In this document: piece after piece, positions 1 through 64,000 of the stretch | Layout: each line of letters starts with the position of its first letter | How positions within the stretch are numbered: the stretch's first letter is position 1 | NCBI RefSeq assembly: GCF_000744825.1 | Contig: NZ_JQMR01000001.1 | Location: 2,341,501-2,405,500, forward strand | Origin: Carnobacterium mobile DSM 4848 | Lineage (GTDB): Bacteria; Bacillota; Bacilli; Lactobacillales; Carnobacteriaceae | Direction: 5' to 3' | DNA length: 64,000 nt | The notes under the pieces: model-generated | Databases searched by the model: none | Told to the model about the DNA's origin: nothing | The model's input: the letters and a program-made list of their open reading frames with translations, nothing else | Program-made: the position numbers and the translations under genes

Positions 1-154
1 TTGTATTGGTTTATGATAAGTCCATTGAGAAGTAGTTGATTTTTTCTTTTGCCTTCTTCATTACACCACTAAAAAGAATCGGCATCAATAACAGAAAAAG
101 GTTGATCGTCTTATTGTTCATTTATACTGGGGACGTACTAAAGGAGAGATAGAG

Positions 155-709
155 ATGGAAATATCAGACAAAAAAATAATTCTAGTATTGGTAGGAGCCA
201 GTGGAAGTGGGAAAACGACGTTAGCCAACGCCTTGGCAGCTGCAGGGATACCCAAATTAGTGACTACCACGACACGTCCTAAAAGACCAGATGAAGTAGA
301 AGGTCGCGACTACCATTTTAGAGATAAATCAGAAATGCTGGATATTGCGTTTATCGAGAATTCTTTATATGATGATCATCTTTATGGTTTGACGGTGGAT
401 GCTGTTGAAGAAGGATTGGATTTATACGATGTAGTAAATGTAATCTTGGACAAAAATGGAGCGGCTGCGTTAAGGGAAGTTTATCCATTGTATACAAAAA
501 TCATTTACTTGAGCATTACAGAAGAAGAGCTGCAACAGCGATTAGAAAATCGAGGAGATAATCCTGAAAGTATTCAACAACGCTTAGCTTTTGCAAAACA
601 AACTGGGGAATTTAACGCACCTATTGAAACAGATTTGATGTTACCTGTTCAAGATGTGGCAACTTCTGTGCAAACTATTCAAGCGTTTCTTGAAAAAAAT
701 GAAGTGTAA
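155..709 (+). CDS. Guanylate kinase-like P-loop nucleotide kinase
   Basis: A 184-residue cytosolic protein of the guanylate kinase fold. The Walker A loop GASGSGKTT is at residues 14-22, followed by a TTTTRPKR segment near 37-44 that matches the GMP-binding TTR region, and GRDYHF just after it. It is about 20 residues shorter than housekeeping Gmk and the lid region is divergent, so it is more likely a Gmk paralogue than the essential enzyme. The ATG follows an AAAGGAGAG ribosome site at the right distance. It stands alone, followed by a long structured gap. Phosphorylation of a (d)NMP is inferred from the fold; the actual substrate is unknown. Confidence 0.75.
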   Translation: MEISDKKIILVLVGASGSGKTTLANALAAAGIPKLVTTTTRPKRPDEVEGRDYHFRDKSEMLDIAFIENSLYDDHLYGLTVDAVEEGLDLYDVVNVILDKNGAAALREVYPLYTKIIYLSITEEELQQRLENRGDNPESIQQRLAFAKQTGEFNAPIETDLMLPVQDVATSVQTIQAFLEKNEV

Positions 710-720
710 CTGAAAGTGTT

Positions 721-950
721 TAGCCCCGAAACTTCTACGCTGCACTTCGCATACTGTATCCCTAGGCAGCTAAAGCTACAAGGGCTAAGGCAATTGGAGC
801 GAATAAGCGCAGCATGGTCGTAGATCCATCGAGCATTAAATAGAAGCACTGTAGGCTATATCATGTCTGTACGAGCTAAAGCTGTTACAAGCATGACAAA
901 TTGAACGTCGGGTCTGCTTTCTGGAAAACATTCAAGAATAAACATTCAGT
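721..950. repeat. Structured intergenic region with two imperfect palindromes
   Basis: No convincing ORF. Two imperfect inverted repeats can be drawn. One pairs CTACG...CTGC...TTCGC near 733-750 with its complement near 808-833. The other pairs ATCATGTCTGTA near 860-871 with TACAAGCATGAC near 886-897. Both carry the same apical 10-mer AGCTAAAGCT (768-777 and 874-883). The composition is richer in GC than the flanks. It may be a decayed repeat element or a structured RNA; I do not recognise a family. Confidence 0.35.
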
Positions 951-975
951 TATATAAGAAGAGGTTATCATAACG

Positions 976-1028
976 AAAAATGGCTCCCCTTTCTCCTAAA
1001 TAAAACAGGAAAAAGAGGTCATTTTTTT
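976..1028 (+). terminator. Putative intrinsic terminator
   Basis: Imperfect stem: AAAAATGG...CTTTCTCCT pairs with AGGAAAAAGAGGTCATTTTT, and the right arm runs into the T tract. It lies 270 bp past the guanylate-kinase-like gene, so it may close that transcript or a transcript of the structured region. Confidence 0.5.
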
Positions 1029-1099
1029 GCTATTAACAGGAATTCTGTTGGTTTAGTCGAAAATCAGCGTGGATGATCTAATTTATCGTATTCAAAAAA

Positions 1100-1357
1100 G
1101 TTTGCGTGCCTTAAGTGATAGCATTTCTCATACTTAGGGCACGCAAAATAGATTTGCCTGCCTTAACAATTGGTATTTAAATGGCTTAGGGCACGCAAAA
1201 GGAGTTTACCTGCCCTAACACTAGAGAGTTAAACGACTTAGGGCATGCAAAAGAGGTTGCGACCTTATCACTGGAAATTCAAGAAAATTCAGGTCCTTAA
1301 AAGGAGTTTAACGACCTTATCGCTAGAGATTTAAATGACTTCAAGTCCTTAAAGGGG
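1100..1357. repeat. Degenerate tandem array of five hairpin units (~52 bp each)
   Basis: Five units start near 1100, 1152, 1204, 1255 and 1307. The first three begin GTTTGCGTGCC, ATTTGCCTGCC and GTTTACCTGCC and end CTTAGGGCACGCAAAA or close variants. Each unit is itself an inverted repeat: in unit 1 GCGTGCCTTAAG pairs with CTTAGGGCACGC. Units 4 and 5 keep the plan with altered arms (GACCTTATC...GGTCCTTAA). No ORF crosses the array. Regular stem-loops with drifting sequence suggest an amplified palindromic repeat. It is not a CRISPR array, because the symmetry lies within the unit and the loops are not spacer-like. Confidence 0.6.
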
Positions 1358-1539
1358 GTGGAACACCCTACCTTTCTATGTTTTATGTTTATTTCACCTA
1401 TCTTTACATCAAAAAAAGTGGTATGAAGGATATACTTATTCTTCCCTTTAGACTATCCTCCGTGGAACAAAAAGAAAATAGGTGAAATAGTTGAAGGAAC
1501 AAGCTTCTTTTCGATAATTTTTTTTATACTCAATTCTAT
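1358..1539. other. Gap with no recognisable feature
   Basis: AT-rich DNA between the hairpin array and the terminator of the minus-strand FAD oxidase gene. I see no ORF with a ribosome site and no convincing promoter. Confidence 0.5.
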
Positions 1540-1588
1540 AAAAATCAGCTTATTCTTTGGTAGAAAACCAAAAGAATAAGCTGATTTT
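1540..1588 (-). terminator. Intrinsic terminator of the FAD oxidase gene
   Basis: Strong stem of about 18 bp: AAAATCAGCTTATTCTTT pairs with AAAGAATAAGCTGATTTT across a short loop. On the minus strand it ends in a T run. It lies 8 bp past the stop codon of the GlcD-type gene. Confidence 0.85.
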
Positions 1589-1595
1589 GTTTGCT

Positions 1596-2960
1596 TTAGA
1601 TAACTTTTGTCGGATTTAACCGGCCGTCTGGATCAAAGATCCCTTTGATTTGCCGCATAAAATGTAAATAATTAGGATCGGACATTTTTACTAAATAAGG
1701 CTTTTTAATGATGCCGATGCCATGTTCAGCAGAAGGCAGTCCGCCAAGTTCTTTTATTTTAGCATAAAGTAGATGTAATACATGATCGCGTTTCGTTTCC
1801 CATTCTGTTTGATCTGCGATTTCACCACGAGTAATACACGTATGAAGATTCCCGTCTCCGGCATGACCAAAACTGATTAATTTCAATCCACTAATTGTTT
1901 CTAATTCTTTCGTATAGTGATAAAGCGTAGATACGTGATTGATAGGAACTGTTTCATCAAGAGTTACTTGTTCTGTATAATTTACAACTGCTGTCAATAG
2001 TTTATCACGTAAGAACCAAGCCGTTTTTTCTAAAACAGGATCGGTTAAAGGAATAATTTCGATAGCTTGATGCGGCAAAACACTGGCCTCAAGCAAGTTA
2101 ACGCGCCGGTCGATTGATTCGCGGTCTTCTCCATCTAAGGTAATCAATAAATAAGATTGCCCTTTTTGACTTGGAAATTTCAGGTTATTTTCAGCTTCGC
2201 TTAGTTCAATCACATCGCGTTCAAAGAATTCTAAAGCTGTCGGATCGACCCCATTTTTTAAAATTGTCAAAACTGCATCAGTAGCGTCATTTAAAGAAGG
2301 AAAAGCAACCGTCAACGATAAGCTCGCTTTAGGCAGCGGAATTAATTTTAATTTAATTTGAGTCGTGATGCCCAAAGTTCCTTCAGAACCAATAAATAAG
2401 TCTTTTAAATCATAACCAGAGCTGTCTTTTATATTTAAACTGCCTAAAGATAGCTCCTCGCCTGATGCTAGCACAACATCTAAAGCACGCACATAATTAC
2501 GTGTAACTCCATATTTAACTGCACGCATACCGCCAGCGTTGGTAGCAACATTTCCACCAATGGAAGAGTGTTTAGAACCAGGATCTGGCGGATAGAAGTA
2601 GCCACGGCTTTCTACATATTCTTGGATGTCTTGCAATAAAACACCCGGTTCAACTGTTAATGTCATGGTTTCAGTATCTAAATCAAGGATCCGATTCATC
2701 AGATGCACATCAATAATCAGCTCGCCTTTGATAGGTGTAGTAGCACCAGATAAACCAGTACCGGCGCCTCGAGCAATAATAGGTAAATTTTCTTGCTTGG
2801 CAAATTTAACCAACGCAATAAGTTCTTCTTTCGTTTTAGGTAATGCGACTCCATAAATATTATCGGCAGTGCCTATATATTCATCATAGCGGTAAAGATC
2901 AGGGATAGCTTCTCCTATATAAACTCGTTCATTGTCTTGAATGATATCTGTTAGTAACAT
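1596..2960 (-). CDS. FAD-binding oxidase, GlcD/D-lactate dehydrogenase family
   Basis: A 454-residue flavoprotein of the VAO/PCMH fold, related to glycolate oxidase subunit GlcD and D-lactate dehydrogenases. The FAD-binding half has IARGAGTGLSG near residues 63-73, GGNVATNAGGMRAVKYG near 134-150 and GSEGTLGIT near 190. The C-terminal cap has GHAGDGNLH near 366 and AEHGIGIIKK near 410. The start chosen is the ATG at 2960, which sits behind AAAGGAGAT. The frame is open 33 codons further upstream, but that extension has no ribosome site and is Lys/Phe-rich. The likely reaction is oxidation of a 2-hydroxy acid such as D-lactate or glycolate; the substrate cannot be read from sequence. It is transcribed alone, divergently from an Rrf2 regulator. 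Confidence 0.85.
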   Translation of the reverse strand: MLLTDIIQDNERVYIGEAIPDLYRYDEYIGTADNIYGVALPKTKEELIALVKFAKQENLPIIARGAGTGLSGATTPIKGELIIDVHLMNRILDLDTETMTLTVEPGVLLQDIQEYVESRGYFYPPDPGSKHSSIGGNVATNAGGMRAVKYGVTRNYVRALDVVLASGEELSLGSLNIKDSSGYDLKDLFIGSEGTLGITTQIKLKLIPLPKASLSLTVAFPSLNDATDAVLTILKNGVDPTALEFFERDVIELSEAENNLKFPSQKGQSYLLITLDGEDRESIDRRVNLLEASVLPHQAIEIIPLTDPVLEKTAWFLRDKLLTAVVNYTEQVTLDETVPINHVSTLYHYTKELETISGLKLISFGHAGDGNLHTCITRGEIADQTEWETKRDHVLHLLYAKIKELGGLPSAEHGIGIIKKPYLVKMSDPNYLHFMRQIKGIFDPDGRLNPTKVI

Positions 2961-3176
2961 ATAAAAAATCTCCTTTGAAAAAATAGTATACGTAGAAGCA
3001 AAGAGCTTAGAAAAAAAGCGCTTTATCTTTATTGTGAGCCACTGAAAAGGAAAACACAAGTTTTACGTGAGTTTTTTTAGAAATGAATGTTTAAATTTAA
3101 CGTAAGAAATAAAAAAAAGAGTATTTTTTGAAACTTTTCTATTGCTATTTTTCAAAAAATAGAGTAAATTTATTCG

Positions 3177-3193
3177 TGGACATAGAAAGTCCA
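3177..3193. promoter_or_regulatory. Small inverted repeat upstream of the Rrf2 gene
   Basis: TGGAC and GTCCA are separated by 7 nt, 55 bp before the chosen start of the Rrf2 regulator and within the divergent promoter region. It could be an operator for that regulator. The arms are short and the evidence is weak. Confidence 0.25.
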
Positions 3194-3248
3194 TAATGGA
3201 TACGAGATGTATCTGATTCAAAAAATAAAAACGAAGAGAGGCGAGAGC

Positions 3249-3728
3249 GTGAACTTAACAAAAGGTCTGGAACAAGCCGTTTGTATTATTACGCTATTAG
3301 CAACACAAGATAAACGGTTTCCAATTGCTTCCCATATTATTAACCGAAGATTGCAAGGGGCATCGCCTTCTTATATTAAAAAAATTATGAGAAAGCTAGT
3401 TGTAAATGGTTTAGTGACTTCTGTATCAGGAAGCAACGGCGGTTTTTCTTTAGCAAAAAATCCGGAAAATATTAATTTGTTGGAAGTGGTCGAAGCATTG
3501 GAAGGCCCAATTGTGACTTATCCAAATACTGGGATGATCAACCAAGTCTTTTCAGATATGGGGCCCACCGCCAATCAAGGGGAAAAAGTTCTGACTGAAG
3601 TATTCAGACAAGCAGATAATCAATATACAGACTATCTTCGTCAGCAAACTGTGGCCCATTTGATTCGCGAGTCATTGGATCATCGAGGCATTCCTGTTCT
3701 TAATTGGAATGAAACGAATGAATGTTGA
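3249..3728 (+). CDS. Rrf2 family transcriptional regulator
   Basis: A 159-residue winged-helix regulator. The Rrf2 pattern is clear: LEQAVCIITLLATQ, then ASPSYIKKIMRKLVVNGLV as the recognition helix region, then SGSNGGFSLAK for the wing. The three-cysteine cluster of IscR/NsrR-type Fe-S members is absent from the C-terminal half, so it is probably a cluster-free member of the YwnA type. I chose the GTG at 3249, which follows GAGAGGCGAG. The open frame begins 14 codons upstream without a better ribosome site. The next gene, 31 bp downstream, encodes a YhgE/Pip membrane protein, and the tight spacing suggests the regulator controls it. Confidence 0.8.
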   Translation: MNLTKGLEQAVCIITLLATQDKRFPIASHIINRRLQGASPSYIKKIMRKLVVNGLVTSVSGSNGGFSLAKNPENINLLEVVEALEGPIVTYPNTGMINQVFSDMGPTANQGEKVLTEVFRQADNQYTDYLRQQTVAHLIRESLDHRGIPVLNWNETNEC

Positions 3729-3759
3729 TCAAGTTTAAGGAAGGCGTGAGATAGAACTA

Positions 3760-6675
3760 ATGGAAATGTTAAAAGAAGAATGGAAAAAAATAGTCAGTAA
3801 TAAAATGTTGATGATCTCATCTATCGTTATTTTATTTATCCCAATTTTATATGCAGCTTTCTTTTTAAAATCAAACTGGGATCCTTACGGCAATACAGAT
3901 AAATTATCTGTTGCTGTTGTAAACGAGGATGTGGCGGTCGATTATGAAGGAAAGAAACTAGATGTTGGGAACGAAATGGTTGAAAATCTAAAAACCAATG
4001 ATGCTTTAGATTGGCACTTTGTTTCGCCAAGCGAAGCTAAAAAAGGCTTGAAAGACCGTAAATATTATATGGTGATGACTGTACCAAGGAATTTTTCAGA
4101 AAATGCAGCGACATTAATGGATGATCATCCTAAGGAAATGAATATCACCTATGAAACAAACGGTTCTTTAAACTTTATTGGTGAAGTGATCAGTAAGTCA
4201 GCCGTGAAAGAAGTCAAATCCGAAGTTTCTCAAAATGTTACTAAAGCCTATACGGAAGCTATCTTTGATCAAATCGGCGAAGTCGGAGAAGGATTTACAG
4301 AAGCAGCAGACGGTGCGGAAGAATTAGATGAAGGCACAGACAAATTAGCTGATGGAAATCAAGAAATCACTAAAAACTTAACTAAGTTAGCCGACAGTAC
4401 CTTAACATTCAGCGATGGTGCAGATACGTTAAATGTTGGGTTAAAAGAATACACTAATGGTGTAGCTCAAGTTGGTTCAGGAGCAGCTCAATTAAATGAA
4501 GGTATTGGCCAACTAGCTTCTAATGTGGGACCGTTAAAAGACGGTGTAACACAATTAGATAATGGGGCATCTAGCTTAGCTAGCGGTTTGACGGCTTATA
4601 CAGCAGGCGTCAGCCAATTAGAAACTGGAGCCGGACAATTAACTGCTAATAATGCTAAACTTCAAAATGGTGTGGCAAGTTTAAGTGGCGGAGTAGATCA
4701 AGTCAAATCAGGCAGTGATCAGTTATTGGCTGGGTTGAATCAAATGTCAGATACGCTAGGTGAAAGTTTAACACAAGAAAAGCAAGAGCAATTAACAGCG
4801 TTATTAAATGAAGAAACCGGGTTACCTAAATTAAACGCAGGAATCCAAGAGCTCAACGAGGCTTTAAGCGGAGAAAATGGCGCAATCGATGCCGATTCGA
4901 TAATAGCAAACCTAACTAACGTAGGAACAAACTTAGCAGGTATGAAAGAAAATCTAACTACTGCTGGCACAAATCTAACTGGAATGAAAGATAATTTGAC
5001 AGCTGCTGGTACAAATTTAGCTGGTATTGGAGCAGATGTAAAAGCGCTAGGTGAAAAAACACAAACCAATGCAGCCAGTACGGTTAGTGCTATTCAAAGT
5101 ACAAATGCATTTCAATCTTTAGATGAAACTCAACAAACGGAATTATTGGGTGCTTTGCAAAAAGAACTGCAAGCACAAGGAAAATCAAATGGAGATATAC
5201 TTGGAGACATGGCTGAAAAAACAACAGCAGCAGCTCAAAGCGTAGTAGCAGCGGGAGACCAAACTGCCGCAACCGGAGAGAATGTTACTGCAGTCGGGAC
5301 CCAAGCAACTAATGCAGGAAAGGCAGCGACAGATTTAGCAAAACAAATGAAAGGTTTAGCTGCTACATTACCTAAATTGAAAGATAGTGTTGCTGAATTA
5401 GCAGCAGGATCAAATGTAGCTGTTCCTGGGGCTGTTGAAGCAATCAGTAGTTTACAACAAGGTTTATCAGGAATTCAAGATGCCTTAGACAGAACAGGCG
5501 AAGGTTCCGATAAAGGTGTTATTCAAGGAATGACTGAATTGAACCAAGGACTTGCAACGATTCAAAGTGGATTGAAAGGCGATAATGGTTTAGTATCTGG
5601 AATTACTGACTACACAAATGGTGTTAGCACATTACAAAATGGTGCAGGCCAATTAACAAATAACTCTGGCGCATTGAATTCAGGAGCTGCACAACTAAGC
5701 GGTGGAATCAATCAAATAGCTGGGAAACTACCAACGTTGATTGACGGTGTGAACCAATTAAACAATGGATCGTCTGAGTTAGTAAAAGGAACCAATCAAT
5801 TAACACAAAACTCTGGAACTTTAGTGAATGGTGCAGCTCAATTGGCTAATGGAGCAGATCAAATCAATGACGGATCCAATCAATTAGCTGACGGTTCTCA
5901 AACATTAGGTGAAGGATTGGACACATTAAAAGATGGAACTCATACACTAGCCACTAGTTTACAAGATGGTGCGGATGAAGTTAATGCTATCGATCCGACA
6001 GATGAAACCTATACAATGTTTTCAAACCCAACCAAATTGACACATAAAGAATACAGTCACGTACCTAACTATGGTGCAGCTTTGGCTCCTTATATCATGT
6101 CAATGGCTTTGTATATCGGTGCAGTCGTCTTTAATACAATTTATCCTGTTCGTAAAAAATCATTGGCTGGTCAATCAGGCGCAGCATGGTGGGGAAGTAA
6201 AATGTCAGTTGCATTATTATCAGCTGTCTTGATGGCATTGATCGAAGGCGGAATTTTAATGCTGCTTGGCCTACATGTTCAATCTGTAGGAAAATTCTTC
6301 TTAATGGCTGTAGTAGCTGCTCTAACCTTTATGTCAATCGTTTCGTTCTTCACGATTGCACTAGACAATGTCGGCCGTTTCATTGCGATGTTATTGCTGA
6401 TCGTTCAATTAGGCGGTTCAGGTGGAACATTCCCAATGCCATTGACAAATGGTTTCTTCAATGCCATTCATCCGTTCTTACCGATGTCGTATTCTATTTA
6501 CGGACTAAGAGAAGCGATCTCTGGCGGAATGGGTCAAAACTTATACTTGCAAAGTATCATGGTATTGGTGATTGTATTTATTGTATTTAGCGGATTATTG
6601 CTGCTATTTATGACACTTTCTCAAAAAAAGAATCAGGATACAGAAAACAATAATAAAGAAACAGTAACAGCTTAA
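3760..6675 (+). CDS. YhgE/Pip family membrane protein (ABC-2 type domain)
   Basis: A 971-residue protein of the phage-infection-protein (Pip)/YhgE family, related to the EsaA subunit of Gram-positive type VII secretion. One membrane helix is at about residues 16-36. A long extracellular region (about 40-765) follows, containing dozens of short repeats of the form xLxxGaxqLxxG, predicted helical and coiled-coil. An ABC-2-like bundle of five or six helices occupies about 772-955. The role is uncertain: relatives serve as phage receptors, and some are thought to act in envelope export. The ribosome site AAGGAAGG lies rather far from the ATG. It follows the Rrf2 regulator gene and ends in a strong terminator. 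Alanine and glycine content is high in the repeat region, which explains the reverse-strand open frames there. Confidence 0.85.
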   Translation: MEMLKEEWKKIVSNKMLMISSIVILFIPILYAAFFLKSNWDPYGNTDKLSVAVVNEDVAVDYEGKKLDVGNEMVENLKTNDALDWHFVSPSEAKKGLKDRKYYMVMTVPRNFSENAATLMDDHPKEMNITYETNGSLNFIGEVISKSAVKEVKSEVSQNVTKAYTEAIFDQIGEVGEGFTEAADGAEELDEGTDKLADGNQEITKNLTKLADSTLTFSDGADTLNVGLKEYTNGVAQVGSGAAQLNEGIGQLASNVGPLKDGVTQLDNGASSLASGLTAYTAGVSQLETGAGQLTANNAKLQNGVASLSGGVDQVKSGSDQLLAGLNQMSDTLGESLTQEKQEQLTALLNEETGLPKLNAGIQELNEALSGENGAIDADSIIANLTNVGTNLAGMKENLTTAGTNLTGMKDNLTAAGTNLAGIGADVKALGEKTQTNAASTVSAIQSTNAFQSLDETQQTELLGALQKELQAQGKSNGDILGDMAEKTTAAAQSVVAAGDQTAATGENVTAVGTQATNAGKAATDLAKQMKGLAATLPKLKDSVAELAAGSNVAVPGAVEAISSLQQGLSGIQDALDRTGEGSDKGVIQGMTELNQGLATIQSGLKGDNGLVSGITDYTNGVSTLQNGAGQLTNNSGALNSGAAQLSGGINQIAGKLPTLIDGVNQLNNGSSELVKGTNQLTQNSGTLVNGAAQLANGADQINDGSNQLADGSQTLGEGLDTLKDGTHTLATSLQDGADEVNAIDPTDETYTMFSNPTKLTHKEYSHVPNYGAALAPYIMSMALYIGAVVFNTIYPVRKKSLAGQSGAAWWGSKMSVALLSAVLMALIEGGILMLLGLHVQSVGKFFLMAVVAALTFMSIVSFFTIALDNVGRFIAMLLLIVQLGGSGGTFPMPLTNGFFNAIHPFLPMSYSIYGLREAISGGMGQNLYLQSIMVLVIVFIVFSGLLLLFMTLSQKKNQDTENNNKETVTA

Positions 6676-6680
6676 ACAAT

Positions 6681-6719
6681 AAAGCGTGCCGCTTCTCTCG
6701 AAGAGAAGCGGCACGCTTA
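6681..6719. terminator. Bidirectional terminator
   Basis: Near-perfect hairpin: AAGCGTGCCGCTTCTC pairs with GAGAAGCGGCACGCTT over a tiny loop. It lies between the convergent YhgE/Pip gene and the DMT transporter gene. Confidence 0.85.
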
Positions 6720-6723
6720 TTTA

Positions 6724-7617
6724 TTATTCAAATCCTAAAATGAAAATTCCGACCATAATACCAGCAATGACTAAATACTGAGTTCTAGTTAATTTTTCTT
6801 TTAAGAAAATACGAGAAAGAATAACAGAAACAATACTATAACAAGAAATCAAAGGTGTAACGATGATCGCATTACCTGCAATAGCGTATACGTAGAAAAA
6901 TTGACCAAACGTTTCAAATAAAGCTGCATAGCCTTTTGTTCTTTCTTCAAAAAGATTGAACTTTTGTTTTTTTATACCGATAAGATAAATACCAGATAAA
7001 ATAGCACAAATTAGAAATGTCAGTTCATAAGAGGTATTGGCTTGATTTTCACTCATGACTTTATCTAAGATAAATGCATCTGAAAAAGTTCCGACACCAT
7101 CAATTACAGCATATAAAATGGGTAAAATAATAGCAAGCGCACCAATTTGATATTTCCTATCAATTTTTTCTTTGTGTCTCATTCTATCTAGATCTGCTTC
7201 TCTTTTTTCTAAAATAGATAACAACAAGATGCCGACAGAAATAAGAGCAACGGCAAAAAATTGTAAGCCTGACATAACTTGTCCAAGAAAAATGAATGTC
7301 AGTAAAGAGGCAATAGCACCTGATGAATTCATCACAGGGGATGAAACTGAAAGCTCAATGTAACGCAATCCAATATACCCTATGGTCATTGAAAGAATGT
7401 ACATGCTGGAAACCGGTAAGTAACGAATGATATTCATTGGATCATAAGAAATATCGGTAAATAAAATTGTCCAAAAAGCATGGATTCCCATCACTAGACC
7501 AACCATCATTACGATTCTTAAATGACTGTAAGGGTCTTTTGGGTCTGAGCCTTTCTTATAAAATAAATCTGCTGCTCCCCACGAGAAAATAGAGACCAAT
7601 GTAAAAATAAACCACAT
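6724..7617 (-). CDS. DMT superfamily (EamA-type) transporter
   Basis: A 297-residue integral membrane protein with about ten hydrophobic helices arranged as two EamA-like halves. A GWxxADLF-like start (SWGAADLFYKKGS) and the C-terminal half SCYSIVSVILSRIFLKEKLT are characteristic of drug/metabolite transporters. I chose the ATG at 7617, behind AAAAGGTGA. The frame is open another 53 codons upstream, but that part is an AT-rich artefact without a ribosome site. It is a single gene converging on the YhgE/Pip gene. The substrate is unknown, as for most of the family. Confidence 0.8.
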   Translation of the reverse strand: MWFIFTLVSIFSWGAADLFYKKGSDPKDPYSHLRIVMMVGLVMGIHAFWTILFTDISYDPMNIIRYLPVSSMYILSMTIGYIGLRYIELSVSSPVMNSSGAIASLLTFIFLGQVMSGLQFFAVALISVGILLLSILEKREADLDRMRHKEKIDRKYQIGALAIILPILYAVIDGVGTFSDAFILDKVMSENQANTSYELTFLICAILSGIYLIGIKKQKFNLFEERTKGYAALFETFGQFFYVYAIAGNAIIVTPLISCYSIVSVILSRIFLKEKLTRTQYLVIAGIMVGIFILGFE

Positions 7618-8068
7618 ACTCTTCACCTTTTCATATATATAAATTTGCGAATAACTTATGTAGACAGACAATAGAATGAATGCAAAAACGTCTGTTAAAT
7701 TCGCCTTATTTATAGTAGCACAAAATATACAAAAAATAATAGAAATAAAAAATAAACTATGAAAAAATGAAAACAATTAAAAAGGTTTTTAGGTTTTATT
7801 TTTACGGAAGGCTTATCTTTTTAGTAGATAGCCATTTTAGTCGAATAATAAGAAAAGATTATTTATACTAAAATTAGTTTTAAAGCTTAGGCAAGGAAGC
7901 CATGAAAGAATTCATTTTAAAAAGGTTGAATGTTTAAAGAAGACAGCTGTCTGGAGCGGAAACCAGAAAAATATTGTTTCATTGATACTGTTTGTAGTTT
8001 GGGACATTAAGCAGCAGTTGAAAAAATAAAGTAAGTGAAACAAAATAGAAAGTGAGAGATTAATGTAA
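7618..8068. other. 450-bp gap without a recognisable gene
   Basis: AT-rich DNA between the DMT transporter (minus) and the acetyltransferase (plus). Upstream open frames here are extensions of neighbours. A short inverted repeat GGCTTATC...GATAGCC near 7808-7831 is too small to call. I see nothing else. Confidence 0.4.
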
Positions 8069-8539
8069 ATGAAACAAAAAATAACTTTAAAAAAACTGGC
8101 TATTAACGACCGAAAAAAATACCTGGAACTTTTCTTGATAGCTGACGAAAGTGAGGAAATGGTCGCTCTTTATTTAAATGAAGGTGAAGCAGACCTTATC
8201 CAACTGAAAGGAAAAACCGTTGGAGTTGTCCTATTTACTTTTCCAGATCCGCAGTCAGTAGAAGTGAAAAATATAGCGATCCTGCAGAAGCACCAAAACA
8301 ATGGATTTGGCAAACAAGTGCTAGCGATAGCAACAGACAGATATGCTGCTAAAGGTTTTCATTTTTTATTGGTTGGCACAGCTAATTCTAGTATCTCTAA
8401 TATTGCTTTTTATCAAAAAGCCGGGTTTAGATTAGACTCTATAAAAAAAGATTTTTTTCTGCACTACTCTGAAGTGATTATAGAAGATGGTATTCAAGCT
8501 AAAGATATGCTTGTATTCAAAAAAGACTTAACTGAATAG
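8069..8539 (+). CDS. GNAT family N-acetyltransferase
   Basis: A 156-residue acetyltransferase of the GNAT fold. The acetyl-CoA-binding stretch is visible as VEVKNIAILQKHQNNGFGKQV (motif A, Q/RxxGxG/A-like, near residues 70-90). It is followed by the C-terminal strand NIAFYQKAGFRL typical of motif B. The substrate is not predictable. The ribosome site is weak (GAAAGTGAGAG, with an intervening ATG-like TAATG). It is a single gene with no close partner. Confidence 0.75.
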   Translation: MKQKITLKKLAINDRKKYLELFLIADESEEMVALYLNEGEADLIQLKGKTVGVVLFTFPDPQSVEVKNIAILQKHQNNGFGKQVLAIATDRYAAKGFHFLLVGTANSSISNIAFYQKAGFRLDSIKKDFFLHYSEVIIEDGIQAKDMLVFKKDLTE

Positions 8540-8652
8540 GCAAGAAAGAGGCAAAGAAACAAGAGCGATGAGTCTTAAAGTAGTGTTCTTTTTTCGATTC
8601 CTTTATACTAAATTAAAAGAAGCAATTAACTATAAGGAAAGCTGGTGCTGAA

Positions 8653-9135
8653 ATGAAGTTAGTAATCAAAGAAAAGCATTTTTCATTGCGAGATACCCTA
8701 ACAGTACAAGATGAAAAAGGTAAGACTGTATATGAAATTAAAAGCAAACTGGTTTCATTAGGAAATAAAGTGATGATCTATGATAAAGAGCAGCAAGAAG
8801 CTGCTTCTATTGAAGAAAATAAAATTGGATTTGCCCCTAAATATACGATTTATCAGCAGGGAGAAAAAATAGCAGTTATTAAAAAAGGAAAAAATTTGAT
8901 TGGATCAGATTATACAATTGATAAATTAGATTGGAAAATCACAGGAAATGTAGAAAAAGAAGATTTTCATATAAAAAAAGGATTAAGTACAATTGCTTCA
9001 TTTAAGAAAAAGTTGATTTCTATGGGCGATGCGTTCGTATTGGATGTAGACCAGGAAAAAGATGCTTTAACCGCATTAGCGATTGTTGCAGCTATTAAAA
9101 GCATCGAAGAGAATGCAGAAGAGAACAAACAATAG
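8653..9135 (+). CDS. LURP-one-related (DUF567/YxjI-like) protein
   Basis: A 160-residue protein matching the LURP-one/tubby-like fold family. It has a repetitive beta-rich pattern (FSLRDTLTVQDEKGKTVYEIKS, then GSDYTIDKLDWKITGN, then GDAFVLDV) and a Glu/Lys-rich tail. The function of bacterial members is unknown; a membrane or phospholipid association has been suggested from the fold. There is no signal peptide. It lies 39 bp before the DUF6440 gene and probably shares its transcript. Confidence 0.7.
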   Translation: MKLVIKEKHFSLRDTLTVQDEKGKTVYEIKSKLVSLGNKVMIYDKEQQEAASIEENKIGFAPKYTIYQQGEKIAVIKKGKNLIGSDYTIDKLDWKITGNVEKEDFHIKKGLSTIASFKKKLISMGDAFVLDVDQEKDALTALAIVAAIKSIEENAEENKQ

Positions 9136-9173
9136 TTTTTTTCAGTTGAACTAAAACAAAAAGGGGTGATGAT

Positions 9174-9359
9174 ATGAGTAAACAGCAAGAAGAACACTTT
9201 GTGGTAACGTATAAAGAAGGAAAAATGACACAACGAGTGGTGCTAGTTGATCGTAAAACGGGCGTTAATTACCTTTATGTAGGAAGCGGGTATGGCGGAG
9301 GGTTATCTGTACTACTTGATGCAGAAGGATCACCGATTGTCACAGAATTAGAGGAGTAG
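9174..9359 (+). CDS. Small DUF6440-like protein
   Basis: A 61-residue protein with the family pattern VDRKTGVNYLYVxxGYGGGLxxLLDxxGxP. It is preceded by AAAGGGGTGATGAT, a good ribosome site. The function is unknown. The gene follows the LURP-one-like gene at short distance and is closed by a terminator, so the two probably form a small operon. Confidence 0.65.
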   Translation: MSKQQEEHFVVTYKEGKMTQRVVLVDRKTGVNYLYVGSGYGGGLSVLLDAEGSPIVTELEE

Positions 9360-9383
9360 TTAAGCTAAGCAGGGGTTAAAATA

Positions 9384-9452
9384 AAAAAGAACAAGTATCT
9401 TTAAGAAGATGTACGGAAAGTACGAATCCATAAAGATGCTTGTTCTTTTTTG
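9384..9452. terminator. Bidirectional terminator
   Basis: AAAAAAGAACAAGTATCTTTA pairs with TAAAGATGCTTGTTCTTTTTT around a loop that itself holds GTAC palindromes. It lies between the DUF6440 gene (plus) and the YesL-like gene (minus). Confidence 0.8.
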
Positions 9453-9475
9453 TCTTTTAATGTAATGTCAACGGC

Positions 9476-10099
9476 TTACTCTGAAGTGATCGGCTTATCT
9501 GAATGAAACTTTTGTAAAGAGTGAGCTGCTGTTTTAGTAGCAAGCAAAGCAATCAGGCTAAACGGAAAGAAAAAGAATAAAGCAGGCCAGAACAACAATG
9601 CTCCAATAATAACAGCTATTGAAAGTAACAAAGAAAGTGTAACTAAAGGTTTGGTAACTCCAATAGTCAATGCCAAAAAGTAAACGCGTGGAATTGATAA
9701 CGTATATTGAACAAAAATAGGAAAACTATATAAAACCAGTAAAGCAAACAAGATGGCTAGTGAGTAGATGGCATACCGTAAGACAAGAAAACCGGCTGAT
9801 GATTGACCGCTGAGAGACTGAATATCAATAAATAATATTATGCCTACTGCGGTCAGCGGCAAACCGATAAGATAACTTTTCCAAAAGTTTTTACGGAAGA
9901 AAGAAAGGAAAGTCCGAAAAACCGGTATTTTTGTATCGCCTTTTTCCCATTTCCGTACTACTTCAAATAAAGCTACAATAGAAGGAAGAAGGGTGAAAAT
10001 AGGAATAGAAAATAGTAAAAAAACAAGGTTTACTAGAGCTAAACGAGCTGCCCATTCTGTTCCAACAATCACAGCTTCTGAAAAAAACCGTTTATTCAT
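9476..10099 (-). CDS. YesL-like DUF624 membrane protein
   Basis: A 207-residue membrane protein of the DUF624/YesL family with about five hydrophobic segments. It has the typical early pattern LVFLLFSIPIFTLLPSIVALFEV and a WEKGD motif followed by FFRKNFWKSYLIGLP. YesL-type proteins are regularly encoded with carbohydrate ABC importers, as here. The gene is last in the order binding protein, permease, permease, YesL on the minus strand, 90 bp after the second permease. The function is unknown; an accessory role in sugar uptake is inferred from context. Confidence 0.75.
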   Translation of the reverse strand: MNKRFFSEAVIVGTEWAARLALVNLVFLLFSIPIFTLLPSIVALFEVVRKWEKGDTKIPVFRTFLSFFRKNFWKSYLIGLPLTAVGIILFIDIQSLSGQSSAGFLVLRYAIYSLAILFALLVLYSFPIFVQYTLSIPRVYFLALTIGVTKPLVTLSLLLSIAVIIGALLFWPALFFFFPFSLIALLATKTAAHSLQKFHSDKPITSE

Positions 10100-10189
10100 A
10101 AATTAACTGACCTCTCTTTCTCAATAGCCTCTTTTTGCTGATAAACTGATTCTAAAACATAAAAATCTGTTTTGGCAAAAGTATGTAGC

Positions 10190-11086
10190 TTACCCTTTTG
10201 AACCAGCAGTTAAATCCATACCTTCAATAAAGTAACGTTGTGCGAAGAAAAATAGTAAAACGGTTGGCAATAAGACAAGTGTTGCTCCTGCCATCAAGTA
10301 GTTCCATTGAGAAGATGCTTGGCTTTGGAATGTTTTTAATCCAATTTGTAAAGTGTACATAGACTCTTCATGAATATAAAGCAAAGGACCTAAAAAGTCA
10401 TTCCATGCCCCATTGAAAGCACCAATCGCAATAGTAATAATTGCTGGTTTAGTCAGTGGAATCATTAGATGACTCCAAATGTACAAATGACTGGCCCCGT
10501 CTATCTTAGCAGCCTCAACGAGCTCATTACTAATTGACATATAAAACTGACGCATGATGAAAATACTGAAAGCATTTCCGAAAAAGGATGGTACAATCAA
10601 GGGTAAATAAGTTCCTACCCAACCGATTTTTGAAAACAATACATATTGTGGAATCATGGTAACAAAACCTGGAATCATCATTGTCGTTAAGACCAGTGAA
10701 AACAACATATTGCGGCCTGGAAAAGAAATTTTTGCAAAGCCGTAAGCAATGAATGAGTTAGAAAGAACATTTCCGATAACCACAAAGAAAGTAATGAACA
10801 GCGTATTTAACGCATAACGGATGAAGGGAAAAGTTCGAATTGTTTCACCATAGTTTTGCCATTGTACATTACTAGGAAATAGTGTAGGAGGAATTTTAAC
10901 GATTTCTGACATTGGTTTTAAGGAAGTGGATACCATCCAAACGATAGGAGCCATTAAAATGATGCTTACACTTACTAATAAAATAAAGATAATCAGTTTT
11001 AACGTTTTTTCTGATTTTTTTTTGCTTTTAAAGTGATTCTTTTTTACAGTTGGATCAGCATCAGCTGTATAAACTGTTTTTTCCAT
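10190..11086 (-). CDS. Carbohydrate ABC transporter permease (MalG-type, CUT1)
   Basis: A 298-residue inner permease with six membrane helices after a charged N-terminal tail. The EAA loop that contacts the ATPase is visible as NELVEAAKIDGASHLYIWSHLMIPL. I chose the ATG at 11086, where AAGGAGGT stands at ideal spacing; the open frame extends 10 codons further without one. The start overlaps the stop of the upstream permease (TAATG), so translation is coupled. No ATPase gene is present in this operon, so a shared MsmX/MsmK-type ATPase is expected to energise it (inferred from other Firmicutes). Confidence 0.88.
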   Translation of the reverse strand: MEKTVYTADADPTVKKNHFKSKKKSEKTLKLIIFILLVSVSIILMAPIVWMVSTSLKPMSEIVKIPPTLFPSNVQWQNYGETIRTFPFIRYALNTLFITFFVVIGNVLSNSFIAYGFAKISFPGRNMLFSLVLTTMMIPGFVTMIPQYVLFSKIGWVGTYLPLIVPSFFGNAFSIFIMRQFYMSISNELVEAAKIDGASHLYIWSHLMIPLTKPAIITIAIGAFNGAWNDFLGPLLYIHEESMYTLQIGLKTFQSQASSQWNYLMAGATLVLLPTVLLFFFAQRYFIEGMDLTAGSKG

Positions 11087-12021
11087 TAGGTTTGACCTCC
11101 TTCGTATCGTACCCATAGAGGCGCAAGTTTCAGATTAATCAATGTTAGTATAAAGACAATCAGGAACAATCCCCAAGACATAGCCATAGCATATCCCATA
11201 TCAAAAGCTACAAAAGCTTTGTTCCACATATGCAAGTTATAAAATAATAAGGAATTAGCTGGTCCGCCTGACCCACTATCGGTCATAACATACGCTTCTT
11301 GGAATATTTGGAAAGCACCGATGATTGATGTAACGACATTGAAGAAAATGATTGGCGTGATCATCGGTAATGTAATATGCCAAAAACGTTTGATCATATT
11401 GGCACCGTCTAATTCTGCCGATTCGTAAAGCTGACTTGGGACATTTTGCAGCGTGGCTAGGAAAAGCAGCATCGAGCCCCCAACGCTCCATAGGCTCATG
11501 ATAATAAGTGCTGGTTTTGTCCATTGTGGATCAAATAGCCAAGCTGGTCCATTAATGCCGATGAAATGTAAAAGCGTATTGACTAATCCAGTAGAAGGCG
11601 CTAGCAGTTGCATCCATAATACGTAAACAGCGACTCCTGATAAAATAGCTGGCATATAGAATATGGTTCTGAAAAATTTGATACCACGCATTTTTTGGTT
11701 AAGCAATACCGCCATTAGAACAGCTCCAACAGCATTCAGAGGAACACTAAAGATAACGTAATAAATTGTATTATAAAGAGATTTCCAAAATAATCCATCT
11801 TGAGTAAACATCCGCTTATAGTTGTCCAACCCAATAAAATCTATTTTAGAAGTTAAATTATAGTTTGTAAAACTTCCATACAAAGAAAAAAGCATAGGAC
11901 CCATTAAAAAAGAAATAAATCCTATAATAAAAGGAGAGACGAAGAGCAGTCCCCACAGAGCTTCTTGTTTCTTTAATTTTGTCCATTTCATTTTAGTCTT
12001 TTTTTGTTTTTTAGCCAGCAT
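11086..12021 (-). CDS. Carbohydrate ABC transporter permease (MalF-type, CUT1)
   Basis: A 311-residue permease with a Lys-rich cytoplasmic N-terminus and six helices. The EAA loop is QLYESAELDGANMIKRFWHITLPM. I chose the ATG at 12021, which follows GTGGTGATC; the open frame offers one ATG-like start four codons earlier. It is the first of the two permeases of the minus-strand importer and overlaps the next gene by one base. An intercistronic hairpin separates it from the binding-protein gene upstream. The sugar transported cannot be told from the permease sequence. Confidence 0.88.
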   Translation of the reverse strand: MLAKKQKKTKMKWTKLKKQEALWGLLFVSPFIIGFISFLMGPMLFSLYGSFTNYNLTSKIDFIGLDNYKRMFTQDGLFWKSLYNTIYYVIFSVPLNAVGAVLMAVLLNQKMRGIKFFRTIFYMPAILSGVAVYVLWMQLLAPSTGLVNTLLHFIGINGPAWLFDPQWTKPALIIMSLWSVGGSMLLFLATLQNVPSQLYESAELDGANMIKRFWHITLPMITPIIFFNVVTSIIGAFQIFQEAYVMTDSGSGGPANSLLFYNLHMWNKAFVAFDMGYAMAMSWGLFLIVFILTLINLKLAPLWVRYEGGQT

Positions 12022-12115
12022 TGTGATCACCACGTTTCTTTTTTTATTTTAGTAAACGACGTTTAGATTGTAATCATATATATTTATCCTGATTAAAGAA
12101 ATAAAGCTTGAACCG

Positions 12116-12153
12116 GCTTGAAGACCAGTTTATAGCAAAACTGGTCTTCAAGC
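12116..12153 (-). other. Intercistronic 16-bp perfect hairpin between binding protein and permease
   Basis: GCTTGAAGACCAGTTT pairs perfectly with AAACTGGTCTTCAAGC over a 6-nt loop. On the minus strand there is no T tract after it, so it is not a simple terminator. Its position, just past the binding-protein gene and before the permeases, fits an mRNA-stabilising or attenuating element that gives excess binding protein over permease. Confidence 0.65.
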
Positions 12154-12178
12154 CCAGTACCAAAGCTTGTTAAAATTT

Positions 12179-13516
12179 TTATTTATTTTGTTCGACGAGT
12201 TTTTCTACAGAACTTTGAGCATCTTTCAAAGCATCTTCCGGTGATTTTTTACCTAACATAACAGCATCGATCTCTGTATTGACTAATGGCAAGTAATCAG
12301 GCGCAGAAAGTGGAGTAGGTGTGATTACTGTAGTTTCAAGAGCCTTATTGGCCATTTCGTAAATCAAACGTCCATTATCATCAAGTTCAGGATTTGTTGC
12401 TAAGCTTTCATTGGCTTCTTGATTTGCCATGATATCGAAGCCTTTTGAGCCCCAATATTCTTGAACTTCATCGCTGGTTAAGTATTTAATGAATTCCCAT
12501 GATGCATCTGGGTTTTTAGCTCCATAAGGAATTTCTGCTGTAAATCCTCCACCCCAACTGTAATGGCCAGAACCTTCTGTTTTTTCTGGTAAAAGGGCAA
12601 CGCCGAAATTGATATCGTGCTCTAACTCATTCAATTCGACTAGATAGTTAATATTTTGACCTCTCATAGCAACAAGTTCGGATACAAATGGATCAGCAAT
12701 GCCTGCCCCGAATTCAGCTTCGTAAGAATCTACTGTGCTTTTTCCAATGTGTTTTTGCCAGTCTAAAATCCATTGAAGTGAATCAACTTTATCTGGAGTG
12801 TTGATTTTCACATTATCTTTATCATCAAACCAGCTTACTCCGTTATCAGCGTTAAGAGCCCATACATCTGGTCCAGTACTCCAAAGAGGATAAAACCCGA
12901 TTGTTTTCCACTTGTCGCCATCTTTTTCTTCTAAAGCAGCTGAATATTTTTCTAAGTCAGCCCAAGTAGCAGGCGGTGTTTCAGGATCTAATCCAGCTTT
13001 TTCAAACAAGTCTTTATTATAAAAAAGGACTTGTGTATCTGTATTAAACGGCAGTCCATAGACATCATCTTCAAACGTTGCAGCGTCTAATAATTGTGGA
13101 TAAAATCGTCCTTTAATGTCTTCATCTTCTTTATCGATGTACTCTTGTAGATCAATGGCTTGATTCGCATCAGCCCGTTGTCTAACAGAATTGATGTCTT
13201 GGATGATGACATCAGGCGGATTACCGGCAGCTACAGAGGCAAGAGACTTGGTCCAGATGTCTCCCCAAGGTTGAAACACATGTTTCACAACGATATCATC
13301 TTGTTTTTCATTGAAGTCGGAAATAATTTTTTCAACTGCTTCATTCCGTGGACCAGATCCCCAGAAACTCCAAAATTCCAGTTCTACAGGACCATCACCT
13401 GATTTTGTGCTTGACTTTTCATTAGCTGTTTCATTATTTCCGCCGCAACCTGCAAGCAGGAAGACGGAGCTAACGGTTAAAGCTATTGTTGCCCAAAAAC
13501 GTTTTTTTATTTTCAT
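12179..13516 (-). CDS. Sugar ABC transporter substrate-binding lipoprotein
   Basis: A 445-residue family-1 extracellular solute-binding protein. The signal peptide ends in the lipobox LLAGC with Cys24, followed by a Gly/Asn/Ser linker. The mature part shows the usual pattern VELEFWSFWG...EKIISDFNEKQDDI and the hinge region PDVIIQDINS. I chose the ATG at 13516, behind a GGGGTGGGG ribosome site; the frame is open five codons more from a TTG. It heads the minus-strand importer operon. The ligand is unknown; an oligosaccharide is likely given the CUT1 permeases. Confidence 0.88.
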   Translation of the reverse strand: MKIKKRFWATIALTVSSVFLLAGCGGNNETANEKSSTKSGDGPVELEFWSFWGSGPRNEAVEKIISDFNEKQDDIVVKHVFQPWGDIWTKSLASVAAGNPPDVIIQDINSVRQRADANQAIDLQEYIDKEDEDIKGRFYPQLLDAATFEDDVYGLPFNTDTQVLFYNKDLFEKAGLDPETPPATWADLEKYSAALEEKDGDKWKTIGFYPLWSTGPDVWALNADNGVSWFDDKDNVKINTPDKVDSLQWILDWQKHIGKSTVDSYEAEFGAGIADPFVSELVAMRGQNINYLVELNELEHDINFGVALLPEKTEGSGHYSWGGGFTAEIPYGAKNPDASWEFIKYLTSDEVQEYWGSKGFDIMANQEANESLATNPELDDNGRLIYEMANKALETTVITPTPLSAPDYLPLVNTEIDAVMLGKKSPEDALKDAQSSVEKLVEQNK

Positions 13517-14044
13517 CTTTCCCCACCCCAACCTTTTTATATTTAAACGACTGTGTTAAAAATATAAGAGCATGATAACTATTTAAAACAGCACCTCCTA
13601 GAAAATAGCATATTAATATAAGAGATTAATGCTATAAAAGTCTCCCACTAAAAAAGCAACCCCTTACAATATGAAAGTAAAAAAAACAAATTCTAGAAAA
13701 CACCCTAAGTGGCTTAAATAGGTACTTAAACTACTTCAAAGAGTGATACAGATAGTGAAAAGTACCGCTTCTTTTTTTAGGAAGTTTATCTTCTTTTAAA
13801 GTATAACACTACAAGGGTTTTGTCAATTTTAAAGACGTTAACAGAGAGACAAAAAAGGAACCGTTGATACTATATCGTTGATACTGGTCTTATGTGTACT
13901 ACTTCTTCTCCTTTCTCGTATATCGCTTTTACCAGATAAAAAGAGCTTCTTTTATAAAAAAAAAATAAAAATATGATATGATAATGAAAACGCAAACATA
14001 AAAAGAAGTGCTTTTTAATTCTATGGAAAATGGAGGGAACAGAA
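13517..14044. other. Divergent promoter region of the two sugar importers
   Basis: A 528-bp AT-rich gap between the start codons of two divergent binding-protein genes. A cre site lies at its right end (see separate entry). No gene-like frame on either strand has a ribosome site. No regulator gene is found beside either importer. Confidence 0.5.
13984..13999 (+). promoter_or_regulatory. cre site (CcpA operator) of the plus-strand sugar importer
   Basis: ATGAAAACGCAAACAT matches the 16-bp consensus WTGNAARCGNWWWCAW at every position. It lies just downstream of -10-like sequence (TATGAT/GATAAT near 13973-13985) and 46 bp before the start codon. It therefore covers the probable transcription start, and catabolite repression by CcpA is expected. 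Confidence 0.7.
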
Positions 14045-15355
14045 ATGAAAAAGTTGGCTGTTTTACTTTATGGTGTAGTAGGCTTGATGCTGTTAGTTGC
14101 ATGTACGGGTTCAGATGGAACAGATTCAAAACAATCCAACAGTTCAAAAGATACTGCATTGACGGTTTGGGCTTGGGATAAAAATTTTAATATTCCAATT
14201 ATGGAAAAAGCAGGAGAGTACTATAAAAAAGACGGACATGAAGATTTTAAGTTGACCATTTCTGAAATGTCTAACGACGATACTAAACAGAAACTGGTTT
14301 CTGGGTTTACATCAGGTGTATCAGAAGGACTGCCGGATATCGTATTAGTGGAAGACTATGATACTCAAAGTTTTTTAACCAATTACGAAGGAAAGTTTGC
14401 TGATTTATCAGATGAAATCGATTTTTCTCAATTTGCAGAATATAAAGTCGATGCGGTTTCTCAGGATAAAGGCGTTTACGCTGTTCCATTTGATTCGGGA
14501 TCTGCAGGTTTATATTATCGTACAGACTATCTTGAAGAAGCCGGCTATACTCCTGATGATCTCAAAGATTTAACTTGGTCAGAGTTTATTCAAATTGGAA
14601 AAGATGTAAAAGAAAAAATCGGAAAATGGTTTGTAGCGTTTATTCCCAACAGAGGAACGCATTATATGCAAATGGCTATGCAGTCAGCAGGAGTTTGGTA
14701 TTTTGATAAAGAAGGAAAAGTCTATTTCAAAAACAATCCTGTTATCAGAGAAATGGCAGAAGTTCTTAAAGAAATAGAAAAAAATAATTTGGCTAAACCA
14801 GTGGATTACTTTGCAGCAGAAGGTATTGGAGCCGTTACTAGTGGAGAAGTAGCAGCTGTTGTCTCAGCTGTTTGGTATTCAGCAACGATCAAGTCAGCAG
14901 AAGACCAAGCAGGCAAATGGGCATACACGACTATCCCAAAACTGGAAACAGTAAAAAATGCCACTCATTATTCTAATCTGGGCGGCTCAAGTTGGATGGT
15001 TTTAGAAGACTCTCCTAATAAAGAAGCGGCCATTGATTTCCTTAAAACCGAATTTGCTGGTAATGATGAATTCTATCAAGAGATTTTAGTTGATAATGGT
15101 GCTGTTGGAACTTATCTTCCTTCTCAAACAGGAGAAGCTTATCAATACAAAGACCCTTATTTTAACGATGCACAAATATACAAAGATTTTTCAGAATGGA
15201 TGGAAAAAATTCCTGGAGTAGACTATGGCGTAAACACAAATATAGCCATGGAAGCTTTAAGATCAGTGTTGCAAGATTATTTTGACGATAAAATTTCGTT
15301 AGATGAAATGTTGGAGCAAGCAGAAGACTATTATAATATGCAAATCGGAGAATAA
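14045..15355 (+). CDS. Sugar ABC transporter substrate-binding lipoprotein
   Basis: A 436-residue extracellular solute-binding protein. The signal peptide has lipobox LVAC with Cys20, followed by a Ser/Asn/Asp linker and TALTVWAWDKNFNIPIMEKA, the first strand and helix of a family-1 binding protein. I chose the ATG at 14045, where GGAGGG sits 7 nt upstream; an earlier in-frame ATG overlaps that ribosome site. It is the first of three genes of a CUT1 importer with its own cre site. It is only distantly similar to the binding protein of the divergent operon, so the two systems probably take up different sugars. Confidence 0.88.
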   Translation: MKKLAVLLYGVVGLMLLVACTGSDGTDSKQSNSSKDTALTVWAWDKNFNIPIMEKAGEYYKKDGHEDFKLTISEMSNDDTKQKLVSGFTSGVSEGLPDIVLVEDYDTQSFLTNYEGKFADLSDEIDFSQFAEYKVDAVSQDKGVYAVPFDSGSAGLYYRTDYLEEAGYTPDDLKDLTWSEFIQIGKDVKEKIGKWFVAFIPNRGTHYMQMAMQSAGVWYFDKEGKVYFKNNPVIREMAEVLKEIEKNNLAKPVDYFAAEGIGAVTSGEVAAVVSAVWYSATIKSAEDQAGKWAYTTIPKLETVKNATHYSNLGGSSWMVLEDSPNKEAAIDFLKTEFAGNDEFYQEILVDNGAVGTYLPSQTGEAYQYKDPYFNDAQIYKDFSEWMEKIPGVDYGVNTNIAMEALRSVLQDYFDDKISLDEMLEQAEDYYNMQIGE

Positions 15356-15416
15356 AATTTTGATTCTTAACTACACGAATGATCAAATAATTCTCAAAGG
15401 ATAGAGGAGGTTAGTA

Positions 15417-16289
15417 ATGAAACCGAAAAAGATATCAGGAAAAGGAGAAGTTTGGAAATTTATTATATTTGCTGTTCTTTTCGGCAGTGCTTTTCTACTT
15501 TATCCCATTTTTTATTCCATTTATATTTCTTTTCATAGCATGCAAGGCCTTAATTCTGTTTTTAATGGGCTCCATAACTATATTCGGATGGCTCAAGATA
15601 CTGTCTTTTGGAAGGCACTCTTGAATAATTTTACGTACTTGATTTTTCAAGTGCCGATTATGTTGATCTTGGGCTTATTGTTAGCCTTTATGCTAAATTC
15701 ATCAACGCTAAAAGGAAAAACGTTTTTTAGATTGGCACTTTTTCTCCCTTGTGTCACTTCCTTGGTTTCTTATTCTGTTTTATTTAAAATGATGTTTCAA
15801 GTTGGAGGGATCGTAAACAATTTTCTTTTGACGGTTGGAATCATTCAGATGCCCATTAATTGGTTAAATAGTCCGTTTTGGGCAAAAGTAACAGTGATTC
15901 TCGCTTTGTGTTGGCGTTGGACAGGCTACAATATGATTTTTTATCTTGCGGGACTCCAAAACATTTCAGCAGATACATTAGAAGCCGCTTCAATAGATGG
16001 CGCTAACGCGGCTCAAAAATTTTTCCGAATTATTATTCCTCAACTTAAACCGGTAATTGTCTTTACTACGATTACCTCGACGATTGGAACGATTCAGTTA
16101 TTTGACGAAGTTGTCAATTTAACGGGGGGCGGTCCTTCAAATGAAACATTAACCGCTGCTCAATTGATCTATAACCATTCTTTTGTCTACACATCAAATT
16201 TTGGTTACTCAGCAACATTGTCATGGGCACTTGTTGTAATTGTAGCTATATTATCTATTATCCAATTAAAAGTCACCAATAGACCTTAG
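15417..16289 (+). CDS. Carbohydrate ABC transporter permease (MalF-type)
   Basis: A 290-residue permease with six hydrophobic helices. The EAA loop is TLEAASIDGANAAQKFFRIIIPQL near residues 187-210. A GAGGAGGT ribosome site stands upstream of the ATG. The gene lies 61 bp after the binding-protein gene and 33 bp before the second permease gene. No ATPase gene follows; the operon is cut short by an IS element downstream, although the original flanking sequence shows no sign of a lost ATPase. Confidence 0.88.
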   Translation: MKPKKISGKGEVWKFIIFAVLFGSAFLLYPIFYSIYISFHSMQGLNSVFNGLHNYIRMAQDTVFWKALLNNFTYLIFQVPIMLILGLLLAFMLNSSTLKGKTFFRLALFLPCVTSLVSYSVLFKMMFQVGGIVNNFLLTVGIIQMPINWLNSPFWAKVTVILALCWRWTGYNMIFYLAGLQNISADTLEAASIDGANAAQKFFRIIIPQLKPVIVFTTITSTIGTIQLFDEVVNLTGGGPSNETLTAAQLIYNHSFVYTSNFGYSATLSWALVVIVAILSIIQLKVTNRP

Positions 16290-16322
16290 AAGTTTTTAGG
16301 ATAAGGATGAGGAGGAAGAGAA

Positions 16323-17138
16323 ATGAAAACCAAATTGTTGGATACGGCAAGATATCTGTTATTAATTGTATTTTCGTTTATTTCTATTTTTCCTTTTTAC
16401 TGGATGGTTGCAGGAGCAACCAATACATCTAACCAGATAGCTGAAGGGAAAATTACGTTTGGAACACACCTGATCCAAAACATCTCTGATTTATTTAATG
16501 GCTACAACGTTTCGCTGATTATGTGGAATTCCCTTAAAATTTCTTTTGTGACGGTCGTATTGAGTTTACTGGTGACCTCATTAGCAGCATTTGGTTTTGA
16601 AAAATTTAAAACAAAAAAAAGTGAAATCATTTATGCCCTGTTTTTACTTTTTATGATGATTCCTTTTGCTGCTTTAGTTATTCCCTTATTTAGAATGATG
16701 GCCGGATTCCACTTGGTCAATCAGCATATAGCCATTATTCTGCCCGCAGTCTCCAATCTTTTTTTGATCTTTTTCTTTAGACAGAGTTTCAAATCTTTTC
16801 CTGATGAAATCATCGATTCTGGCAGAGTCGAAGGAGCGGGCAGTTATGCAATTTTTTTTAGAATTGTATTCCCAATGATGAAATCTACCTATGCAGCTGC
16901 GACGATCTATGCTTTTATGACTTCTTGGAACAGTTATTTACTGCCGTTGATCATCTTGCAGACAGAAGATAAATACACAATGACGTTGCTGATTTCTGGA
17001 CTATCGTCTTCATCGTATGTTGCAAATTATGGTGTGCAAATGGTTGCCATTATTATTGCTACTATTCCAACACTTATTTTATTTATGTTTATGCAAAGAA
17101 GCTTCGTTGCAGGTATGCTTGGATCGATCAAAGGATAA
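16323..17138 (+). CDS. Carbohydrate ABC transporter permease (MalG-type)
   Basis: A 271-residue permease, the partner of the preceding one. The EAA loop reads EIIDSGRVEGAGSYAIFFRIV, with Ser in place of the usual Ala-Ala, a mild deviation. The ribosome site is GAGGAGG. It is the last gene of the plus-strand importer. The insertion sequence begins 38 bp after the stop codon, and a weak hairpin (CGGTAA/TTACCG at 17155-17171) is the only candidate terminator before it. Confidence 0.87.
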   Translation: MKTKLLDTARYLLLIVFSFISIFPFYWMVAGATNTSNQIAEGKITFGTHLIQNISDLFNGYNVSLIMWNSLKISFVTVVLSLLVTSLAAFGFEKFKTKKSEIIYALFLLFMMIPFAALVIPLFRMMAGFHLVNQHIAIILPAVSNLFLIFFFRQSFKSFPDEIIDSGRVEGAGSYAIFFRIVFPMMKSTYAAATIYAFMTSWNSYLLPLIILQTEDKYTMTLLISGLSSSSYVANYGVQMVAIIIATIPTLILFMFMQRSFVAGMLGSIKG

Positions 17139-17167
17139 AAACAAAGAATAAGAACGGTAAAAAAATT

Positions 17168-17176
17168 ACCGAAGCC
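17168..17176 (+). repeat. Target site duplication, left copy
   Basis: ACCGAAGCC immediately precedes the left inverted repeat of the IS and recurs immediately after the right end. Nine bases is the length expected for ISLre2-family elements. Confidence 0.9.
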
Positions 17177-17289
17177 GTATGTGTAAAATAGTTCTCGAGA
17201 GTTAATAATTTTACTGGAAAAAAGAAAGAAGGCATTCTATCATAAATGTATGCTTGAGCGGCAAATACATAAATGAAAGAGGCCTTCTT

Positions 17290-18699
17290 ATGAATAAGAT
17301 TATATCAAAGGTTTACCAAATAATAAAGGATTCAAACCATTTAATAGAGACAGAAGAAGCCATACAAGTTTATATGTATGAAGTATTTTCTGAATTAGTG
17401 GGAGACGTCTTCACTCATATCAATCAGGTGATCAAAGAGGAGAAACAACTTGAAGGTTGGAAAGTGAAACGAGAAGATTGGAAAACGGTCCAATTTAGTT
17501 TCGGTCCCGTTCGGTACTATCGTACCTTAATGGTAGATCACACGGATCAGAATCATTATCCACTAGATGAGTGGTTAGGCATTCGAAAATATCAGCGTCA
17601 TAGTCCATTAGTAGAAGTAAAAGTGGCTGAGTTGGCGAGTAAAGCTACTTATCGAGATACTGCAACTATTCTAAATGAATGGACGGCTGTCACGATCAGC
17701 CACCAAACAGTTGGCAGTCTTCTTAAACGTGTTGGATCAGCACAAGCACGTGAAGATGAAGAAAGCGTATTGGAGCTAGAAGAAGCAGCTGAATTGCCAG
17801 AAGGGAAAAAAGTGGACTATTTCTATGCCGAAGCGGATGGCGTTTTTGTTCGTGGAACAGAAAAGAAAAAAAGCTTAGAAGTTCGTCATGCCATTCTTTA
17901 CGAAGGCTGGAATAAAAACGGAAAACGCGTTTCCTTAAAGGAACCTAAAGCCATTATGACGACTAAAAAAACCGCTGGTTTTTGGGCAGAGGTTCAAGCC
18001 TTTACAGCGAATCATTATGCCTTACAACAAGCCCAAGTCATTACCAATAGTGACGGTGGACAAGGCTATACTGCAGATAGATTCCAAGAAGCTTTTTCTC
18101 AATCGAATTATCCCGTTCTCAATCAGCTAGACTCTTATCATGTCTTCCAAGGCTTGAATTGTGCATTTGGCGTGAAAACTAACGTTTTTAAACAGCAGGT
18201 CAAGCAAGCATTAAAGACGCATGATTTAGATCATTTAACTATTTGGCTGGATACGTATGAAAGTACGTTAGACGAAACAGCAGCAGTGGAAAAACTGAAT
18301 ACATTTAGAACCTATGTTTTACGGAATTGGGATCGGATTTTCGATTGGCGCGAAAAAGTAGAACAGGCTCCGAAAGGCGCCAGAGGATTAGGCGCAATGG
18401 AATCGAATCAACGACACATCTCTTTTCGCATGAAAAAGCGAGGAATGCATTGGAGTGCAGAAGGTTGCGAAGCTATGGTAAAGGTAAAACAAGGGATGTT
18501 CAATCACACCTTGCGTGAAGCCTATCTTCACCAACAAAATAGAAGTGCGAGACAACAACGCAAGCTGAACCAAACGGTTCGTTTATCGTCGTTATTGCAT
18601 GAGAAAACACGGCAGTCAGTCGGGGCAAAGAATGGGATCATTCCATTGTATGCCTCTCGTTCATCGGCAATAGGACAATTAATTAAAAGTTTTCGTTAA
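17290..18699 (+). CDS. ISLre2 family transposase
   Basis: A 469-residue DDE-type transposase. Features typical of the family are visible: an N-terminal region rich in charged residues, FGPVRYYRTLMVD, DEWLGIRKYQRHSP, then YFYAEADGVFV and VITNSDGGQGYTADRF, which hold the likely catalytic aspartates. GAMESNQRHISFRMKKRGMHWS near the C-terminus contains the likely catalytic glutamate. I chose the ATG at 17290; an open extension of 12 codons runs into the left terminal region. Length and motifs look complete. It is the only gene in the element and is transcribed toward the small-protein gene downstream. Confidence 0.9.
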   Translation: MNKIISKVYQIIKDSNHLIETEEAIQVYMYEVFSELVGDVFTHINQVIKEEKQLEGWKVKREDWKTVQFSFGPVRYYRTLMVDHTDQNHYPLDEWLGIRKYQRHSPLVEVKVAELASKATYRDTATILNEWTAVTISHQTVGSLLKRVGSAQAREDEESVLELEEAAELPEGKKVDYFYAEADGVFVRGTEKKKSLEVRHAILYEGWNKNGKRVSLKEPKAIMTTKKTAGFWAEVQAFTANHYALQQAQVITNSDGGQGYTADRFQEAFSQSNYPVLNQLDSYHVFQGLNCAFGVKTNVFKQQVKQALKTHDLDHLTIWLDTYESTLDETAAVEKLNTFRTYVLRNWDRIFDWREKVEQAPKGARGLGAMESNQRHISFRMKKRGMHWSAEGCEAMVKVKQGMFNHTLREAYLHQQNRSARQQRKLNQTVRLSSLLHEKTRQSVGAKNGIIPLYASRSSAIGQLIKSFR

Positions 18700-18706
18700 T
18701 TCCTGT

Positions 18707-18750
18707 CTTTTGGGAGAAGGTTCCTGGTTTTAGGAACGTTCTTCCAAAAG
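18707..18750 (+). terminator. Hairpin at the end of the transposase gene
   Basis: CTTTTGGGAGAAGGTTCCT pairs with AGGAACGTTCTTCCAAAAG over a 6-nt loop, 8 bp after the transposase stop. There is no T tract, so it may act as a weak terminator or protect the 3' end. Confidence 0.5.
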
Positions 18751-18855
18751 ATGGGCCAGCAAGCGGCGGAGCCGTGCGGTAGCTGATGGGTGTACAAAAA
18801 TAGAGTGCCTAAACTAGTGAAGGAATAGGACACTCGAGAAAAACTTGACACAAAC

Positions 18856-18864
18856 ACCGAAGCC
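18856..18864 (+). repeat. Target site duplication, right copy
   Basis: ACCGAAGCC is identical to the left copy. It lies 7 bp before the -35 box of the next gene. Confidence 0.9.
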
Positions 18865-18871
18865 TATTTAA

Positions 18872-18900
18872 TTGTCATGTAAGATAGAGAACGGTATACT
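18872..18900 (+). promoter_or_regulatory. Sigma-A type promoter downstream of the IS
   Basis: TTGTCA, a 17-bp spacer and TATACT lie 38 bp before the start of the 65-residue protein gene. The IS ends 16 bp upstream of the -35, so the native promoter core is intact but its upstream DNA has been replaced. Confidence 0.65.
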
Positions 18901-18937
18901 TAAATAGTAGAAAATTACTTTCTAGGAGGAATTTATA

Positions 18938-19135
18938 ATGAGTTATATGACAGAGTCAGATGTAACACGTTTGTTGAATGAATCGAAAAAAGAATTGGAT
19001 CGCCTGACTACGAAACGGACAGAGGATTTAGGGAATTCTATCAATTATATTGAAAATGAACTCGAAATCCAATACGTAGAAGGTAAAATTACCGCTTATG
19101 AATATGTTTTAAATGCGGATGAAGCGAATAAATAA
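18938..19135 (+). CDS. Small hypothetical protein (65 aa)
   Basis: I do not recognise this protein. It has 65 residues, is acidic and predicted almost wholly helical (TESDVTRLLNESKKELDRLT, then NSINYIENELEIQYVEGKIT). It has no signal peptide or membrane segment. TAGGAGGAA is a strong ribosome site, a good promoter stands upstream and a good terminator follows, so it is very probably expressed as a single gene. The charged helical make-up would suit a small dimeric or partner-binding protein, which is only a guess. Confidence 0.7.
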   Translation: MSYMTESDVTRLLNESKKELDRLTTKRTEDLGNSINYIENELEIQYVEGKITAYEYVLNADEANK

Positions 19136-19157
19136 TGGAGTAAACAAACTTTGTTCT

Positions 19158-19207
19158 AAAAGTAAAAAGAAGCGGTCGATTGTTGGACTGCTTCTTTTTA
19201 CTTTTTT
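19158..19207 (+). terminator. Intrinsic terminator
   Basis: AAAAGTAAAAAGAAGCGGTC pairs with GACTGCTTCTTTTTACTTTT, followed by Ts. It lies 22 bp after the 65-residue protein gene. Confidence 0.85.
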
Positions 19208-19287
19208 TAATAGACAGAATCAGGGTGCAAATAAATCGAACAGCAACAAAAGCAAAAAGAAGCAAATACGTCGTTGTGGCGCTTTCA

Positions 19288-19296
19288 TGTTATACT
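19288..19296 (+). promoter_or_regulatory. Extended -10 promoter of the phasin-like/ubiB pair
   Basis: TGTTATACT fits an extended -10 element (TGn followed by TATACT), 83 bp before the phasin-like start codon. No good -35 is visible, as is usual for this promoter type. Confidence 0.4.
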
Positions 19297-19378
19297 GTAA
19301 GTATTCATTAAGCAGCTGGCTCCCTTATCATTAAAGTAAAAACTCTTAATTTTCAAACAGACTAAGGAGGAGAAAGAA

Positions 19379-19681
19379 ATGGACGATTTAAAGAAAATGA
19401 TTTTAGCTGGAATCGGCAGTGCAACCTTAACCTATGAAAAAGCAGAAGAAATGCTGGATAAATTAGTTGTTAAGGGGAAGCTGACAGTTGAACAAGGCAA
19501 GCTATTAAATCAAGAATTGATCCGCAAGAAAAAAGAACATGGATCTGAAGAAACGTTGAGCAAAGAAGCGGTCCGAGAACTGGTAGACACGATGGAAACT
19601 ACGCAACGAAAAGAAATTGAAAAATTAGAGCAAAAAGTAGAAGAGTTAAATGAAAAGATTGATAAACTGAACAATCGATAA
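19379..19681 (+). CDS. Phasin-like coiled-coil protein
   Basis: A 100-residue protein with a hydrophobic N-terminal helix (MDDLKKMILAGIGSATLTYEK) and a C-terminal coiled coil (KEIEKLEQKVEELNEKIDKL). This pattern is annotated in Firmicutes as phasin or polyhydroxyalkanoate synthesis regulator-like. No PHA synthesis genes are visible in the window, so the name reflects similarity rather than function. AAGGAGGAG precedes the ATG. It lies 32 bp upstream of the UbiB-like kinase gene; this pairing recurs in Firmicutes and suggests the coiled-coil protein is a partner of the kinase. Confidence 0.7.
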   Translation: MDDLKKMILAGIGSATLTYEKAEEMLDKLVVKGKLTVEQGKLLNQELIRKKKEHGSEETLSKEAVRELVDTMETTQRKEIEKLEQKVEELNEKIDKLNNR

Positions 19682-19713
19682 GGATTAGGAAAAAGAAAAG
19701 GAGGGAGGCATTT

Positions 19714-21306
19714 GTGAAGAAAAGCGAACGCTTTAGAGAAATCATCAGTGTATTAGCTGCTTATGGTTTTGGTCATATTTACAACACAAAGATCCATTCG
19801 CAAAAAAAGGAAGCAGATCCGCAAAACTTGCGTAAAGCTTTTGAAGAGTTGGGACCAAGTTTCATTAAAATGGGACAAATCATTTCTACAAGGCGAGATA
19901 TTCTGCCAAAAGCATATATTGAAGAATTAGCTAAGTTACAAGATGCTGCGCCTCCTTTTCCATTTCATGATGTACGACAAATCTTTAAAGAGGAATTTGA
20001 CCAAGAGTTAGAAGAGGTTTTTGAAATAGTAGAAGAAAAACCAATTGCGAGTGCTTCAATTGCGCAAGTCCACAAAGGAATATTACTAAGTGGCGAAGAA
20101 GTAATTTTAAAAGTTCAGCGGCCTGGAATAGAAGAAAACTTTTTAAGAGATATCGACTTATTTATCAAAATAGTCTCCAAGGCCGAAAATATACTAAAAG
20201 AAGTAGTGGTAGATCCTGTCTCGGTATTTCAAGAAATACGTAAAACGACTAAAATAGAATTGGATTTTCGCAATGAAGTGAAGTACATGGTAAAATTTAA
20301 AGAATTGAACGCAGATATTGCTTGCGTCAATGCGCCAAAAGCATTTACCGAGTTTAGTTCCAAGCGAATAATTGTTCAAGAATATATCGATGGACTGAAA
20401 ATTACTCATACAACTGAATTATTGCAAGAAGGCTATGATTTAAAGGATATTGGTCAGAAGCTTTTACTTTCTTACTTGTCTCAAGTTTTTCATGATGGTT
20501 TTTTTCATGGAGATCCGCATCCTGGTAATATGATCATCAAAGAAGGACAAATTTATTACATCGATTTTGGTATTATGGGGGAATTATCCAACGCCAATAA
20601 AGAAGTTTTGAATCAGTTGTTGAAAGCGATCGTTTTAAAAGATATCAATCAATTAGTCAGCTTGATTTTACAAATGGGAGACCAAAAAGGACGAGTCAAT
20701 CGGAATGAACTATATGACGACTTAAATTATGTGTTTGACACCTATTTTTCAACTAATTTAAGCAATATCCGCATAGCAAGTGTGCTGACAGATATTTTCG
20801 AAATAACAAGCAGACATCGTTTACCCTTGCCTAGTGATTTAGTCACGTTAGTAAAGGCGCTGACGATACTGGAAGGAACAATTACAGACTTAGCACCAGA
20901 AGCGAATTTGATCAAAATCACAAAAAGTTATTTAAAAACAAGCGGAACCTTTAGTGGACGAGACTTAATCGATACAGAAGAAGCTTTACTCCAAACGTAT
21001 CAATTTGTCAGTCATTCTGCTAAGTTGCCAAGTCAATTGTCGGCTTTTCTAGACGGTTTGATTAGCGGCCGCAGCAAGTTCAAAATTGATTTAATCAATA
21101 TGGACGAAAAGTGGACAGGGATCAATAAGATGGTCAACCGTCTAGTTTTTGCACTTATTATTTCTGCCCTGATCCTGGCTTCAACAGTTATCATTGTGGC
21201 AACCAAAGGCACCCAACTTTCGATTATCGGGATGGCTGGTTTTTTGGTTGCTGGGTTCTTGGGATTATGGCTCTTAGTCGCTATTATTCGCTCTGGTAGT
21301 CTTTAA
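19714..21306 (+). CDS. AarF/ABC1/UbiB family atypical kinase
   Basis: A 530-residue protein of the ABC1/ADCK/UbiB family. The family-specific KxGQ motif is KMGQ at residues 52-55, followed by STRRDILP. The Ala-rich loop ASIAQVHKG, VILKVQRPG with the ATP-binding lysine, and HGDPHPGNM near residue 265 with YIDFGIMGEL are all present. Two hydrophobic helices lie near the C-terminus (about 475-525). Known relatives support quinone biosynthesis as ATPases on membrane lipids. Whether this organism makes quinones is unclear, so the lipid partner is unknown. The start is GTG behind AAAGGAGGGAGG. Confidence 0.85.
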   Translation: MKKSERFREIISVLAAYGFGHIYNTKIHSQKKEADPQNLRKAFEELGPSFIKMGQIISTRRDILPKAYIEELAKLQDAAPPFPFHDVRQIFKEEFDQELEEVFEIVEEKPIASASIAQVHKGILLSGEEVILKVQRPGIEENFLRDIDLFIKIVSKAENILKEVVVDPVSVFQEIRKTTKIELDFRNEVKYMVKFKELNADIACVNAPKAFTEFSSKRIIVQEYIDGLKITHTTELLQEGYDLKDIGQKLLLSYLSQVFHDGFFHGDPHPGNMIIKEGQIYYIDFGIMGELSNANKEVLNQLLKAIVLKDINQLVSLILQMGDQKGRVNRNELYDDLNYVFDTYFSTNLSNIRIASVLTDIFEITSRHRLPLPSDLVTLVKALTILEGTITDLAPEANLIKITKSYLKTSGTFSGRDLIDTEEALLQTYQFVSHSAKLPSQLSAFLDGLISGRSKFKIDLINMDEKWTGINKMVNRLVFALIISALILASTVIIVATKGTQLSIIGMAGFLVAGFLGLWLLVAIIRSGSL

Positions 21307-21307
21307 C

Positions 21308-21366
21308 AAAAAAGCCTCTGTTCATCATTAGATCGTTTCATCTAAGAGTGGACAGAGGTTTTTTTA
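21308..21366. terminator. Bidirectional terminator
   Basis: AAAAAAGCCTCTGTTC pairs with GACAGAGGTTTTTTT around an internal GAT/ATC-rich loop. It lies between the convergent ubiB-like and DedA genes. Confidence 0.8.
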
Positions 21367-21984
21367 TTAGTTTGTTTTTTCTGTTTTTTTCCTTTTAAAA
21401 AACCAAATGATAAAAGCAAGAACAGCAATGGCAATGATGGCATAAGCAATGTGCGAATAGATATCCATATAATGGACGATGACTTCCCATTGTGAGCCAA
21501 CAGCAGCGCCTAAATAAATTAAAATCGTATTCCATATTAATGTACCGGTAGTTGTCAAAGCAAGAAAAATACCGAAGTTCATATTGGACATTCCTGCTGG
21601 AATGGAGATCAAGCTTCTGATCAGCGGAATGAAGCGACAAAAGAAGACAGTCCACATTCCATACTTATCAAACCAATTATCGGCTTTATGAATGTCTTCC
21701 CTAGTCAACCGTAAAATATGTCCCCAGCGGTCTACGATTTTTTCTAACCGTTCAACATCTAACAATAATCCAATACCGTAAAGGACAACCGCTCCAATAA
21801 CCGCGCCAATAGTAGAGGCAATAATCATTCCCAAGATCGTTAAACTCGTGCTGGTTGTCATAAAACCGCCGAACGTTAAAATAACTTCTGAAGGGATAGG
21901 CGGAAAAACATTTTCAATCATAATTAAAAAAGCGACTCCGATATAACCAAATTGTTCCATAATTCCTTGAATCCAAGCTTCCAT
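21367..21984 (-). CDS. DedA family membrane protein
   Basis: A 205-residue polytopic membrane protein. The DedA signature is clear: GVAFLIMIENVFPPIPSEV near residues 17-35, and FCRFIPLIRSLISIPAGMSNMN near 115-136 with the conserved arginines. Work on bacterial DedA proteins links several of them to flipping of undecaprenyl phosphate or phosphatidylethanolamine across the membrane, which is a likely role here. AAGGAGAAC precedes the ATG. It is the only gene between the terminator and the HMG-CoA reductase gene, 72 bp downstream of the latter on the same strand. Confidence 0.82.
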   Translation of the reverse strand: MEAWIQGIMEQFGYIGVAFLIMIENVFPPIPSEVILTFGGFMTTSTSLTILGMIIASTIGAVIGAVVLYGIGLLLDVERLEKIVDRWGHILRLTREDIHKADNWFDKYGMWTVFFCRFIPLIRSLISIPAGMSNMNFGIFLALTTTGTLIWNTILIYLGAAVGSQWEVIVHYMDIYSHIAYAIIAIAVLAFIIWFFKRKKTEKTN

Positions 21985-22056
21985 AAATTGTTCTCCTTAT
22001 TGTGTGTCACTCATTTTTCTCTAAACAGCCTTAAAGTAAACTAGTTTAATAAATTA

Positions 22057-23343
22057 CTACTTATTTTTTATTTTATTTAATAATGTTTTAGCCGTTTCCA
22101 AATTCATATGAGGAGCTTTTTTTAACTCATCTGCAACTAGCTCAATCCATTGATCCGTTGCTCCAGCGCTGATTGCTAAAGATTTAGCCTGTAATCCCAT
22201 ATGTCCTTTTTGAATGCCTTCCGTTACCAAAGCTTTAAGCGCCGCAAAATTTTGTCCCAGCCCGACAGAAACAATTACTGATTCTAATTCTTTAGCATTT
22301 TTAACGCTTAATAATCGCTGACTAAATTGAGCAGTAGGGTGAATGGTGATTGAACCACCCACAAACCCGATTGGCATAGGCAAAGTCAAACTTCCAAGTA
22401 AATCTCCATTGTCTGCTTTTTCCCAATTGGAAAGAGCCCGGTATTGTCCAGATCTAGCAGCGTAAGCATGAGCGCCCGCTTCAATTGCTCGCCAATCATT
22501 GCCGCTTGCTAAAACGACTGCATCAATACCGTTCATAATGCCTTTATTATGAGTCACAGCTCGGTAAGGATCCGCATAGGCAAATTGTGCAGCTTCAATC
22601 AACCGATCTCGGACGGTTTCACCTGACAAACCCTCACGCTTTAATAAGTCGACCGGAATCCGGCAAGCAGCCGTTGCTAAACATTCTGTAGCGTAATTTG
22701 ACAGAATGCCCATTAAGACTTTTCCTCCAGTCAGCATTTCTAGATAAGGAGCAATAGCTTCCATCATGGTATTGACAATATTGGCTCCCATCGCTTCTTG
22801 CACATCGATATAGACATGAACGACTAAAAATTCAGGAGATTTTTCAGTTGCTTCAATGAAGCGAACCATCAATTCATCTGCTCCGCCGCCGCGCTTTACA
22901 ATAGAAGGATGAGCTTGATTGGCTTTGTTAAGGACGTCTTTTTTATGTAGCTTTAATTGTTTTTGAGCGTGTGTGGTATCTGGAACGGCTGTTAACGCCA
23001 CTTGTCCGATCATCCGGCGTTTTGTGCTAGTGGTGTCAAAACCTCCTGCTTGAGCAATCGTTTTAGCTGCAGAACTAGCAGCTGCAATCACAGAGGGTTC
23101 TTCAGTGACCATTGGGACAGCATATTCTTTACCGTCGACCATTAAATTTAGCGCCACACCTAATGGTAAAGCATATTGTGTCAATTGGTTTTCTACCATA
23201 CTATTAGCTAATTCATCAGATAAGAGAGGAGCTTGTGTTAAAAATTGTTTATCTTCTTCAGTAAGGATATTCGCATCCAAGAGAGCTTGAATTTTTTCTA
23301 GTCTTGTTTTTTTATAAAACTTTGAAAAATAGGAGGTGTCCAT
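22057..23343 (-). CDS. mvaA: Class II hydroxymethylglutaryl-CoA reductase
   Basis: A 428-residue cytosolic enzyme of the mevalonate pathway, interconverting HMG-CoA and mevalonate. Active-site regions of the class II type are visible: VTEEPSVIAAASSAAK near residues 79-94 (catalytic Glu), EAMGANIVNTMMEAIA near 183-198, ASGNDWRAIEAGAHAYAAR near 270-288 (catalytic Lys region, with Asn and Asp as expected) and GHMGLQAKSLAISAGA near 382-397 (catalytic His). In enterococci the equivalent is fused to a thiolase (MvaE); here it is unfused. No HMG-CoA synthase gene is adjacent. AAAGGGG precedes the ATG. It is transcribed away from the Crp/Fnr regulator. Confidence 0.92.
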   Translation of the reverse strand: MDTSYFSKFYKKTRLEKIQALLDANILTEEDKQFLTQAPLLSDELANSMVENQLTQYALPLGVALNLMVDGKEYAVPMVTEEPSVIAAASSAAKTIAQAGGFDTTSTKRRMIGQVALTAVPDTTHAQKQLKLHKKDVLNKANQAHPSIVKRGGGADELMVRFIEATEKSPEFLVVHVYIDVQEAMGANIVNTMMEAIAPYLEMLTGGKVLMGILSNYATECLATAACRIPVDLLKREGLSGETVRDRLIEAAQFAYADPYRAVTHNKGIMNGIDAVVLASGNDWRAIEAGAHAYAARSGQYRALSNWEKADNGDLLGSLTLPMPIGFVGGSITIHPTAQFSQRLLSVKNAKELESVIVSVGLGQNFAALKALVTEGIQKGHMGLQAKSLAISAGATDQWIELVADELKKAPHMNLETAKTLLNKIKNK

Positions 23344-23455
23344 TTAATAAACCCCTTTCTGTTAAAGTGGAAAATCAGCTCGTTTATTATCTTAGCATAG
23401 ATCTAAGTCCAGCTCTAGCTCAAAGCTGCTATCTTAAGAGAAACCTTAAAACTTC

Positions 23456-23494
23456 AAAAAGGGATAAAAAAAGAGGTTTTTTTATCCCTTTTTT
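23456..23494. other. Strong orphan hairpin between divergent genes
   Basis: AAAAAGGGATAAAAAAA pairs perfectly with TTTTTTTATCCCTTTTT over a GAGG loop, with further Ts on both sides. It looks like a bidirectional terminator but lies upstream of both mvaA and the Crp/Fnr gene, with no gene ending at it. It may end a short leader or small RNA, or insulate the two promoters. Confidence 0.6.
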
Positions 23495-23508
23495 ACAGAA
23501 TTTCTCAT

Positions 23509-23530
23509 AAACTTGATCCGTATCAAGTTT
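23509..23530. promoter_or_regulatory. Perfect FNR/FLP-type palindromic box
   Basis: AAACTTGAT and ATCAAGTTT flank the 4-nt spacer CCGT, giving an exact TTGATnnnnATCAA core. A -10-like TATACT lies at 23549-23554; a start about 7 nt past it would place the centre of the box near -41.5, the usual position for class II activation. The adjacent gene encodes a Crp/Fnr-family regulator. Confidence 0.7.
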
Positions 23531-23631
23531 TAATAAACACTCATTGACTATACTAATAATAGAAGTAAGAACCAACAACATTTTTATGTTCAGAAAAGTC
23601 GGTAAAAGGATGCTTTACTAATAAGTTTTTC

Positions 23632-23660
23632 TTGATTTAAACAAGCTTTGCTCATATGAT
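23632..23660 (+). promoter_or_regulatory. Probable promoter of the Crp/Fnr regulator gene
   Basis: TTGATT, 17-bp spacer, TATGAT, 90 bp before the start codon. The -35 lies in a degenerate palindrome, CTTGATTTAAACAAG, that resembles half of the FNR-type box upstream, so autoregulation is possible. Confidence 0.5.
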
Positions 23661-23749
23661 AACAATGTAAAGCTTTTGGAAAATGCAACTTACTTTGAGA
23701 CTAAGAAAATAAAAAGAAACAGATACTCATTTTGTTTGGAGGGAGAAAC

Positions 23750-24448
23750 ATGGCAAGAAAAGAACTCGTAGATCATGAACATGATTCACATAAATCATGT
23801 GTTTCTTTGGTTCCGATTTTTAACCATTTAGAAGAACAGCAAATGGATGAAATAACTAAAACAACCCAATCAGTCAGATATAAAAAAGGCGAGATCGTTT
23901 ACCGTGCCGGTGATCTTTCTAATTCTTTGTTTATTGTAAATAAAGGTAAAATTCGTATTTATCGCTTATCCGAAAACGGTAAGGAACAACTGATTCGCAT
24001 TTTAATGCCGGGAGATTTCACTGGAGAGTTGGCGCTATTTAGCGAAACTACTTATGCGGCTTTTGCTGAAGCAATGGTAGATACTAAAGTGTGTATGATT
24101 GACCGCGATGCTTTTCAAAAGTTGTTAATAAAGTACCCAACAATTTCTTTAAAAGTCTTAGCAGAATTTTCTAAACGCTTGGCTCAATCTGAAAAACAAA
24201 CGACTCGTTTTGCTACGGAAACAGTAGAAACGCGGATTGCTATGTTTTTAGCTGAATGTATGGAGAAAAACCAGCCGTCTGCTGAAATTGAATTGCCGAT
24301 GAGCAAAAAAGATTTAGCCTCTTATTTAGGAACAACACCTGAAACGATCAGTCGGAAATTTGCAGAGCTAGAAGAACAAGGCTTAATCAAACAAAAAACA
24401 CACAAACGAATTGAACTCCTAGATTTAGATGGATTATTATTAAATTGA
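23750..24448 (+). CDS. Crp/Fnr family transcriptional regulator
   Basis: A 232-residue regulator with an N-terminal cyclic-nucleotide-binding-like barrel (about 20-135) and a C-terminal helix-turn-helix (SKKDLASYLGTTPETISRKFAELEEQGLI, about 185-215). The recognition helix ETISRKF is of the FNR type and fits the TTGAT half-site found upstream. Before the barrel are two histidines and one Cys (HEHDSHKSC). That is fewer than the cysteines needed for a classical FNR Fe-S cluster, so sensing may differ; lactic acid bacterial FLP proteins use cysteine pairs. I chose the ATG at 23750, behind GGAGGGAG. It is a single gene with its own terminator. Confidence 0.85.
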   Translation: MARKELVDHEHDSHKSCVSLVPIFNHLEEQQMDEITKTTQSVRYKKGEIVYRAGDLSNSLFIVNKGKIRIYRLSENGKEQLIRILMPGDFTGELALFSETTYAAFAEAMVDTKVCMIDRDAFQKLLIKYPTISLKVLAEFSKRLAQSEKQTTRFATETVETRIAMFLAECMEKNQPSAEIELPMSKKDLASYLGTTPETISRKFAELEEQGLIKQKTHKRIELLDLDGLLLN

Positions 24449-24472
24449 ATGGTTGAAAAAAAGAAGATAGAA

Positions 24473-24519
24473 AGACAAAAAGAACTGGAATGGGGATTCT
24501 GGTTCTTTTTGTCTAGTTT
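24473..24519 (+). terminator. Intrinsic terminator
   Basis: AGACAAAAAGAACTGG pairs with CTGGTTCTTTTTGTCT, followed by a T-rich stretch. It closes the Crp/Fnr gene. Confidence 0.85.
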
Positions 24520-24663
24520 TTCTTTTAAAAAGAAAAAGGCCAAAAACGATTGAATTGCGATTCTAATAATGGTACATTATTTTATAACCTTAATTTAATC
24601 TTATTATAATATTTGGTTAATGAATAAAAAAGGAATGAAATTATTTTAAGAGGAGGATTTAAT

Positions 24664-26319
24664 ATGACAGTCAAAAGAAAGATAGCCGGAAGTACACTAG
24701 TAGCTTTAACCAGCTTATTAATGGCATGCGGAAACGCAGAGACAGATGGGACAGCAGCATCTAGTTCTCAAAAGAATTCGACTGAACAAACAATTAGTTT
24801 AATGGCTGTCCAAGAAATCGGATCCATGAACAGTCTTTTGTCACAAGATTCTGATGGCTTTACGGCACAAAGTCAAGTTTTTGAAGGACTATATCGGTTA
24901 GATAAAGAAGACAATGTGGTTCCTGCTCTAGCTGTGGACATGCCGGACATCTCTGAAGATGGCTTAACCTATACGATTAAAATGCGAGAAGATTCTAAGT
25001 GGTCTAATGGCACAAAAGTGACAGCACATGATTTTGTATATGCTTGGAAAAAATTGGCTGATCCTGATACAGCAGCTAACTACGCCTTTCTTCTAGATGG
25101 AACTATTTTAAACGGCAGTGAAATCACGTTAGGCAAAAAGCCCGTTGATGAACTTGGAGTAAAAGCAGTAGATGACTATACTTTAGAAATTAAATTACAA
25201 AATCCAACGACTTATTTCTTATCTCTTTTAGCATTTAATCCTTTCTATCCGCAAAATGAAGAGTATGTTGAGTCAGAAGGCGATGCTTATGCCTCAACAA
25301 GTGATCATATGATTTACAATGGACCTTTTACAATGACAGATTGGTCAAATGCTGGGTCAAGTTGGACATTAGTTAAAAATAAAGATTACTGGGATGCAGA
25401 AAATGTTAAAGCAGATGAAATTGATTTCCAAGTTATTAAAGAAACCGGAACAGCATTGAATCTATATGATGCAGGCGAACTGGATCAAGCCGTTATTTCG
25501 GGAGAATACGTAAACCAAAGAAAAAATGATCCGGAATACCTTTCAACACCGAATGCGTATGTTTCTTATTTTAGAATGAACCAATTACGAAATGGTTCAG
25601 ATACTATTTTTGCCAATGAGAATGTTCGAAAAGCTGTAGGGTATGCAGTAGACAAGGAAGCATTGGTAAATAACGTGTTACAAGATGGTTCGGTAGCTAC
25701 TTATGGATTTGTGCCGCATGGCTTTGTTAAAAATCCAGAAACGGGAGAAGATTTCCGGGAAGAAGCAGGAGATTTCCTGGTAACGGATAAAGACCAAGCG
25801 TTAAGTTATTGGAAAGAAGCACAAAAAGAGATAGGTGAAACCATTAAAATTGAATTATTAACAAGTGACGGAGAAGCGGATAAGAAAGTTGCCGAATACT
25901 TGCAAAGTCAATTACAAGATACACTGCCTGGTTTAAACTTAACGATTCGAGCAGTACCGCTGCAAAATTCTATTCAACTCACAAGAAATTCTGATTACGA
26001 TTTAGCATTTGGCCGCTGGGGTCCTGATTACCAAGATCCAATGACGTTCTTAGCTAATCATTTAAGTGGCGGAAATGCCAATTACAGCAACCCAGAATAT
26101 GATGCTTTATTGGAGGAAGCTTCAACAGACCTAGCGAATGAGCCAGAAGCTCGTTGGGAAGCTTTGATCAAGGCAGAAACGATTCTTATTGAAGAAGATG
26201 CGGGTATTGTACCGGTTTATCAACAATCTACAACCGTGCTGCAAAAAAATAATCTAAAAGGAATTGTACAACATAACTTTGGCAGTCCTTATGACTACAA
26301 AGGTGCGTATAAAGAGTAA
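24664..26319 (+). CDS. Oligopeptide ABC transporter substrate-binding lipoprotein (OppA-like)
   Basis: A 551-residue family-5 solute-binding protein. The lipobox LLMACG has Cys22. The mature protein shows the usual OppA blocks: YTIKMREDSKWSNGTKVTAHDFVYAW near residues 105-130, YNGPFTMTDWSNAGSSWTL near 218 and the C-terminal VPVYQQSTTVLQKNNLKG. AAGAGGAGGA precedes the ATG, with a -10-like TATAAT at 24605-24610. There are no Opp permease or ATPase genes nearby, so it must dock onto a transporter encoded elsewhere. It lies 14 bp before a peptidase-like hydrolase gene, an arrangement suggesting peptide uptake and cleavage. Confidence 0.88.
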   Translation: MTVKRKIAGSTLVALTSLLMACGNAETDGTAASSSQKNSTEQTISLMAVQEIGSMNSLLSQDSDGFTAQSQVFEGLYRLDKEDNVVPALAVDMPDISEDGLTYTIKMREDSKWSNGTKVTAHDFVYAWKKLADPDTAANYAFLLDGTILNGSEITLGKKPVDELGVKAVDDYTLEIKLQNPTTYFLSLLAFNPFYPQNEEYVESEGDAYASTSDHMIYNGPFTMTDWSNAGSSWTLVKNKDYWDAENVKADEIDFQVIKETGTALNLYDAGELDQAVISGEYVNQRKNDPEYLSTPNAYVSYFRMNQLRNGSDTIFANENVRKAVGYAVDKEALVNNVLQDGSVATYGFVPHGFVKNPETGEDFREEAGDFLVTDKDQALSYWKEAQKEIGETIKIELLTSDGEADKKVAEYLQSQLQDTLPGLNLTIRAVPLQNSIQLTRNSDYDLAFGRWGPDYQDPMTFLANHLSGGNANYSNPEYDALLEEASTDLANEPEARWEALIKAETILIEEDAGIVPVYQQSTTVLQKNNLKGIVQHNFGSPYDYKGAYKE

Positions 26320-26333
26320 AGAGGTGTTTCTCA

Positions 26334-28427
26334 TTGGAAAAGTATCATTTGTATCAGACAGGAATTAAAGTAGCCACTTTTTCTATTGGAGCAGAAGTGA
26401 AAATCAAACTGTGGGATATTTTTGCTGGAAAGTGGCAGCCAGAGATAGTATTTAATCAAGAACATGAAGAGTTTTTAAAACGCTATGTTCGTGCAGATAT
26501 TGGCTTTATATTAGGGCATCTAGAGCAGTATAAAGCTTTTGTTTCCGAGCAAAGTCATCCTGAATGGGTTAAAACAAGTTGGGGAAGTGTCTATTCAGAA
26601 TGGACTCTAAACCTTTGGGCAGAACGACAAAAAAATGAGCCGCTGGATATTGTTATTCAAGATCAGCAGTTTGTTGGTTTGGTAACGACCAATAGGGAAT
26701 TCACAACTGTTTTTATTAAAGAAGGTTATGAAGATGCGACTATTCTAAAAGAATGGAAAGAACATCAGCTGCTGGTCAATCAGCCATACAGAGTAAAGAA
26801 AATGGACAATGCCATGGTCAAAATGCGCGATGGCGTTCATTTAGCGACTGAAATCTGGCTTCCTGACTCAGAAAAGGCTTCTTATCCCGTTATCATGGCC
26901 AGAACTCCTTATGGAAAAGAACGGTATTCTGAAAGCCATTATCGCTTTGTACAGCGAGGGTATGCAGTCGTACTCCAAGATGTACGCGGTCGGAATGAGT
27001 CAGAAGGAAACTATATCAGCATGGCTCATGAACGTGAAGATGGGGACGATACACTTAACTGGCTGGTTCAGCAAGAATGGTGTGACGGAGAGATTGGAAT
27101 GCTAGGCGGTTCATATGGCGGCTTTGTTCAATGGGCAGCCGCATCTTCTGGAAATCCGCATTTAAAAGCATTGGTTAGCATTGTGACAGCTGGGAGCCCA
27201 TTTGTGGATATGCGTCGTAAAGGAGGAGCCCTTATTTCTGGTGGAATTCCTTTAGGTTTTGCTTTATCAGAGAAAAAATTTAATCCAGACTTGATGATAC
27301 GCGAGGACTGGGCTGAATTAATGAAAATCCGGCCATTAGAAAAAATAGCTGAAGTTGGTCTTGGCCACCCGCTTGAAAGCTTCAATGAAGCACTTAAACA
27401 CAAATCTTATGATGAGTATTGGGATACAATGAACTGGTTTGCTCGTAAAGAAGCCATTAACGTACCAGCCTTGATCATTTCAGGTTGGTACGATGACAAT
27501 GGTGCTGGCACAACAGAAGCTATTCAGGTAACAGCTGCTTATCCAAAGAACAAACGTAAAATCATCTTAGGACCTTGGCTGCATAAAGGCAATGCTAATC
27601 GCGATTTGGGAGATATTGCTTTAGGCAACGCTGCATTAAGGCATGATATTGATTTACAGCATCTCTTGTGGTTTGAACGCTTTTTGAAAAATAACGACAA
27701 TGGTATAGACGCTGGGCCTGCCATTGAATACTATACTGTTAATGAAAATAAATGGAAAACTGCCGCCCAGTGGCCTCCTGAATCTACCCAAGAAGAGACT
27801 TATTATTTAACCAGTACACATGATGCGAGAAGCTCATCAGGAGATGGCAAGTTGGTCAAAGCAAAACCTGAAAGAGAAAAAGAAGATGATTTCGCCTACG
27901 ATCCCGATCATCCTGTACCGCATTTGATTAATTTATCAGAAAATGAGATTTGTTTTCCAAATGATTATCATACAGTTGAAAAACGCCAAGATGTTCTTTG
28001 TTATACAACGGAACCTTTTGTTTCTGAAACGACCATTACAGGTCAAATAAAAGTAGGCTTTTATGCTAAAAGTACTGCAGTCGATACAGACTGGGTCGTT
28101 CGCTTAACAGATGTTTCTCCTAATGGAACTTCAACCAACTTAGCAGAGGGAATATTGTGTGCCCGCTTTAGAGAAAGTTTTAGCCAGCCCTCTTATCTTG
28201 TTCCAAATGAAGTTTATTATTATGAAATTGAAACATCTAAGATTTCTAACCAATTCCATCCTGGTCATCAATTAAGATTGGATATTACAAGCAGCGCGGA
28301 GAATTATATTTTCCCGCACAGCAATACGAAGAAAGGTCCAAATTCGCTTAAAACGATTCCTGCTGATCAGACCATTCTTTCAGGAGGAAAATACCCTTCT
28401 AAAATTACTCTGATGGTAGAAAAATAA
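26334..28427 (+). CDS. CocE/NonD-type alpha/beta hydrolase (peptidase S15-like)
   Basis: A 697-residue hydrolase with three parts: an unusual N-terminal region of about 150 residues without a recognised fold, an S15 alpha/beta-hydrolase core (about 155-440), and a C-terminal beta-rich X-Pro-dipeptidyl-peptidase domain (about 465-690). Likely catalytic residues are Ser in GGSYGGF (about 260), Asp in GWYDDNG (about 387) and His in GPWLHKG (about 417). VKMRDGVHLATEIWLPD marks the start of the core. The start is TTG behind AAAGAGGTG. It has no signal peptide, so it is cytoplasmic. It could be an X-Pro aminopeptidase-like enzyme or an ester hydrolase; the pairing with OppA favours a peptide substrate. 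Confidence 0.8.
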   Translation: MEKYHLYQTGIKVATFSIGAEVKIKLWDIFAGKWQPEIVFNQEHEEFLKRYVRADIGFILGHLEQYKAFVSEQSHPEWVKTSWGSVYSEWTLNLWAERQKNEPLDIVIQDQQFVGLVTTNREFTTVFIKEGYEDATILKEWKEHQLLVNQPYRVKKMDNAMVKMRDGVHLATEIWLPDSEKASYPVIMARTPYGKERYSESHYRFVQRGYAVVLQDVRGRNESEGNYISMAHEREDGDDTLNWLVQQEWCDGEIGMLGGSYGGFVQWAAASSGNPHLKALVSIVTAGSPFVDMRRKGGALISGGIPLGFALSEKKFNPDLMIREDWAELMKIRPLEKIAEVGLGHPLESFNEALKHKSYDEYWDTMNWFARKEAINVPALIISGWYDDNGAGTTEAIQVTAAYPKNKRKIILGPWLHKGNANRDLGDIALGNAALRHDIDLQHLLWFERFLKNNDNGIDAGPAIEYYTVNENKWKTAAQWPPESTQEETYYLTSTHDARSSSGDGKLVKAKPEREKEDDFAYDPDHPVPHLINLSENEICFPNDYHTVEKRQDVLCYTTEPFVSETTITGQIKVGFYAKSTAVDTDWVVRLTDVSPNGTSTNLAEGILCARFRESFSQPSYLVPNEVYYYEIETSKISNQFHPGHQLRLDITSSAENYIFPHSNTKKGPNSLKTIPADQTILSGGKYPSKITLMVEK

Positions 28428-28433
28428 ATGTTA

Positions 28434-28488
28434 GAGAAGTTCGAGTTCTTACTTGCTGGCAGCAGCTAGTTAAAATTCGAACTTCTTT
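28434..28488 (+). terminator. Intrinsic terminator
   Basis: AGAAGTTCGAGTTCTTA pairs imperfectly with TTAAAATTCGAACTTCT, followed by TTTTGTTTTT. An inner GCTGGCAGCAGC palindrome forms the loop. It closes the OppA-hydrolase pair. Confidence 0.75.
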
Positions 28489-28530
28489 TGTTTTTAGCTG
28501 AAATTAAATTGAAACACATTATGTAGTGGT

Positions 28531-28559
28531 TGAAAAATAAAACGATATGCTATATAGTA
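28531..28559 (+). promoter_or_regulatory. Sigma-A type promoter of the adenosyltransferase gene
   Basis: TTGAAA, 17-bp spacer, TATAGT, 38 bp before the GTG start. Confidence 0.6.
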
Positions 28560-28596
28560 TGTGAGTGAGGGAGATAAAAAAGGAGGTGGGTTTTAA

Positions 28597-29181
28597 GTGC
28601 AGATTTATACAAAAAGAGGCGACTATGGAAACACAAATATTATTGGCGGCCGGACAGTTAAAAAAGACTCTACACGAGTCGAAGCTTACGGTACGGTTGA
28701 TGAAGCTAATTCTTTATTAGGGTACATAATTAGTCAAATGAATGAGCAAGAAGAAGCTTTAAAAAATGAACTAGTGGAAATGCAGCAGTATTTATTTGAT
28801 TGTGGAACAGATTTGGCGACGCCCCACGGAAAAAAGGACTATAAGGTAACAGCGGAAATGGTGGAGTGGATCGAGTCGCGAATCGATGTGTATGCAGAAA
28901 TTCCAGATGTAATTGAATCGTTTGTCTTGCCAGGCGGTCATCCTGTGGCAAGTTTGTTGCATATGGCTAGGACAACGGTCAGAAGGGCAGAACGCCGTAT
29001 TGTCAGTTTAGCAGCAGAAGAAGAGACAAATCCGCATGTCAGTATTTTCATGAATCGTTTATCGGATTATCTATTTGCTGTTGCACGTCTGGTCAATCAT
29101 CAAGCTGGGATAAAAGAACCATTGTATGAACGTGGCGGAAAAGTTTTTCACACTTCTTTAACGAAAAAAGATATCCGTTAA
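28597..29181 (+). CDS. Cob(I)alamin adenosyltransferase, PduO type
   Basis: A 194-residue enzyme that transfers the adenosyl group of ATP to cob(I)alamin, giving coenzyme B12. PduO/MMAB signatures are present: YTKRGDYGNT near residues 4-13 (ATP site), RVEAYGTVDEANS near 28-40, SFVLPGGHPVASLLHMARTTVRRAERR near 107-133, and NRLSDYLFAVARLVN near the C-terminus. The start is GTG behind AAAGGAGGTGGG. It lies just upstream of a cobalamin riboswitch and B12 uptake genes, which supports the call. No B12-dependent enzyme is encoded in this window. Confidence 0.92.
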   Translation: MQIYTKRGDYGNTNIIGGRTVKKDSTRVEAYGTVDEANSLLGYIISQMNEQEEALKNELVEMQQYLFDCGTDLATPHGKKDYKVTAEMVEWIESRIDVYAEIPDVIESFVLPGGHPVASLLHMARTTVRRAERRIVSLAAEEETNPHVSIFMNRLSDYLFAVARLVNHQAGIKEPLYERGGKVFHTSLTKKDIR

Positions 29182-29194
29182 AAAACTAAATAAG

Positions 29195-29315
29195 CAATTG
29201 AAAACTGGAAGTTGGTGAAAATCCAACACGGTCCCGCCACTGTAAAAAGCAGCTGCTTTAAGTCAGGTCTTTTTTCAATTGTTTTAAACCGGCTGTTTCG
29301 AGGCAGAACAGCGGG
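29195..29315 (+). promoter_or_regulatory. Cobalamin riboswitch aptamer
   Basis: Conserved blocks of the B12 element are read directly: GGTGAAAATCC, then ACGGTCCCGCCACTGT, then AGTCAGGTC. A P1-like stem pairs CAATTGAAAA (29195-29204) with TTTTTCAATTG (29271-29281). A further hairpin with arms CCGGCTGTT and AACAGCGG lies at 29289-29313 and may make the usual kissing contact. The core is short because the stem after ACTGT is only a small AAAGCAGCTGCTTT hairpin. A terminator follows, so B12 binding probably stops transcription of the uptake genes. Confidence 0.9.
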
Positions 29316-29320
29316 GGAAC

Positions 29321-29352
29321 GCCAACGACAAATTGCCTTGTTGGCTTTTTTT
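29321..29352 (+). terminator. Riboswitch expression-platform terminator
   Basis: GCCAACGACAA pairs with TTGTTGGC, followed by TTTTTTT. It lies immediately after the cobalamin aptamer and before the lipoprotein gene. Confidence 0.85.
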
Positions 29353-29393
29353 GTTTCAAAAATAAGGATATAATTAAATTGGAGGAGTAGAAC

Positions 29394-29825
29394 ATGAAAA
29401 TAAAATTGAAATTAAAGTTAGGAATCATTATCGCAGCTTCGTTAGCATTAGTGGCTTGCAGTGATACGAGTCAAGCACCTGTAAATGAAAGCAGTTCAGT
29501 CTCTTCAAGTGAAATGACTGCCAGCAGTTCAGCTGCAGAAACGGTATCTGTTTCAATCCAATTACAAGAAGAAGGCGAAGATCTGCCTGATGCGAACAAA
29601 GAAATAAAAGCAGAGTCAGGGGAAACGTTGCTAGAAGCAATGAAAAAAACGTATGACCTTACTGAAAAAGATGGGTTTATTTCTGCTATTGAAGGTCATG
29701 AACAAGATGATAAGGCAGGGAAATACTGGTTGTATACTGTCAACGGGGAACAAGCTACTGTTGGAGCAGCTGAGTATGTTTTAGAAAACGGCGATACTAT
29801 CGTGTGGAACTTAGATGGCATGTAA
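29394..29825 (+). CDS. DUF4430 (transcobalamin-like) lipoprotein, probable B12-binding
   Basis: A 143-residue surface lipoprotein. Signal peptide lipobox LVAC with Cys22, then a Ser/Ala-rich linker to about residue 55, then a single DUF4430 domain with GETLLEAMKKTYDLT and GKYWLYTVNGEQATVGAAEYVLENGD in the family order. DUF4430 resembles the C-terminal domain of animal transcobalamin and intrinsic factor. Placement directly behind a cobalamin riboswitch and overlapping an ECF S-component gene makes capture of cobalamin or a cobamide the most likely role. That is inference; no ligand residues are proven. GGAGGAG precedes the ATG. Confidence 0.82.
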   Translation: MKIKLKLKLGIIIAASLALVACSDTSQAPVNESSSVSSSEMTASSSAAETVSVSIQLQEEGEDLPDANKEIKAESGETLLEAMKKTYDLTEKDGFISAIEGHEQDDKAGKYWLYTVNGEQATVGAAEYVLENGDTIVWNLDGM

Positions 29826-30348
29826 AGCTAAACAGCTGTCTATTCAACGACTCACGTTACTTGCAATGATGACGACACTTTGTCAAGTGAGTCGGTTAGT
29901 ATTTCAATTCTTGCCAAATGTTCAGCCAGTGACCGTCATCTTAATCATTTTAACTCTTTCATTAGGAGTCAGTGATGGGTTAATTGTAGCTATTTTATCT
30001 ATCTTTATTTCAAACCTTACATTAGGTATGGGAGTATGGACCATTGCTCAAATCATTTCATTTGTACTGCTTGTTTTAGTGACAGGGGTAGTGATCAAAC
30101 CGTTTTTTAAGCATCTTCCTTTTTTGGTAATGGTGTTATACGCTGTCTTAATGGGTTACTTATATGGTTTTATTATTTCACTCGTTCAAGCCCCGTTCTT
30201 CGACATTCAAAATTTCTGGGTCTATTATATTTCTGGCCTGCCGTTTGATACGTTGCATGCTATAGGCAATGGCGGATTTTATTTAATTTTAGCACCGATC
30301 CTATTCCCATTGTTAAAGAAATTTTCAGAAAAATATTTTAAAGAGTAA
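29815..30348 (+). CDS. ECF transporter S component, probable cobalamin (CbrT-like)
   Basis: A 177-residue membrane protein with about six helices and the pattern of ECF S components: a short basic N-terminus, RLTLLAMMTTLCQVSRLVFQ, an early ISNLTLGMGVWTIAQIISF loop and GLPFDTLHAIGNGGFYLIL. The start overlaps the end of the DUF4430 gene by 11 bases, so translation is probably coupled; the ribosome site is weak. The riboswitch and the lipoprotein indicate B12 uptake. The energising EcfT/EcfA subunits are expected elsewhere in the genome, as for group II ECF systems. Confidence 0.82.
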   Translation: MACKAKQLSIQRLTLLAMMTTLCQVSRLVFQFLPNVQPVTVILIILTLSLGVSDGLIVAILSIFISNLTLGMGVWTIAQIISFVLLVLVTGVVIKPFFKHLPFLVMVLYAVLMGYLYGFIISLVQAPFFDIQNFWVYYISGLPFDTLHAIGNGGFYLILAPILFPLLKKFSEKYFKE

Positions 30349-30389
30349 ATAAAAATAGTGGTCTAAAAAGGATAGTTAGTTAGAAGGAA

Positions 30390-30427
30390 CGCAGAAAATA
30401 CCAAAATGACTTGGTAATTTTTTTGCG
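30390..30427 (+). terminator. Intrinsic terminator
   Basis: CGCAGAAAATACCAA pairs with TTGGTAATTTTTTTGCG over a 6-nt loop. It closes the B12 uptake operon. Confidence 0.75.
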
Positions 30428-30573
30428 TTTTTCTTCTTAGCTTTTTACTTTACAATTAGTTTTTTTAAGCTAATTTTTTGAGATGGAGCAGAAAGAGCCA
30501 AGAAAGGGTACTCTGCCTTTTTTTATCATATGTATGTTAAACTAAATTCAGAGAACTAGCTCTGAATAGCAAA

Positions 30574-30589
30574 ATGATAGCGTTAACTA
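30574..30589. promoter_or_regulatory. Probable cre site upstream of the ROK kinase
   Basis: TGATAGCGTTAACT has one mismatch to TGWAARCGYTWNCW. A separate perfect palindrome, TTCAGAG/CTCTGAA with a 6-nt centre, lies just upstream at 30547-30566 and could be another operator. Both are 60-100 bp before the ROK start codon. Confidence 0.5.
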
Positions 30590-30647
30590 AATGGAACAAT
30601 TGACAAAAGAAATTGGATCAACTAATAGTTCTTAGGAGGGGAAAAAT

Positions 30648-31556
30648 ATGACTCAATACTTAGGAATAGATATTGGCGGTACAGAAATAAAGTATGGTTT
30701 AATCAATGATGAAGGAGAAATAAAAGAAGTTGATAGAAAAAAGACACCATTAGATTCATTAGAAAGTTTTATTGCTATAATGGGTGAAATTTATGATCTT
30801 TATGCAGAACAAATTTCTGGTATGGCTATTAGTATGCCGGGAATTATTCATTCGGAAACAGGATATGCAGTTCATGGCGGAACTTTAGAATACATTAAAA
30901 AGATGAATATGGTTGAACTGTTGGAATCGCGTTGTCCGACTACCATCCATATAGAAAATGATGGCAAAGCAGCGACTTTAGGTGAATTATGGAAAGGCAA
31001 TTTCCAAGGTGTTCAAAATGGTGTCATGCTTGTTTTAGGAACAGGTATTGGCGGCGGAATTCTCTGTAATGGACAATTGGTGAAAGGAAACCATTATTCA
31101 GCTGGAGAGCTTTCCTTTATTAAAACCAATTCAGACAAAAGCGAGGAAGAGGATTATAGGTTTGGATACCAAAACGGGTTAATTAAGTTATTTAAAAACG
31201 TATCAGAACGGTGCAATCTTCCTTTAGATGAAATTGATGGGCATTTAGTCTTTCAATATGCTGATGCAGGAAACGCAGCAGTTTTAGATTGTTTAAACGA
31301 ATATTGCCGTACCTTAGCTATCCAAATTTTTAATTTACAAACGATTTTAGATCCGGAAAAAATTCTGATTAGCGGAGGTGTCAGCAAAGCACCGTTGCTG
31401 ATTGAATTGATCAATAAACAAGTCACAGAAGTATTCCGCGAAAAAAATACAGAACTGTTTGATCCACCTATGATAGAAAAAAGCCGTCACGGTAATAAAG
31501 CCAATATCATTGGAGCACTATACAATTACAAATTAAATGAAGACATTCTAGTCTAA
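30648..31556 (+). CDS. ROK family sugar kinase
   Basis: A 302-residue kinase of the ROK family. The N-terminal phosphate-binding motif is GIDIGGTEIKYGLIN (residues 5-19), and GTGIGGGILCNGQLVKG follows near 130-146. The zinc-binding CxCGxxGCxE motif found in most ROK proteins is absent; the segment after SAGELSFI goes directly into a charged loop. Some ROK kinases such as beta-glucoside kinases also depart from that motif, so the substrate could be glucose, a phospho-linked glucoside or an amino sugar. TAGGAGGGG precedes the ATG. It is a single gene with a probable cre site, fitting sugar catabolism. Confidence 0.82.
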   Translation: MTQYLGIDIGGTEIKYGLINDEGEIKEVDRKKTPLDSLESFIAIMGEIYDLYAEQISGMAISMPGIIHSETGYAVHGGTLEYIKKMNMVELLESRCPTTIHIENDGKAATLGELWKGNFQGVQNGVMLVLGTGIGGGILCNGQLVKGNHYSAGELSFIKTNSDKSEEEDYRFGYQNGLIKLFKNVSERCNLPLDEIDGHLVFQYADAGNAAVLDCLNEYCRTLAIQIFNLQTILDPEKILISGGVSKAPLLIELINKQVTEVFREKNTELFDPPMIEKSRHGNKANIIGALYNYKLNEDILV

Positions 31557-31614
31557 GCGGGCTTCACTGGACTAGGAAATCTTATAGGTATTCATGAGAG
31601 AGGAGCGCTATTTG

Positions 31615-31650
31615 ATGGCGACTTTCGATATTTTTGGTTTGAAAAAATGA
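31615..31650 (+). CDS. Possible 11-codon micropeptide ORF
   Basis: The sequence MATFDIFGLKK is preceded by GAGAGGAGCG at usable spacing, 59 bp after the ROK kinase stop and just before the shared terminator. The good ribosome site is the only reason to note it; so short a frame can easily arise by chance. Confidence 0.15.
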   Translation: MATFDIFGLKK

Positions 31651-31665
31651 CAATTAAAAAAAAGT

Positions 31666-31693
31666 GGAACAAAAGAATGTCATCTTTTGTTCC
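31666..31693. terminator. Bidirectional terminator
   Basis: GGAACAAAAGA pairs with TCTTTTGTTCC over a short ATGTCA loop, with A and T runs on either side. It lies between the convergent ROK kinase and flotillin operons. Confidence 0.8.
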
Positions 31694-31703
31694 AGCCTTT
31701 TTT

Positions 31704-32267
31704 CTATCTATAGGGTCTCATAGAGCGAGGTTTGTCTAATATTTCTTTATAGACAATTCCTTTTAACAACTCTTTTTGACGAGCAGATTGTCTTTTGCGT
31801 TTCTTTTTATGTGTTTTTGAATGAACGAAATCATTGATCGGTTGTATTCTAGTGTCTAAAACTGGAGTGTTGATTTGTCTGATTGGACTTTCAGCTTGAA
31901 CAGACACTTTTTGGTTTTCTGTTTTAGAAACGATTGATTTTTCATAATTAGACTGACGGGAGTTTGCCGGTACAGCAGAAGCATTTCGTCGTCCTGTACG
32001 GGTTTGCTGGATCCGTTTTGCTTCTTGTTCAATCGCTCGCATTTTATCTTGCGAACGCCCAGCGTTATTATTCTTTGTTGGGGCATTCCGCAGTCTTTCT
32101 TTTTCCTGATTCACTTCATTAACGAGACGCTGATAATTAGACAGTTGCCCTTTTTTTCTAGCTGCTTGTTGTTTGAAGATCGCTTTGCTGATAGATTGAA
32201 CAATTGAAATCACGAATAGAATCGGAATAAGAACACTTAAAAAACTAAAAATTCCAAAAATACCCAT
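31704..32267 (-). CDS. Hypothetical membrane-anchored basic protein of the flotillin operon
   Basis: I do not recognise a family. The 187-residue protein has one N-terminal membrane helix (about residues 5-27). A strongly basic, probably disordered cytoplasmic or surface region follows (SNYQRLVNEVNQEKERLRNA, then long Arg/Lys/Ser/Asn-rich stretches, ending KRKRQSARQKELLKGIVYKE). Its ATG overlaps the floA stop (TAATG), so translation is coupled to that of the flotillin. The position corresponds to the third gene of the B. subtilis yqeZ-yqfA-yqfB operon, but the protein is not an obvious YqfB. A raft-associated or flotillin-partner role is inferred from coupling only. Confidence 0.75.
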   Translation of the reverse strand: MGIFGIFSFLSVLIPILFVISIVQSISKAIFKQQAARKKGQLSNYQRLVNEVNQEKERLRNAPTKNNNAGRSQDKMRAIEQEAKRIQQTRTGRRNASAVPANSRQSNYEKSIVSKTENQKVSVQAESPIRQINTPVLDTRIQPINDFVHSKTHKKKRKRQSARQKELLKGIVYKEILDKPRSMRPYR

Positions 32268-33259
32268 TATTCATCACGATCACTTTCGCCTAACCCTGAG
32301 ATAGAATTTCTCATAGATGTATCTGCATTGATGTTTTTCATGTTGTAGTAATCCATCACACCTAATTTGCCTTCTTTCAATGCTTGAGAAAGTGCTAAAG
32401 GAACTTCCGCTTCCGCTTCAACTACGCGAGCACGCATTTTTTGAACTTCAGCAAGCATTTCTTGTTCTTGGGCAATAGCCATTGATCGTCTTTCTTCCGC
32501 TTTTGCTTGAGCAATATTTTTATCAGCTTCGGCTTGTTCCATTTGCAAGCTGGCACCAATATTACGACCAACATCAATATCTGCAATATCAATAGACAAG
32601 ATTTCAAAGGCAGTACCAGAATCTAACCCCTTGCGTAAAACAGTTTTAGAAATAGAATCAGGGTTTTCTAAAACATCTGTATGTTTAGTAGCGCTACCGA
32701 CCGTTGTAACGATCCCTTCACCAACACGAGCGATGATCGTTTCTTCACCGGCACCACCGACTAATCGTTCAATGTTTGCACGAACGGTTACTTTAGCGCG
32801 AGCTTTGACTTCAATTCCGTTCATCGCCATGGCAGCAATTTGTGGAGTTTCGATAACTTTTGGGTTAACACTGACTTGAACGGCTTCGAATACGTTCCGG
32901 CCAGCTAAATCAATAGCTGCAGCTTGTTTAAAAATTAAATCAATATTGGCACGCTGAGCAGCGATCAGGGCATCAATAACTTGGTTGATATCCCCACCGG
33001 CTAAATAGTGAGCTTCTAATTCATTGATGTCAATGTCTAAGCCAGCTTTAGTGGCTTTGATCAAAGGACGGATGATGTTTTGTGGAGCAACCCTTCTTAA
33101 TCGCATCCCTACTAATGTTCCAATAGAAACTTTTACTCCAGAAAAGTAAGCAGTAACCCATAATCCTACAGGTACAAACCGGAAAAACATACTTAAAATG
33201 ACAATGACGATGATTGCAATTATACCAATACCTATTAACCCACTTGTTTCTTCTAACAT
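32267..33259 (-). CDS. floA: Flotillin-like protein FloA
   Basis: A 330-residue flotillin-like protein that organises membrane microdomains. It has an N-terminal hydrophobic hairpin (about 8-45) and then the typical FloA body: [44 protein letters not shown], and the repeated Glu/Ala coiled-coil [26 protein letters not shown]. It ends with [25 protein letters not shown]. Length and motifs match YqfA of B. subtilis. AGGAGAGTG precedes the ATG, two bases after the NfeD stop. It forms an operon with NfeD upstream and the basic protein downstream. Confidence 0.92.
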
Positions 33260-33261
33260 AT

Positions 33262-33861
33262 TTACGACACTCTCCTAACTATTATTTTAGAACCTTCAAC
33301 CTTCATGACTTCAACAAAGATATCAGACTCAATTTGTTCTCCTGAGCTTAGCACATCTAATTCAATATCATCAAACGCAACTTTTCCTGATGGTCTTAAT
33401 GTCGTGGTAGTAATGCCTTTTTTTCCTAAATAGTCAGAATAGTCTTTATTACTTGAAAAACCGCTGACTTTATTTAAATTGTCGTTCAATACTAGCTTAT
33501 TGAAGTTTCCAAAAGTATAGCCGTTTTTCAAGAGAATGACAGCTAATATTACCGAAATGATCCCTGCCACACTTAGATCAAACAAACTTTTGCCTATATC
33601 TCCGTAATTGAGATAAATTCCTCCAAAAAGCAAGATACCTCCTAATATTCCAGCAACGCCAAAATTCGGAATAAATACTTCTAGAATGATTAAAAGAATA
33701 CCCAAAATAAAAATAATAATGGGAAACCATTGTCCGCTTCCATTTAAAAAGAAATAACCAGCAAAACTTCCGATTGCCAATATTCCGCCTATAATGTAGT
33801 GGCGCGTCAATCCAGCAATAACTAGCCCAATGAAACCAACGCTTAATAATAAGATATTCAA
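33262..33861 (-). CDS. Short NfeD family membrane protein
   Basis: A 199-residue protein with several membrane helices (about 1-115) and a C-terminal OB-fold NfeD domain ([30 protein letters not shown]). It lacks the ClpP-like serine protease domain of long NfeD such as B. subtilis YqeZ, so it is the short form. I chose the TTG at 33861, because AAGGAGGTGA lies 6-7 nt before it; the longer frame would start on a GTG inside that ribosome site. It is first in the operon with floA; NfeD proteins commonly act with flotillins. Confidence 0.82.
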
Positions 33862-34282
33862 ATCTTTCACCTCCTTCAGAAATAGAAATTATTCATTTAC
33901 TAATCGATTCGCGGCCTATATGGAAGTAAGAAAAAAGAGAATACTTTCATAGGGTGTTCATTCTTTCTTATTGTATTTTAAGAAAGGCCTTTAACCTATT
34001 TTACCATTATTCACAAGTTTATGCACATGACATTACAAGAAAAAGCTCATTTACCTTTAAAATATTTTTTATTTTGTTTAAAAGATATTGAAAAGAAAAA
34101 GACGATTTTGTTTTTTTCTTAGTACTTAAGTTATTAGCTTTGGATTTTAAAAAAATAGGGCATTTAAGTCAAATTGAATAAGTTTAATGGATCAGTACTT
34201 AATCGGATAAAATAAAAGGAAAGAGGAGAGTCTAAGCTTTTTTTAAAGAAGAAGAAAATAAAGTTGACAGAAAACAAATAAA
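33862..34282. other. AT-rich gap between divergent flotillin and glycogen operons
   Basis: It holds the promoter region of the NfeD-floA operon and the upstream part of the glg leader. I see no ORF with a ribosome site. TTGACA at 34264-34269 is a good -35 box but has no -10 at normal spacing. Confidence 0.4.
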
Positions 34283-34298
34283 AAGAAAGCGTTATCAT
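34283..34298. promoter_or_regulatory. Probable cre site of the glycogen operon
   Basis: AAGAAAGCGTTATCAT differs from WTGNAARCGNWWWCAW at one position only. It lies between a TTGACA at 34264 and a TATACT at 34310, about 180 bp before glgB. Catabolite control of glycogen genes by CcpA is the natural reading. Confidence 0.6.
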
Positions 34299-34420
34299 TA
34301 AATATGCGGTATACTTAGATTAGGCCGAATAATACAATAAAAATTTATTTAAAAGCTGAATTTTTACAAATAAAAAAATTAATGTAATTAGCTAGTGGTA
34401 AAATTAAAAATTAATGATAG

Positions 34421-34453
34421 AATAATGAAAACAAACTTTATTTTTTCATTATT
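34421..34453 (+). other. Hairpin next to the glgB ribosome site
   Basis: AATAATGAAAA pairs with TTTTCATTATT over an 11-nt loop, ending 5 bases before the GGAAGGAG of glgB. The stem is all A/T except for one pair, so it is weak. It could modulate glgB translation or mark mRNA processing. Confidence 0.35.
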
Positions 34454-34475
34454 TTAAAAGGAAGGAGACTTGCAA

Positions 34476-36401
34476 ATGGTCAAACAAGTCAATCAAGAAA
34501 CAAGTCGTGAACAGCTTGAAGAAGAATTGTATTTGTTTAATACAGGACAACTCTTCGATAGTTATTTAACATTAGGATGTGCTGCTGAGATTTTCGAAGG
34601 AGTTGCTGGTTTTCGTTTTACTGTTTGGGCGCCTCATGCCAAGTCGGTCTCCGTCGTTGCTGATTTTTGTAATTGGGATACAGGCTTAGCAATGGAAAAA
34701 ATAGATGAAACAGGCGCTTGGACTTTATTTAGCGATGCAGCAAAAGAAGGACACTGTTATAAATACCGAATTGAGCAAGCCAATGGAGAAATGAAATTAA
34801 AGATTGATCCTTATGCCCACGAATTTGAAGTTCGGCCTAAAGATGCCTCAATCGTAAAGTCTTTGCCGCAAAAAAAATGGAAAGACCATTTATGGATGGC
34901 AAGCAAAAAACGCCATACGCTAACTAAACGACCGATAAACATTTATGAAGTTCATTTAAGTTCTTGGAAATGCCATGCTGACGGCAGCTGGTACAGTATT
35001 CCTGAACTGCAACAAGAATTAATACCTTATGTAAAAGAAATGGGGTATACCCATATTGAATTTATGCCGTTGATGGAACACCCGTTAGATGCTTCATGGG
35101 GCTACCAGCTGACTGGGTATTATGCCGTTTCTTCAAAATTTGGAACGATTGAAGAATTTCAGGATTTTGTAGAAGCTGCCCACCAGGCACATATTGGCGT
35201 GATCATGGATTGGGTCCCTGGACATTTTAACCGAAATGATTACGGGATGGCTTATTTTGATGGAACGCCTCAATTTGAATATAACGACAGCAATAAAGCT
35301 CAGAATTTTAGATGGGGCACAATGAATTTTGATTTAGGCAAAGCGCAAGTACACAGTTTTTTGATTTCTAATGCATTATTTTGGTTAGAGCAATTTCATT
35401 TAGACGGCTTACGAGTAGATGCGGTATCGAGTATGCTGTACTTGGATTACGATGAGGGCCCTTGGATACCGAATGAAGATGGCAGCAATCACAATCGCGA
35501 AGGTGTCCACTTTATTCAAAAAATGAATACCACCATTTTCAAACGTCATCCCGATGTTCTGATGATCGCAGAAGAAAGTACAGCTTGGTCTAAGGTTACC
35601 TGTCCCGTTGATCAAGGAGGATTAGGATTTAATTACAAATGGAACATGGGCTGGATGAACGATACCTTGAAATTCTTCGAAATGGATCCACTTCTACGCA
35701 AACACCACTTTAACTTAATTACCTTTTCATTTATGTATGCTTTTAATGAAAAATTTATTTTACCTTTTTCTCATGATGAAGTCGTTCACGGCAAAAAATC
35801 ATTGATGCATAAGATGCACGGCGACCGCTACAATCAATTTGCCGGATTAAGAACAATGGAAGCCTATAAAATGGCTCATCCTGGAAAGAAACTGGATTTC
35901 ATGGGAAATGAATTTGGCCAGTTTTTAGAGTGGCGGGTTCATTCTGAATTAGAATGGAGCAGCTTAGAAGATGAGATGAATCATCAGTACCAGCAATTTA
36001 GTCAAAGATTGAATGAACTGTATAAAAAAGAACGGGCTTTGTGGGAAATCGACCACGATCCCAGTGGTATTGAAATTCTTGATGCGGATAACGCGGAGGA
36101 GTCTATTTTAACCTTTATTCGCAAAGGCAAGAAACCGCGTGATTTTTTAATTGTATTGTGCAACTTTTTACCGGTAGAACGACAACAGTACAAAGTCGGT
36201 GTACCTTATGAAGGTCTTTATGAAGAACTATTAAATACCGAGATGGTTGAATTTGGAGGTGTTTGGACGACTGGACAAGGAGTATTAAAAACGTCGGCTG
36301 ATTCTCAGAACAGACAACCGTATTCATTAGAACTTATTTTACCAGCAATGAGTGTCGTGATTTTAAGACCTAAAAGAGTAATGGGTGTACCAAAAAGCTG
36401 A
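34476..36401 (+). CDS. glgB: 1,4-alpha-glucan branching enzyme
   Basis: A 641-residue GH13 enzyme that moves short glucan chains to alpha-1,6 positions in glycogen. A CBM48 domain occupies about 35-125 (FRFTVWAPHAKSVSVVADFCNW). The catalytic barrel follows with MDWVPGHFNRND, GLRVDAVSS (nucleophile Asp near 315), MIAEEST (acid/base Glu near 364) and LPFSHDEVVHGK (third acid, Asp near 433). A C-terminal beta domain ends the protein. I chose the ATG at 34476, 9 nt after GGAAGGAG; a TTG two codons earlier is too close to it. It is the first gene of the six-gene glycogen operon. Confidence 0.95.
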   Translation: MVKQVNQETSREQLEEELYLFNTGQLFDSYLTLGCAAEIFEGVAGFRFTVWAPHAKSVSVVADFCNWDTGLAMEKIDETGAWTLFSDAAKEGHCYKYRIEQANGEMKLKIDPYAHEFEVRPKDASIVKSLPQKKWKDHLWMASKKRHTLTKRPINIYEVHLSSWKCHADGSWYSIPELQQELIPYVKEMGYTHIEFMPLMEHPLDASWGYQLTGYYAVSSKFGTIEEFQDFVEAAHQAHIGVIMDWVPGHFNRNDYGMAYFDGTPQFEYNDSNKAQNFRWGTMNFDLGKAQVHSFLISNALFWLEQFHLDGLRVDAVSSMLYLDYDEGPWIPNEDGSNHNREGVHFIQKMNTTIFKRHPDVLMIAEESTAWSKVTCPVDQGGLGFNYKWNMGWMNDTLKFFEMDPLLRKHHFNLITFSFMYAFNEKFILPFSHDEVVHGKKSLMHKMHGDRYNQFAGLRTMEAYKMAHPGKKLDFMGNEFGQFLEWRVHSELEWSSLEDEMNHQYQQFSQRLNELYKKERALWEIDHDPSGIEILDADNAEESILTFIRKGKKPRDFLIVLCNFLPVERQQYKVGVPYEGLYEELLNTEMVEFGGVWTTGQGVLKTSADSQNRQPYSLELILPAMSVVILRPKRVMGVPKS

Positions 36402-36423
36402 TCAAACATAAAAGGAGGGGAGA

Positions 36424-36450
36424 GGAAGAATAGATACGCTCTATTCTTCC
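36424..36450 (+). other. Perfect 11-bp hairpin between the Shine-Dalgarno and the start codon of glgC
   Basis: GGAAGAATAGA (36424-36434) pairs with TCTATTCTTCC (36440-36450) over a 5-nt loop. A strong AAAGGAGGGG lies just before it (36411-36420) and the glgC ATG 8 nt after it. With the hairpin folded, the ribosome site would be brought to about 10 nt from the start, so it may act as a bridge or switch. Confidence 0.65.
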
Positions 36451-36457
36451 AGGTGCT

Positions 36458-37609
36458 ATGAAAAATATAGAAACGTTAGCGATGATTTTAGCAGGAGGAC
36501 AAGGTTCACGGCTAGGAAAATTAACTAAAGAGATCGCAAAACCGGCTGTACCCTTCGGTGGAAAATACCGAATCATTGATTTTGCTTTAAGCAATTGTGT
36601 GAATTCAGGAATTAAAAATGTTGGAGTTGTCACTCAATACCAGCCAAGAGAATTAAACAGCCATGTCGGCAATGGAGCTGCTTGGGGTCTCAATATCCAT
36701 AATGGCGGGGCAACGATTTTACAACCTTATTCAAGTATTGAAGGTGAAAAGTGGTTTAAAGGGACAGCCAATGCCATTTATCAAAATATTGACTTTATTG
36801 ATCGGCATAATCCTGAGTATGTATTGGTTCTTTCAGGAGACCATATTTATAAAATGGATTACCAAGAAATGCTAGAATTCCATAAAGCTAAGAAAGCAGC
36901 TTTGACTGTTGGGGTAATACCTGTGCCGATTGAAGAAGCTCCTCGTTTTGGAATTATGAATACCGACCAAACGGGCAGAATCATTGAGTTTGAAGAAAAA
37001 CCGAAAGAACCTAAAAGCAATCTAGCATCAATGGGTGTCTACATTTTTAATTGGTCGTTGTTAAAAAAATATTTGGTAGACGATCAAGCAAAAAATCGTG
37101 TATTAGAAGACTTCGGCCAACATGTTATTCCAGCTTACTTAGGAAATGGCGAGAATGTGTTTGCTTATGCATTCAGAGACTACTGGAAAGATGTGGGAAC
37201 CATTGAAAGTTTATGGGAAGCCAATATGGAATTTTTAGATCCAACGCATGCCTTGAATATCCGAAATTCCGATTGGCGGATTTATTCACAAAATCCATCA
37301 GCACCGCCACAATTTTTAACGGCTACATCGAAAGTTTCAAATGCGATGATAGTGGACGGCTGCTATGTGGCAGGCGAAGTAAACCATTCTATTTTGTCTC
37401 ATAATGTAAAAATTGGAAAAGGTTCTACTGTAAAAGACAGCATCATCATGGCAGACGTCACAATCGGTGAAAATGTTACGATCGAACATGCCATTGTAGG
37501 AGAACACGCTAAAATCCATGATGGCGCTCAGCTGATCGGTCAAGAAAAAGAAATTGCCGTTGTTGGGTACAGTGAAGAGATTGGAGGACTAAAAGATGAA
37601 GAAGCATAA
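36458..37609 (+). CDS. glgC: Glucose-1-phosphate adenylyltransferase, catalytic subunit
   Basis: A 383-residue enzyme making ADP-glucose from ATP and glucose-1-phosphate, the first step of glycogen synthesis. The nucleotidyltransferase signature [22 protein letters not shown] is near residues 11-32, [15 protein letters not shown] near 119-133 and [18 protein letters not shown] near 163-180. A C-terminal left-handed beta-helix with hexapeptide repeats ([21 protein letters not shown]) follows. Catalytic residues appear intact, unlike in GlgD. The strong ribosome site is separated from the ATG by a hairpin. The end overlaps glgD by 14 bases. Confidence 0.95.
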
Positions 37610-38765
37610 AATAGGAGCTATTTTAAATTTAAATGAGGATGGAAAAAAGTTAGCGCCATTAACAGATACGCGGCCGATCGCTTCTTTGCCATTTGGCTGT
37701 CGTTACCGTTTGATTGATTTTCCGTTTACTAGTCTGCACAGCGCTTCAATCGAATCGGCAGCTTATTTCCTTACAGGGAATGGCCGCTCGTTGCATGACC
37801 ATATCCGCAGCGGCGCATCTTGGGGATTAGATTCTTCTATTGGTGGAGGTTTGTTCCCTTATACTGAAACGGATGTCCGTCAGACTAGCGAAGTTGAAGA
37901 GCCAGGTCAATTAAGTAATTTTTACCATAATCAAATTCACTATGTTGTCCGCTCAAAATCAGAATACGTTGTTGTAATGGGAAGCAAAATGCTTTGCAAT
38001 ATCGACCTTCCTGCGCTTTTACGGTACCACCAAGAAAAAGAAGCAGATGTGACGATCATGTATAAAAATATGCCGAAATCCACTTATTTGGCAAATGAAG
38101 CGGCAACTTATTTTACTTTTGATAAAGAAGAGCAAGATAAAATTACTGCCATTACTACTTTCGAACAACTGCCGCTAGATGCTGAAACTGTCGCATTAAG
38201 TATGAATATTGCCATTATGAGTTCTGAAAAATTTATTGAATTAGCTACACAAGCAGGCAAAAAAAATGAAAATGGAGATACGCTCCTTTTAATCAAAGAC
38301 CATCTAAATGAAAATAAGGTATACGGTTATGAATATACCGGATATTTAAAAGATATCGATGATATTCAAAGTTATTTTGAAGCCAATATGGATATGTTGG
38401 TTGAAGCAAATTACAATGCTTTATTCAACCGTGGAGATTCCATTATTACAAAAGTTAAGAACGGAGCACCGACTTTTTATTCAAAAGATGCCAAAGTCAG
38501 CAATGCTCAATTTGCCAGCGATTGTTTTATCGAAGGAGAAGTTAAAAACTCGCTTATTTTCCGAAAAGTAACGATTGGCAAAAATGCTCAAGTCCATCAT
38601 TCTATTGTGATGCAAGGCACTCAGATAGGGGAAGGCGCTGTTTTAGAATACGTGATACTCGATAAGGGAGTAAGAATTGGTGCCGGAGTCCATTTGAAAG
38701 GAACGGCTGATGAGGTAATGGTGATCAAAAAAAATAGTGTGATTGAATCTAAGAAAGGAGTTTAA
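37596..38765 (+). CDS. glgD: Glucose-1-phosphate adenylyltransferase subunit GlgD
   Basis: A 389-residue paralogue of GlgC that forms the heterotetramer found in Firmicutes. The nucleotide-binding glycine-rich loop is degenerate ([26 protein letters not shown] in place of AGGQGSRL), so the subunit is probably regulatory. The beta-helix domain is retained ([21 protein letters not shown]). TGGAGG precedes the ATG inside the glgC end. The overlap with glgC predicts coupled translation and equal amounts of the two subunits. glgA follows 5 bp later. Confidence 0.93.
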
Positions 38766-38770
38766 GCTTA

Positions 38771-40204
38771 ATGGCACTAAAAGTATTATTTGCAGCAGCT
38801 GAATGTGCTCCCTTCTTTAAAACAGGCGGATTGGGTGATGTAGCGGGAGCTTTGCCGAAAGAATTAAAAAAACAAGGAATCGATGTTCGAGTTGTACTGC
38901 CTTTTCATACAACGATGGCCCAAGAATACCAAGAGCAATTGGAAGATGTCGTGCAGTTTGAAGTGAAAGTAGGTTGGCGTAACCAATTTTGCGGATTAAA
39001 AAAACTCGTCAAAGATGATGTAACGTATTATTTTATTGATAATCTGTATTATTTTGATCGTCCGAGCCTCTACGGTTTTGATGATGACGGCGAGCGTTTT
39101 GCTTTCTTCTCACAAGCCGTCTGTGAAATGATGGAGAAAATCGATTTTATTCCAGAAGTGCTCCATGTAAATGACTGGCATACAGCGATCGTTCCAGTTT
39201 TATTGAAAGATAAATACCAATGGATCAAAGCCTATCAAGGAATTAAAACCATGTTGACGATCCATAATCTGCAGTTTCAAGGGATTTATGGACAACTGGT
39301 TTTATCCGATTGGTATGGCATCGGCTATAACACGTTTCATGAAGAAGGTCTAAAATATTATGAAGACGTCAACACCTTAAAAGGCGGTATTTTCTTTGCA
39401 GATCAGGTAACAACAGTGAGTCCGACTTATGCTGCAGAAATCCAGACAGCAGCTTTTGGGGAAAATCTAGAGGGCGTTTTACGGCAAAATAATTACAAAT
39501 TAAGCGGCATCTTAAATGGAATCGATTATGAAGTATTCGATCCGCAAACCGATAAAAAAATACAAGGTCATTTTTCGCTTGATGATTTAAGCGGAAAAGC
39601 AGTTGATAAAGCCTTGTTGCAAAAACGAGTCGGTTTACCGGTTGAGCCCAATGTCCCTGTGATGTCGATGGTCAGTCGCTTGACTGCTCAAAAAGGGTGT
39701 CATTTATTACAAGAAAAAATGGAAGAACTGATGCAGCGTGATGTGCAAGTTTTGATCTTAGGAACTGGCGAATTAGAATACGAAGACAGCTTTCGTTATT
39801 TTACTGCGCGTTACCCTGATAAATTCAAAGCGGTCATTGACTTTGACGTTACTTTAGCACAACAAATTTATGCAGGCAGCGACTTGTTTATTATGCCTTC
39901 CGCTTTTGAACCCTGTGGTCTTTCACAACTCTATTCACTTCGTTACGGCACATTACCGATCGTACATGAAACAGGCGGGTTGAAAGATACAGTCATTCCT
40001 TACAATGCTTTTACAGGAGAAGGGACAGGGTTTAGCTTCTATGACTACCGTGGAGAAGTGATGTTGGAAACAATCGATCAAGCGCTGACCGTTTATTACG
40101 ATGAGCCTAAAGTATGGCAGTCGCTGGTCAAGCAAGCTATGCGGGAAGACAACAGTTGGGAAAAATCAGCAGCAGTCTATATAGAACATTACCAATCTTT
40201 GTAA
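38771..40204 (+). CDS. glgA: Glycogen synthase (ADP-glucose type)
   Basis: A 477-residue GT5 glycosyltransferase that extends alpha-1,4-glucan from ADP-glucose. The ADP-glucose motif KTGGLGDVAGALPKEL is near residues 17-32. HVNDWHTAIVPVLLK is near 137 and NGIDYEVFDP near 251. The C-terminal Rossmann half has SRLTAQKGCHLL, PSAFEPCGLSQLYSLRYGTLPIV and an ETGG near 400. AAGGAG precedes the ATG and the gene follows glgD by 5 bp. A possible attenuator lies in the 153-bp gap to glgP. Confidence 0.95.
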   Translation: MALKVLFAAAECAPFFKTGGLGDVAGALPKELKKQGIDVRVVLPFHTTMAQEYQEQLEDVVQFEVKVGWRNQFCGLKKLVKDDVTYYFIDNLYYFDRPSLYGFDDDGERFAFFSQAVCEMMEKIDFIPEVLHVNDWHTAIVPVLLKDKYQWIKAYQGIKTMLTIHNLQFQGIYGQLVLSDWYGIGYNTFHEEGLKYYEDVNTLKGGIFFADQVTTVSPTYAAEIQTAAFGENLEGVLRQNNYKLSGILNGIDYEVFDPQTDKKIQGHFSLDDLSGKAVDKALLQKRVGLPVEPNVPVMSMVSRLTAQKGCHLLQEKMEELMQRDVQVLILGTGELEYEDSFRYFTARYPDKFKAVIDFDVTLAQQIYAGSDLFIMPSAFEPCGLSQLYSLRYGTLPIVHETGGLKDTVIPYNAFTGEGTGFSFYDYRGEVMLETIDQALTVYYDEPKVWQSLVKQAMREDNSWEKSAAVYIEHYQSL

Positions 40205-40242
40205 AAAAGACCAGATTAAAGGAAGCAGTAAGCAATTAAAAT

Positions 40243-40310
40243 GCTCTAATTCAATGAACAGGTGTTGGAACAAATCTGACTCTATTCAGAATTGGAGCTC
40301 TCTTTGTTTT
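40243..40310 (+). terminator. Possible attenuator hairpin between glgA and glgP
   Basis: GCTCTAATTC (40243-40252) pairs with GAATTGGAGC (40289-40298, with one G-U), followed by TCTCTTTGTTTT. A small TCTGA/TCAGA stem fits within the loop. It could partly reduce glgP transcription relative to the synthetic genes. Confidence 0.45.
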
Positions 40311-40357
40311 ATCATACGAAAAACCAGTAAGATTGTTGAAAGAAAAGGAGAATTTTT

Positions 40358-42793
40358 ATGACATTGACCATTGAGCAATTTAAAGAAGAATTTAGTCAAA
40401 CTTTTGAAGGTTTATATGCTTTTGATCTCGCGCAATCTTCTCCTATCCAGCAGTATACGGCACTAGGAAACTTTTTGAAATTCTATAGTTCAGACAATTG
40501 GAACAATACCAACCAAGAATATTTAGACAAGCAAGTGAAGCAAGTCTATTATTTTTCAATGGAATTTTTGCCTGGACGCATGTTGAAAAGCAATTTACTT
40601 AATTTGGGAATTTTAGATACAGTTCGATCTGGATTGAAAGAAATGGGGTTGGAGTTTGAAGAAATTGTACAAGCTGAAGTAGATCCAGCATTAGGGAACG
40701 GAGGATTAGGACGTTTAGCTTCTTGCTTTATGGATTCGATTGCTTCATTAGGTATTCCGGGAAACGGAAACGGTATTCGTTACCGATATGGGTTGTTTCA
40801 ACAAAAATTTGTTGACGGGTATCAAGTTGAATTGCCGGAGAACTGGTTGAGAAATGGAAATGTATGGGAAGTGCGAAAAGAGAATAAAGCTGTTCTCGTA
40901 CGTTTTGGCGGCCAAATCAGCTTGGTGAAAGGAGCTGCCGGCAATCTCAAACCTGTCTATACGCAAACACAAAATATATTAGCCGTTCCTTATGACACCG
41001 GCATGATCGGGTACCAGAATGATGTCATCAATAATCTGCGTTTATGGTCAGCGGAGATACCGCCCGAAGAAGAAATTCATTATCATACGATTGCAGAAAG
41101 AGAACAAGTAAACCAAATCACCGAAGTTTTGTATCCCGATGATTCAAATTATGAAGGACAAGTACTGCGTTTGCGGCAAGAATATTTTTTCACTTCAGCT
41201 GGTATACAAAGTATTGTCCGCTATTACAAACAAAGCGGATTAGCGTGGCAGCATTTTCCTGATAAAATCGCCGTTCACATCAACGATACACATCCCGCTT
41301 TGTGTATCCCTGAATTGATGAGAATTTTGCTGGATGAAGAAAACTTGAGCTGGGAACAAGCTTGGGAAATTACCAAAAAAACAATGAGTTATACCAATCA
41401 CACCATTTTGCAAGAGGCGATGGAAAAATGGCCGGTACAAATGGTTCAAGATTTATTACCACGTATTTACCAAATTATCGAAGAAATCAATCACCGCCAT
41501 ATTGAAAAAAAACTGCTTTCCTATACACCAGAGCTAACTTATCGAACGGCGATTATTGCAGATGGATATGTGAAGATGGCGAACTTGGCCATTATTGGAA
41601 GCCACAGTATTAATGGAGTTGCGCAACTGCACACTGAAATACTGATGCAAGATACACTAAAGGATTTTTACCAAATGTATCCGGCTAAATTTAATAATAA
41701 AACAAATGGCATTACGCAAAGACGGTGGCTGCATTTAGCGAACGAAGGGCTGACAGAATTGATTGATGAGAAGATCGGCACTACTTGGAAGACTAGCCCT
41801 TCTGAATTGAAACTGTTTAAAGCTTTTGTCAATGATTCAGCTACGCTGGATAGATTAGCGGAAATAAAACTAGCCAACAAAAAAACTTTGGCAGCTTATA
41901 TAAAACAAAAATTCAATATGCAATTGGATCCTACGGCTTTATTCGATGTGCAAATTAAACGGCTGCACGCTTATAAACGACAACTATTAAATGCATTGCA
42001 TATTTTAGACCGGTACTTGCAAATCAAAGATAATCCAGAAGCAGCTATTCAGCCCCGTGTCTTTATTTTTGGAGCAAAAGCAGCACCGAGTTACGTCTAT
42101 GCTAAGCAAATCATTAAACTAATCAATGCCATTGCTGATTTGGTCAACCATGACCCAGTTGTCGGTGACAAACTTAAAGTAGTCTTTGTTGAAAATTATG
42201 GCGTCTCATTAGCTGAACTGATTATTCCAGCTGCCGAGGTCAGCGAACAAATTTCGCTGGCAGGAAAAGAAGCATCTGGAACAAGCAATATGAAGTTGAT
42301 GCTCAATGGTGCTTTGACGGTTGCAACTTTAGATGGTGCTAACGTTGAAATACGCGACTTTGTCGGAGAAGAAAACATGTTTTTATTTGGCTTGAATGAT
42401 CAGGAAGTGTACGCTTTTTATGAAAATGGCTCCTACCATTCACGTGAAATTTATGAAAACAATCCAAGGTTGCATCGCATTCTTGATACATTGATCGATG
42501 GCACAATTCCGAATATTGAAACAGAAGGACGCGTTATTTTTGATTCGCTGGTTTATTACAATGATGAATACTTTGTCCTGAAAGACTTCGATAGTTATGT
42601 CGCAGCTCAAGAAAAAGTTGATCAATTGTATCAAGATGCAAGAAGCTGGAACCAAAAATCGTTATTAAACATTGCTAGTTCTGGTCCTTTTTCAGCAGAT
42701 TTCACTATTAAACGGTATGCTGAAGAAATTTGGAAAACTTCTTTTTTTACACCAGGAGCGTATCAAAAAATACATTTGACTGAACCCATTTAA
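40358..42793 (+). CDS. glgP: Glycogen/maltodextrin phosphorylase
   Basis: An 811-residue GT35 phosphorylase that releases glucose-1-phosphate from the non-reducing ends of glucan. The pyridoxal-phosphate lysine lies in the signature EASGTSNMKLMLNGALT (about 650-666). Other conserved parts are YFSMEFLPGRMLKSNL near 66, DPALGNGGLGRLASCFMDS near 110, HINDTHPALCIPELMR near 307 and NGITQRRWLHLAN near 448. AAAAGGAG precedes the ATG. Being in the same operon as the synthetic genes allows turnover of the stored glucan, as in other lactobacilli-type glg operons. Confidence 0.95.
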   Translation: MTLTIEQFKEEFSQTFEGLYAFDLAQSSPIQQYTALGNFLKFYSSDNWNNTNQEYLDKQVKQVYYFSMEFLPGRMLKSNLLNLGILDTVRSGLKEMGLEFEEIVQAEVDPALGNGGLGRLASCFMDSIASLGIPGNGNGIRYRYGLFQQKFVDGYQVELPENWLRNGNVWEVRKENKAVLVRFGGQISLVKGAAGNLKPVYTQTQNILAVPYDTGMIGYQNDVINNLRLWSAEIPPEEEIHYHTIAEREQVNQITEVLYPDDSNYEGQVLRLRQEYFFTSAGIQSIVRYYKQSGLAWQHFPDKIAVHINDTHPALCIPELMRILLDEENLSWEQAWEITKKTMSYTNHTILQEAMEKWPVQMVQDLLPRIYQIIEEINHRHIEKKLLSYTPELTYRTAIIADGYVKMANLAIIGSHSINGVAQLHTEILMQDTLKDFYQMYPAKFNNKTNGITQRRWLHLANEGLTELIDEKIGTTWKTSPSELKLFKAFVNDSATLDRLAEIKLANKKTLAAYIKQKFNMQLDPTALFDVQIKRLHAYKRQLLNALHILDRYLQIKDNPEAAIQPRVFIFGAKAAPSYVYAKQIIKLINAIADLVNHDPVVGDKLKVVFVENYGVSLAELIIPAAEVSEQISLAGKEASGTSNMKLMLNGALTVATLDGANVEIRDFVGEENMFLFGLNDQEVYAFYENGSYHSREIYENNPRLHRILDTLIDGTIPNIETEGRVIFDSLVYYNDEYFVLKDFDSYVAAQEKVDQLYQDARSWNQKSLLNIASSGPFSADFTIKRYAEEIWKTSFFTPGAYQKIHLTEPI

Positions 42794-42826
42794 CTTGTTC
42801 AAATGGGTAGTAAGGAAGGTTTTATA

Positions 42827-44686
42827 GTGGGGAAAATAAAGTATAATTCATGGATAAGTGAATACAAACAACCTTTTGGAGCGGTTGAAACAGGAACTGA
42901 AGTAAGGTTTCAATTGGATTGTCAAGTACCAGAAGTACAAGCGGTTTTTTTGATGATTCATAAAGACTTCGGCAAAGACTTTCAAGTGGAGATGAGCATG
43001 GTCCATCCGACACGTTATCAGGCTACCTTTAAATTAACGGAAGATAGCGGACTGTATTTTTACCATTTTAAAATTCAGTACCGATTAGATGACAAAAATG
43101 AAACCCTCTACTATGGAAATAATGAGGCTTGTTTAGGCGGACCAGGAGCCGTTTATTATGCAGTTGAAGAGATAAAAGAATACCAATTAACCAGTTATTT
43201 ATATGATGACCCTGCACCTGACTGGTATCAAAAAGGAGTAGCTTATCAAATATTTGTTGACCGCTTTTATAACGGAAACGCTAGTGGATTGGTTTCTTCT
43301 CCCAAAAAGAATTCTTTTCTCTATGCTTCGCCTGATGATAGACCGATGTATATTAAAGATGAGGCAGGAGACATTATCCGTTGGGAATTTTTTGGAGGTA
43401 ATTTAAAGGGAGTGATCAAAAAACTCTCTTATTTAGCAGATCTAGGCATTACGATTCTCTATCTAAATCCAATTTTTGAAGCTCGCAGCAATCACAAATA
43501 CGATACGGGAAATTTTTTAAAAATCGATCCGATGTTTGGCAATGAAGACATTTTTAAAGAACTGATAGAGAAAGCAAATGAGTTCGGCATTCACATTATT
43601 TTAGACGGTGTGTTCAATCACGTGGGAGCAGATAGTCGTTATTTTAACCGATATGGAAATTATGAGGACATAGGAGCCTATCAGTCACCGACTAGTCGCT
43701 ATGCTGATTGGTTTACCTTTGATCATTTTCCAGATGAGTATGAATCTTGGTGGGGCATTAAAGATTTACCTAAATTAAATAAAGAAAACCCTAAAGTACA
43801 AGAATTCATCTATGCAGCGGATGATAGTGTGGTTCAGAAGTGGTCAAAAATGGGAATAGGCGGCTGGCGTATCGATGTTGCGGATGAAATCAGCGATTTG
43901 TTTTTAACGGGTATTCGTACGGCGTTGGAGCAAACAGTTGCTGAGCCGGTACTGATTGGAGAAGTCTGGGAAGACGCTTCTAATAAAATGGCATACGGTG
44001 AACGACGGCATTACATTGAAGGTGGAAGTTTACACGGTGTTATGAACTATCCCTTCAGAAAAACGATCATTGATTTTTTAAATCAAACAATTTCTGCTAA
44101 AGAAGCTGCCTCACAAGCTATGCAGTTAAAAGAAAACTACCCGCCAGAAGTGTTAAAAAATAATCTTAATAATATTGGCTCGCATGATACAGTTAGAATT
44201 TTAACAGCTTTGCAATTGGATAAGCTGAAATTGCAACAAGCGTTAACCTTATTGTTTGTCTTACCAGGAGTGCCTTGTCTTTATTATGGAGATGAGGCCG
44301 GTGTAGAAGGCGGCGATGATCCTGATAACCGAGGGATGTTTCCTTGGGGCCTTGAGAACCAAACGCTGCTGACTTTTATACGAGAAAGAATTGCCTTAAG
44401 AAAAAGTGTACGCGCTTTGCAAGATGGGGAGCTTTTTGCCTTTTCAACTGAACAGATTCTAGGTTTAGTACGCTACTTATCAGAAGAAGAGTATGTGCTC
44501 ATTTTGATAAACAGTACCGCTGATGAAAAGATTTTTGAAGCAGAAAATGCAATTTCTTACTCTTCTTTTAAGTTGCAGCATTTTTTAGAAAAAGGCAATT
44601 TAACGTTCTTGAACATCCCCGCTCAAGGCGTGCGAATCATAGAAAAATGTCCTTCTTCAACTACTCAGAATGAAAATTGCGAATAG
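42827..44686 (+). CDS. GH13 glucan hydrolase, neopullulanase/maltogenic amylase type
   Basis: A 619-residue glycoside hydrolase. An N-terminal CBM34-like beta domain (about 1-125) precedes the barrel. GH13 regions are all present: DGVFNH (region I), GWRIDVADE with the nucleophile Asp (II), IGEVWED with the acid/base Glu (III) and NIGSHDT (IV). YQIFVDRFYNG and DPDNRGMFPW are typical of neopullulanase/cyclomaltodextrinase relatives. There is no signal peptide, so it acts on internal glucan, probably debranching or trimming limit dextrins left by GlgP. I chose the GTG at 42827, 7 nt after AAGGAAGG; the open frame starts 8 codons earlier at an ATG with no ribosome site. It is the last glg operon gene. 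Confidence 0.88.
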   Translation: MGKIKYNSWISEYKQPFGAVETGTEVRFQLDCQVPEVQAVFLMIHKDFGKDFQVEMSMVHPTRYQATFKLTEDSGLYFYHFKIQYRLDDKNETLYYGNNEACLGGPGAVYYAVEEIKEYQLTSYLYDDPAPDWYQKGVAYQIFVDRFYNGNASGLVSSPKKNSFLYASPDDRPMYIKDEAGDIIRWEFFGGNLKGVIKKLSYLADLGITILYLNPIFEARSNHKYDTGNFLKIDPMFGNEDIFKELIEKANEFGIHIILDGVFNHVGADSRYFNRYGNYEDIGAYQSPTSRYADWFTFDHFPDEYESWWGIKDLPKLNKENPKVQEFIYAADDSVVQKWSKMGIGGWRIDVADEISDLFLTGIRTALEQTVAEPVLIGEVWEDASNKMAYGERRHYIEGGSLHGVMNYPFRKTIIDFLNQTISAKEAASQAMQLKENYPPEVLKNNLNNIGSHDTVRILTALQLDKLKLQQALTLLFVLPGVPCLYYGDEAGVEGGDDPDNRGMFPWGLENQTLLTFIRERIALRKSVRALQDGELFAFSTEQILGLVRYLSEEEYVLILINSTADEKIFEAENAISYSSFKLQHFLEKGNLTFLNIPAQGVRIIEKCPSSTTQNENCE

Positions 44687-44720
44687 CTGCGATTAGACAC
44701 ATAAGGAAATGTATTAATAA

Positions 44721-44762
44721 AAAAAAGGTTAAAGAGCATAAACTGCTTTTTAACCTTTTTTT
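44721..44762 (+). terminator. Intrinsic terminator of the glycogen operon
   Basis: AAAAAAAGGTTAAA pairs with TTTAACCTTTTTTT. The T tract runs straight into the left end of the 252-bp palindromic element. Confidence 0.85.
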
Positions 44763-44764
44763 TA

Positions 44765-45016
44765 GGTTCTATTATTTTTAATGTTGGTAAGAAGAATGAA
44801 TCTATTCCACAAGTTGAAATTTTCGGAGGAATAGCAGCTGCTTGCAGCCATGTAAAGGATTCAATGCGAATTACGAAGCGGTTAAGCTTCGTTTGAGGCT
44901 TGAAAGGCTGGAGACATGAAAGGCTCCAGTCGTTCCCATGGCTCTTGCAAGCAGATGCGTAAATTCCGGAGGAAATTTCATTATTAAGCATTACCAACAC
45001 GATTGATAAAAGAACC
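44765..45016 (+). repeat. 252-bp near-palindromic interspersed element, copy 1
   Basis: The ends are GGTTCT and AGAACC. TGTTGGTAA near the left end pairs with TTACCAACA near the right. GCAGCTGCTTGCA...GCCATG pairs with CATGGC...TGCAAGCAGATGC. Two inner hairpins (ACGAAGC/GCTTCGT at 44873-44892 and CTGGAG/CTCCAG at 44908-44929) give a branched fold. It is about 97% identical over the same length to the copy at 50647. It is flanked by T-rich DNA and sits directly behind a terminator. It resembles a MITE or an unassigned structured RNA. The reverse-strand open frame across it is treated as non-coding. Confidence 0.8.
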
Positions 45017-45055
45017 TTTTTAAAAAAATAAAGGGTATATTTTTAGATGAGAAAC

Positions 45056-45064
45056 TGGTATAAT
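45056..45064 (+). promoter_or_regulatory. Extended -10 promoter of the purine permease gene
   Basis: TGGTATAAT is an exact extended -10 (TGn TATAAT), 127 bp before the GTG start. A small AAAGAAAG/CTTTCTTT hairpin lies in the leader at about 45082-45104. I find no purine riboswitch signature there. Confidence 0.6.
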
Positions 45065-45190
45065 GACCAGTTGGGGCATGTAAAGAAAGAGACACTTTCT
45101 TTTATGCTACTTTGAAGCAATTATTAGTGGCCCATGACTCCGCATTACTATTCTTACTTAAGTGAGAATAATAAAAAAGGAGAAGATAGT

Positions 45191-46468
45191 GTGGATTTTT
45201 TCAAATTAAAAGAAAATGGAACAAGTGTTAAACAAGAAATGATGGCCGGGTTTACATCTTTTTTTGCGATTTCCTATATCATTATAGTAAACCCTTTAAT
45301 TTTAGCAGATGCCGGTATTTCCCAGCAACTAAGTGTTTTTGCTACTATTTTAGTTTCAGCTGTCGGCAGCATTTTAATGGGAGTTTGGGCTAAGGCACCT
45401 TTAGTTATGACACCTGGTATGGGTGTAAATGCTTTTTTTACGTATACGATCGTTGGATCAATGGGGCTTTCTTGGCAAGAAGCATTGGCGGTAGTTTTAG
45501 TATCAAGTTTAATTTTTATTGCTATTAGTTATACCAATCTTAGTACAACATTAGTAGAGGCTATTCCCAGTTCTTTAAAACAAGGAATTACTGCTGGAAT
45601 TGGGTTGTTTTTAGTTATTATCGGGTTAGAGAATGGCGGCCTGATTGTAGATGGCGGAGATAATTCTTTTATTGTGCTAGGCGATCTAACCAATCCGTTG
45701 ACTCTTTTAGCCTTATTTGGAATCGTTTTATCGGGTGTGTTATATATTCGGAAAATTCGAGGCAGTTTTTTTATTGGTATCGTGGTAGTAACGATTTTAT
45801 CATTGATTTTAGGTTTCCATTCACCTGGAACTTCTTCCTTTTCATTGAAAAATGTAACGGAATATACTGCTTTGATTGGTGCTTTTGATTTTTCTACTAT
45901 GTTTAGTGTTCCTTTTATTTTAGCTGTCTTTTCATTAACTATGATTCTGATTTTTGAATCCATTGGGTTATTAGAAGGTTTACTGGAAGATAAGAGTCGC
46001 TTTAAAAATGCTTTTCGTGTCAGCGGCGTGATGACACTCGTTTCTGGTTTGTTCGGAACAAGCCCAACAGTAACCGCTGCTGAAAGTGCTTCAGGGATTA
46101 AAGAAGGAGGAAAGACGGGTTTAACAGCAGTAGTTGCTGGAAGTTTGTTTTTCTTATCACTCATTTTTACCCCTTTGTTAGCTTATATTCCTAACGCAGC
46201 TTTAGCGCCTGTTATCGTTATTACGGGTGCGATTATGATGGAAAGCCTGCAACATATCCCATTCGAAGATTTTAGCGAATGGCTGCCAGCCTTCCTGATA
46301 GTCGTAATGATTCCTTTGACCTCCAGCATTGTCGATGGTTTAGCGTTTGGTTTTGTCGCTTATCCTATTTTTAAGCTGGCAAAGGGTGAGTTGAATACAG
46401 TGAAAAAAGAAATGCACGTCGTTTCATTTTTGTTTTTATTAACCATGATCGCAATCGCCGTACTTTAA
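45191..46468 (+). CDS. NCS2 family purine (guanine/hypoxanthine) permease
   Basis: A 425-residue membrane transporter with 12-14 helices of the AzgA-like branch of the NCS2 family. Family features: an amphipathic start (FFKLKENGTSVKQEMMAGFTSFFAISYIIIVNP), APLVMTPGMGVNAFFTYT near residues 75-92 and SPTVTAAESASGIKEGGKTGL near 290-310. I chose the GTG at 45191, about 6 nt after AAAAAGGAGAA; the open frame 19 codons further upstream lacks a ribosome site and does not resemble the family. It is a single gene. Purine nucleobase uptake by proton symport is the family role; which base is not readable. Confidence 0.88.
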   Translation: MDFFKLKENGTSVKQEMMAGFTSFFAISYIIIVNPLILADAGISQQLSVFATILVSAVGSILMGVWAKAPLVMTPGMGVNAFFTYTIVGSMGLSWQEALAVVLVSSLIFIAISYTNLSTTLVEAIPSSLKQGITAGIGLFLVIIGLENGGLIVDGGDNSFIVLGDLTNPLTLLALFGIVLSGVLYIRKIRGSFFIGIVVVTILSLILGFHSPGTSSFSLKNVTEYTALIGAFDFSTMFSVPFILAVFSLTMILIFESIGLLEGLLEDKSRFKNAFRVSGVMTLVSGLFGTSPTVTAAESASGIKEGGKTGLTAVVAGSLFFLSLIFTPLLAYIPNAALAPVIVITGAIMMESLQHIPFEDFSEWLPAFLIVVMIPLTSSIVDGLAFGFVAYPIFKLAKGELNTVKKEMHVVSFLFLLTMIAIAVL

Positions 46469-46536
46469 AAATAACGTGTGATAGAAACTGTGACTGTTTC
46501 TTTAGAATAGGTTTTAGTGTAAAAATTTAAAGATGC

Positions 46537-46573
46537 AAAAAGGGTGGGACGCTATTGTCTTCACCTTTTTTTT
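46537..46573 (+). terminator. Probable intrinsic terminator
   Basis: AAAAAGGGTGGGA pairs with TCTTCACCTTTTT (with mismatches), followed by Ts. It lies 70 bp after the purine permease gene. Confidence 0.6.
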
Positions 46574-46676
46574 CTCGATTTTAATCATTGTTCATCTTTT
46601 CTAAGTTCATGATTTGCTTTTTATAGGATATAGGTCAAATTTTCAGATTAAATAATGAATAAAAAGCCAAAAGAGG

Positions 46677-46705
46677 TTGCTTTATGTTAATATTATGTGT
46701 ATATT
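46677..46705 (+). promoter_or_regulatory. Sigma-A type promoter of the second oppA-like gene
   Basis: TTGCTT, 17-bp spacer, TATATT, 76 bp before the start codon. Confidence 0.5.
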
Positions 46706-46780
46706 ATTAAGAAGTTCTCATTTTATTGAAATGGAATTCTCATTTAAAACGAAAAACAGGGGAAAAGGGGATTGAAAGAG

Positions 46781-48457
46781 ATGAAAAAGAAATGGTGGTA
46801 CTCAAGTGCAGTTTTGCTGGCAGCTGGTTTATTGACAGCTTGCGGCAATAATGGAGAAACAGATGCAGCATCAAGTTCAAAAGACACGAAAGATAAAAAA
46901 TTAGCAGATGAACAAGTATTAAATTTAGTTGAAATTGCGGAATTGCCAACTGGGGATACAGCATTGGCTACTGATACGGTCAGCTTTACAGTTTTTAACC
47001 AAGTCAATGAAGGTCTGTATCGATTGGATAAAGACAGCCAGCCTATTCCAGCTCTTGCGTCTGAAGAAGCAACAGTCAGTGAAGATGGATTAGAATATAC
47101 ATTCAAATTACACGAAGATGCCAAATGGTCGAATGGCGACCCTGTAACGGCAAAAGATTTTGTCTATGCATGGCAACGAGTGGTAGACCCTGATACAGCT
47201 GCTTCTTATGCTTACTTGTTTGATGGGATCAAAAATGCTGCAGCGATCATGGAAGGCGAAGCTGAGCCGGATACACTTGGAGTGGAAGCTGTAAGTGATT
47301 ATGAATTTAAAGTGACCATGGAAAAACCTGTTCCTTACTTTATCTCATTAATGGCTTTTCCAACATTCTTTCCCCAAAACCAAGAATTTGTAGAAGAACA
47401 AGGCGATCGGTATGGTACTTCTGCAGACACCATGATTTTCAACGGACCATTTACATTTAGTAATTGGGATGGAACGAATTTAAACTGGACCTATGAAAAG
47501 AACGAAGGTTACTGGGATGTTGAAAATGTGATCCTCGATGAAATCAATGTAGAAGTGATTAAAGAAACTGCTACAGCTTTGAATTTATATGATTCAGGAC
47601 AATTAGATCGTGTGAATTTAACCGGAGAATTTGCTAAACAATTTCAAGGAAATGAAGATTACGTCGTCGAAACGGAAGCAAGATCTTCTTACTTGCAGTT
47701 CAACCAAGAACGTGGCGGTAAGAAAACCGACTTAGCTAATGAAAACTTGCGTAAAGCCCTTGCTGTTTCTTATGATCATGAATTGTTGGTCAATGAAATT
47801 TTGGCAAACGGTTCTCAAGAATTAGGGGGATTAGTTCCTGCTGATTTAGCCGTAAATCCGACAACCGGTAAAGACTTCCGTGAAGAATCTGGCGATTTCC
47901 TAGCTTACGATAAAGAAGCAGCTGCTGATTATTGGGAAAAAGCAAAAGCTGAACTAGGCGTTGACAGTCTTGAGTTAGAATTGCTTGGTGACGACGATGA
48001 ATCCAACAAAAAAATCGCTGCTTATATGAAAGACCAGATTGAAACCAACTTACCAGGCATAACGATAAAAGCTAAAAATGTGCCATTTAAAGTGCGTTTA
48101 GAATTACAAACGAAACAAGACTATGATTTTGTTTTAGGCGGTTGGGGAGCAGACTTTGCTGATCCAGTAAACTTCATTGATTTACTGATGGCTGACAGTC
48201 CGTATAACCGTTCTGGGTATAAAAATGAAGAGTTTGATAAATTAGTAAACTTATCTAAAGATGAAAATGCAACAGATGTTGATGCGCGTTGGCAAAATCT
48301 GTTAGATGCAGAAAAAATTCTATTAGATGAAGCAGGTGTAGCTCCATTGTTCCAAAGAGCAGCTGCTACCTTGCAAAAACCGTATGTTAAAGAAATTTAT
48401 AATCATCAAGTAGGAGCCAAATACACGTATAAAAATGCGTATATTGAAGCCCACTAA
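46781..48457 (+). CDS. Oligopeptide ABC transporter substrate-binding lipoprotein (OppA-like)
   Basis: A 558-residue family-5 solute-binding protein. Lipobox LLTACG has Cys21, then a Glu/Asp/Ser/Lys linker. YTFKLHEDAKWSNGDPVTAKDFVYAW and FNGPFTFSNWDGTNLNWTYEKN match blocks in the OppA-like protein encoded at 24.7 kb; the two are clear paralogues. I chose the ATG at 46781, 10 nt after AAAAGGGG; a TTG three codons before is too close to that site. No permease or ATPase genes are linked, so this is a second orphan binding protein that must share an Opp transporter located elsewhere. Confidence 0.88.
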   Translation: MKKKWWYSSAVLLAAGLLTACGNNGETDAASSSKDTKDKKLADEQVLNLVEIAELPTGDTALATDTVSFTVFNQVNEGLYRLDKDSQPIPALASEEATVSEDGLEYTFKLHEDAKWSNGDPVTAKDFVYAWQRVVDPDTAASYAYLFDGIKNAAAIMEGEAEPDTLGVEAVSDYEFKVTMEKPVPYFISLMAFPTFFPQNQEFVEEQGDRYGTSADTMIFNGPFTFSNWDGTNLNWTYEKNEGYWDVENVILDEINVEVIKETATALNLYDSGQLDRVNLTGEFAKQFQGNEDYVVETEARSSYLQFNQERGGKKTDLANENLRKALAVSYDHELLVNEILANGSQELGGLVPADLAVNPTTGKDFREESGDFLAYDKEAAADYWEKAKAELGVDSLELELLGDDDESNKKIAAYMKDQIETNLPGITIKAKNVPFKVRLELQTKQDYDFVLGGWGADFADPVNFIDLLMADSPYNRSGYKNEEFDKLVNLSKDENATDVDARWQNLLDAEKILLDEAGVAPLFQRAAATLQKPYVKEIYNHQVGAKYTYKNAYIEAH

Positions 48458-48480
48458 GGTAAATTTCTAAGCGTTAAAAA

Positions 48481-48530
48481 AGAAAACCCATTATCTTAAG
48501 CAAATTTTGCTTAGAATAATGGGTTTCTTA
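48481..48530. terminator. Bidirectional terminator
   Basis: AGAAAACCCATTAT pairs with ATAATGGGTTTCT, and an inner TTAAGCAAA/TTTGCTTA stem extends it. It lies between the convergent oppA-like gene and the DUF4828 gene. Confidence 0.85.
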
Positions 48531-48579
48531 TTTCTGTCGGACCTTCAAGCTCAGGAGACTAAAAAAACAAAAGAATGTA

Positions 48580-48945
48580 TCAATCTATTTGCTTGATAAG
48601 CCGGTAATTCTTTTCATCTGCTTCATCGAATAAATTTAAAGAGTCAGGAGATAACTTAGTTACAATTAATTCATAGCCGAAATGATCTTTAAAAATGAGT
48701 TCGTCTTCTTTGATAGAAACTAAATTGCCATTCATTAGTTGATCATTTAAGTAGATCTGCTGGTTTTCATCAAAATAGATAGACATCGGAATCAAAGGAT
48801 CGGGCTCAAGCACATCCCAACTGCCCATAAAAAAGTCTAAAGGGTCTTTTTTACTTGTTTTTTTGCTATTGTTTTTAAACGATATAAATAATTTGCCTAA
48901 AACAGTAAATAAAATGAAGATTTTTAGAATAACTTTTCGTTGCAT
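48580..48945 (-). CDS. DUF4828-like membrane-anchored small protein
   Basis: A 121-residue protein with one N-terminal hydrophobic helix (about 5-24) and a small beta-rich domain. Family-like pattern: DFFMGSWDV, then IYLNDQLMNGNLVSIKEDELIFKDHFGYELIV, then NLFDEADEKNYRL. This is the DUF4828 pattern known from lactic acid bacteria. The function is unknown. The ribosome site is AAAAGGAGA. It is a single gene between two terminators. Confidence 0.7.
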   Translation of the reverse strand: MQRKVILKIFILFTVLGKLFISFKNNSKKTSKKDPLDFFMGSWDVLEPDPLIPMSIYFDENQQIYLNDQLMNGNLVSIKEDELIFKDHFGYELIVTKLSPDSLNLFDEADEKNYRLIKQID

Positions 48946-49236
48946 TATAGCTGTCTCCTTTTAAATTTATGTATGTAGTAATCCTGTTGTAAAAGTAAAT
49001 ATAAAATCTGTAAGCCTTATTTTTATTATACCGTTATTCTAAATAGATATATACAGACTAAAGTTGCATTTTGATGACAGAATGAAGTTGATTTGGTTAC
49101 TACCTTTATTAAAGAAAAATTTAGAGAGAGAGAAGAATCAGTTGAAAAAAAGAGATTTTTATGAAAAACTTGCTTATTTTCATAAAAAAAGCGAAAATAG
49201 AAAAAGCAGTTAACCTGAAAAAAGGAAGTGAATAAG

Positions 49237-50589
49237 ATGAACGTGGTGAAGTTTGGCGGAAGCTCTCTTGCTTCAGGAAGCCAGTTGAAAAAAGTACTCC
49301 AAATCATTAAAGAGGATCCAGCTCGAAAAGTTGTTGTTGTTTCAGCTCCTGGAAAGCGTTCATCTGAGGATGATAAAGTAACGGACCTCTTAATTTCGTT
49401 AGGCACAGCCGTTTTAAATAATGATGAGTATCTAGGATTTCTGCAACGTGTTATGGCCCGTTATATCAGCATAGCTGAAGAGTTAAACTTGGGTGAAGAG
49501 ATCATTAAAGAGATTCACATGGATCTGCTTGCCTTAGTTGCCGGAAATAAACAAAAGCCAGATTACTATTTAGATGCATTTAAAGCCAGTGGGGAAAACA
49601 ACAATGCGAAATTAGTTGCAGCTTACTTCAATCAAGAAGGCCTGCCGGCTCGTTACATCAATCCACAAGAAGCTGGATTATTGGTAACAGATGAGCCTGG
49701 AAATGCGCGCGTGTTATCAGAATCCTATGAAAACTTATACCAATTGCGTCAAATTGATGAGGTTATCGTTTTTCCAGGATTTTTCGGGTATACCAAGACT
49801 GGAGAAGTCTGTACGTTTTCTCGCGGCGGATCCGATATTACGGGGGCTATTTTAGCAAATGGCACCCGAGCTGCGTTATACGAAAACTTTACAGATGTTG
49901 ATGCAATTTACGCCGCGAATCCTAACGTAGTGGAAAACCCTAAGAGGATTAAGGAACTAACTTACCGTGAAATGCGAGAACTCTCTTATGCCGGTTTTAC
50001 TGTATTGCATGATGAAGCTTTGCATCCTGCATTCAAACAAGGCATCCCTGTACAGATTAAGAATACAAACAATCCCGCAGCTCCTGGAACGAGTATTTTA
50101 AAAGAACGCCATTCAGCTGATCAAGGGGTTGTAGGTATTGCTAGTTCTAACGGCTTTTGCAGTATTTATATTGAAAAATATTTGATGAACCGCGAAGTGG
50201 GATTTGGACGGCGTGTTTTAGAAATATTAGAAGATCAAGAAGTCAGCTATGAACATATGCCTTCTGGAATTGATGATCTAACCATTATTTTAAGAGACCA
50301 TCAGTTAACCGAAGAAGGCGAAGCGCATTTGCTAAATCGCTTAAAAAGCGAGCTGCAGGCGGATAGTGTTGTGATTGAACATGATATAGCTCTGATTATG
50401 ATCGTTGGCGAAGGGATGCGGCAAAAAATCGGTACCATGTCTAAAGCAGCCACAGCTTTCGCTGAAAGCAAAATCAATATTGATATGATCAACCAAGGTG
50501 CTTCAGAAGTCAGTGTAATGTTTGGAATTGGAGCCGAACAAGAAGATCTAGCCATTCAATCTTTATATCAAGCTTTTTTCGAGAAATAA
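49237..50589 (+). CDS. lysC: Aspartate kinase
   Basis: A 450-residue monofunctional aspartokinase that phosphorylates L-aspartate at the entry to lysine, threonine, methionine and diaminopimelate synthesis. The N-terminal kinase motif VVKFGGSSLASG is at residues 3-14, FPGFFGYTKTGEVCTFSRGGSDITGAI near 180-205, and ENFTDVDAIYAANP near 215-230. Two ACT domains fill about 300-450 (VSYEHMPSGIDDLTIILRDH; INIDMINQGASEVSVMFGI), predicting feedback inhibition by an amino acid. I chose the ATG at 49237, about 7 nt after AAGGAAG. No lysine riboswitch is visible upstream, and no other pathway gene is linked. Confidence 0.92.
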   Translation: MNVVKFGGSSLASGSQLKKVLQIIKEDPARKVVVVSAPGKRSSEDDKVTDLLISLGTAVLNNDEYLGFLQRVMARYISIAEELNLGEEIIKEIHMDLLALVAGNKQKPDYYLDAFKASGENNNAKLVAAYFNQEGLPARYINPQEAGLLVTDEPGNARVLSESYENLYQLRQIDEVIVFPGFFGYTKTGEVCTFSRGGSDITGAILANGTRAALYENFTDVDAIYAANPNVVENPKRIKELTYREMRELSYAGFTVLHDEALHPAFKQGIPVQIKNTNNPAAPGTSILKERHSADQGVVGIASSNGFCSIYIEKYLMNREVGFGRRVLEILEDQEVSYEHMPSGIDDLTIILRDHQLTEEGEAHLLNRLKSELQADSVVIEHDIALIMIVGEGMRQKIGTMSKAATAFAESKINIDMINQGASEVSVMFGIGAEQEDLAIQSLYQAFFEK

Positions 50590-50601
50590 CCCAATGAACC
50601 A

Positions 50602-50640
50602 AAAAGTATCTCTGACAGCGGACTGTTGGAGATACTTTTT
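50602..50640 (+). terminator. Intrinsic terminator of the aspartate kinase gene
   Basis: AAAAGTATCTC pairs with GAGATACTTTTTTT over a loop that contains an inner ACAG/CTGT stem. The second 252-bp element starts 6 bp later. Confidence 0.85.
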
Positions 50641-50646
50641 TTATTT

Positions 50647-50898
50647 GGTTCTATTATTTTTAGTGTTGGTAAGAAGAATGAGTCTATTCCACAACTTGAA
50701 ATTTTCGGAGGAATAGCGGCTCCTTGCAGCCATGTAAAGGATTCAATGCGAATTACGAAGCGGTTAGGCTTCGTTTGAGGCTTGAAAGGCTGGAGACATG
50801 TAAGGCTCCAGTCGTTCCCATGGCTCTTGCAAGCAGACGCGTAAATTCCGGAGGAAATTTCATTATTAAGCATTACCAACACGATTTGATAAAGAACC
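50647..50898 (+). repeat. 252-bp near-palindromic interspersed element, copy 2
   Basis: Same length and orientation as the copy at 44765, with eight substitutions and one compensating pair of 1-base indels. Position 72 changes from A to G and position 192 from T to C; these two bases pair in the outer stem, so the pairing is kept by a compensatory change. TTTTATTT flanks both sides directly, a possible 8-bp target duplication in AT-rich DNA. It lies between the convergent aspartate kinase and metal ATPase genes and almost reaches the stop of the latter. Confidence 0.8.
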
Positions 50899-50918
50899 TT
50901 TTATTTATAGCGAGAGTG

Positions 50919-52829
50919 TTACCTATCAAGATTTTTTGCAGTTGGATCAATTGAAGCTGACGGGCTTCGAAGCAGCCTTAAGCCATTGAGAATAACTAAA
51001 ATGGTACTTCCTTCATGTCCGACAACACCTAAAGGTAAATTGATAACTTGGAAAAGGTTGCTGAAAATCAAAAGGATGATGACACTAATAGCAAAAACAA
51101 TATTTTGCAACGTAATTTTTTTTAAGCGGTTAGACAATTGGTGACTATAAGACAATTGCGCAAGTTCATTTTTCATCAAAACAACATCTGCCACATCGAT
51201 TGCAATATCTGTACCTGCCCCCATCGCAATACCGATTGAAGCATTCGCAAGCGCAGGAGCGTCATTGATCCCATCTCCAACCATTGCAATCGTTCCGTAT
51301 TGCTCTTTTAACTGCTTGATAATTTGAGCCTTTTCGTCTGGTAAACAATTGGCTTTCACTTCGTCGATCTCTAACTGTTTTCCGATTGCTTCTCCAGTTG
51401 CCATATGATCACCAGTCAACATAATAGTATAAACGCCTTGAGATTTGAAATAGCGGATCATTTCTTTAGCCTCTTTTTTTGGAATATCTTGCAGTCCAAA
51501 ATAAGCAACGAGTTGATCGTTTCGGCTAACGTAAATAACTGTTTTTCCTTCTTTTTGGATTTTTTCAGCATCCGTGCTAAAAGTTGCAGTTTCAGTAGAT
51601 TTCACTACATATTCTTTTTTTCCAATTTTCCATTGGCTTCCAAAGGCTGTTCCTGATAACCCATATCCAGTTAAATCATTCACATCTTCCATCATAAATG
51701 ATGGATGGCCTTGATCTTCAAAAGCTAGTACGATTGCTTTAGCTATCGGGTGAGTAGACATTTTTTCTAAAGCTGTACAAACCATCTGAATCTTTTTTTC
51801 ATCTTCTCCAGCTTTAAAAAAAGCATCTGTCATAACAAGTTTTCCTGAAGTCAATGTTCCAGTTTTATCAAAGGCAATCGCTTTAATAAGACCAAAATTT
51901 TCAAGATATGCACCGCCTTTGAATAAGATCCCTTTTTTTGCTCCATTAGAAATAGCAGAAAGTGTTGCTGGAACAGCAGAAGCAACTAAAGCGCAAGGTG
52001 AAGCAACAGTTAATAAAACCATTCCTCTATAAAAGGATTCATTCCAACTCCACTGCAGAATAAAATAAAAGAAGGCAATCATAACCGGGACAGAAATAAG
52101 AACGATAGCAACATATTTATTTTCGATTTTTTCAATCATAGTGGCTGTTTTTGAAGGAGTACTTTGCGCTTCGTCGACCATTCTGAGGATTTTAGCAAAA
52201 AGAGTATCCGAACTGTCTTTGGCAACTTGCATAGTAAAAGCTTCAGCTAAATTGATGGTTCCGCCAATCACTTCATCTCCTGCTATTTTCTCTATTGGAA
52301 GAGTTTCGCCTGAAACGGCCGATTCGTCGATCAATCCATTCCCTGTTAAAATAACTCCGTCAATTGGTATGCTGGCTCCTTTTGGAACGAGTAATTTATC
52401 GCCAATTTTTAATGAATTGGTTGGTACTTCTATTATGGCATCCTCTTTTTGAATCAATAGCGCATTTTCAGGCGTCAAATTCATCAAACCGGTGATTGCT
52501 TTCGTGCTTTTATTGGTAGCATATACTTCAAGCGAACCGCTAAGCGAAAAAATAAAAATCAATAAAGCTCCTTCCATCCAGTACCCAATAAGAGAAGCTC
52601 CGACAGCAGCTAAAATCATTAAAATATCGACATTCAGTTTTTTATTTTCGACAGTATCTTTCAGGCCTTCTTTAGCTTGATAAAATCCGCCAATAATAAA
52701 GGATAAAATATAAAATAGAGGTGCAATACGAACATAAGTATGTAACGATAAAAAGATACCTAAAATAATTAAACATCCGCTTAAAATGGTTGCCATCATC
52801 GGTTTGTTTTCTTTAAATAAAGTTTTCAT
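50919..52829 (-). CDS. P1B-4-type heavy-metal translocating ATPase
   Basis: A 636-residue efflux ATPase with no N-terminal metal-binding domain. The membrane motif is SPC (VASPCALVASAVP, about residue 280) rather than CPC, which marks the P1B-4 group (Co, Zn or Fe efflux). The phosphorylation site is DKTGTLTSGK (about 321), with TGES-like SGET near 145, HPIAKAIV, and GDGINDAPALANASIGIAMG near 540-560. Similar SPC ATPases include PfeT of B. subtilis and FrvA of Listeria, which export Fe(II) and are controlled by PerR/Fur. A Fur/PerR-like box stands in the promoter here, so iron efflux is the favoured but unproven role. AAAGGAGC precedes the ATG. Confidence 0.88.
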   Translation of the reverse strand: MKTLFKENKPMMATILSGCLIILGIFLSLHTYVRIAPLFYILSFIIGGFYQAKEGLKDTVENKKLNVDILMILAAVGASLIGYWMEGALLIFIFSLSGSLEVYATNKSTKAITGLMNLTPENALLIQKEDAIIEVPTNSLKIGDKLLVPKGASIPIDGVILTGNGLIDESAVSGETLPIEKIAGDEVIGGTINLAEAFTMQVAKDSSDTLFAKILRMVDEAQSTPSKTATMIEKIENKYVAIVLISVPVMIAFFYFILQWSWNESFYRGMVLLTVASPCALVASAVPATLSAISNGAKKGILFKGGAYLENFGLIKAIAFDKTGTLTSGKLVMTDAFFKAGEDEKKIQMVCTALEKMSTHPIAKAIVLAFEDQGHPSFMMEDVNDLTGYGLSGTAFGSQWKIGKKEYVVKSTETATFSTDAEKIQKEGKTVIYVSRNDQLVAYFGLQDIPKKEAKEMIRYFKSQGVYTIMLTGDHMATGEAIGKQLEIDEVKANCLPDEKAQIIKQLKEQYGTIAMVGDGINDAPALANASIGIAMGAGTDIAIDVADVVLMKNELAQLSYSHQLSNRLKKITLQNIVFAISVIILLIFSNLFQVINLPLGVVGHEGSTILVILNGLRLLRSPSASIDPTAKNLDR

Positions 52830-52900
52830 TTCTCTCAGCTCCTTTTCAAATCAACCGTTAAGTGGTTCTTGTCTTTATAATAACACACTTATTTATTAAA

Positions 52901-52915
52901 TGATAATGATTATTA
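52901..52915. promoter_or_regulatory. Fur/PerR-like operator of the metal ATPase gene
   Basis: TGATAATGATTATTA is a 7-1-7 palindrome that matches TGATAATnATTATCA except at one base and is close to the PerR box TTATAATnATTATAA. On the minus strand it lies next to a TTATCA...TTATTA promoter candidate with a 17-bp spacer, overlapping the -35, 72-86 bp before the start codon. Confidence 0.7.
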
Positions 52916-52948
52916 AGAAACAACCAATTTTATTTAACTGAAAAATAA

Positions 52949-52991
52949 AAACGATTAAGAAAACTGAAGAACTCAATTTTCTTAATCGTTT
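52949..52991 (-). terminator. Intrinsic terminator of the decayed phosphatase gene
   Basis: A perfect 15-bp stem (AAACGATTAAGAAAA with TTTTCTTAATCGTTT) over a 13-nt loop. It lies 9 bp past the stop codon of the histidine-phosphatase remnant on the minus strand and is the only sign that a functional transcript once ended here. Confidence 0.7.
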
Positions 52992-52999
52992 AATAGCCA

Positions 53000-53270
53000 T
53001 TAATGCAAATGCCCGGTTTGGTTCCAAGAGTCTAATGAGAAAGACTTGTTTTGGTAATGCAAGACTGAAATACTGGTATTTTCTAAAGGCGTCTGAGAAC
53101 GAATAGCTTAAAGTTCTTTCCTTAACAAAGAGGAAAGGGTCGCTGTTGTTGTAATGCTATGACCTACGAATAATAAATCCTGATCTGGAAACTGCTTGAT
53201 CGTCTCCTTCTTTAAAATATAATTTCATTTTATCATAGAAAAATTCTGGTTCATAGAAATGAATGCGCTT
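53000..53270 (-). pseudogene. Decayed histidine phosphatase (phosphoglycerate mutase-like) gene, 3' part
   Basis: Translation of the minus strand gives KETIKQFPDQDLLFVGHSIT (second active-site His in the GHS motif), TTATLSSLLRKEL, a TAA stop, then in the same frame ENTSISVLHYQNKSF and SLDSWNQTGHLH with a final stop. This is the C-terminal half of a histidine phosphatase. Just upstream, RIHFYEPEFFYDKMKLYFKE fits the preceding part of the family but is in another frame. An N-terminal RHG motif is not found. So the gene carries at least one stop, one frameshift and a 5' loss. The remnant fills most of an otherwise empty 650-bp gap. Confidence 0.7.
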
Positions 53271-53407
53271 GTTTTCTTAGAGTACAGCAGAATTGCGGCT
53301 CTATAAAGGAACCTTTAAAATAGTTAGCAGCCTTTTTTTTCTTATTAAATAAAGAGTTTTTTTGATTCGAAGGTAAGTGGATAGGAAAGGTAATTTTAAA
53401 AAAATAA

Positions 53408-53426
53408 CTTGAAATAATATTTCAAG
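53408..53426. promoter_or_regulatory. Palindromic operator over the -35 of the MurNAc operon (probable MurR site)
   Basis: CTTGAAAT and ATTTCAAG flank the 3-nt centre AAT, a perfect palindrome. GAAAT...ATTTC symmetry is typical of sites bound by RpiR-family sugar-phosphate regulators. It covers the -35 box of the mupG promoter, and an RpiR-type regulator is encoded at the end of the same cluster. Confidence 0.65.
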
Positions 53427-53436
53427 ATGGTATAAT
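53409..53436 (+). promoter_or_regulatory. Promoter of the mupG-murQ-murP operon
   Basis: TTGAAA, 16-bp spacer, TATAAT, 41 bp before the GTG start. The -35 lies within the palindromic operator. Confidence 0.75.
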
Positions 53437-53447
53437 GTGTTTATCAG

Positions 53448-53463
53448 ATAAAAACGATTACAT
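53448..53463. promoter_or_regulatory. cre-like site in the mupG leader
   Basis: ATAAAAACGATTACAT has one mismatch to WTGNAARCGNWWWCAW. It begins 11 bp after the -10, so a bound CcpA would block initiation or early elongation. It ends directly before the GGAGGAGGG ribosome site. Confidence 0.5.
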
Positions 53464-53477
53464 GGAGGAGGGATTTT

Positions 53478-54542
53478 GTGTTAGGTACTTCAGTCTTTCT
53501 TGGAGAAGATCTTAACGAAGAACTGCGAGAAAGTCTAGTTTCAATGAAAAAACACGGATTTACAGGGATTTTTTCATCTTTACATATCCCGGAAGATGAC
53601 AGCTCGCATTACTTGAGACGACTAACGACATTAGGAAAGTGGGCCAAGGAACTAGAAATGGAAGTCATGGTAGATATTTCAGGTTCTGCATTAACAAAAA
53701 TTGGGTTATCCTTTGAAAAGCCACAGGAAATTTTAGCCACCGGGATAACAGGGCTCAGAATAGACTATGGCATCAGCAATGAAGTTGTTGCGGAATTGTC
53801 CCATGTTATGAAAGTTTCTTTGAATGCCAGTACCATTACAGATAAAGATGTAGCTGAATTAACCAGTGCCGGGGCGCATTTTGAACATTTGGAGGCGTGG
53901 CACAATTATTATCCTAGACCTGAAACAGGATTAGGTAAAGTAGATTTTATCAAAAAAAATAAATGGTTGCAGCAACTAGGGTTTCGTGTAATGGCTTTTG
54001 TTCCTGGAGACAATGAACTAAGAGGTCCGCTCTTTGAAGGCTTGCCCACACTTGAAAAACATCGTTATGAACATCCGTTAGCTGCTGCTATTGAATTATT
54101 CACTGATTGCTTAATTGAAGACGTTTACATTGGCGATCCCGGTTTAAAGAAGAAAACCCAACAGCAGTTTGCGTCCTATTTTGAAAAAAATCAATTGCTG
54201 TTATTTGCTGAACCAGAACAGCAATCAGCTTATGCTCAGTCAGTAATGGGAGTACATCAAAACCGATGGGATGCGGCGCGAGACGTTATCCGCAGTGCCG
54301 CTGCACGGTTCAAAGAAATAGGAGATATTATTCCTGAATCTCCTTTGTCCCGAACAAAAGGCAGTATCACGCTGGATAATCAATTATATGGACGCTACAT
54401 GGGGGAAACTCAAATTTGCTTAACTGATTTGCCTCCAGATAAAAAAGTAAATGTAGTTGCTCGAATCATTTCAGAAGATCGTTCGTTGTTGGAATGGTGC
54501 AAAGCCGGCCAGCCGTTCGAAATTCAAGTAAATAAAAAGTAA
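53478..54542 (+). CDS. mupG: MupG family TIM-barrel protein, 6-phospho-N-acetylmuramidase
   Basis: A 354-residue protein of the former DUF871 family. In S. aureus MupG splits MurNAc-6-phosphate-GlcNAc, the disaccharide from cell-wall turnover, into MurNAc-6P and GlcNAc. Visible blocks are LGTSVFLGEDLNEELRESLV at the start, GFTGIFSSLHIPEDD near 30, GLRIDYGISNE near 95, LEAWHNYYPRPETGL near 139-153, RGPLFEGLPTLEKHR near 190, and a C-terminal cyclophilin-like domain. The start is GTG behind GGAGGAGGG. It opens the MurNAc recycling operon, exactly the context expected; murQ follows 16 bp later. Confidence 0.88.
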   Translation: MLGTSVFLGEDLNEELRESLVSMKKHGFTGIFSSLHIPEDDSSHYLRRLTTLGKWAKELEMEVMVDISGSALTKIGLSFEKPQEILATGITGLRIDYGISNEVVAELSHVMKVSLNASTITDKDVAELTSAGAHFEHLEAWHNYYPRPETGLGKVDFIKKNKWLQQLGFRVMAFVPGDNELRGPLFEGLPTLEKHRYEHPLAAAIELFTDCLIEDVYIGDPGLKKKTQQQFASYFEKNQLLLFAEPEQQSAYAQSVMGVHQNRWDAARDVIRSAAARFKEIGDIIPESPLSRTKGSITLDNQLYGRYMGETQICLTDLPPDKKVNVVARIISEDRSLLEWCKAGQPFEIQVNKK

Positions 54543-54558
54543 AAGAGGAGTTTATCAA

Positions 54559-55446
54559 ATGAATTTAGAAAAATTAGCTACAGAAACAAGGAACCAACAA
54601 ACGATGCACCTAGATGAGTTATCAGTAACAGAAATGATGCAAGTTATGAACCAAGAAGATCAAACGGTTGCAGCTAAAGTAGCAGCTGAAATTCCACAAA
54701 TTACTAAAGTAGTAGAAGCTATTATAAAATCATTTAATCAAGAAGGACGTTTAATCTATATGGGTGCCGGAACAAGCGGCCGCTTAGGTGTACTGGATGC
54801 AGCTGAATGTGTGCCGACTTTCAGTGTAGATCCCAGTATGGTACAAGGGTTGATTGCAGGCGGAATGAAAGCGATGACAGTAGCTGTGGAAGGTGCTGAA
54901 GATTCAAAAGAACTTGGCGAAACAGATTTGAAAGCGATTGAATTAACGGATAAAGACATTGTAGTTGGAATTGCAGCCAGTGGTCGTACGCCTTATGTAA
55001 TTGGTGGCTTAGAGTATGCTAAAAAAGTTGGAGCTGCGACTGCTACAATAGCATGTAATAAAAACGCTGAAATCAGCCAATACGCAGCACTTCCAATTGA
55101 GGTGGAAGTAGGTCCAGAAATATTAACAGGATCGACACGGTTGAAATCAGGTACAGCGCAAAAATTAGTTTTAAATATGTTATCTACTGGCTCAATGATC
55201 GGTATTGGGAAAGTTTATCAAAACTTAATGGTTGATGTAAAACCATCAAATAAAAAGTTGGAAGAACGGTCAAAACGCATCATTATGGAGGCAACAGATT
55301 GTTCTTATGAAGAAGCAAGCAAAGCCTTTGAACAGGCAGAACAGCAAGTGAAATTAGCTATCGTGATGATATTGACTCACTCATCTAAAGAAGATGCAGC
55401 CAAAAAATTGACCGAAGCAAAAGGCTTTATCCGTAAAACTATTTAG
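54559..55446 (+). CDS. murQ: N-acetylmuramic acid 6-phosphate etherase
   Basis: A 295-residue SIS-domain enzyme that cleaves the lactyl ether of MurNAc-6P to give GlcNAc-6P and D-lactate. Signatures: YMGAGTSGRLGVLDAAECVPTF near residues 72-93, AVEGAEDSKELGE near 111, GIAASGRTPYVIGGLEYA near 137-154 and TGSTRLKSGTAQKLVLNMLST near 193-213. A C-terminal helical domain (CSYEEASKAFEQAEQQVKLAIVM) follows. AGAGGAG precedes the ATG. It works on the products of MupG and MurP, whose genes flank it. Confidence 0.95.
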   Translation: MNLEKLATETRNQQTMHLDELSVTEMMQVMNQEDQTVAAKVAAEIPQITKVVEAIIKSFNQEGRLIYMGAGTSGRLGVLDAAECVPTFSVDPSMVQGLIAGGMKAMTVAVEGAEDSKELGETDLKAIELTDKDIVVGIAASGRTPYVIGGLEYAKKVGAATATIACNKNAEISQYAALPIEVEVGPEILTGSTRLKSGTAQKLVLNMLSTGSMIGIGKVYQNLMVDVKPSNKKLEERSKRIIMEATDCSYEEASKAFEQAEQQVKLAIVMILTHSSKEDAAKKLTEAKGFIRKTI

Positions 55447-55481
55447 CGAGATGAAAAGATAAAAATTAGGAGGTTGTAAAA

Positions 55482-56954
55482 ATGGCTGAAACAAAAGAAC
55501 AGCGCTTAGCGAGAGAAATCTATGCACAAGTAGGCGGTATGGGAAATGTCAATAAAGTTATTCATTGTATGACACGGGTACGAATGGACATCAAAGATCC
55601 TGCAGCAGTTGATATAGTAGGATTAAAGAAAATTGATGGAGTATTGGGCGTAGTTGAAGAAGAAACCCTTCAAGTTGTTTTAGGCCCTGGTATTGTAAAC
55701 AAAGTAGCAAAAGAAATGGTGAAAATGGCTGGAGTAGGGCTTGGAGAAACCATACCTGTCCCAGCCGCCGCAGCGACAGGCGGATCAACGAGCGGTCGTG
55801 AAGAAGCTGAGAGAAGAGCGGCCATAACAAAAGCCGATCAAAAGAAAAAAAATAATACTCCCTTTAAGCGTGCTTTAAAATCGATCGCCAATATCTTTGT
55901 TCCTTTGATTCCTGCGTTTGTAGGAGCCGGTATTATTGGCGGGATCGCATCAGTTTTACAAAATATGCTTACAGCCGGAACATTAAGCGGAGAATCTTGG
56001 GTCACAATTGTTCTGGTATTAAATATTATTAAAAATGGATTGTTTGGCTTTTTAAATATTTATGTTGGGATCAACGCAGCTAAGGTCTTTGGAGCTACTG
56101 AAGGGTTAGGTGGTGTTGTAGCCGGTATTGTTTACCTAAGTGGTATGACTCCTGAAATGCCCTTGCCAAATATCTTTACCGGTGGGGACTTAGCAGCTGG
56201 GCAAGGCGGAATCATCGGTGTAGTTTTTGCTGTCTTCCTATTGTCTATTGTTGAAAAAGCTTTACGTAAAGTAGTACCTGACGCTATTGACGTTATTGTA
56301 ACACCGACTATTTCATTGTTGCTTATCGGACTAGTGACGATTTTCTTGATTATGCCGATTGCAGGCGTGATCTCTTCAAGTTTAGTAGGAGCTATCACTT
56401 GGGTCTTAAATGTTGGCGGAGCATTTGCCGGTTTTATTCTTGGACTGTTCTTCTTGCCAATGGTGATGTTTGGATTGCATCAAGTCTTGACTCCAATCCA
56501 TATTGAAATGATTGCGTCACAAGGCATGACTTTGCTGTTACCTATTTTAGCTATGGCAGGCGGCGGACAAGTTGGTGCATCTTTAGCGCTTTGGGTAAAA
56601 TGCCGTAAAAATAAACAATTAACCAATATGATCAAAGGTTCATTGCCAGTTGGGATCTTAGGAATCGGCGAACCCTTGATTTACGCGGTTACTTTGCCAT
56701 TAGGTCGTCCCTTTATCACAGCTTGTATTGGTGGTGGTATCGGTGGAGCAGTCATTGGAGGCATTGGCGGTATTGGTGCTACTGCAATCGGGCCTTCAGG
56801 TGTTGCCTTGATTCCATTGATCTTCGGTCATATGTGGTGGGGGTATGTGTTAGGGTTATTAGCTGCTTATGCCGGTGGGTTTATTGTCACTTACTTCTTT
56901 GGCGTACCAAAAGAAGCTATGGAACCGACTGAATTGCCTTCAACTGAAGAATAA
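55482..56954 (+). CDS. murP: PTS MurNAc transporter, EIIBC
   Basis: A 490-residue PTS permease. The IIB domain is at about 1-90 with the phosphorylated cysteine at about residue 29 ([10 protein letters not shown]). A Ser/Gly/Ala-rich linker leads to a IIC domain with about ten helices from residue 125 on ([45 protein letters not shown]). There is no IIA domain, as in other MurP proteins, so a glucose-type EIIA must donate the phosphate. A crr-like EIIA gene lies 5.5 kb downstream. In context it imports MurNAc or the MurNAc-GlcNAc disaccharide as the 6-phosphate. TAGGAGG precedes the ATG. Confidence 0.9.
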
Positions 56955-56967
56955 TCTCCCTAGAGGA

Positions 56968-56997
56968 TTGACCTAATCGAAAGAAATACTGTAAAAT
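56968..56997 (+). promoter_or_regulatory. Possible promoter upstream of the murP-murR terminator
   Basis: TTGACC, 18-bp spacer, TAAAAT. A transcript starting here would run at once into the hairpin at 57015-57050, so murR could be governed by partial termination. Confidence 0.35.
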
Positions 56998-57014
56998 AAG
57001 TAAATTGAATGATC

Positions 57015-57056
57015 AATAGGCCTCTAAATCTATTCATTTAGAGGCCTATTATTTTT
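57015..57056 (+). terminator. Hairpin terminator between murP and murR
   Basis: A perfect 15-bp stem (AATAGGCCTCTAAAT with ATTTAGAGGCCTATT) over a 6-nt loop, followed by the short run ATTTTTAG. It would reduce read-through from murP into murR. Confidence 0.8.
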
Positions 57057-57076
57057 AGCTGAAAAGGAGTTTGTCT

Positions 57077-57973
57077 ATGCAAAGCAATCTATTATTTTTG
57101 ATTCAAGAACAAATGAATGGTTTGCCCGAATCTGAGAAAAAAATCGCTGCGACTATTTTAGCAGACCCAGCGGCAGTTATCCAAATGAATGCCACTAGTT
57201 TGGCCTTAAAGGCTGGTTCCAGTTCTGCAGCAGTTATTCGCTTTTGCCACTCGATCGGTTTAGCTGGATTTACTCAATTGAAATTAAACTTATCGGCTGA
57301 TTCTCATAGCATTCAAGAAAAACTTTATAGTGAGATTCAACCGAATGAAGAATTAGAACAAATCAAAAAGAAATTTTTACTGCAGACACACCATGTATTT
57401 AAAGAAACCAATCAAAGCTTGTCTTCTAAGCGTGTAGCAGAAGCAACAGCATGGATTAACGAAAGTACGGTGATTTATACTTATGGAGTAGGAGCCTCTC
57501 ATTTAGTAGCATTGGACTTGCAGCAAAAGTTCAGCAGAATAGGAAAATCCGTTACTTGCTCACAGGATCAGCATTTATTGGCTACTTCCATGTCTGTCGC
57601 TACTAAAGATGCAGTTTTCTTTGCCGTTTCCAATAGCGGAGAAAAACAAGAAGTGATCGCTTTAATGAGAATAGCGAAGGATTTGGGAATAAGAACTATT
57701 TCACTGACAAAAGAATCGGATAATACATTAAGCCGATTGGCAGATATTTCTTTGGAAACAGCGAATACACATGAAGCGCCTTTAAGAAGCGGAGCAACAG
57801 CTTCTTTATTGGCTCAAATGTATGCTGTTGATTTATTGTTTTATGATTTTGCTACAAAATACTATCAAAGAACAATCGAAAACTTAGAAAAATCAAAAAG
57901 CGCCATCCGAAAATTAACCCAATATTTAGAACAGGATGCGGAGCGCTCTCGTCCAGCTCAGACAGAAAATTAG
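57077..57973 (+). CDS. murR: RpiR family transcriptional regulator (MurR-type)
   Basis: A 298-residue regulator with an N-terminal RpiR helix-turn-helix domain (about 1-78; KIAATILADPAAVIQMNATSLALKAGSSSAAVIRF) and a SIS sugar-phosphate-binding domain (about 120-255; YTYGVGASHLVALDLQQKFSRIG, FAVSNSGEKQEVIALMRIAKD). It probably senses MurNAc-6P and represses the operon through the palindrome at 53408. I chose the ATG at 57077, behind AAAAGGAG; a TTG two codons earlier is within the spacing region. The last 15 codons (EQDAERSRPAQTEN and stop) lie inside the first unit of the downstream stem-loop array, so the natural C-terminus has been replaced or extended by repeat DNA. Confidence 0.85.
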   Translation: MQSNLLFLIQEQMNGLPESEKKIAATILADPAAVIQMNATSLALKAGSSSAAVIRFCHSIGLAGFTQLKLNLSADSHSIQEKLYSEIQPNEELEQIKKKFLLQTHHVFKETNQSLSSKRVAEATAWINESTVIYTYGVGASHLVALDLQQKFSRIGKSVTCSQDQHLLATSMSVATKDAVFFAVSNSGEKQEVIALMRIAKDLGIRTISLTKESDNTLSRLADISLETANTHEAPLRSGATASLLAQMYAVDLLFYDFATKYYQRTIENLEKSKSAIRKLTQYLEQDAERSRPAQTEN

Positions 57974-58570
57974 GGAAATTCCCGCAAAAGGCTGCAAGCC
58001 TTGAGGACAATTTTATCTATTTTCCGAAGAGCTAGAGCGCGCAGCTCAACTAAGAACAGGATGCGGAGTGACCCTGGTAGGCACACAGCAATTTTAGGGA
58101 TTTCCCAGCAAGAGCAACCCGCGCATTGCTGGAAATCATCTAAATTGCCAAGTGACTGGGTCACGCAGCTCAACTAAGAACAGGATGCGGAGTGACCCTG
58201 GTAGGCACACAGCAATTTTAGGGATTTCCCAGCAAGAGCAACCCGCGCATTGCTGGAAATCATCTAAATTGCCAAGTGACTAGGTCACGCAGCTCAACTA
58301 AGAACAGGATGCGGAGTGACCCTGGTAGGCACACAGCAATTTTAGGGATTTCCCAGCAAGAGCAACCCGCGCATTGCTGGAAATCATCTAAATTGCCAAG
58401 TGACTGGGTCACGCAGCTCAACTAGACAGGATGCGGAGAACGCTGAACAGGCGTGACAGAAAAATAGAGAAATACCACAAGAGGCCAAAAAGCCTCGAGG
58501 ATATTTCATCTTTTTTCCGAATGCTTAGCGTTTACAGCTCAACTAAGAACAGGATGCGGAGTGACCCGGG
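57929..58570. repeat. Tandem array of ~124-bp stem-loop units overlapping the 3' end of murR
   Basis: Units start at 57929, 58054, 58178, 58302, 58425 and (partial) 58547. Each begins GAACAGGATGCGGAG (the fifth lacks three bases) and ends CAGCTCAACTAA. The middle is a large inverted repeat. Units 2-4 are nearly identical: GTGACCC pairs with GGGTCAC, GCAATTTTAG...TTTCCCAGCAA with TTGCTGGAAA...TAAATTGC. Units 1 and 5 keep the flanks but have a different stem (GCGCTCT/AGAGCGC; AACGCT/AGCGTT). The GC content is higher than that of the neighbours. No ORF spans it. It is not a CRISPR array or an integron attC series. Confidence 0.85.
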
Positions 58571-58592
58571 CAAATATTCTACTTAAAAAAGT

Positions 58593-58633
58593 AAAAAGAG
58601 GTTGTCTTTGTGAATCAAAGACAACCTCTTTTT
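58593..58633. terminator. Bidirectional terminator
   Basis: AAAAAGAGGTTGTCTTTG pairs perfectly with CAAAGACAACCTCTTTTT over a TGAAT loop. It lies between the stem-loop array and the convergent uppP gene. Confidence 0.88.
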
Positions 58634-58634
58634 C

Positions 58635-59459
58635 TTAACCAAATAATGCAAAATATCCTAATACGAGAACTCCTAAGATAATTCGGTACCAACCGAAAGC
58701 CTTAAAGTCGTTGTTTTTGATGTAACCCATCAAGAACTTGATAGCTAGAACAGAAACAACAAAAGCCACTAACATACCGGTCAGTAATATAGCCGTTTCC
58801 ATGCCGGTGAAATGAAATCCGAATTTCACTAATTTTAAGGCGCTGGCTCCGAACATGACAGGAATAGATAAAAAGAAAGAATATTCAGCTGCAATGTAGC
58901 GAGAAGAGCCTAATAAAATAGCACCTAGAATAGTTGCACCAGAACGAGATGTACCTGGAATCAACGATAACACTTGGAACATCCCAATTAAAAAGGCTGT
59001 TTTATAAGTCAAATCCTGGAACGTCTGTATGTATCCATTACGCCCTTTATTACGGTTCTCAATGACAATAAATAAAATACCATAAATAATCAACGTAACT
59101 GCAACCGTTACATAATTATATAAGTGGTCATTTAACCAATCGTCAAATAATAATCCTAAAACAGCTGCAGGCAAAACACCTACAATAACTTTATACCAAA
59201 TAGACATTGTTTCTTGTTTTTCGGCAGCTGACTTTTTAGGTGAAAAAGGATTTAGTCTATGGAAATAGAGGAGGACTACTGCAAGAATTGCTCCTAATTG
59301 AATGACAACAAAAAACATTTCTTTAAACGCTGGTGAAGCATCCAATTGAATAAATTCCTCTACTAAAATCATATGGCCCGTACTGCTGATTGGAAGCCAT
59401 TCTGTGATACCTTCAACGATTCCTAAAAAAACCGCTTTTAATAATTCGATAAAAACCAT
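58635..59459 (-). CDS. uppP: Undecaprenyl-diphosphatase (BacA type)
   Basis: A 274-residue membrane phosphatase that recycles undecaprenyl pyrophosphate for peptidoglycan synthesis and gives bacitracin tolerance. Both signatures are present: [17 protein letters not shown] near residues 16-32 and [17 protein letters not shown] near 166-182, with about eight helices. The ATG follows GGAAGGAGCAC. It is a single gene bounded by the terminator and the YeiH-family gene. Its presence beside a MurNAc recycling cluster may be coincidental. Confidence 0.92.
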
Positions 59460-59606
59460 GCTGTGCTCCTTCCATTTGTTTCATTCTATTCAAACACAAA
59501 GTCAAGTATACCGAAATTTCCATAAACTGCCAAACAAATAAGGGATTCTTTTAAAAAAATTTACCATTTTCCTTTATCGATTCTTATGATAACTGAAAAA
59601 CTGAAA

Positions 59607-60587
59607 TTAGAGTTGACCCTGTAAAAGTTGTACCAATAAACTGCTGGCAGCTACAAAGAACCAAGTAATCAAGCCCAACAAGATTGGTTTAGGGCCGGTT
59701 TTTATCATTTCTTTAAAGTTAGCCGTTAAACCGATTGCGCCTAAAGCCATAGCAATCATGAAGAGCGAAGCAGTTTTTGTCATAGCAATAAAGCCAGCGG
59801 GTAAAACACCTGTGCTGCTAATCATAGAAGCGACTAAAAACCATAAAATAAACCAAGGGAAAATTTGTTTAATGGACACTTTTTCACTGGATTGTTTTTT
59901 CTTATAAATCTGGATACCAGCAATCAGCAATGAAACAGGAATGATCAGTGTAGCACGAGTTAATTTAACAATTGTAGCATAGTCTCCGGCAGCTTCACTG
60001 TAACTATAACCAGCAGCCACAACGGAAGAAGTATCATTTATGGCTGTTCCAGCCCATAAACCGAACCCTGCATCACTAAGGTGTAAAAGGTGCCCCAAAA
60101 ATGGAAAAAGAAAGACAGCAATTACATTAAATAAGAAAATAGTGGAAATAGAAAGTGCAACTTCATCTTCTTCTGCTTCAATAATAGGAGAAACAGCAGC
60201 AATAGCTGAACCACCACAAATAGCCGTTCCAACACCAACTAAAATTTTAAGATTAGAAGGGATTTTTAACCATTTTCCCACTAAAAAAGCAATAAAAAAA
60301 GCGACAGAGATAGTAATAAGAGTGACTCCGAGAGAAGAGATCCCTGTTTGTCCAATATCCTGGATATTTAAACTAAAGCCAAGCAAGATAATCGACCATT
60401 GCAGTACTTTTTTTGCAGCAAGTTTTATTCCTGGTTGAAAATCAGCTCCGACACCAATAGTATTTTTAAGTAATAAACCAATAATGATAGCAAAAACAGC
60501 ACCGCCGATAATAGGGAAGAAATTTCCCAAGACTGTAGCAATGACTGCAATTAAACCAGTTAAAATAAGTCCTTTTATTTTGTTCAT
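59607..60587 (-). CDS. YeiH family putative sulfate exporter (UPF0324)
   Basis: A 326-residue protein with about ten membrane helices. Family markers are LQWSIILLGFSLNIQDIGQTG near residues 62-82, VGTAICGGSAIAAVSPIIEAEEDEVALSIS near 118-147 and WAGTAINDTSSVVAAGYSYSEAAGDYATIVKLTRA near 178-212. The transport role is inferred from the family; sulfate or sulfite export has been proposed. AAGGAGTT precedes the ATG. It is a single gene, divergent from the ClC gene. Confidence 0.85.
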   Translation of the reverse strand: MNKIKGLILTGLIAVIATVLGNFFPIIGGAVFAIIIGLLLKNTIGVGADFQPGIKLAAKKVLQWSIILLGFSLNIQDIGQTGISSLGVTLITISVAFFIAFLVGKWLKIPSNLKILVGVGTAICGGSAIAAVSPIIEAEEDEVALSISTIFLFNVIAVFLFPFLGHLLHLSDAGFGLWAGTAINDTSSVVAAGYSYSEAAGDYATIVKLTRATLIIPVSLLIAGIQIYKKKQSSEKVSIKQIFPWFILWFLVASMISSTGVLPAGFIAMTKTASLFMIAMALGAIGLTANFKEMIKTGPKPILLGLITWFFVAASSLLVQLLQGQL

Positions 60588-60752
60588 ACTAAATAAATAA
60601 CTCCTTTCTTTATCTCTTAATACTATAGCATAACCTATAAGATTAAATGGATAAAAAAATAATGGGGAAAAAATACAATCAGATTGCTCTTGAAAATGTA
60701 AAGAATAAATAATACTCTAAAATAAGTAGCAAGTATAGAAAGGATCAAATAA

Positions 60753-62309
60753 ATGAAAATAAACAAACAATATAGATTATGGGATGATACACGGATCATT
60801 CTGATGGGAAAGGGAATCTTAGTTGGTTTGCTGGCAGGCTTTATAGTTAGCTTATTCAGATTGGCCATCGGTCTGATATTAAAACAGGTTAAAATAATAT
60901 ATCTATTCTTAACACAACAACCACAGTGGTTGATTGGCTGGATTCTACTGTCTGTTGTGCTAGCTATTTTTCTTGGTCATCTGATTCATTCAGAACCCAA
61001 TATTAAGGGCAGTGGCATCCCGCAAGTTGAAGGACAATTACAGGGAACAGTTGAATTACATTGGTGGCCTGTATTATGGAAAAAATTTATCGGTGGCATA
61101 TTAGCCATTGGATCCGGTTTATTTCTTGGCAGAGAAGGCCCGTCAATACAACTGGGCGCTATGACAGGGCAAGGAGTAAACCAACTGTTTAAAGGCAAGC
61201 GAATGGATGAAAAAATATTGCTTTCAAGTGGAGCAAGTGCCGGATTGTCTGCGGCATTCAATGCTCCATTAGCTGGCTTGCTATTTGTTTTAGAAGAAGT
61301 ACATCATAATTTTTCTCCTTTAATCGGGTTAACGTCACTAGCATCTGCCGTGACAGCTAATTTTGTTTCTTTAAATTTTTTCGGATTAAAACCAATTTTA
61401 GATATAGGAAGCCTTACCCCTTTGCCACTTAGCGAGTACGGCCACCTGCTGGTATTAGGATTTTTATTAGGTTTGTTTGGGTTGATGTATCAAAAAGTTT
61501 TATTGCTATTGCCGCGTTTATATGGAAAGATACCTTGCTTATCTGCTAAATATTACAGTATTGTCCCTTTTTTATTAATTATTCCTATTGGTCTTTTTGC
61601 GCCTGATTTACTTGGCGGGGGCAATGAATTGATTATTCAGTTAGGGTTATTTTCTCCAACTATCGGTATATTAGCAAGTTTGTTTATCTTGCGGTTTATT
61701 TTTTCAATGGTTTCTTATGGCAGTCAACTGCCAGGCGGTATCTTTTTACCAATTCTTACATTAGGTGCAATTTTAGGCTCCTTATACGGGAACTTGGCTG
61801 TTGAATTTGTCGGTATGGATCCTATTTATATCAGCAGCTTTATTGTTTTATCAATGGCTGGTTATTTTACAGCTATTGGAAAAGCCCCTTTAACGGCTAT
61901 TATTCTAGTGACCGAAATGGTGGGAAGTTTGAATCAGTTAATGCCTTTAGCCGTGGTATCATTGGTGTCTTATACCATCGCCGACTTAACAGGAGCAAAA
62001 CCAATCTATGAAGCTTTATTGGAACGTTTAGTTGGAAAAGACAGATATGTCCTTAAAGGCAGGAAAGAAATAATTGAAGTAACTGTTCAAGCAGAAAGTA
62101 TTTTAGACGGTGGGATGATTCGTGATTTTAAATGGCCTAAAGAAGCGTTGTTAACTTCTATCCGCCGTGGCGAAAGCGAGATCATTACTCACGGGGATAC
62201 AGTAATGCATTTAGGAGATACCTTGATTATTCTAACAGATGAAGGAGTAGCACAAAAAGTTCGTGAACAAATTAAAGAGATGAGCGAGCATAAAGATAAA
62301 CGAATTTAA
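60753..62309 (+). CDS. ClC family H+/Cl- exchange transporter with TrkA-C domain
   Basis: A 518-residue membrane protein. The ClC selectivity motifs are GSGIPQVE (about 86-93), GREGPSIQLGA (about 128-138, with the gating glutamate) and GGIFLPIL (about 328). The proton glutamate is probably the one in VLEEVHHNFSP near 182. These mark a proton-coupled exchanger rather than a channel. A C-terminal TrkA-C-like cytosolic domain (about 440-515; VQAESILDGGMIRDFKWPKEALLTSIRRGESEII) probably senses a ligand. AAAGGATC is a modest ribosome site. A role in acid or halide stress is inferred. Confidence 0.9.
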   Translation: MKINKQYRLWDDTRIILMGKGILVGLLAGFIVSLFRLAIGLILKQVKIIYLFLTQQPQWLIGWILLSVVLAIFLGHLIHSEPNIKGSGIPQVEGQLQGTVELHWWPVLWKKFIGGILAIGSGLFLGREGPSIQLGAMTGQGVNQLFKGKRMDEKILLSSGASAGLSAAFNAPLAGLLFVLEEVHHNFSPLIGLTSLASAVTANFVSLNFFGLKPILDIGSLTPLPLSEYGHLLVLGFLLGLFGLMYQKVLLLLPRLYGKIPCLSAKYYSIVPFLLIIPIGLFAPDLLGGGNELIIQLGLFSPTIGILASLFILRFIFSMVSYGSQLPGGIFLPILTLGAILGSLYGNLAVEFVGMDPIYISSFIVLSMAGYFTAIGKAPLTAIILVTEMVGSLNQLMPLAVVSLVSYTIADLTGAKPIYEALLERLVGKDRYVLKGRKEIIEVTVQAESILDGGMIRDFKWPKEALLTSIRRGESEIITHGDTVMHLGDTLIILTDEGVAQKVREQIKEMSEHKDKRI

Positions 62310-62443
62310 AGAAAAAACTGAATGGAGTAAAGGTTTTCGTTTGTCTTCAAAAATAGGAGCTTTTATGTTACTATAATACTGAGAACTTTTCATACAGATG
62401 TTCGATGGAAAGAACTATAGAATTTTTAAGGAGATGAGTATAT

Positions 62444-62953
62444 ATGGGAATGTTTGATTTTTTAAAGAAAAAAGACACAACACCTGAAAATAGCCCTGTA
62501 AAGTTGTATGCACCGGCAAACGGGAAATTGATTTCAATTGATGAAGTTTCAGATCCTGTTTTTTCACAAAAAATGATGGGAGACGGTTTCGCTGTTATTC
62601 CAACAGATGGAAAAATCACATCACCAGCTGCTGGTAAAGTATTAAGTGTTTTTCCAACTCAACATGCGGTGGGCCTTTTACTTGAAAATGGTGTAGAAAT
62701 CTTATTGCATATGGGATTAGATACAGTAGAATTAAACGGCGGACCTTTTGAAACGGCCGTTAAAGAAGGCGATGAAGTAACTGAAAACACAGTGATTTCA
62801 ACTGTTGATTTAGCTGCTTTAGAAGCTGCGGGTAAAGATAGCGCAATGGTAGTTGTCTTTACAAATATGGATAAAGTATCAGACTTTAACTTAGCTGCTA
62901 CAGGAGAAGTTTCTTCTTCTTCAGAGATCGGATCTGTCAAAGCGACTGATTAA
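62444..62953 (+). CDS. crr: PTS glucose-type EIIA component
   Basis: A 169-residue free-standing EIIA-Glc. The core reads KLYAPANGKLISIDEVSDPVFSQKMMGDGFAVIP, with QHAVGL and ILLHMGLDTVELNG holding the two active-site histidines; the phosphorylated one is about His89. The protein starts with FDFLKKKD, as is usual for Crr-type proteins. AAGGAGATG precedes the ATG. It could phosphorylate IIA-less permeases such as MurP, encoded 5.5 kb upstream. It is a single gene followed by a strong terminator. Confidence 0.93.
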   Translation: MGMFDFLKKKDTTPENSPVKLYAPANGKLISIDEVSDPVFSQKMMGDGFAVIPTDGKITSPAAGKVLSVFPTQHAVGLLLENGVEILLHMGLDTVELNGGPFETAVKEGDEVTENTVISTVDLAALEAAGKDSAMVVVFTNMDKVSDFNLAATGEVSSSSEIGSVKATD

Positions 62954-62972
62954 TCTCATTCAATAAACAAAG

Positions 62973-63028
62973 AAAAGACTTACTTTTTCGTTGCTGAGAA
63001 GCACAAACGGAAAGGTAAGTCTTTTTTT
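62973..63028. terminator. Bidirectional terminator
   Basis: AAAAGACTTACTTTTTCGTT pairs with AACGGAAAGGTAAGTCTTTT around an inner TGCT...AGCA loop. It lies between crr and the convergent flavin reductase gene. Confidence 0.85.
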
Positions 63029-63041
63029 GATGCATTTAGTT

Positions 63042-63665
63042 TTAGTTCACAGGTCGGATAAGCGTAAATTCTTCATTTAAAGTAGCATATTGATCGCCTG
63101 CTAAGCGAGCAACGGGATTTAAATCCCCGGTTAAAATATAATCTTTAGCTAAATCAATGACAGATTCATGGAAAAAAAAGTCGGTTATCCGGAAAATAAA
63201 TAAATCCGTGATAATATTTCCAGCTTCATCTTTAATAGGAATATGTTGATACAATTTCCCTTCAAAACGAACTTTTGCTTCTTGAATAGTAGGAACACTA
63301 ACCGTTTGACTATCAATCAAAGTTAATTGAGTTCGATCCAATTCACTTTCATGGGGAGCTAAAGGAGCTGCTGTACGATTCATTTCTTCAACTAAATCCT
63401 GATCTACAATATGAATCACTGCTTCTTTTCGGTCTAAAATATTTCGGGCTGTGTCTTTCTGTTTTCCCGCATTCCGTAAAATGGCTACTGATACAAGAGG
63501 CAGTTCATTGGAAACTCCGCTAAAAAAACTGAAAGGTGCAGCATTAACGATCTTCCCATTTTTTGAAAGAGAGGTGACCCAAGCAATTGGACGCGGAATG
63601 ACGCTGCCGCTGATAAACTTATATTGTTGTTTTTTAGTAAGCTCGTCTGCTGTAAAATGAATCAA
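63042..63665 (-). CDS. Flavin reductase-like (FMN-binding split barrel) protein
   Basis: A 207-residue protein of the flavin reductase-like family. The FMN-binding start is FISGSVIPRPIAWVTSLSKNGKIVNAAPFSFFSGVSNELPLVSVAI (about 19-64), followed by KDTARNILDRKEAVIHIV. Such proteins often sit with quinone or aromatic detoxification genes. Here a ring-cleaving dioxygenase-like gene lies 23 bp upstream on the same strand, resembling MhqR-type regulon clusters of Firmicutes. The start is TTG behind AAAGGAAG, with no better alternative upstream before the neighbour's stop. Confidence 0.82.
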   Translation of the reverse strand: MIHFTADELTKKQQYKFISGSVIPRPIAWVTSLSKNGKIVNAAPFSFFSGVSNELPLVSVAILRNAGKQKDTARNILDRKEAVIHIVDQDLVEEMNRTAAPLAPHESELDRTQLTLIDSQTVSVPTIQEAKVRFEGKLYQHIPIKDEAGNIITDLFIFRITDFFFHESVIDLAKDYILTGDLNPVARLAGDQYATLNEEFTLIRPVN

Positions 63666-63688
63666 ATGAGTAGCTTCCTTTCAATGAA

Positions 63689-64000
63689 TTAGAGGTATTC
63701 TTTTTCAAATTTTTTATTGCTGCGGACAGTATCAATTGGCCGAACAAGTTTCTCAATTTCTGCTCGTTTGTTCCGAAAAGCAGGAGGCAGTGCTAACGTT
63801 TCTCCTAATGTTTCGTAATCTTCTTCATCATCAATAAAACCAGGACCATCTGTTGCGAATTCAAATAAAATACCAGGTGCAATCCGGGCATAAAGCGATT
63901 CAAAATAAAAACGATCTACATAACCAGAAGTTGGAAAACGAAATTGAGCCATTCGGTCGATCCATTTATCTAAGGCGGCGCGATCTTCAACACGGAAGGC
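63689..64000 (-). CDS. Ring-cleaving dioxygenase (VOC family), C-terminal part
   Basis: The 3' end of a gene that continues past the window edge; 103 codons are visible. The frame is open from the edge (AFRVEDRAALDKWIDR) into MAQFRFPTSGYVDRFYFESLY and ARIAPGILFEFATDGPGF, where the Glu in LFEFATD is the usual C-terminal metal ligand of the vicinal-oxygen-chelate fold. The tail LALPPAFRNKRAEIEKLVRPID is typical of MhqA/MhqE/MhqO-type dioxygenases. The internal ATG at 63952 is not the start. It probably forms an operon with the flavin reductase-like gene. Confidence 0.8.
   Translation of the reverse strand, partial: AFRVEDRAALDKWIDRMAQFRFPTSGYVDRFYFESLYARIAPGILFEFATDGPGFIDDEEDYETLGETLALPPAFRNKRAEIEKLVRPIDTVRSNKKFEKEYL

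Follow-up and report, generated by a model that had tools for sequence, protein, structure and literature searches.

Small hairpin repeats are a known kind of bacterial sequence, represented by the BOX, RUP, bcr1, EFAR and REP elements, and have so far mostly been described one species at a time. BOX elements end in ATACTC/GAGTAT and are composed of modules A-B-C, and EFAR repeats are variable assemblies of sequence types, 42-650 bases in length. BOX in Streptococcus pneumoniae and the RepSU1/BOX-type repeats of S. suis are small folded repeats often located at gene 3′ ends, as is the family described here. The accessible text of Croucher et al. 2011 (PMC3049150) places BOX often at the extreme 3′ ends of genes (36/58 overlapping coding sequences) and notes that S. 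suis carries the BOX-type RepSU1 repeats. In the available part of PMC3733652, REP elements are sequences of 20-40 bases with a GTAG or CGTC tag, and GTAG REPs supply stop codons to neighbouring genes.

Also comparable are bcr1 and EFAR/Efa-1. The accessible portions of PMC2267715 and PMC3733652 name bcr1 as a repeat, and by its description this element of the Bacillus cereus group is likewise a small mobile-like hairpin repeat in Bacilli. EFAR/Efa-1 is, like the present family, dispersed, intergenic, palindromic and multi-copy, in a related genus. Efa-1, listed by Cozzuto et al. 2008 (PMC2267715), is in the accessible part of that source 163 bases long with two adjacent stem-loops; compared by description, the present elements differ in being single hairpins, tandem and Bacilli-wide. 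The layout of two stem-loops in about 163-170 bases was not encountered here, where two tandem units occupy about 240 bases.

We analysed a window of 64,000 nucleotides from Carnobacterium mobile DSM 4848, in which a tandem array lies between murR and uppP. This array belongs to a family of dispersed hairpins, about 112-126 bases long and with no consistent reading frame, that extends across the Bacilli. The family behaves as small mobile DNA of the MITE/REP-like kind, which is our best reading and to which we assign a probability of roughly 0.55.

The array between murR and uppP

Five full units stand head to tail on the forward strand at 57929-58567, followed by a 3′-truncated sixth. The features are given below with scores from R1, a covariance model built on alignment A1 (20 selected units collected by their ends, from which near-duplicates, mosaics and one 138-base overlap were excluded).

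57071..57973, + strand: murR/RpiR-family regulator gene (family matches below specific curated cut-offs), 3′ end formed by unit 1
57929..58053, + strand: unit 1, stem type A; R1 match 57930-58053, 124.9 bits; first 45 bases are the last 14 murR-like codons and the stop
58054..58177, + strand: unit 2, type B; R1 112 bits
58178..58301, + strand: unit 3, type B; R1 106.6 bits
58302..58425, + strand: unit 4, type B, end CAGCTCAACTAG; R1 109.3 bits
58426..58546, + strand: unit 5, third stem type, start ACAGGATGCGGAG without the GA linker; R1 100.8 bits in the own-genome search (C1:2399925-2400046)
58547..58567, + strand: unit 6, type B start, 3′-truncated after about 21 bases
58635..59459, − strand: uppP, undecaprenyl-diphosphate phosphatase, convergent neighbour

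The preliminary description had reported a tandem array of about 124 bp, and this was confirmed both by Tandem Repeats Finder (124-base period at 58040-58438, 98% matches) and by the border 15-mer, which is exact at 57929, 58054, 58178, 58302 and 58547. At up to three mismatches this 15-mer has 11 matches in the window, six of them within the array, against a maximum of three in 100 shuffles. The claim that all units share the same 15-bp start and 12-bp end holds exactly for most units only, since the start carries two mismatches at 58424 and the end, exact at four sites, carries one at 58414. The 5′ constant part of the array is AGGATGCGGAG and the 3′ constant part GCAGCTCAACTA, and the unit termini read AGGATGC...GCTCAACTA. 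Where two stem types had been proposed, units 1 and 5 against units 2-4, three were found: units 2-4 are nearly identical, and the stems of units 1 and 5 differ from each other around a similar core. The GA linker is missing at the unit 4/5 junction.

Folding of each unit, a check proposed earlier, gave one long hairpin in every case; compared with shuffles, the fold is strong in units 2-5 (z −4.3 to −4.6) and unremarkable in unit 1 (z −1.5). As had also been noted, the murR-like frame ends at 57973, inside unit 1, which encodes its last 14 residues (EQDAERSRPAQTEN) and stop codon. A coding repeat was considered, since an ATG in AGGATGCGG starts a frame that runs through to the final TAA of the window's type B units, and was rejected because the unit lengths, 118-124, include values not divisible by three. 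A terminator-like hairpin separates the array from uppP at 58590-58636, and three further short tandem repeats are present in the window at 1132-1353, 4927-5027 and 5868-5917 (periods 52, 42 and 21).

Dispersal and fold of the family

The 13-mer ACAGGATGCGGAG, at up to one mismatch, has 25 forward and two reverse matches in the C. mobile genome and none in a reversed control; no unit surrounds the two reverse matches. The forward matches, at 1.76, 2.09, 2.10, 2.40 (the murR array), 2.43, 2.46, 2.50, 2.51, 2.52 and 2.54 Mb, mark mostly short arrays and some 5′ fragments. At least five stem types occur in this genome, mixed inside arrays, and three units are mosaics by eye, with halves from different types. 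Variable hairpin cargo inside constant borders, as earlier proposed for the array, is also seen elsewhere in the genome, where the same borders recur with other stems; the borders are constant within a lineage only. R1 gave 39 matches in this genome at E up to 0.1, of which five weaker ones scored 49-78 bits with a broader model, R2 (two weakest excluded, one just 43 bases). A second subfamily in the same genome (L353, L354, L355) has GCTAGACAT ends as in Enterococcus; two weaker copies of it run antisense, with a start codon at a distance of 35 and 55 bases, and two of its copies have a common TATAAT-like flank near a gene start. At one locus (L014:295-700) a unit 5′ fragment is followed by an array of a repeat of about 50 bases with GACAAACTAAG/GAAGTTTGTC palindromes.

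The suggestion that the array belongs to a dispersed repeat family was borne out by related arrays across the Carnobacteriaceae, the order and other Bacilli. R1 finds the family in 29/59 related genomes and 13/28 genera, the own genome counted. R2, built from 107 mixed copies, gave matches in 48 genomes of an evenly drawn set of 299 from the Bacilli, members of seven families outside the order among them, some with tandem copies. All 22 genomes of one Enterococcus genus were positive with R2, with up to at least 150 matches per genome. A search of named genomes with the core pattern returned 106 stretches, and among the 80 listed Enterococcus species predominate (E. moraviensis, E. caccae, E. 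ureasiticus and E. plantarum, for example), other listed carriers being Streptococcus suis, S. acidominimus, S. cuniculi and Isobaculum melis. No copy was found in plasmids with two array queries or in phages with one query, and viral contigs lacked the core pattern. One covariation-supported fold links the arrays of Carnobacteriaceae, Enterococcus, Streptococcus and other Bacilli and provides a single model for annotating very many copies.

Rfam gave 15 matches for window positions 57000-59000 at E up to 5, all far below gathering thresholds; none touches units 1-5, and unit 6 is touched by one of them, SCARNA15. The hairpin at 58590-58636 accounts for most of the sub-threshold microRNA matches. 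At 14 further loci four Rfam matches reached the gathering threshold, all away from the elements. No description of this hairpin family was found in the literature, in which subscription journals were incompletely covered. Homology with BOX was considered and is unsupported. The ATACTC...GAGTAT ends, seen also in the BOX copies compared, differ from the family termini; R1 had no match at E up to 10 in 24 BOX-pattern loci; and 14 BOX copies (of 22 caught) scored pairwise near the shuffled level against the family, any excess in reverse orientation being faint. Several BOX copies show the letters TAA across the 5′ border, and a BOX search of viral contigs brought up one unrelated contig.

The hairpin, which has conserved internal loops, is supported by covariation. 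Among 104 distinct rows, 27 of 30 pairs showed changes on both sides and 96.1% of cells were paired, compared with 71.3% when shuffled and 34-53% with partners slid, in an alignment that was model-fitted, which favours pairing; in the unfitted alignment A1, 19/30 pairs had changed on both sides. At the extreme ends of the units in A1 pairing is limited to GA/TC and GC/GC, with bulges, and the stem sequence is not constant.

The strand on which folding is maintained was examined by counting G-U over A-C on the element strand. With columns that are always G-U left out and identical rows counted once, the ratio was 63:17 in alignment A3 (102 rows, mostly Carnobacteriaceae). Enterococcus, counted in the same way, showed the same bias, both in 114 antisense rows (92:38) and in sense rows (12:2), and the Streptococcus counts are too small to be informative (sense 2:2, antisense 3:0). 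In A1 a hand count gave 11:2 (p 0.02). In stems 1-2 of 64 Enterococcus antisense units, a set chosen by primary-sequence core and thus less subject to search-model bias, the ratio was 41:13 (p 0.0002). Antisense copies hence keep the element-strand bias where an mRNA hairpin predicts the opposite, which favours single-stranded DNA or a separate transcript. The wobble bias by itself cannot tell DNA from RNA; taken with the orientation of the copies, the sequences favour selection on single-stranded DNA rather than on mRNA.

Placement at coding borders and turnover of units

In the Carnobacteriaceae the units adhere to stop codons. Among 34 arrays from seven genomes (33 and the window array), all sense to the upstream gene, 26 have an in-frame co-oriented stop between −6 and +3 bases relative to model position 1; in five others, murR included, the gene extends 14-41 bases into the unit, and in three the stop lies 12-28 bases upstream. 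When orthologous loci were merged by eye to 20 distinct loci, 15 were at a stop against a null of 16% (p about 9e-9), the null being the share of stop codons among sense TA(A/G) sites (222/1380) in 240 element-free co-directional spacers. Across 14 loci of distant Bacilli, three are clear stop-codon cases and the gene enters the unit in two more.

Placement in Enterococcus is mainly at starts: in 44 of 81 rows the start codon of an opposite-strand gene is no more than 24 bases away, a count that tolerated starts called up to 75 bases too long, and ten rows are at a co-oriented stop. The other 27 are outside both border types, some of them being later blocks within an array. In the start-region copies a Shine-Dalgarno complement typically adjoins the unit. 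Of 30 Streptococcus matches, 17 place their 5′ end no more than 12 bases from a co-oriented stop, eight lie within 17 bases of an opposite start and five, three of them second units, fall outside this rule; several of these loci are orthologous, some frames are short, and the counts are raw. Stop placement in Streptococcus was seen at dnaK, rpsN and rpsH, and the dnaK stop and dnaJ start present both border types within one spacer. At three Streptococcus loci (L332, L293, L292) inward-facing element pairs between dnaK and dnaJ flank a gene of 213 residues, and dnaJ begins directly at the element with no visible Shine-Dalgarno sequence.

On the 3′ side a variable spacer and often a 3′-truncated last unit are found, and the 5′ end is rarely clear of a coding border. 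TA or TAA stands at both borders of many Carnobacteriaceae arrays, with flanks too diverged to prove a target-site duplication, and is not seen in outlying Bacilli, where many 3′ ends resemble GCTGGACAAA instead of ..CTAA; a model with TAA at both ends is therefore not universal. Border adherence exceeds the prediction from a three-base target, so that a function at the border is possible, and why 5′ ends adhere to start and stop signals is now a testable question.

A rule based on replication strand was also considered. Copies are on the leading strand in 116/117 cases in eight Carnobacteriaceae genomes and in 35/39 cases in the own genome, yet the rule was rejected: in the own genome one copy on the lagging strand shares its direction with a gene of that strand, and most Enterococcus copies run antisense to genes; orientation therefore follows the gene and not replication. 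One side of dnaA holds 114 of the 117 matches in the eight genomes (G002, G003, G004, G011, G013, G015, G016 and G017) and 38 of 39 in the own genome (G000), with the terminus taken opposite dnaA. Gene orientation accounts for the strand of the copies, not for the replichore arm (left).

Orthologous sites differ in presence, type and number of units. The murR-uppP spacer is array-free in the relatives G002, G003 and G004, each with its own murR end, and the matched contig of a fourth, G001, lacks the murR side. The own-genome insertion thus seems to have replaced the old C-terminus, in agreement with the earlier proposal that the array entered at the coding end; the refuting case, in which no copies exist elsewhere and array-free relatives share an identical murR C-terminus, was seen in neither part. 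The rpoB-rpoC slot is filled in all four genus members fetched, with differing types and degenerate in G004, and tdk-prfA is filled in C. mobile alone among the four genus members. The mnmE-mnmG site is empty in G003 and G004, and glyA-upp in C. mobile and G002. Of the 22 Enterococcus genomes, 15 have full units at rpsB-tsf, which fall into 13 types, two have relics there (G624, G627) and five have nothing (G609, G613, G619, G622, G623), with one to three units per genome by the segmentation used and more in one genome by eye.

Two sister genomes, compared over 400 kb with 95.6% identity in long matches, carry 20 and 17 arrays; three of the 20 are unpaired, one of them an opposite-strand call on the same palindrome. 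At the 17 common slots, 16 of which adjoin a reversed Shine-Dalgarno motif, the 300-base 5′ flank has a mean identity of 96% and is nowhere below 85%, compared with a mean of 82% for the first 105 array bases, below 85% at 11/17. One slot has an extra intact unit in one genome, before a relic common to both. Units turn over faster than their flanks. Slots that stay in place while their content changes quickly can serve as a strain-typing marker and provide a natural experiment on core-gene operon spacers.

Constant borders around variable content are also a property of integron attC and CRISPR arrays, but here there are no cassette genes, no spacers and no polar gain of units. Polar gain was hinted at by the rpsB-tsf series e, d e and f d e and was ruled out by the full count, in which 17 type-sharing pairs among the 15 arrays had a common prefix in ten cases, a common suffix in five and another arrangement in two.

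Proposed mobile DNA and its alternatives

If the family is mobile DNA, a putative enzyme would recognise the element as folded single-stranded DNA, and units would be inserted or exchanged beside short TA(A/G)-like sites, the surviving insertions being mainly those that spare coding sequence and ribosome signals. At murR, insertion just inside the old gene end would have given the protein a new tail. The mobilising enzyme need not be in this genome now, and some of the unit swapping, as well as the mosaics, could stem from ectopic gene conversion. REP/BIME sequences with RAYT resemble the family in hairpins, arrays, stop-codon supply and likely recognition of single-stranded DNA; they differ in that REPs are shorter and tagged and in that, of the 29 genomes with the element among the 59 related ones, 19 lack a Y1 transposase (PF01797). 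It is present in the other ten and in 9/30 genomes without a match. The search, which covered the Y1 family, tied no transposase to the elements. In the own genome no Y1 transposase was found, which rules it out as the mobiliser there; past mobilisation by such an enzyme is possible. Which enzyme moves these elements where a Y1 transposase is absent can now be tested. A bolder version has hairpin cassettes, recognised as folded single-stranded DNA, occupying fixed coding-border slots throughout the Bacilli and being swapped between them by a putative recombinase. We consider it doubtful; if true, it would mean a fast-evolving structural layer beside the start and stop signals of core genes (rpoB, dnaK-dnaJ, ribosomal proteins).

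Placement at stops would also be expected of a host-serving mRNA element, in which the hairpin after the stop sets termination, ribosome recycling or mRNA decay. The stem starts about 12-13 bases past the stop, at the edge of a terminating ribosome, and E. coli REP elements within 15 bases of a stop codon reportedly stall ribosomes. This explanation would accommodate the 26/34 arrays and 15/20 loci at stops against the null of 16%, and the recurrence of the placement in distant Bacilli (3/14 loci) and at dnaK, rpsN and rpsH in Streptococcus. The 44/81 Enterococcus rows antisense by a start argue against it, since their mRNA carries the complement and the wobble bias is still that of the element strand, as do orthologous sites that are often empty and vary in unit type and number; we regard it as unlikely. 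An independent small structured RNA of several types, made from the element strand, would agree with the strong covariation and the conserved internal loops. It appears quite improbable given that the elements match no Rfam family, that their presence is patchy and that units start directly at stop codons or Shine-Dalgarno sequences, which would leave no common non-coding upstream stretch for a promoter. The near identity of units 2-4 indicates that duplication added copies to the array, but a purely local tandem duplication at the murR end is refuted by the recurrence of these borders and types at many further loci and in other species, and its probability is negligible.

The remaining alternative concerns the name of the family: it may be the EFAR/Efa-1 repeat of E. 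faecalis in a wider range, already named there. The accessible text of PMC3733652 presents EFAR as a MITE of enterococci, that of PMC2267715 presents Efa-1 as an E. faecalis family of 163 bases, and several Enterococcus arrays contain further repeat modules. The adjacent stem-loop pair of Efa-1, as given in the available part of PMC2267715, stands against the single hairpin of about 120 bases found here. We hold this identity to be plausible, at somewhat less than even odds, and the EFAR repeats of E. faecalis may be the local form of the family. In the Enterococcus genomes G614 and G620 another dispersed repeat (TGGTAACAACGTTCCGCTT..) lies downstream of several arrays, and together with the units it could make composite repeats like EFAR. 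A second repeat (CTTCAATCCTTGGAGCTTTAGCTC..), about 70 bases long, interrupts hairpins in the arrays of these two genomes at five places, each time near a comparable position.
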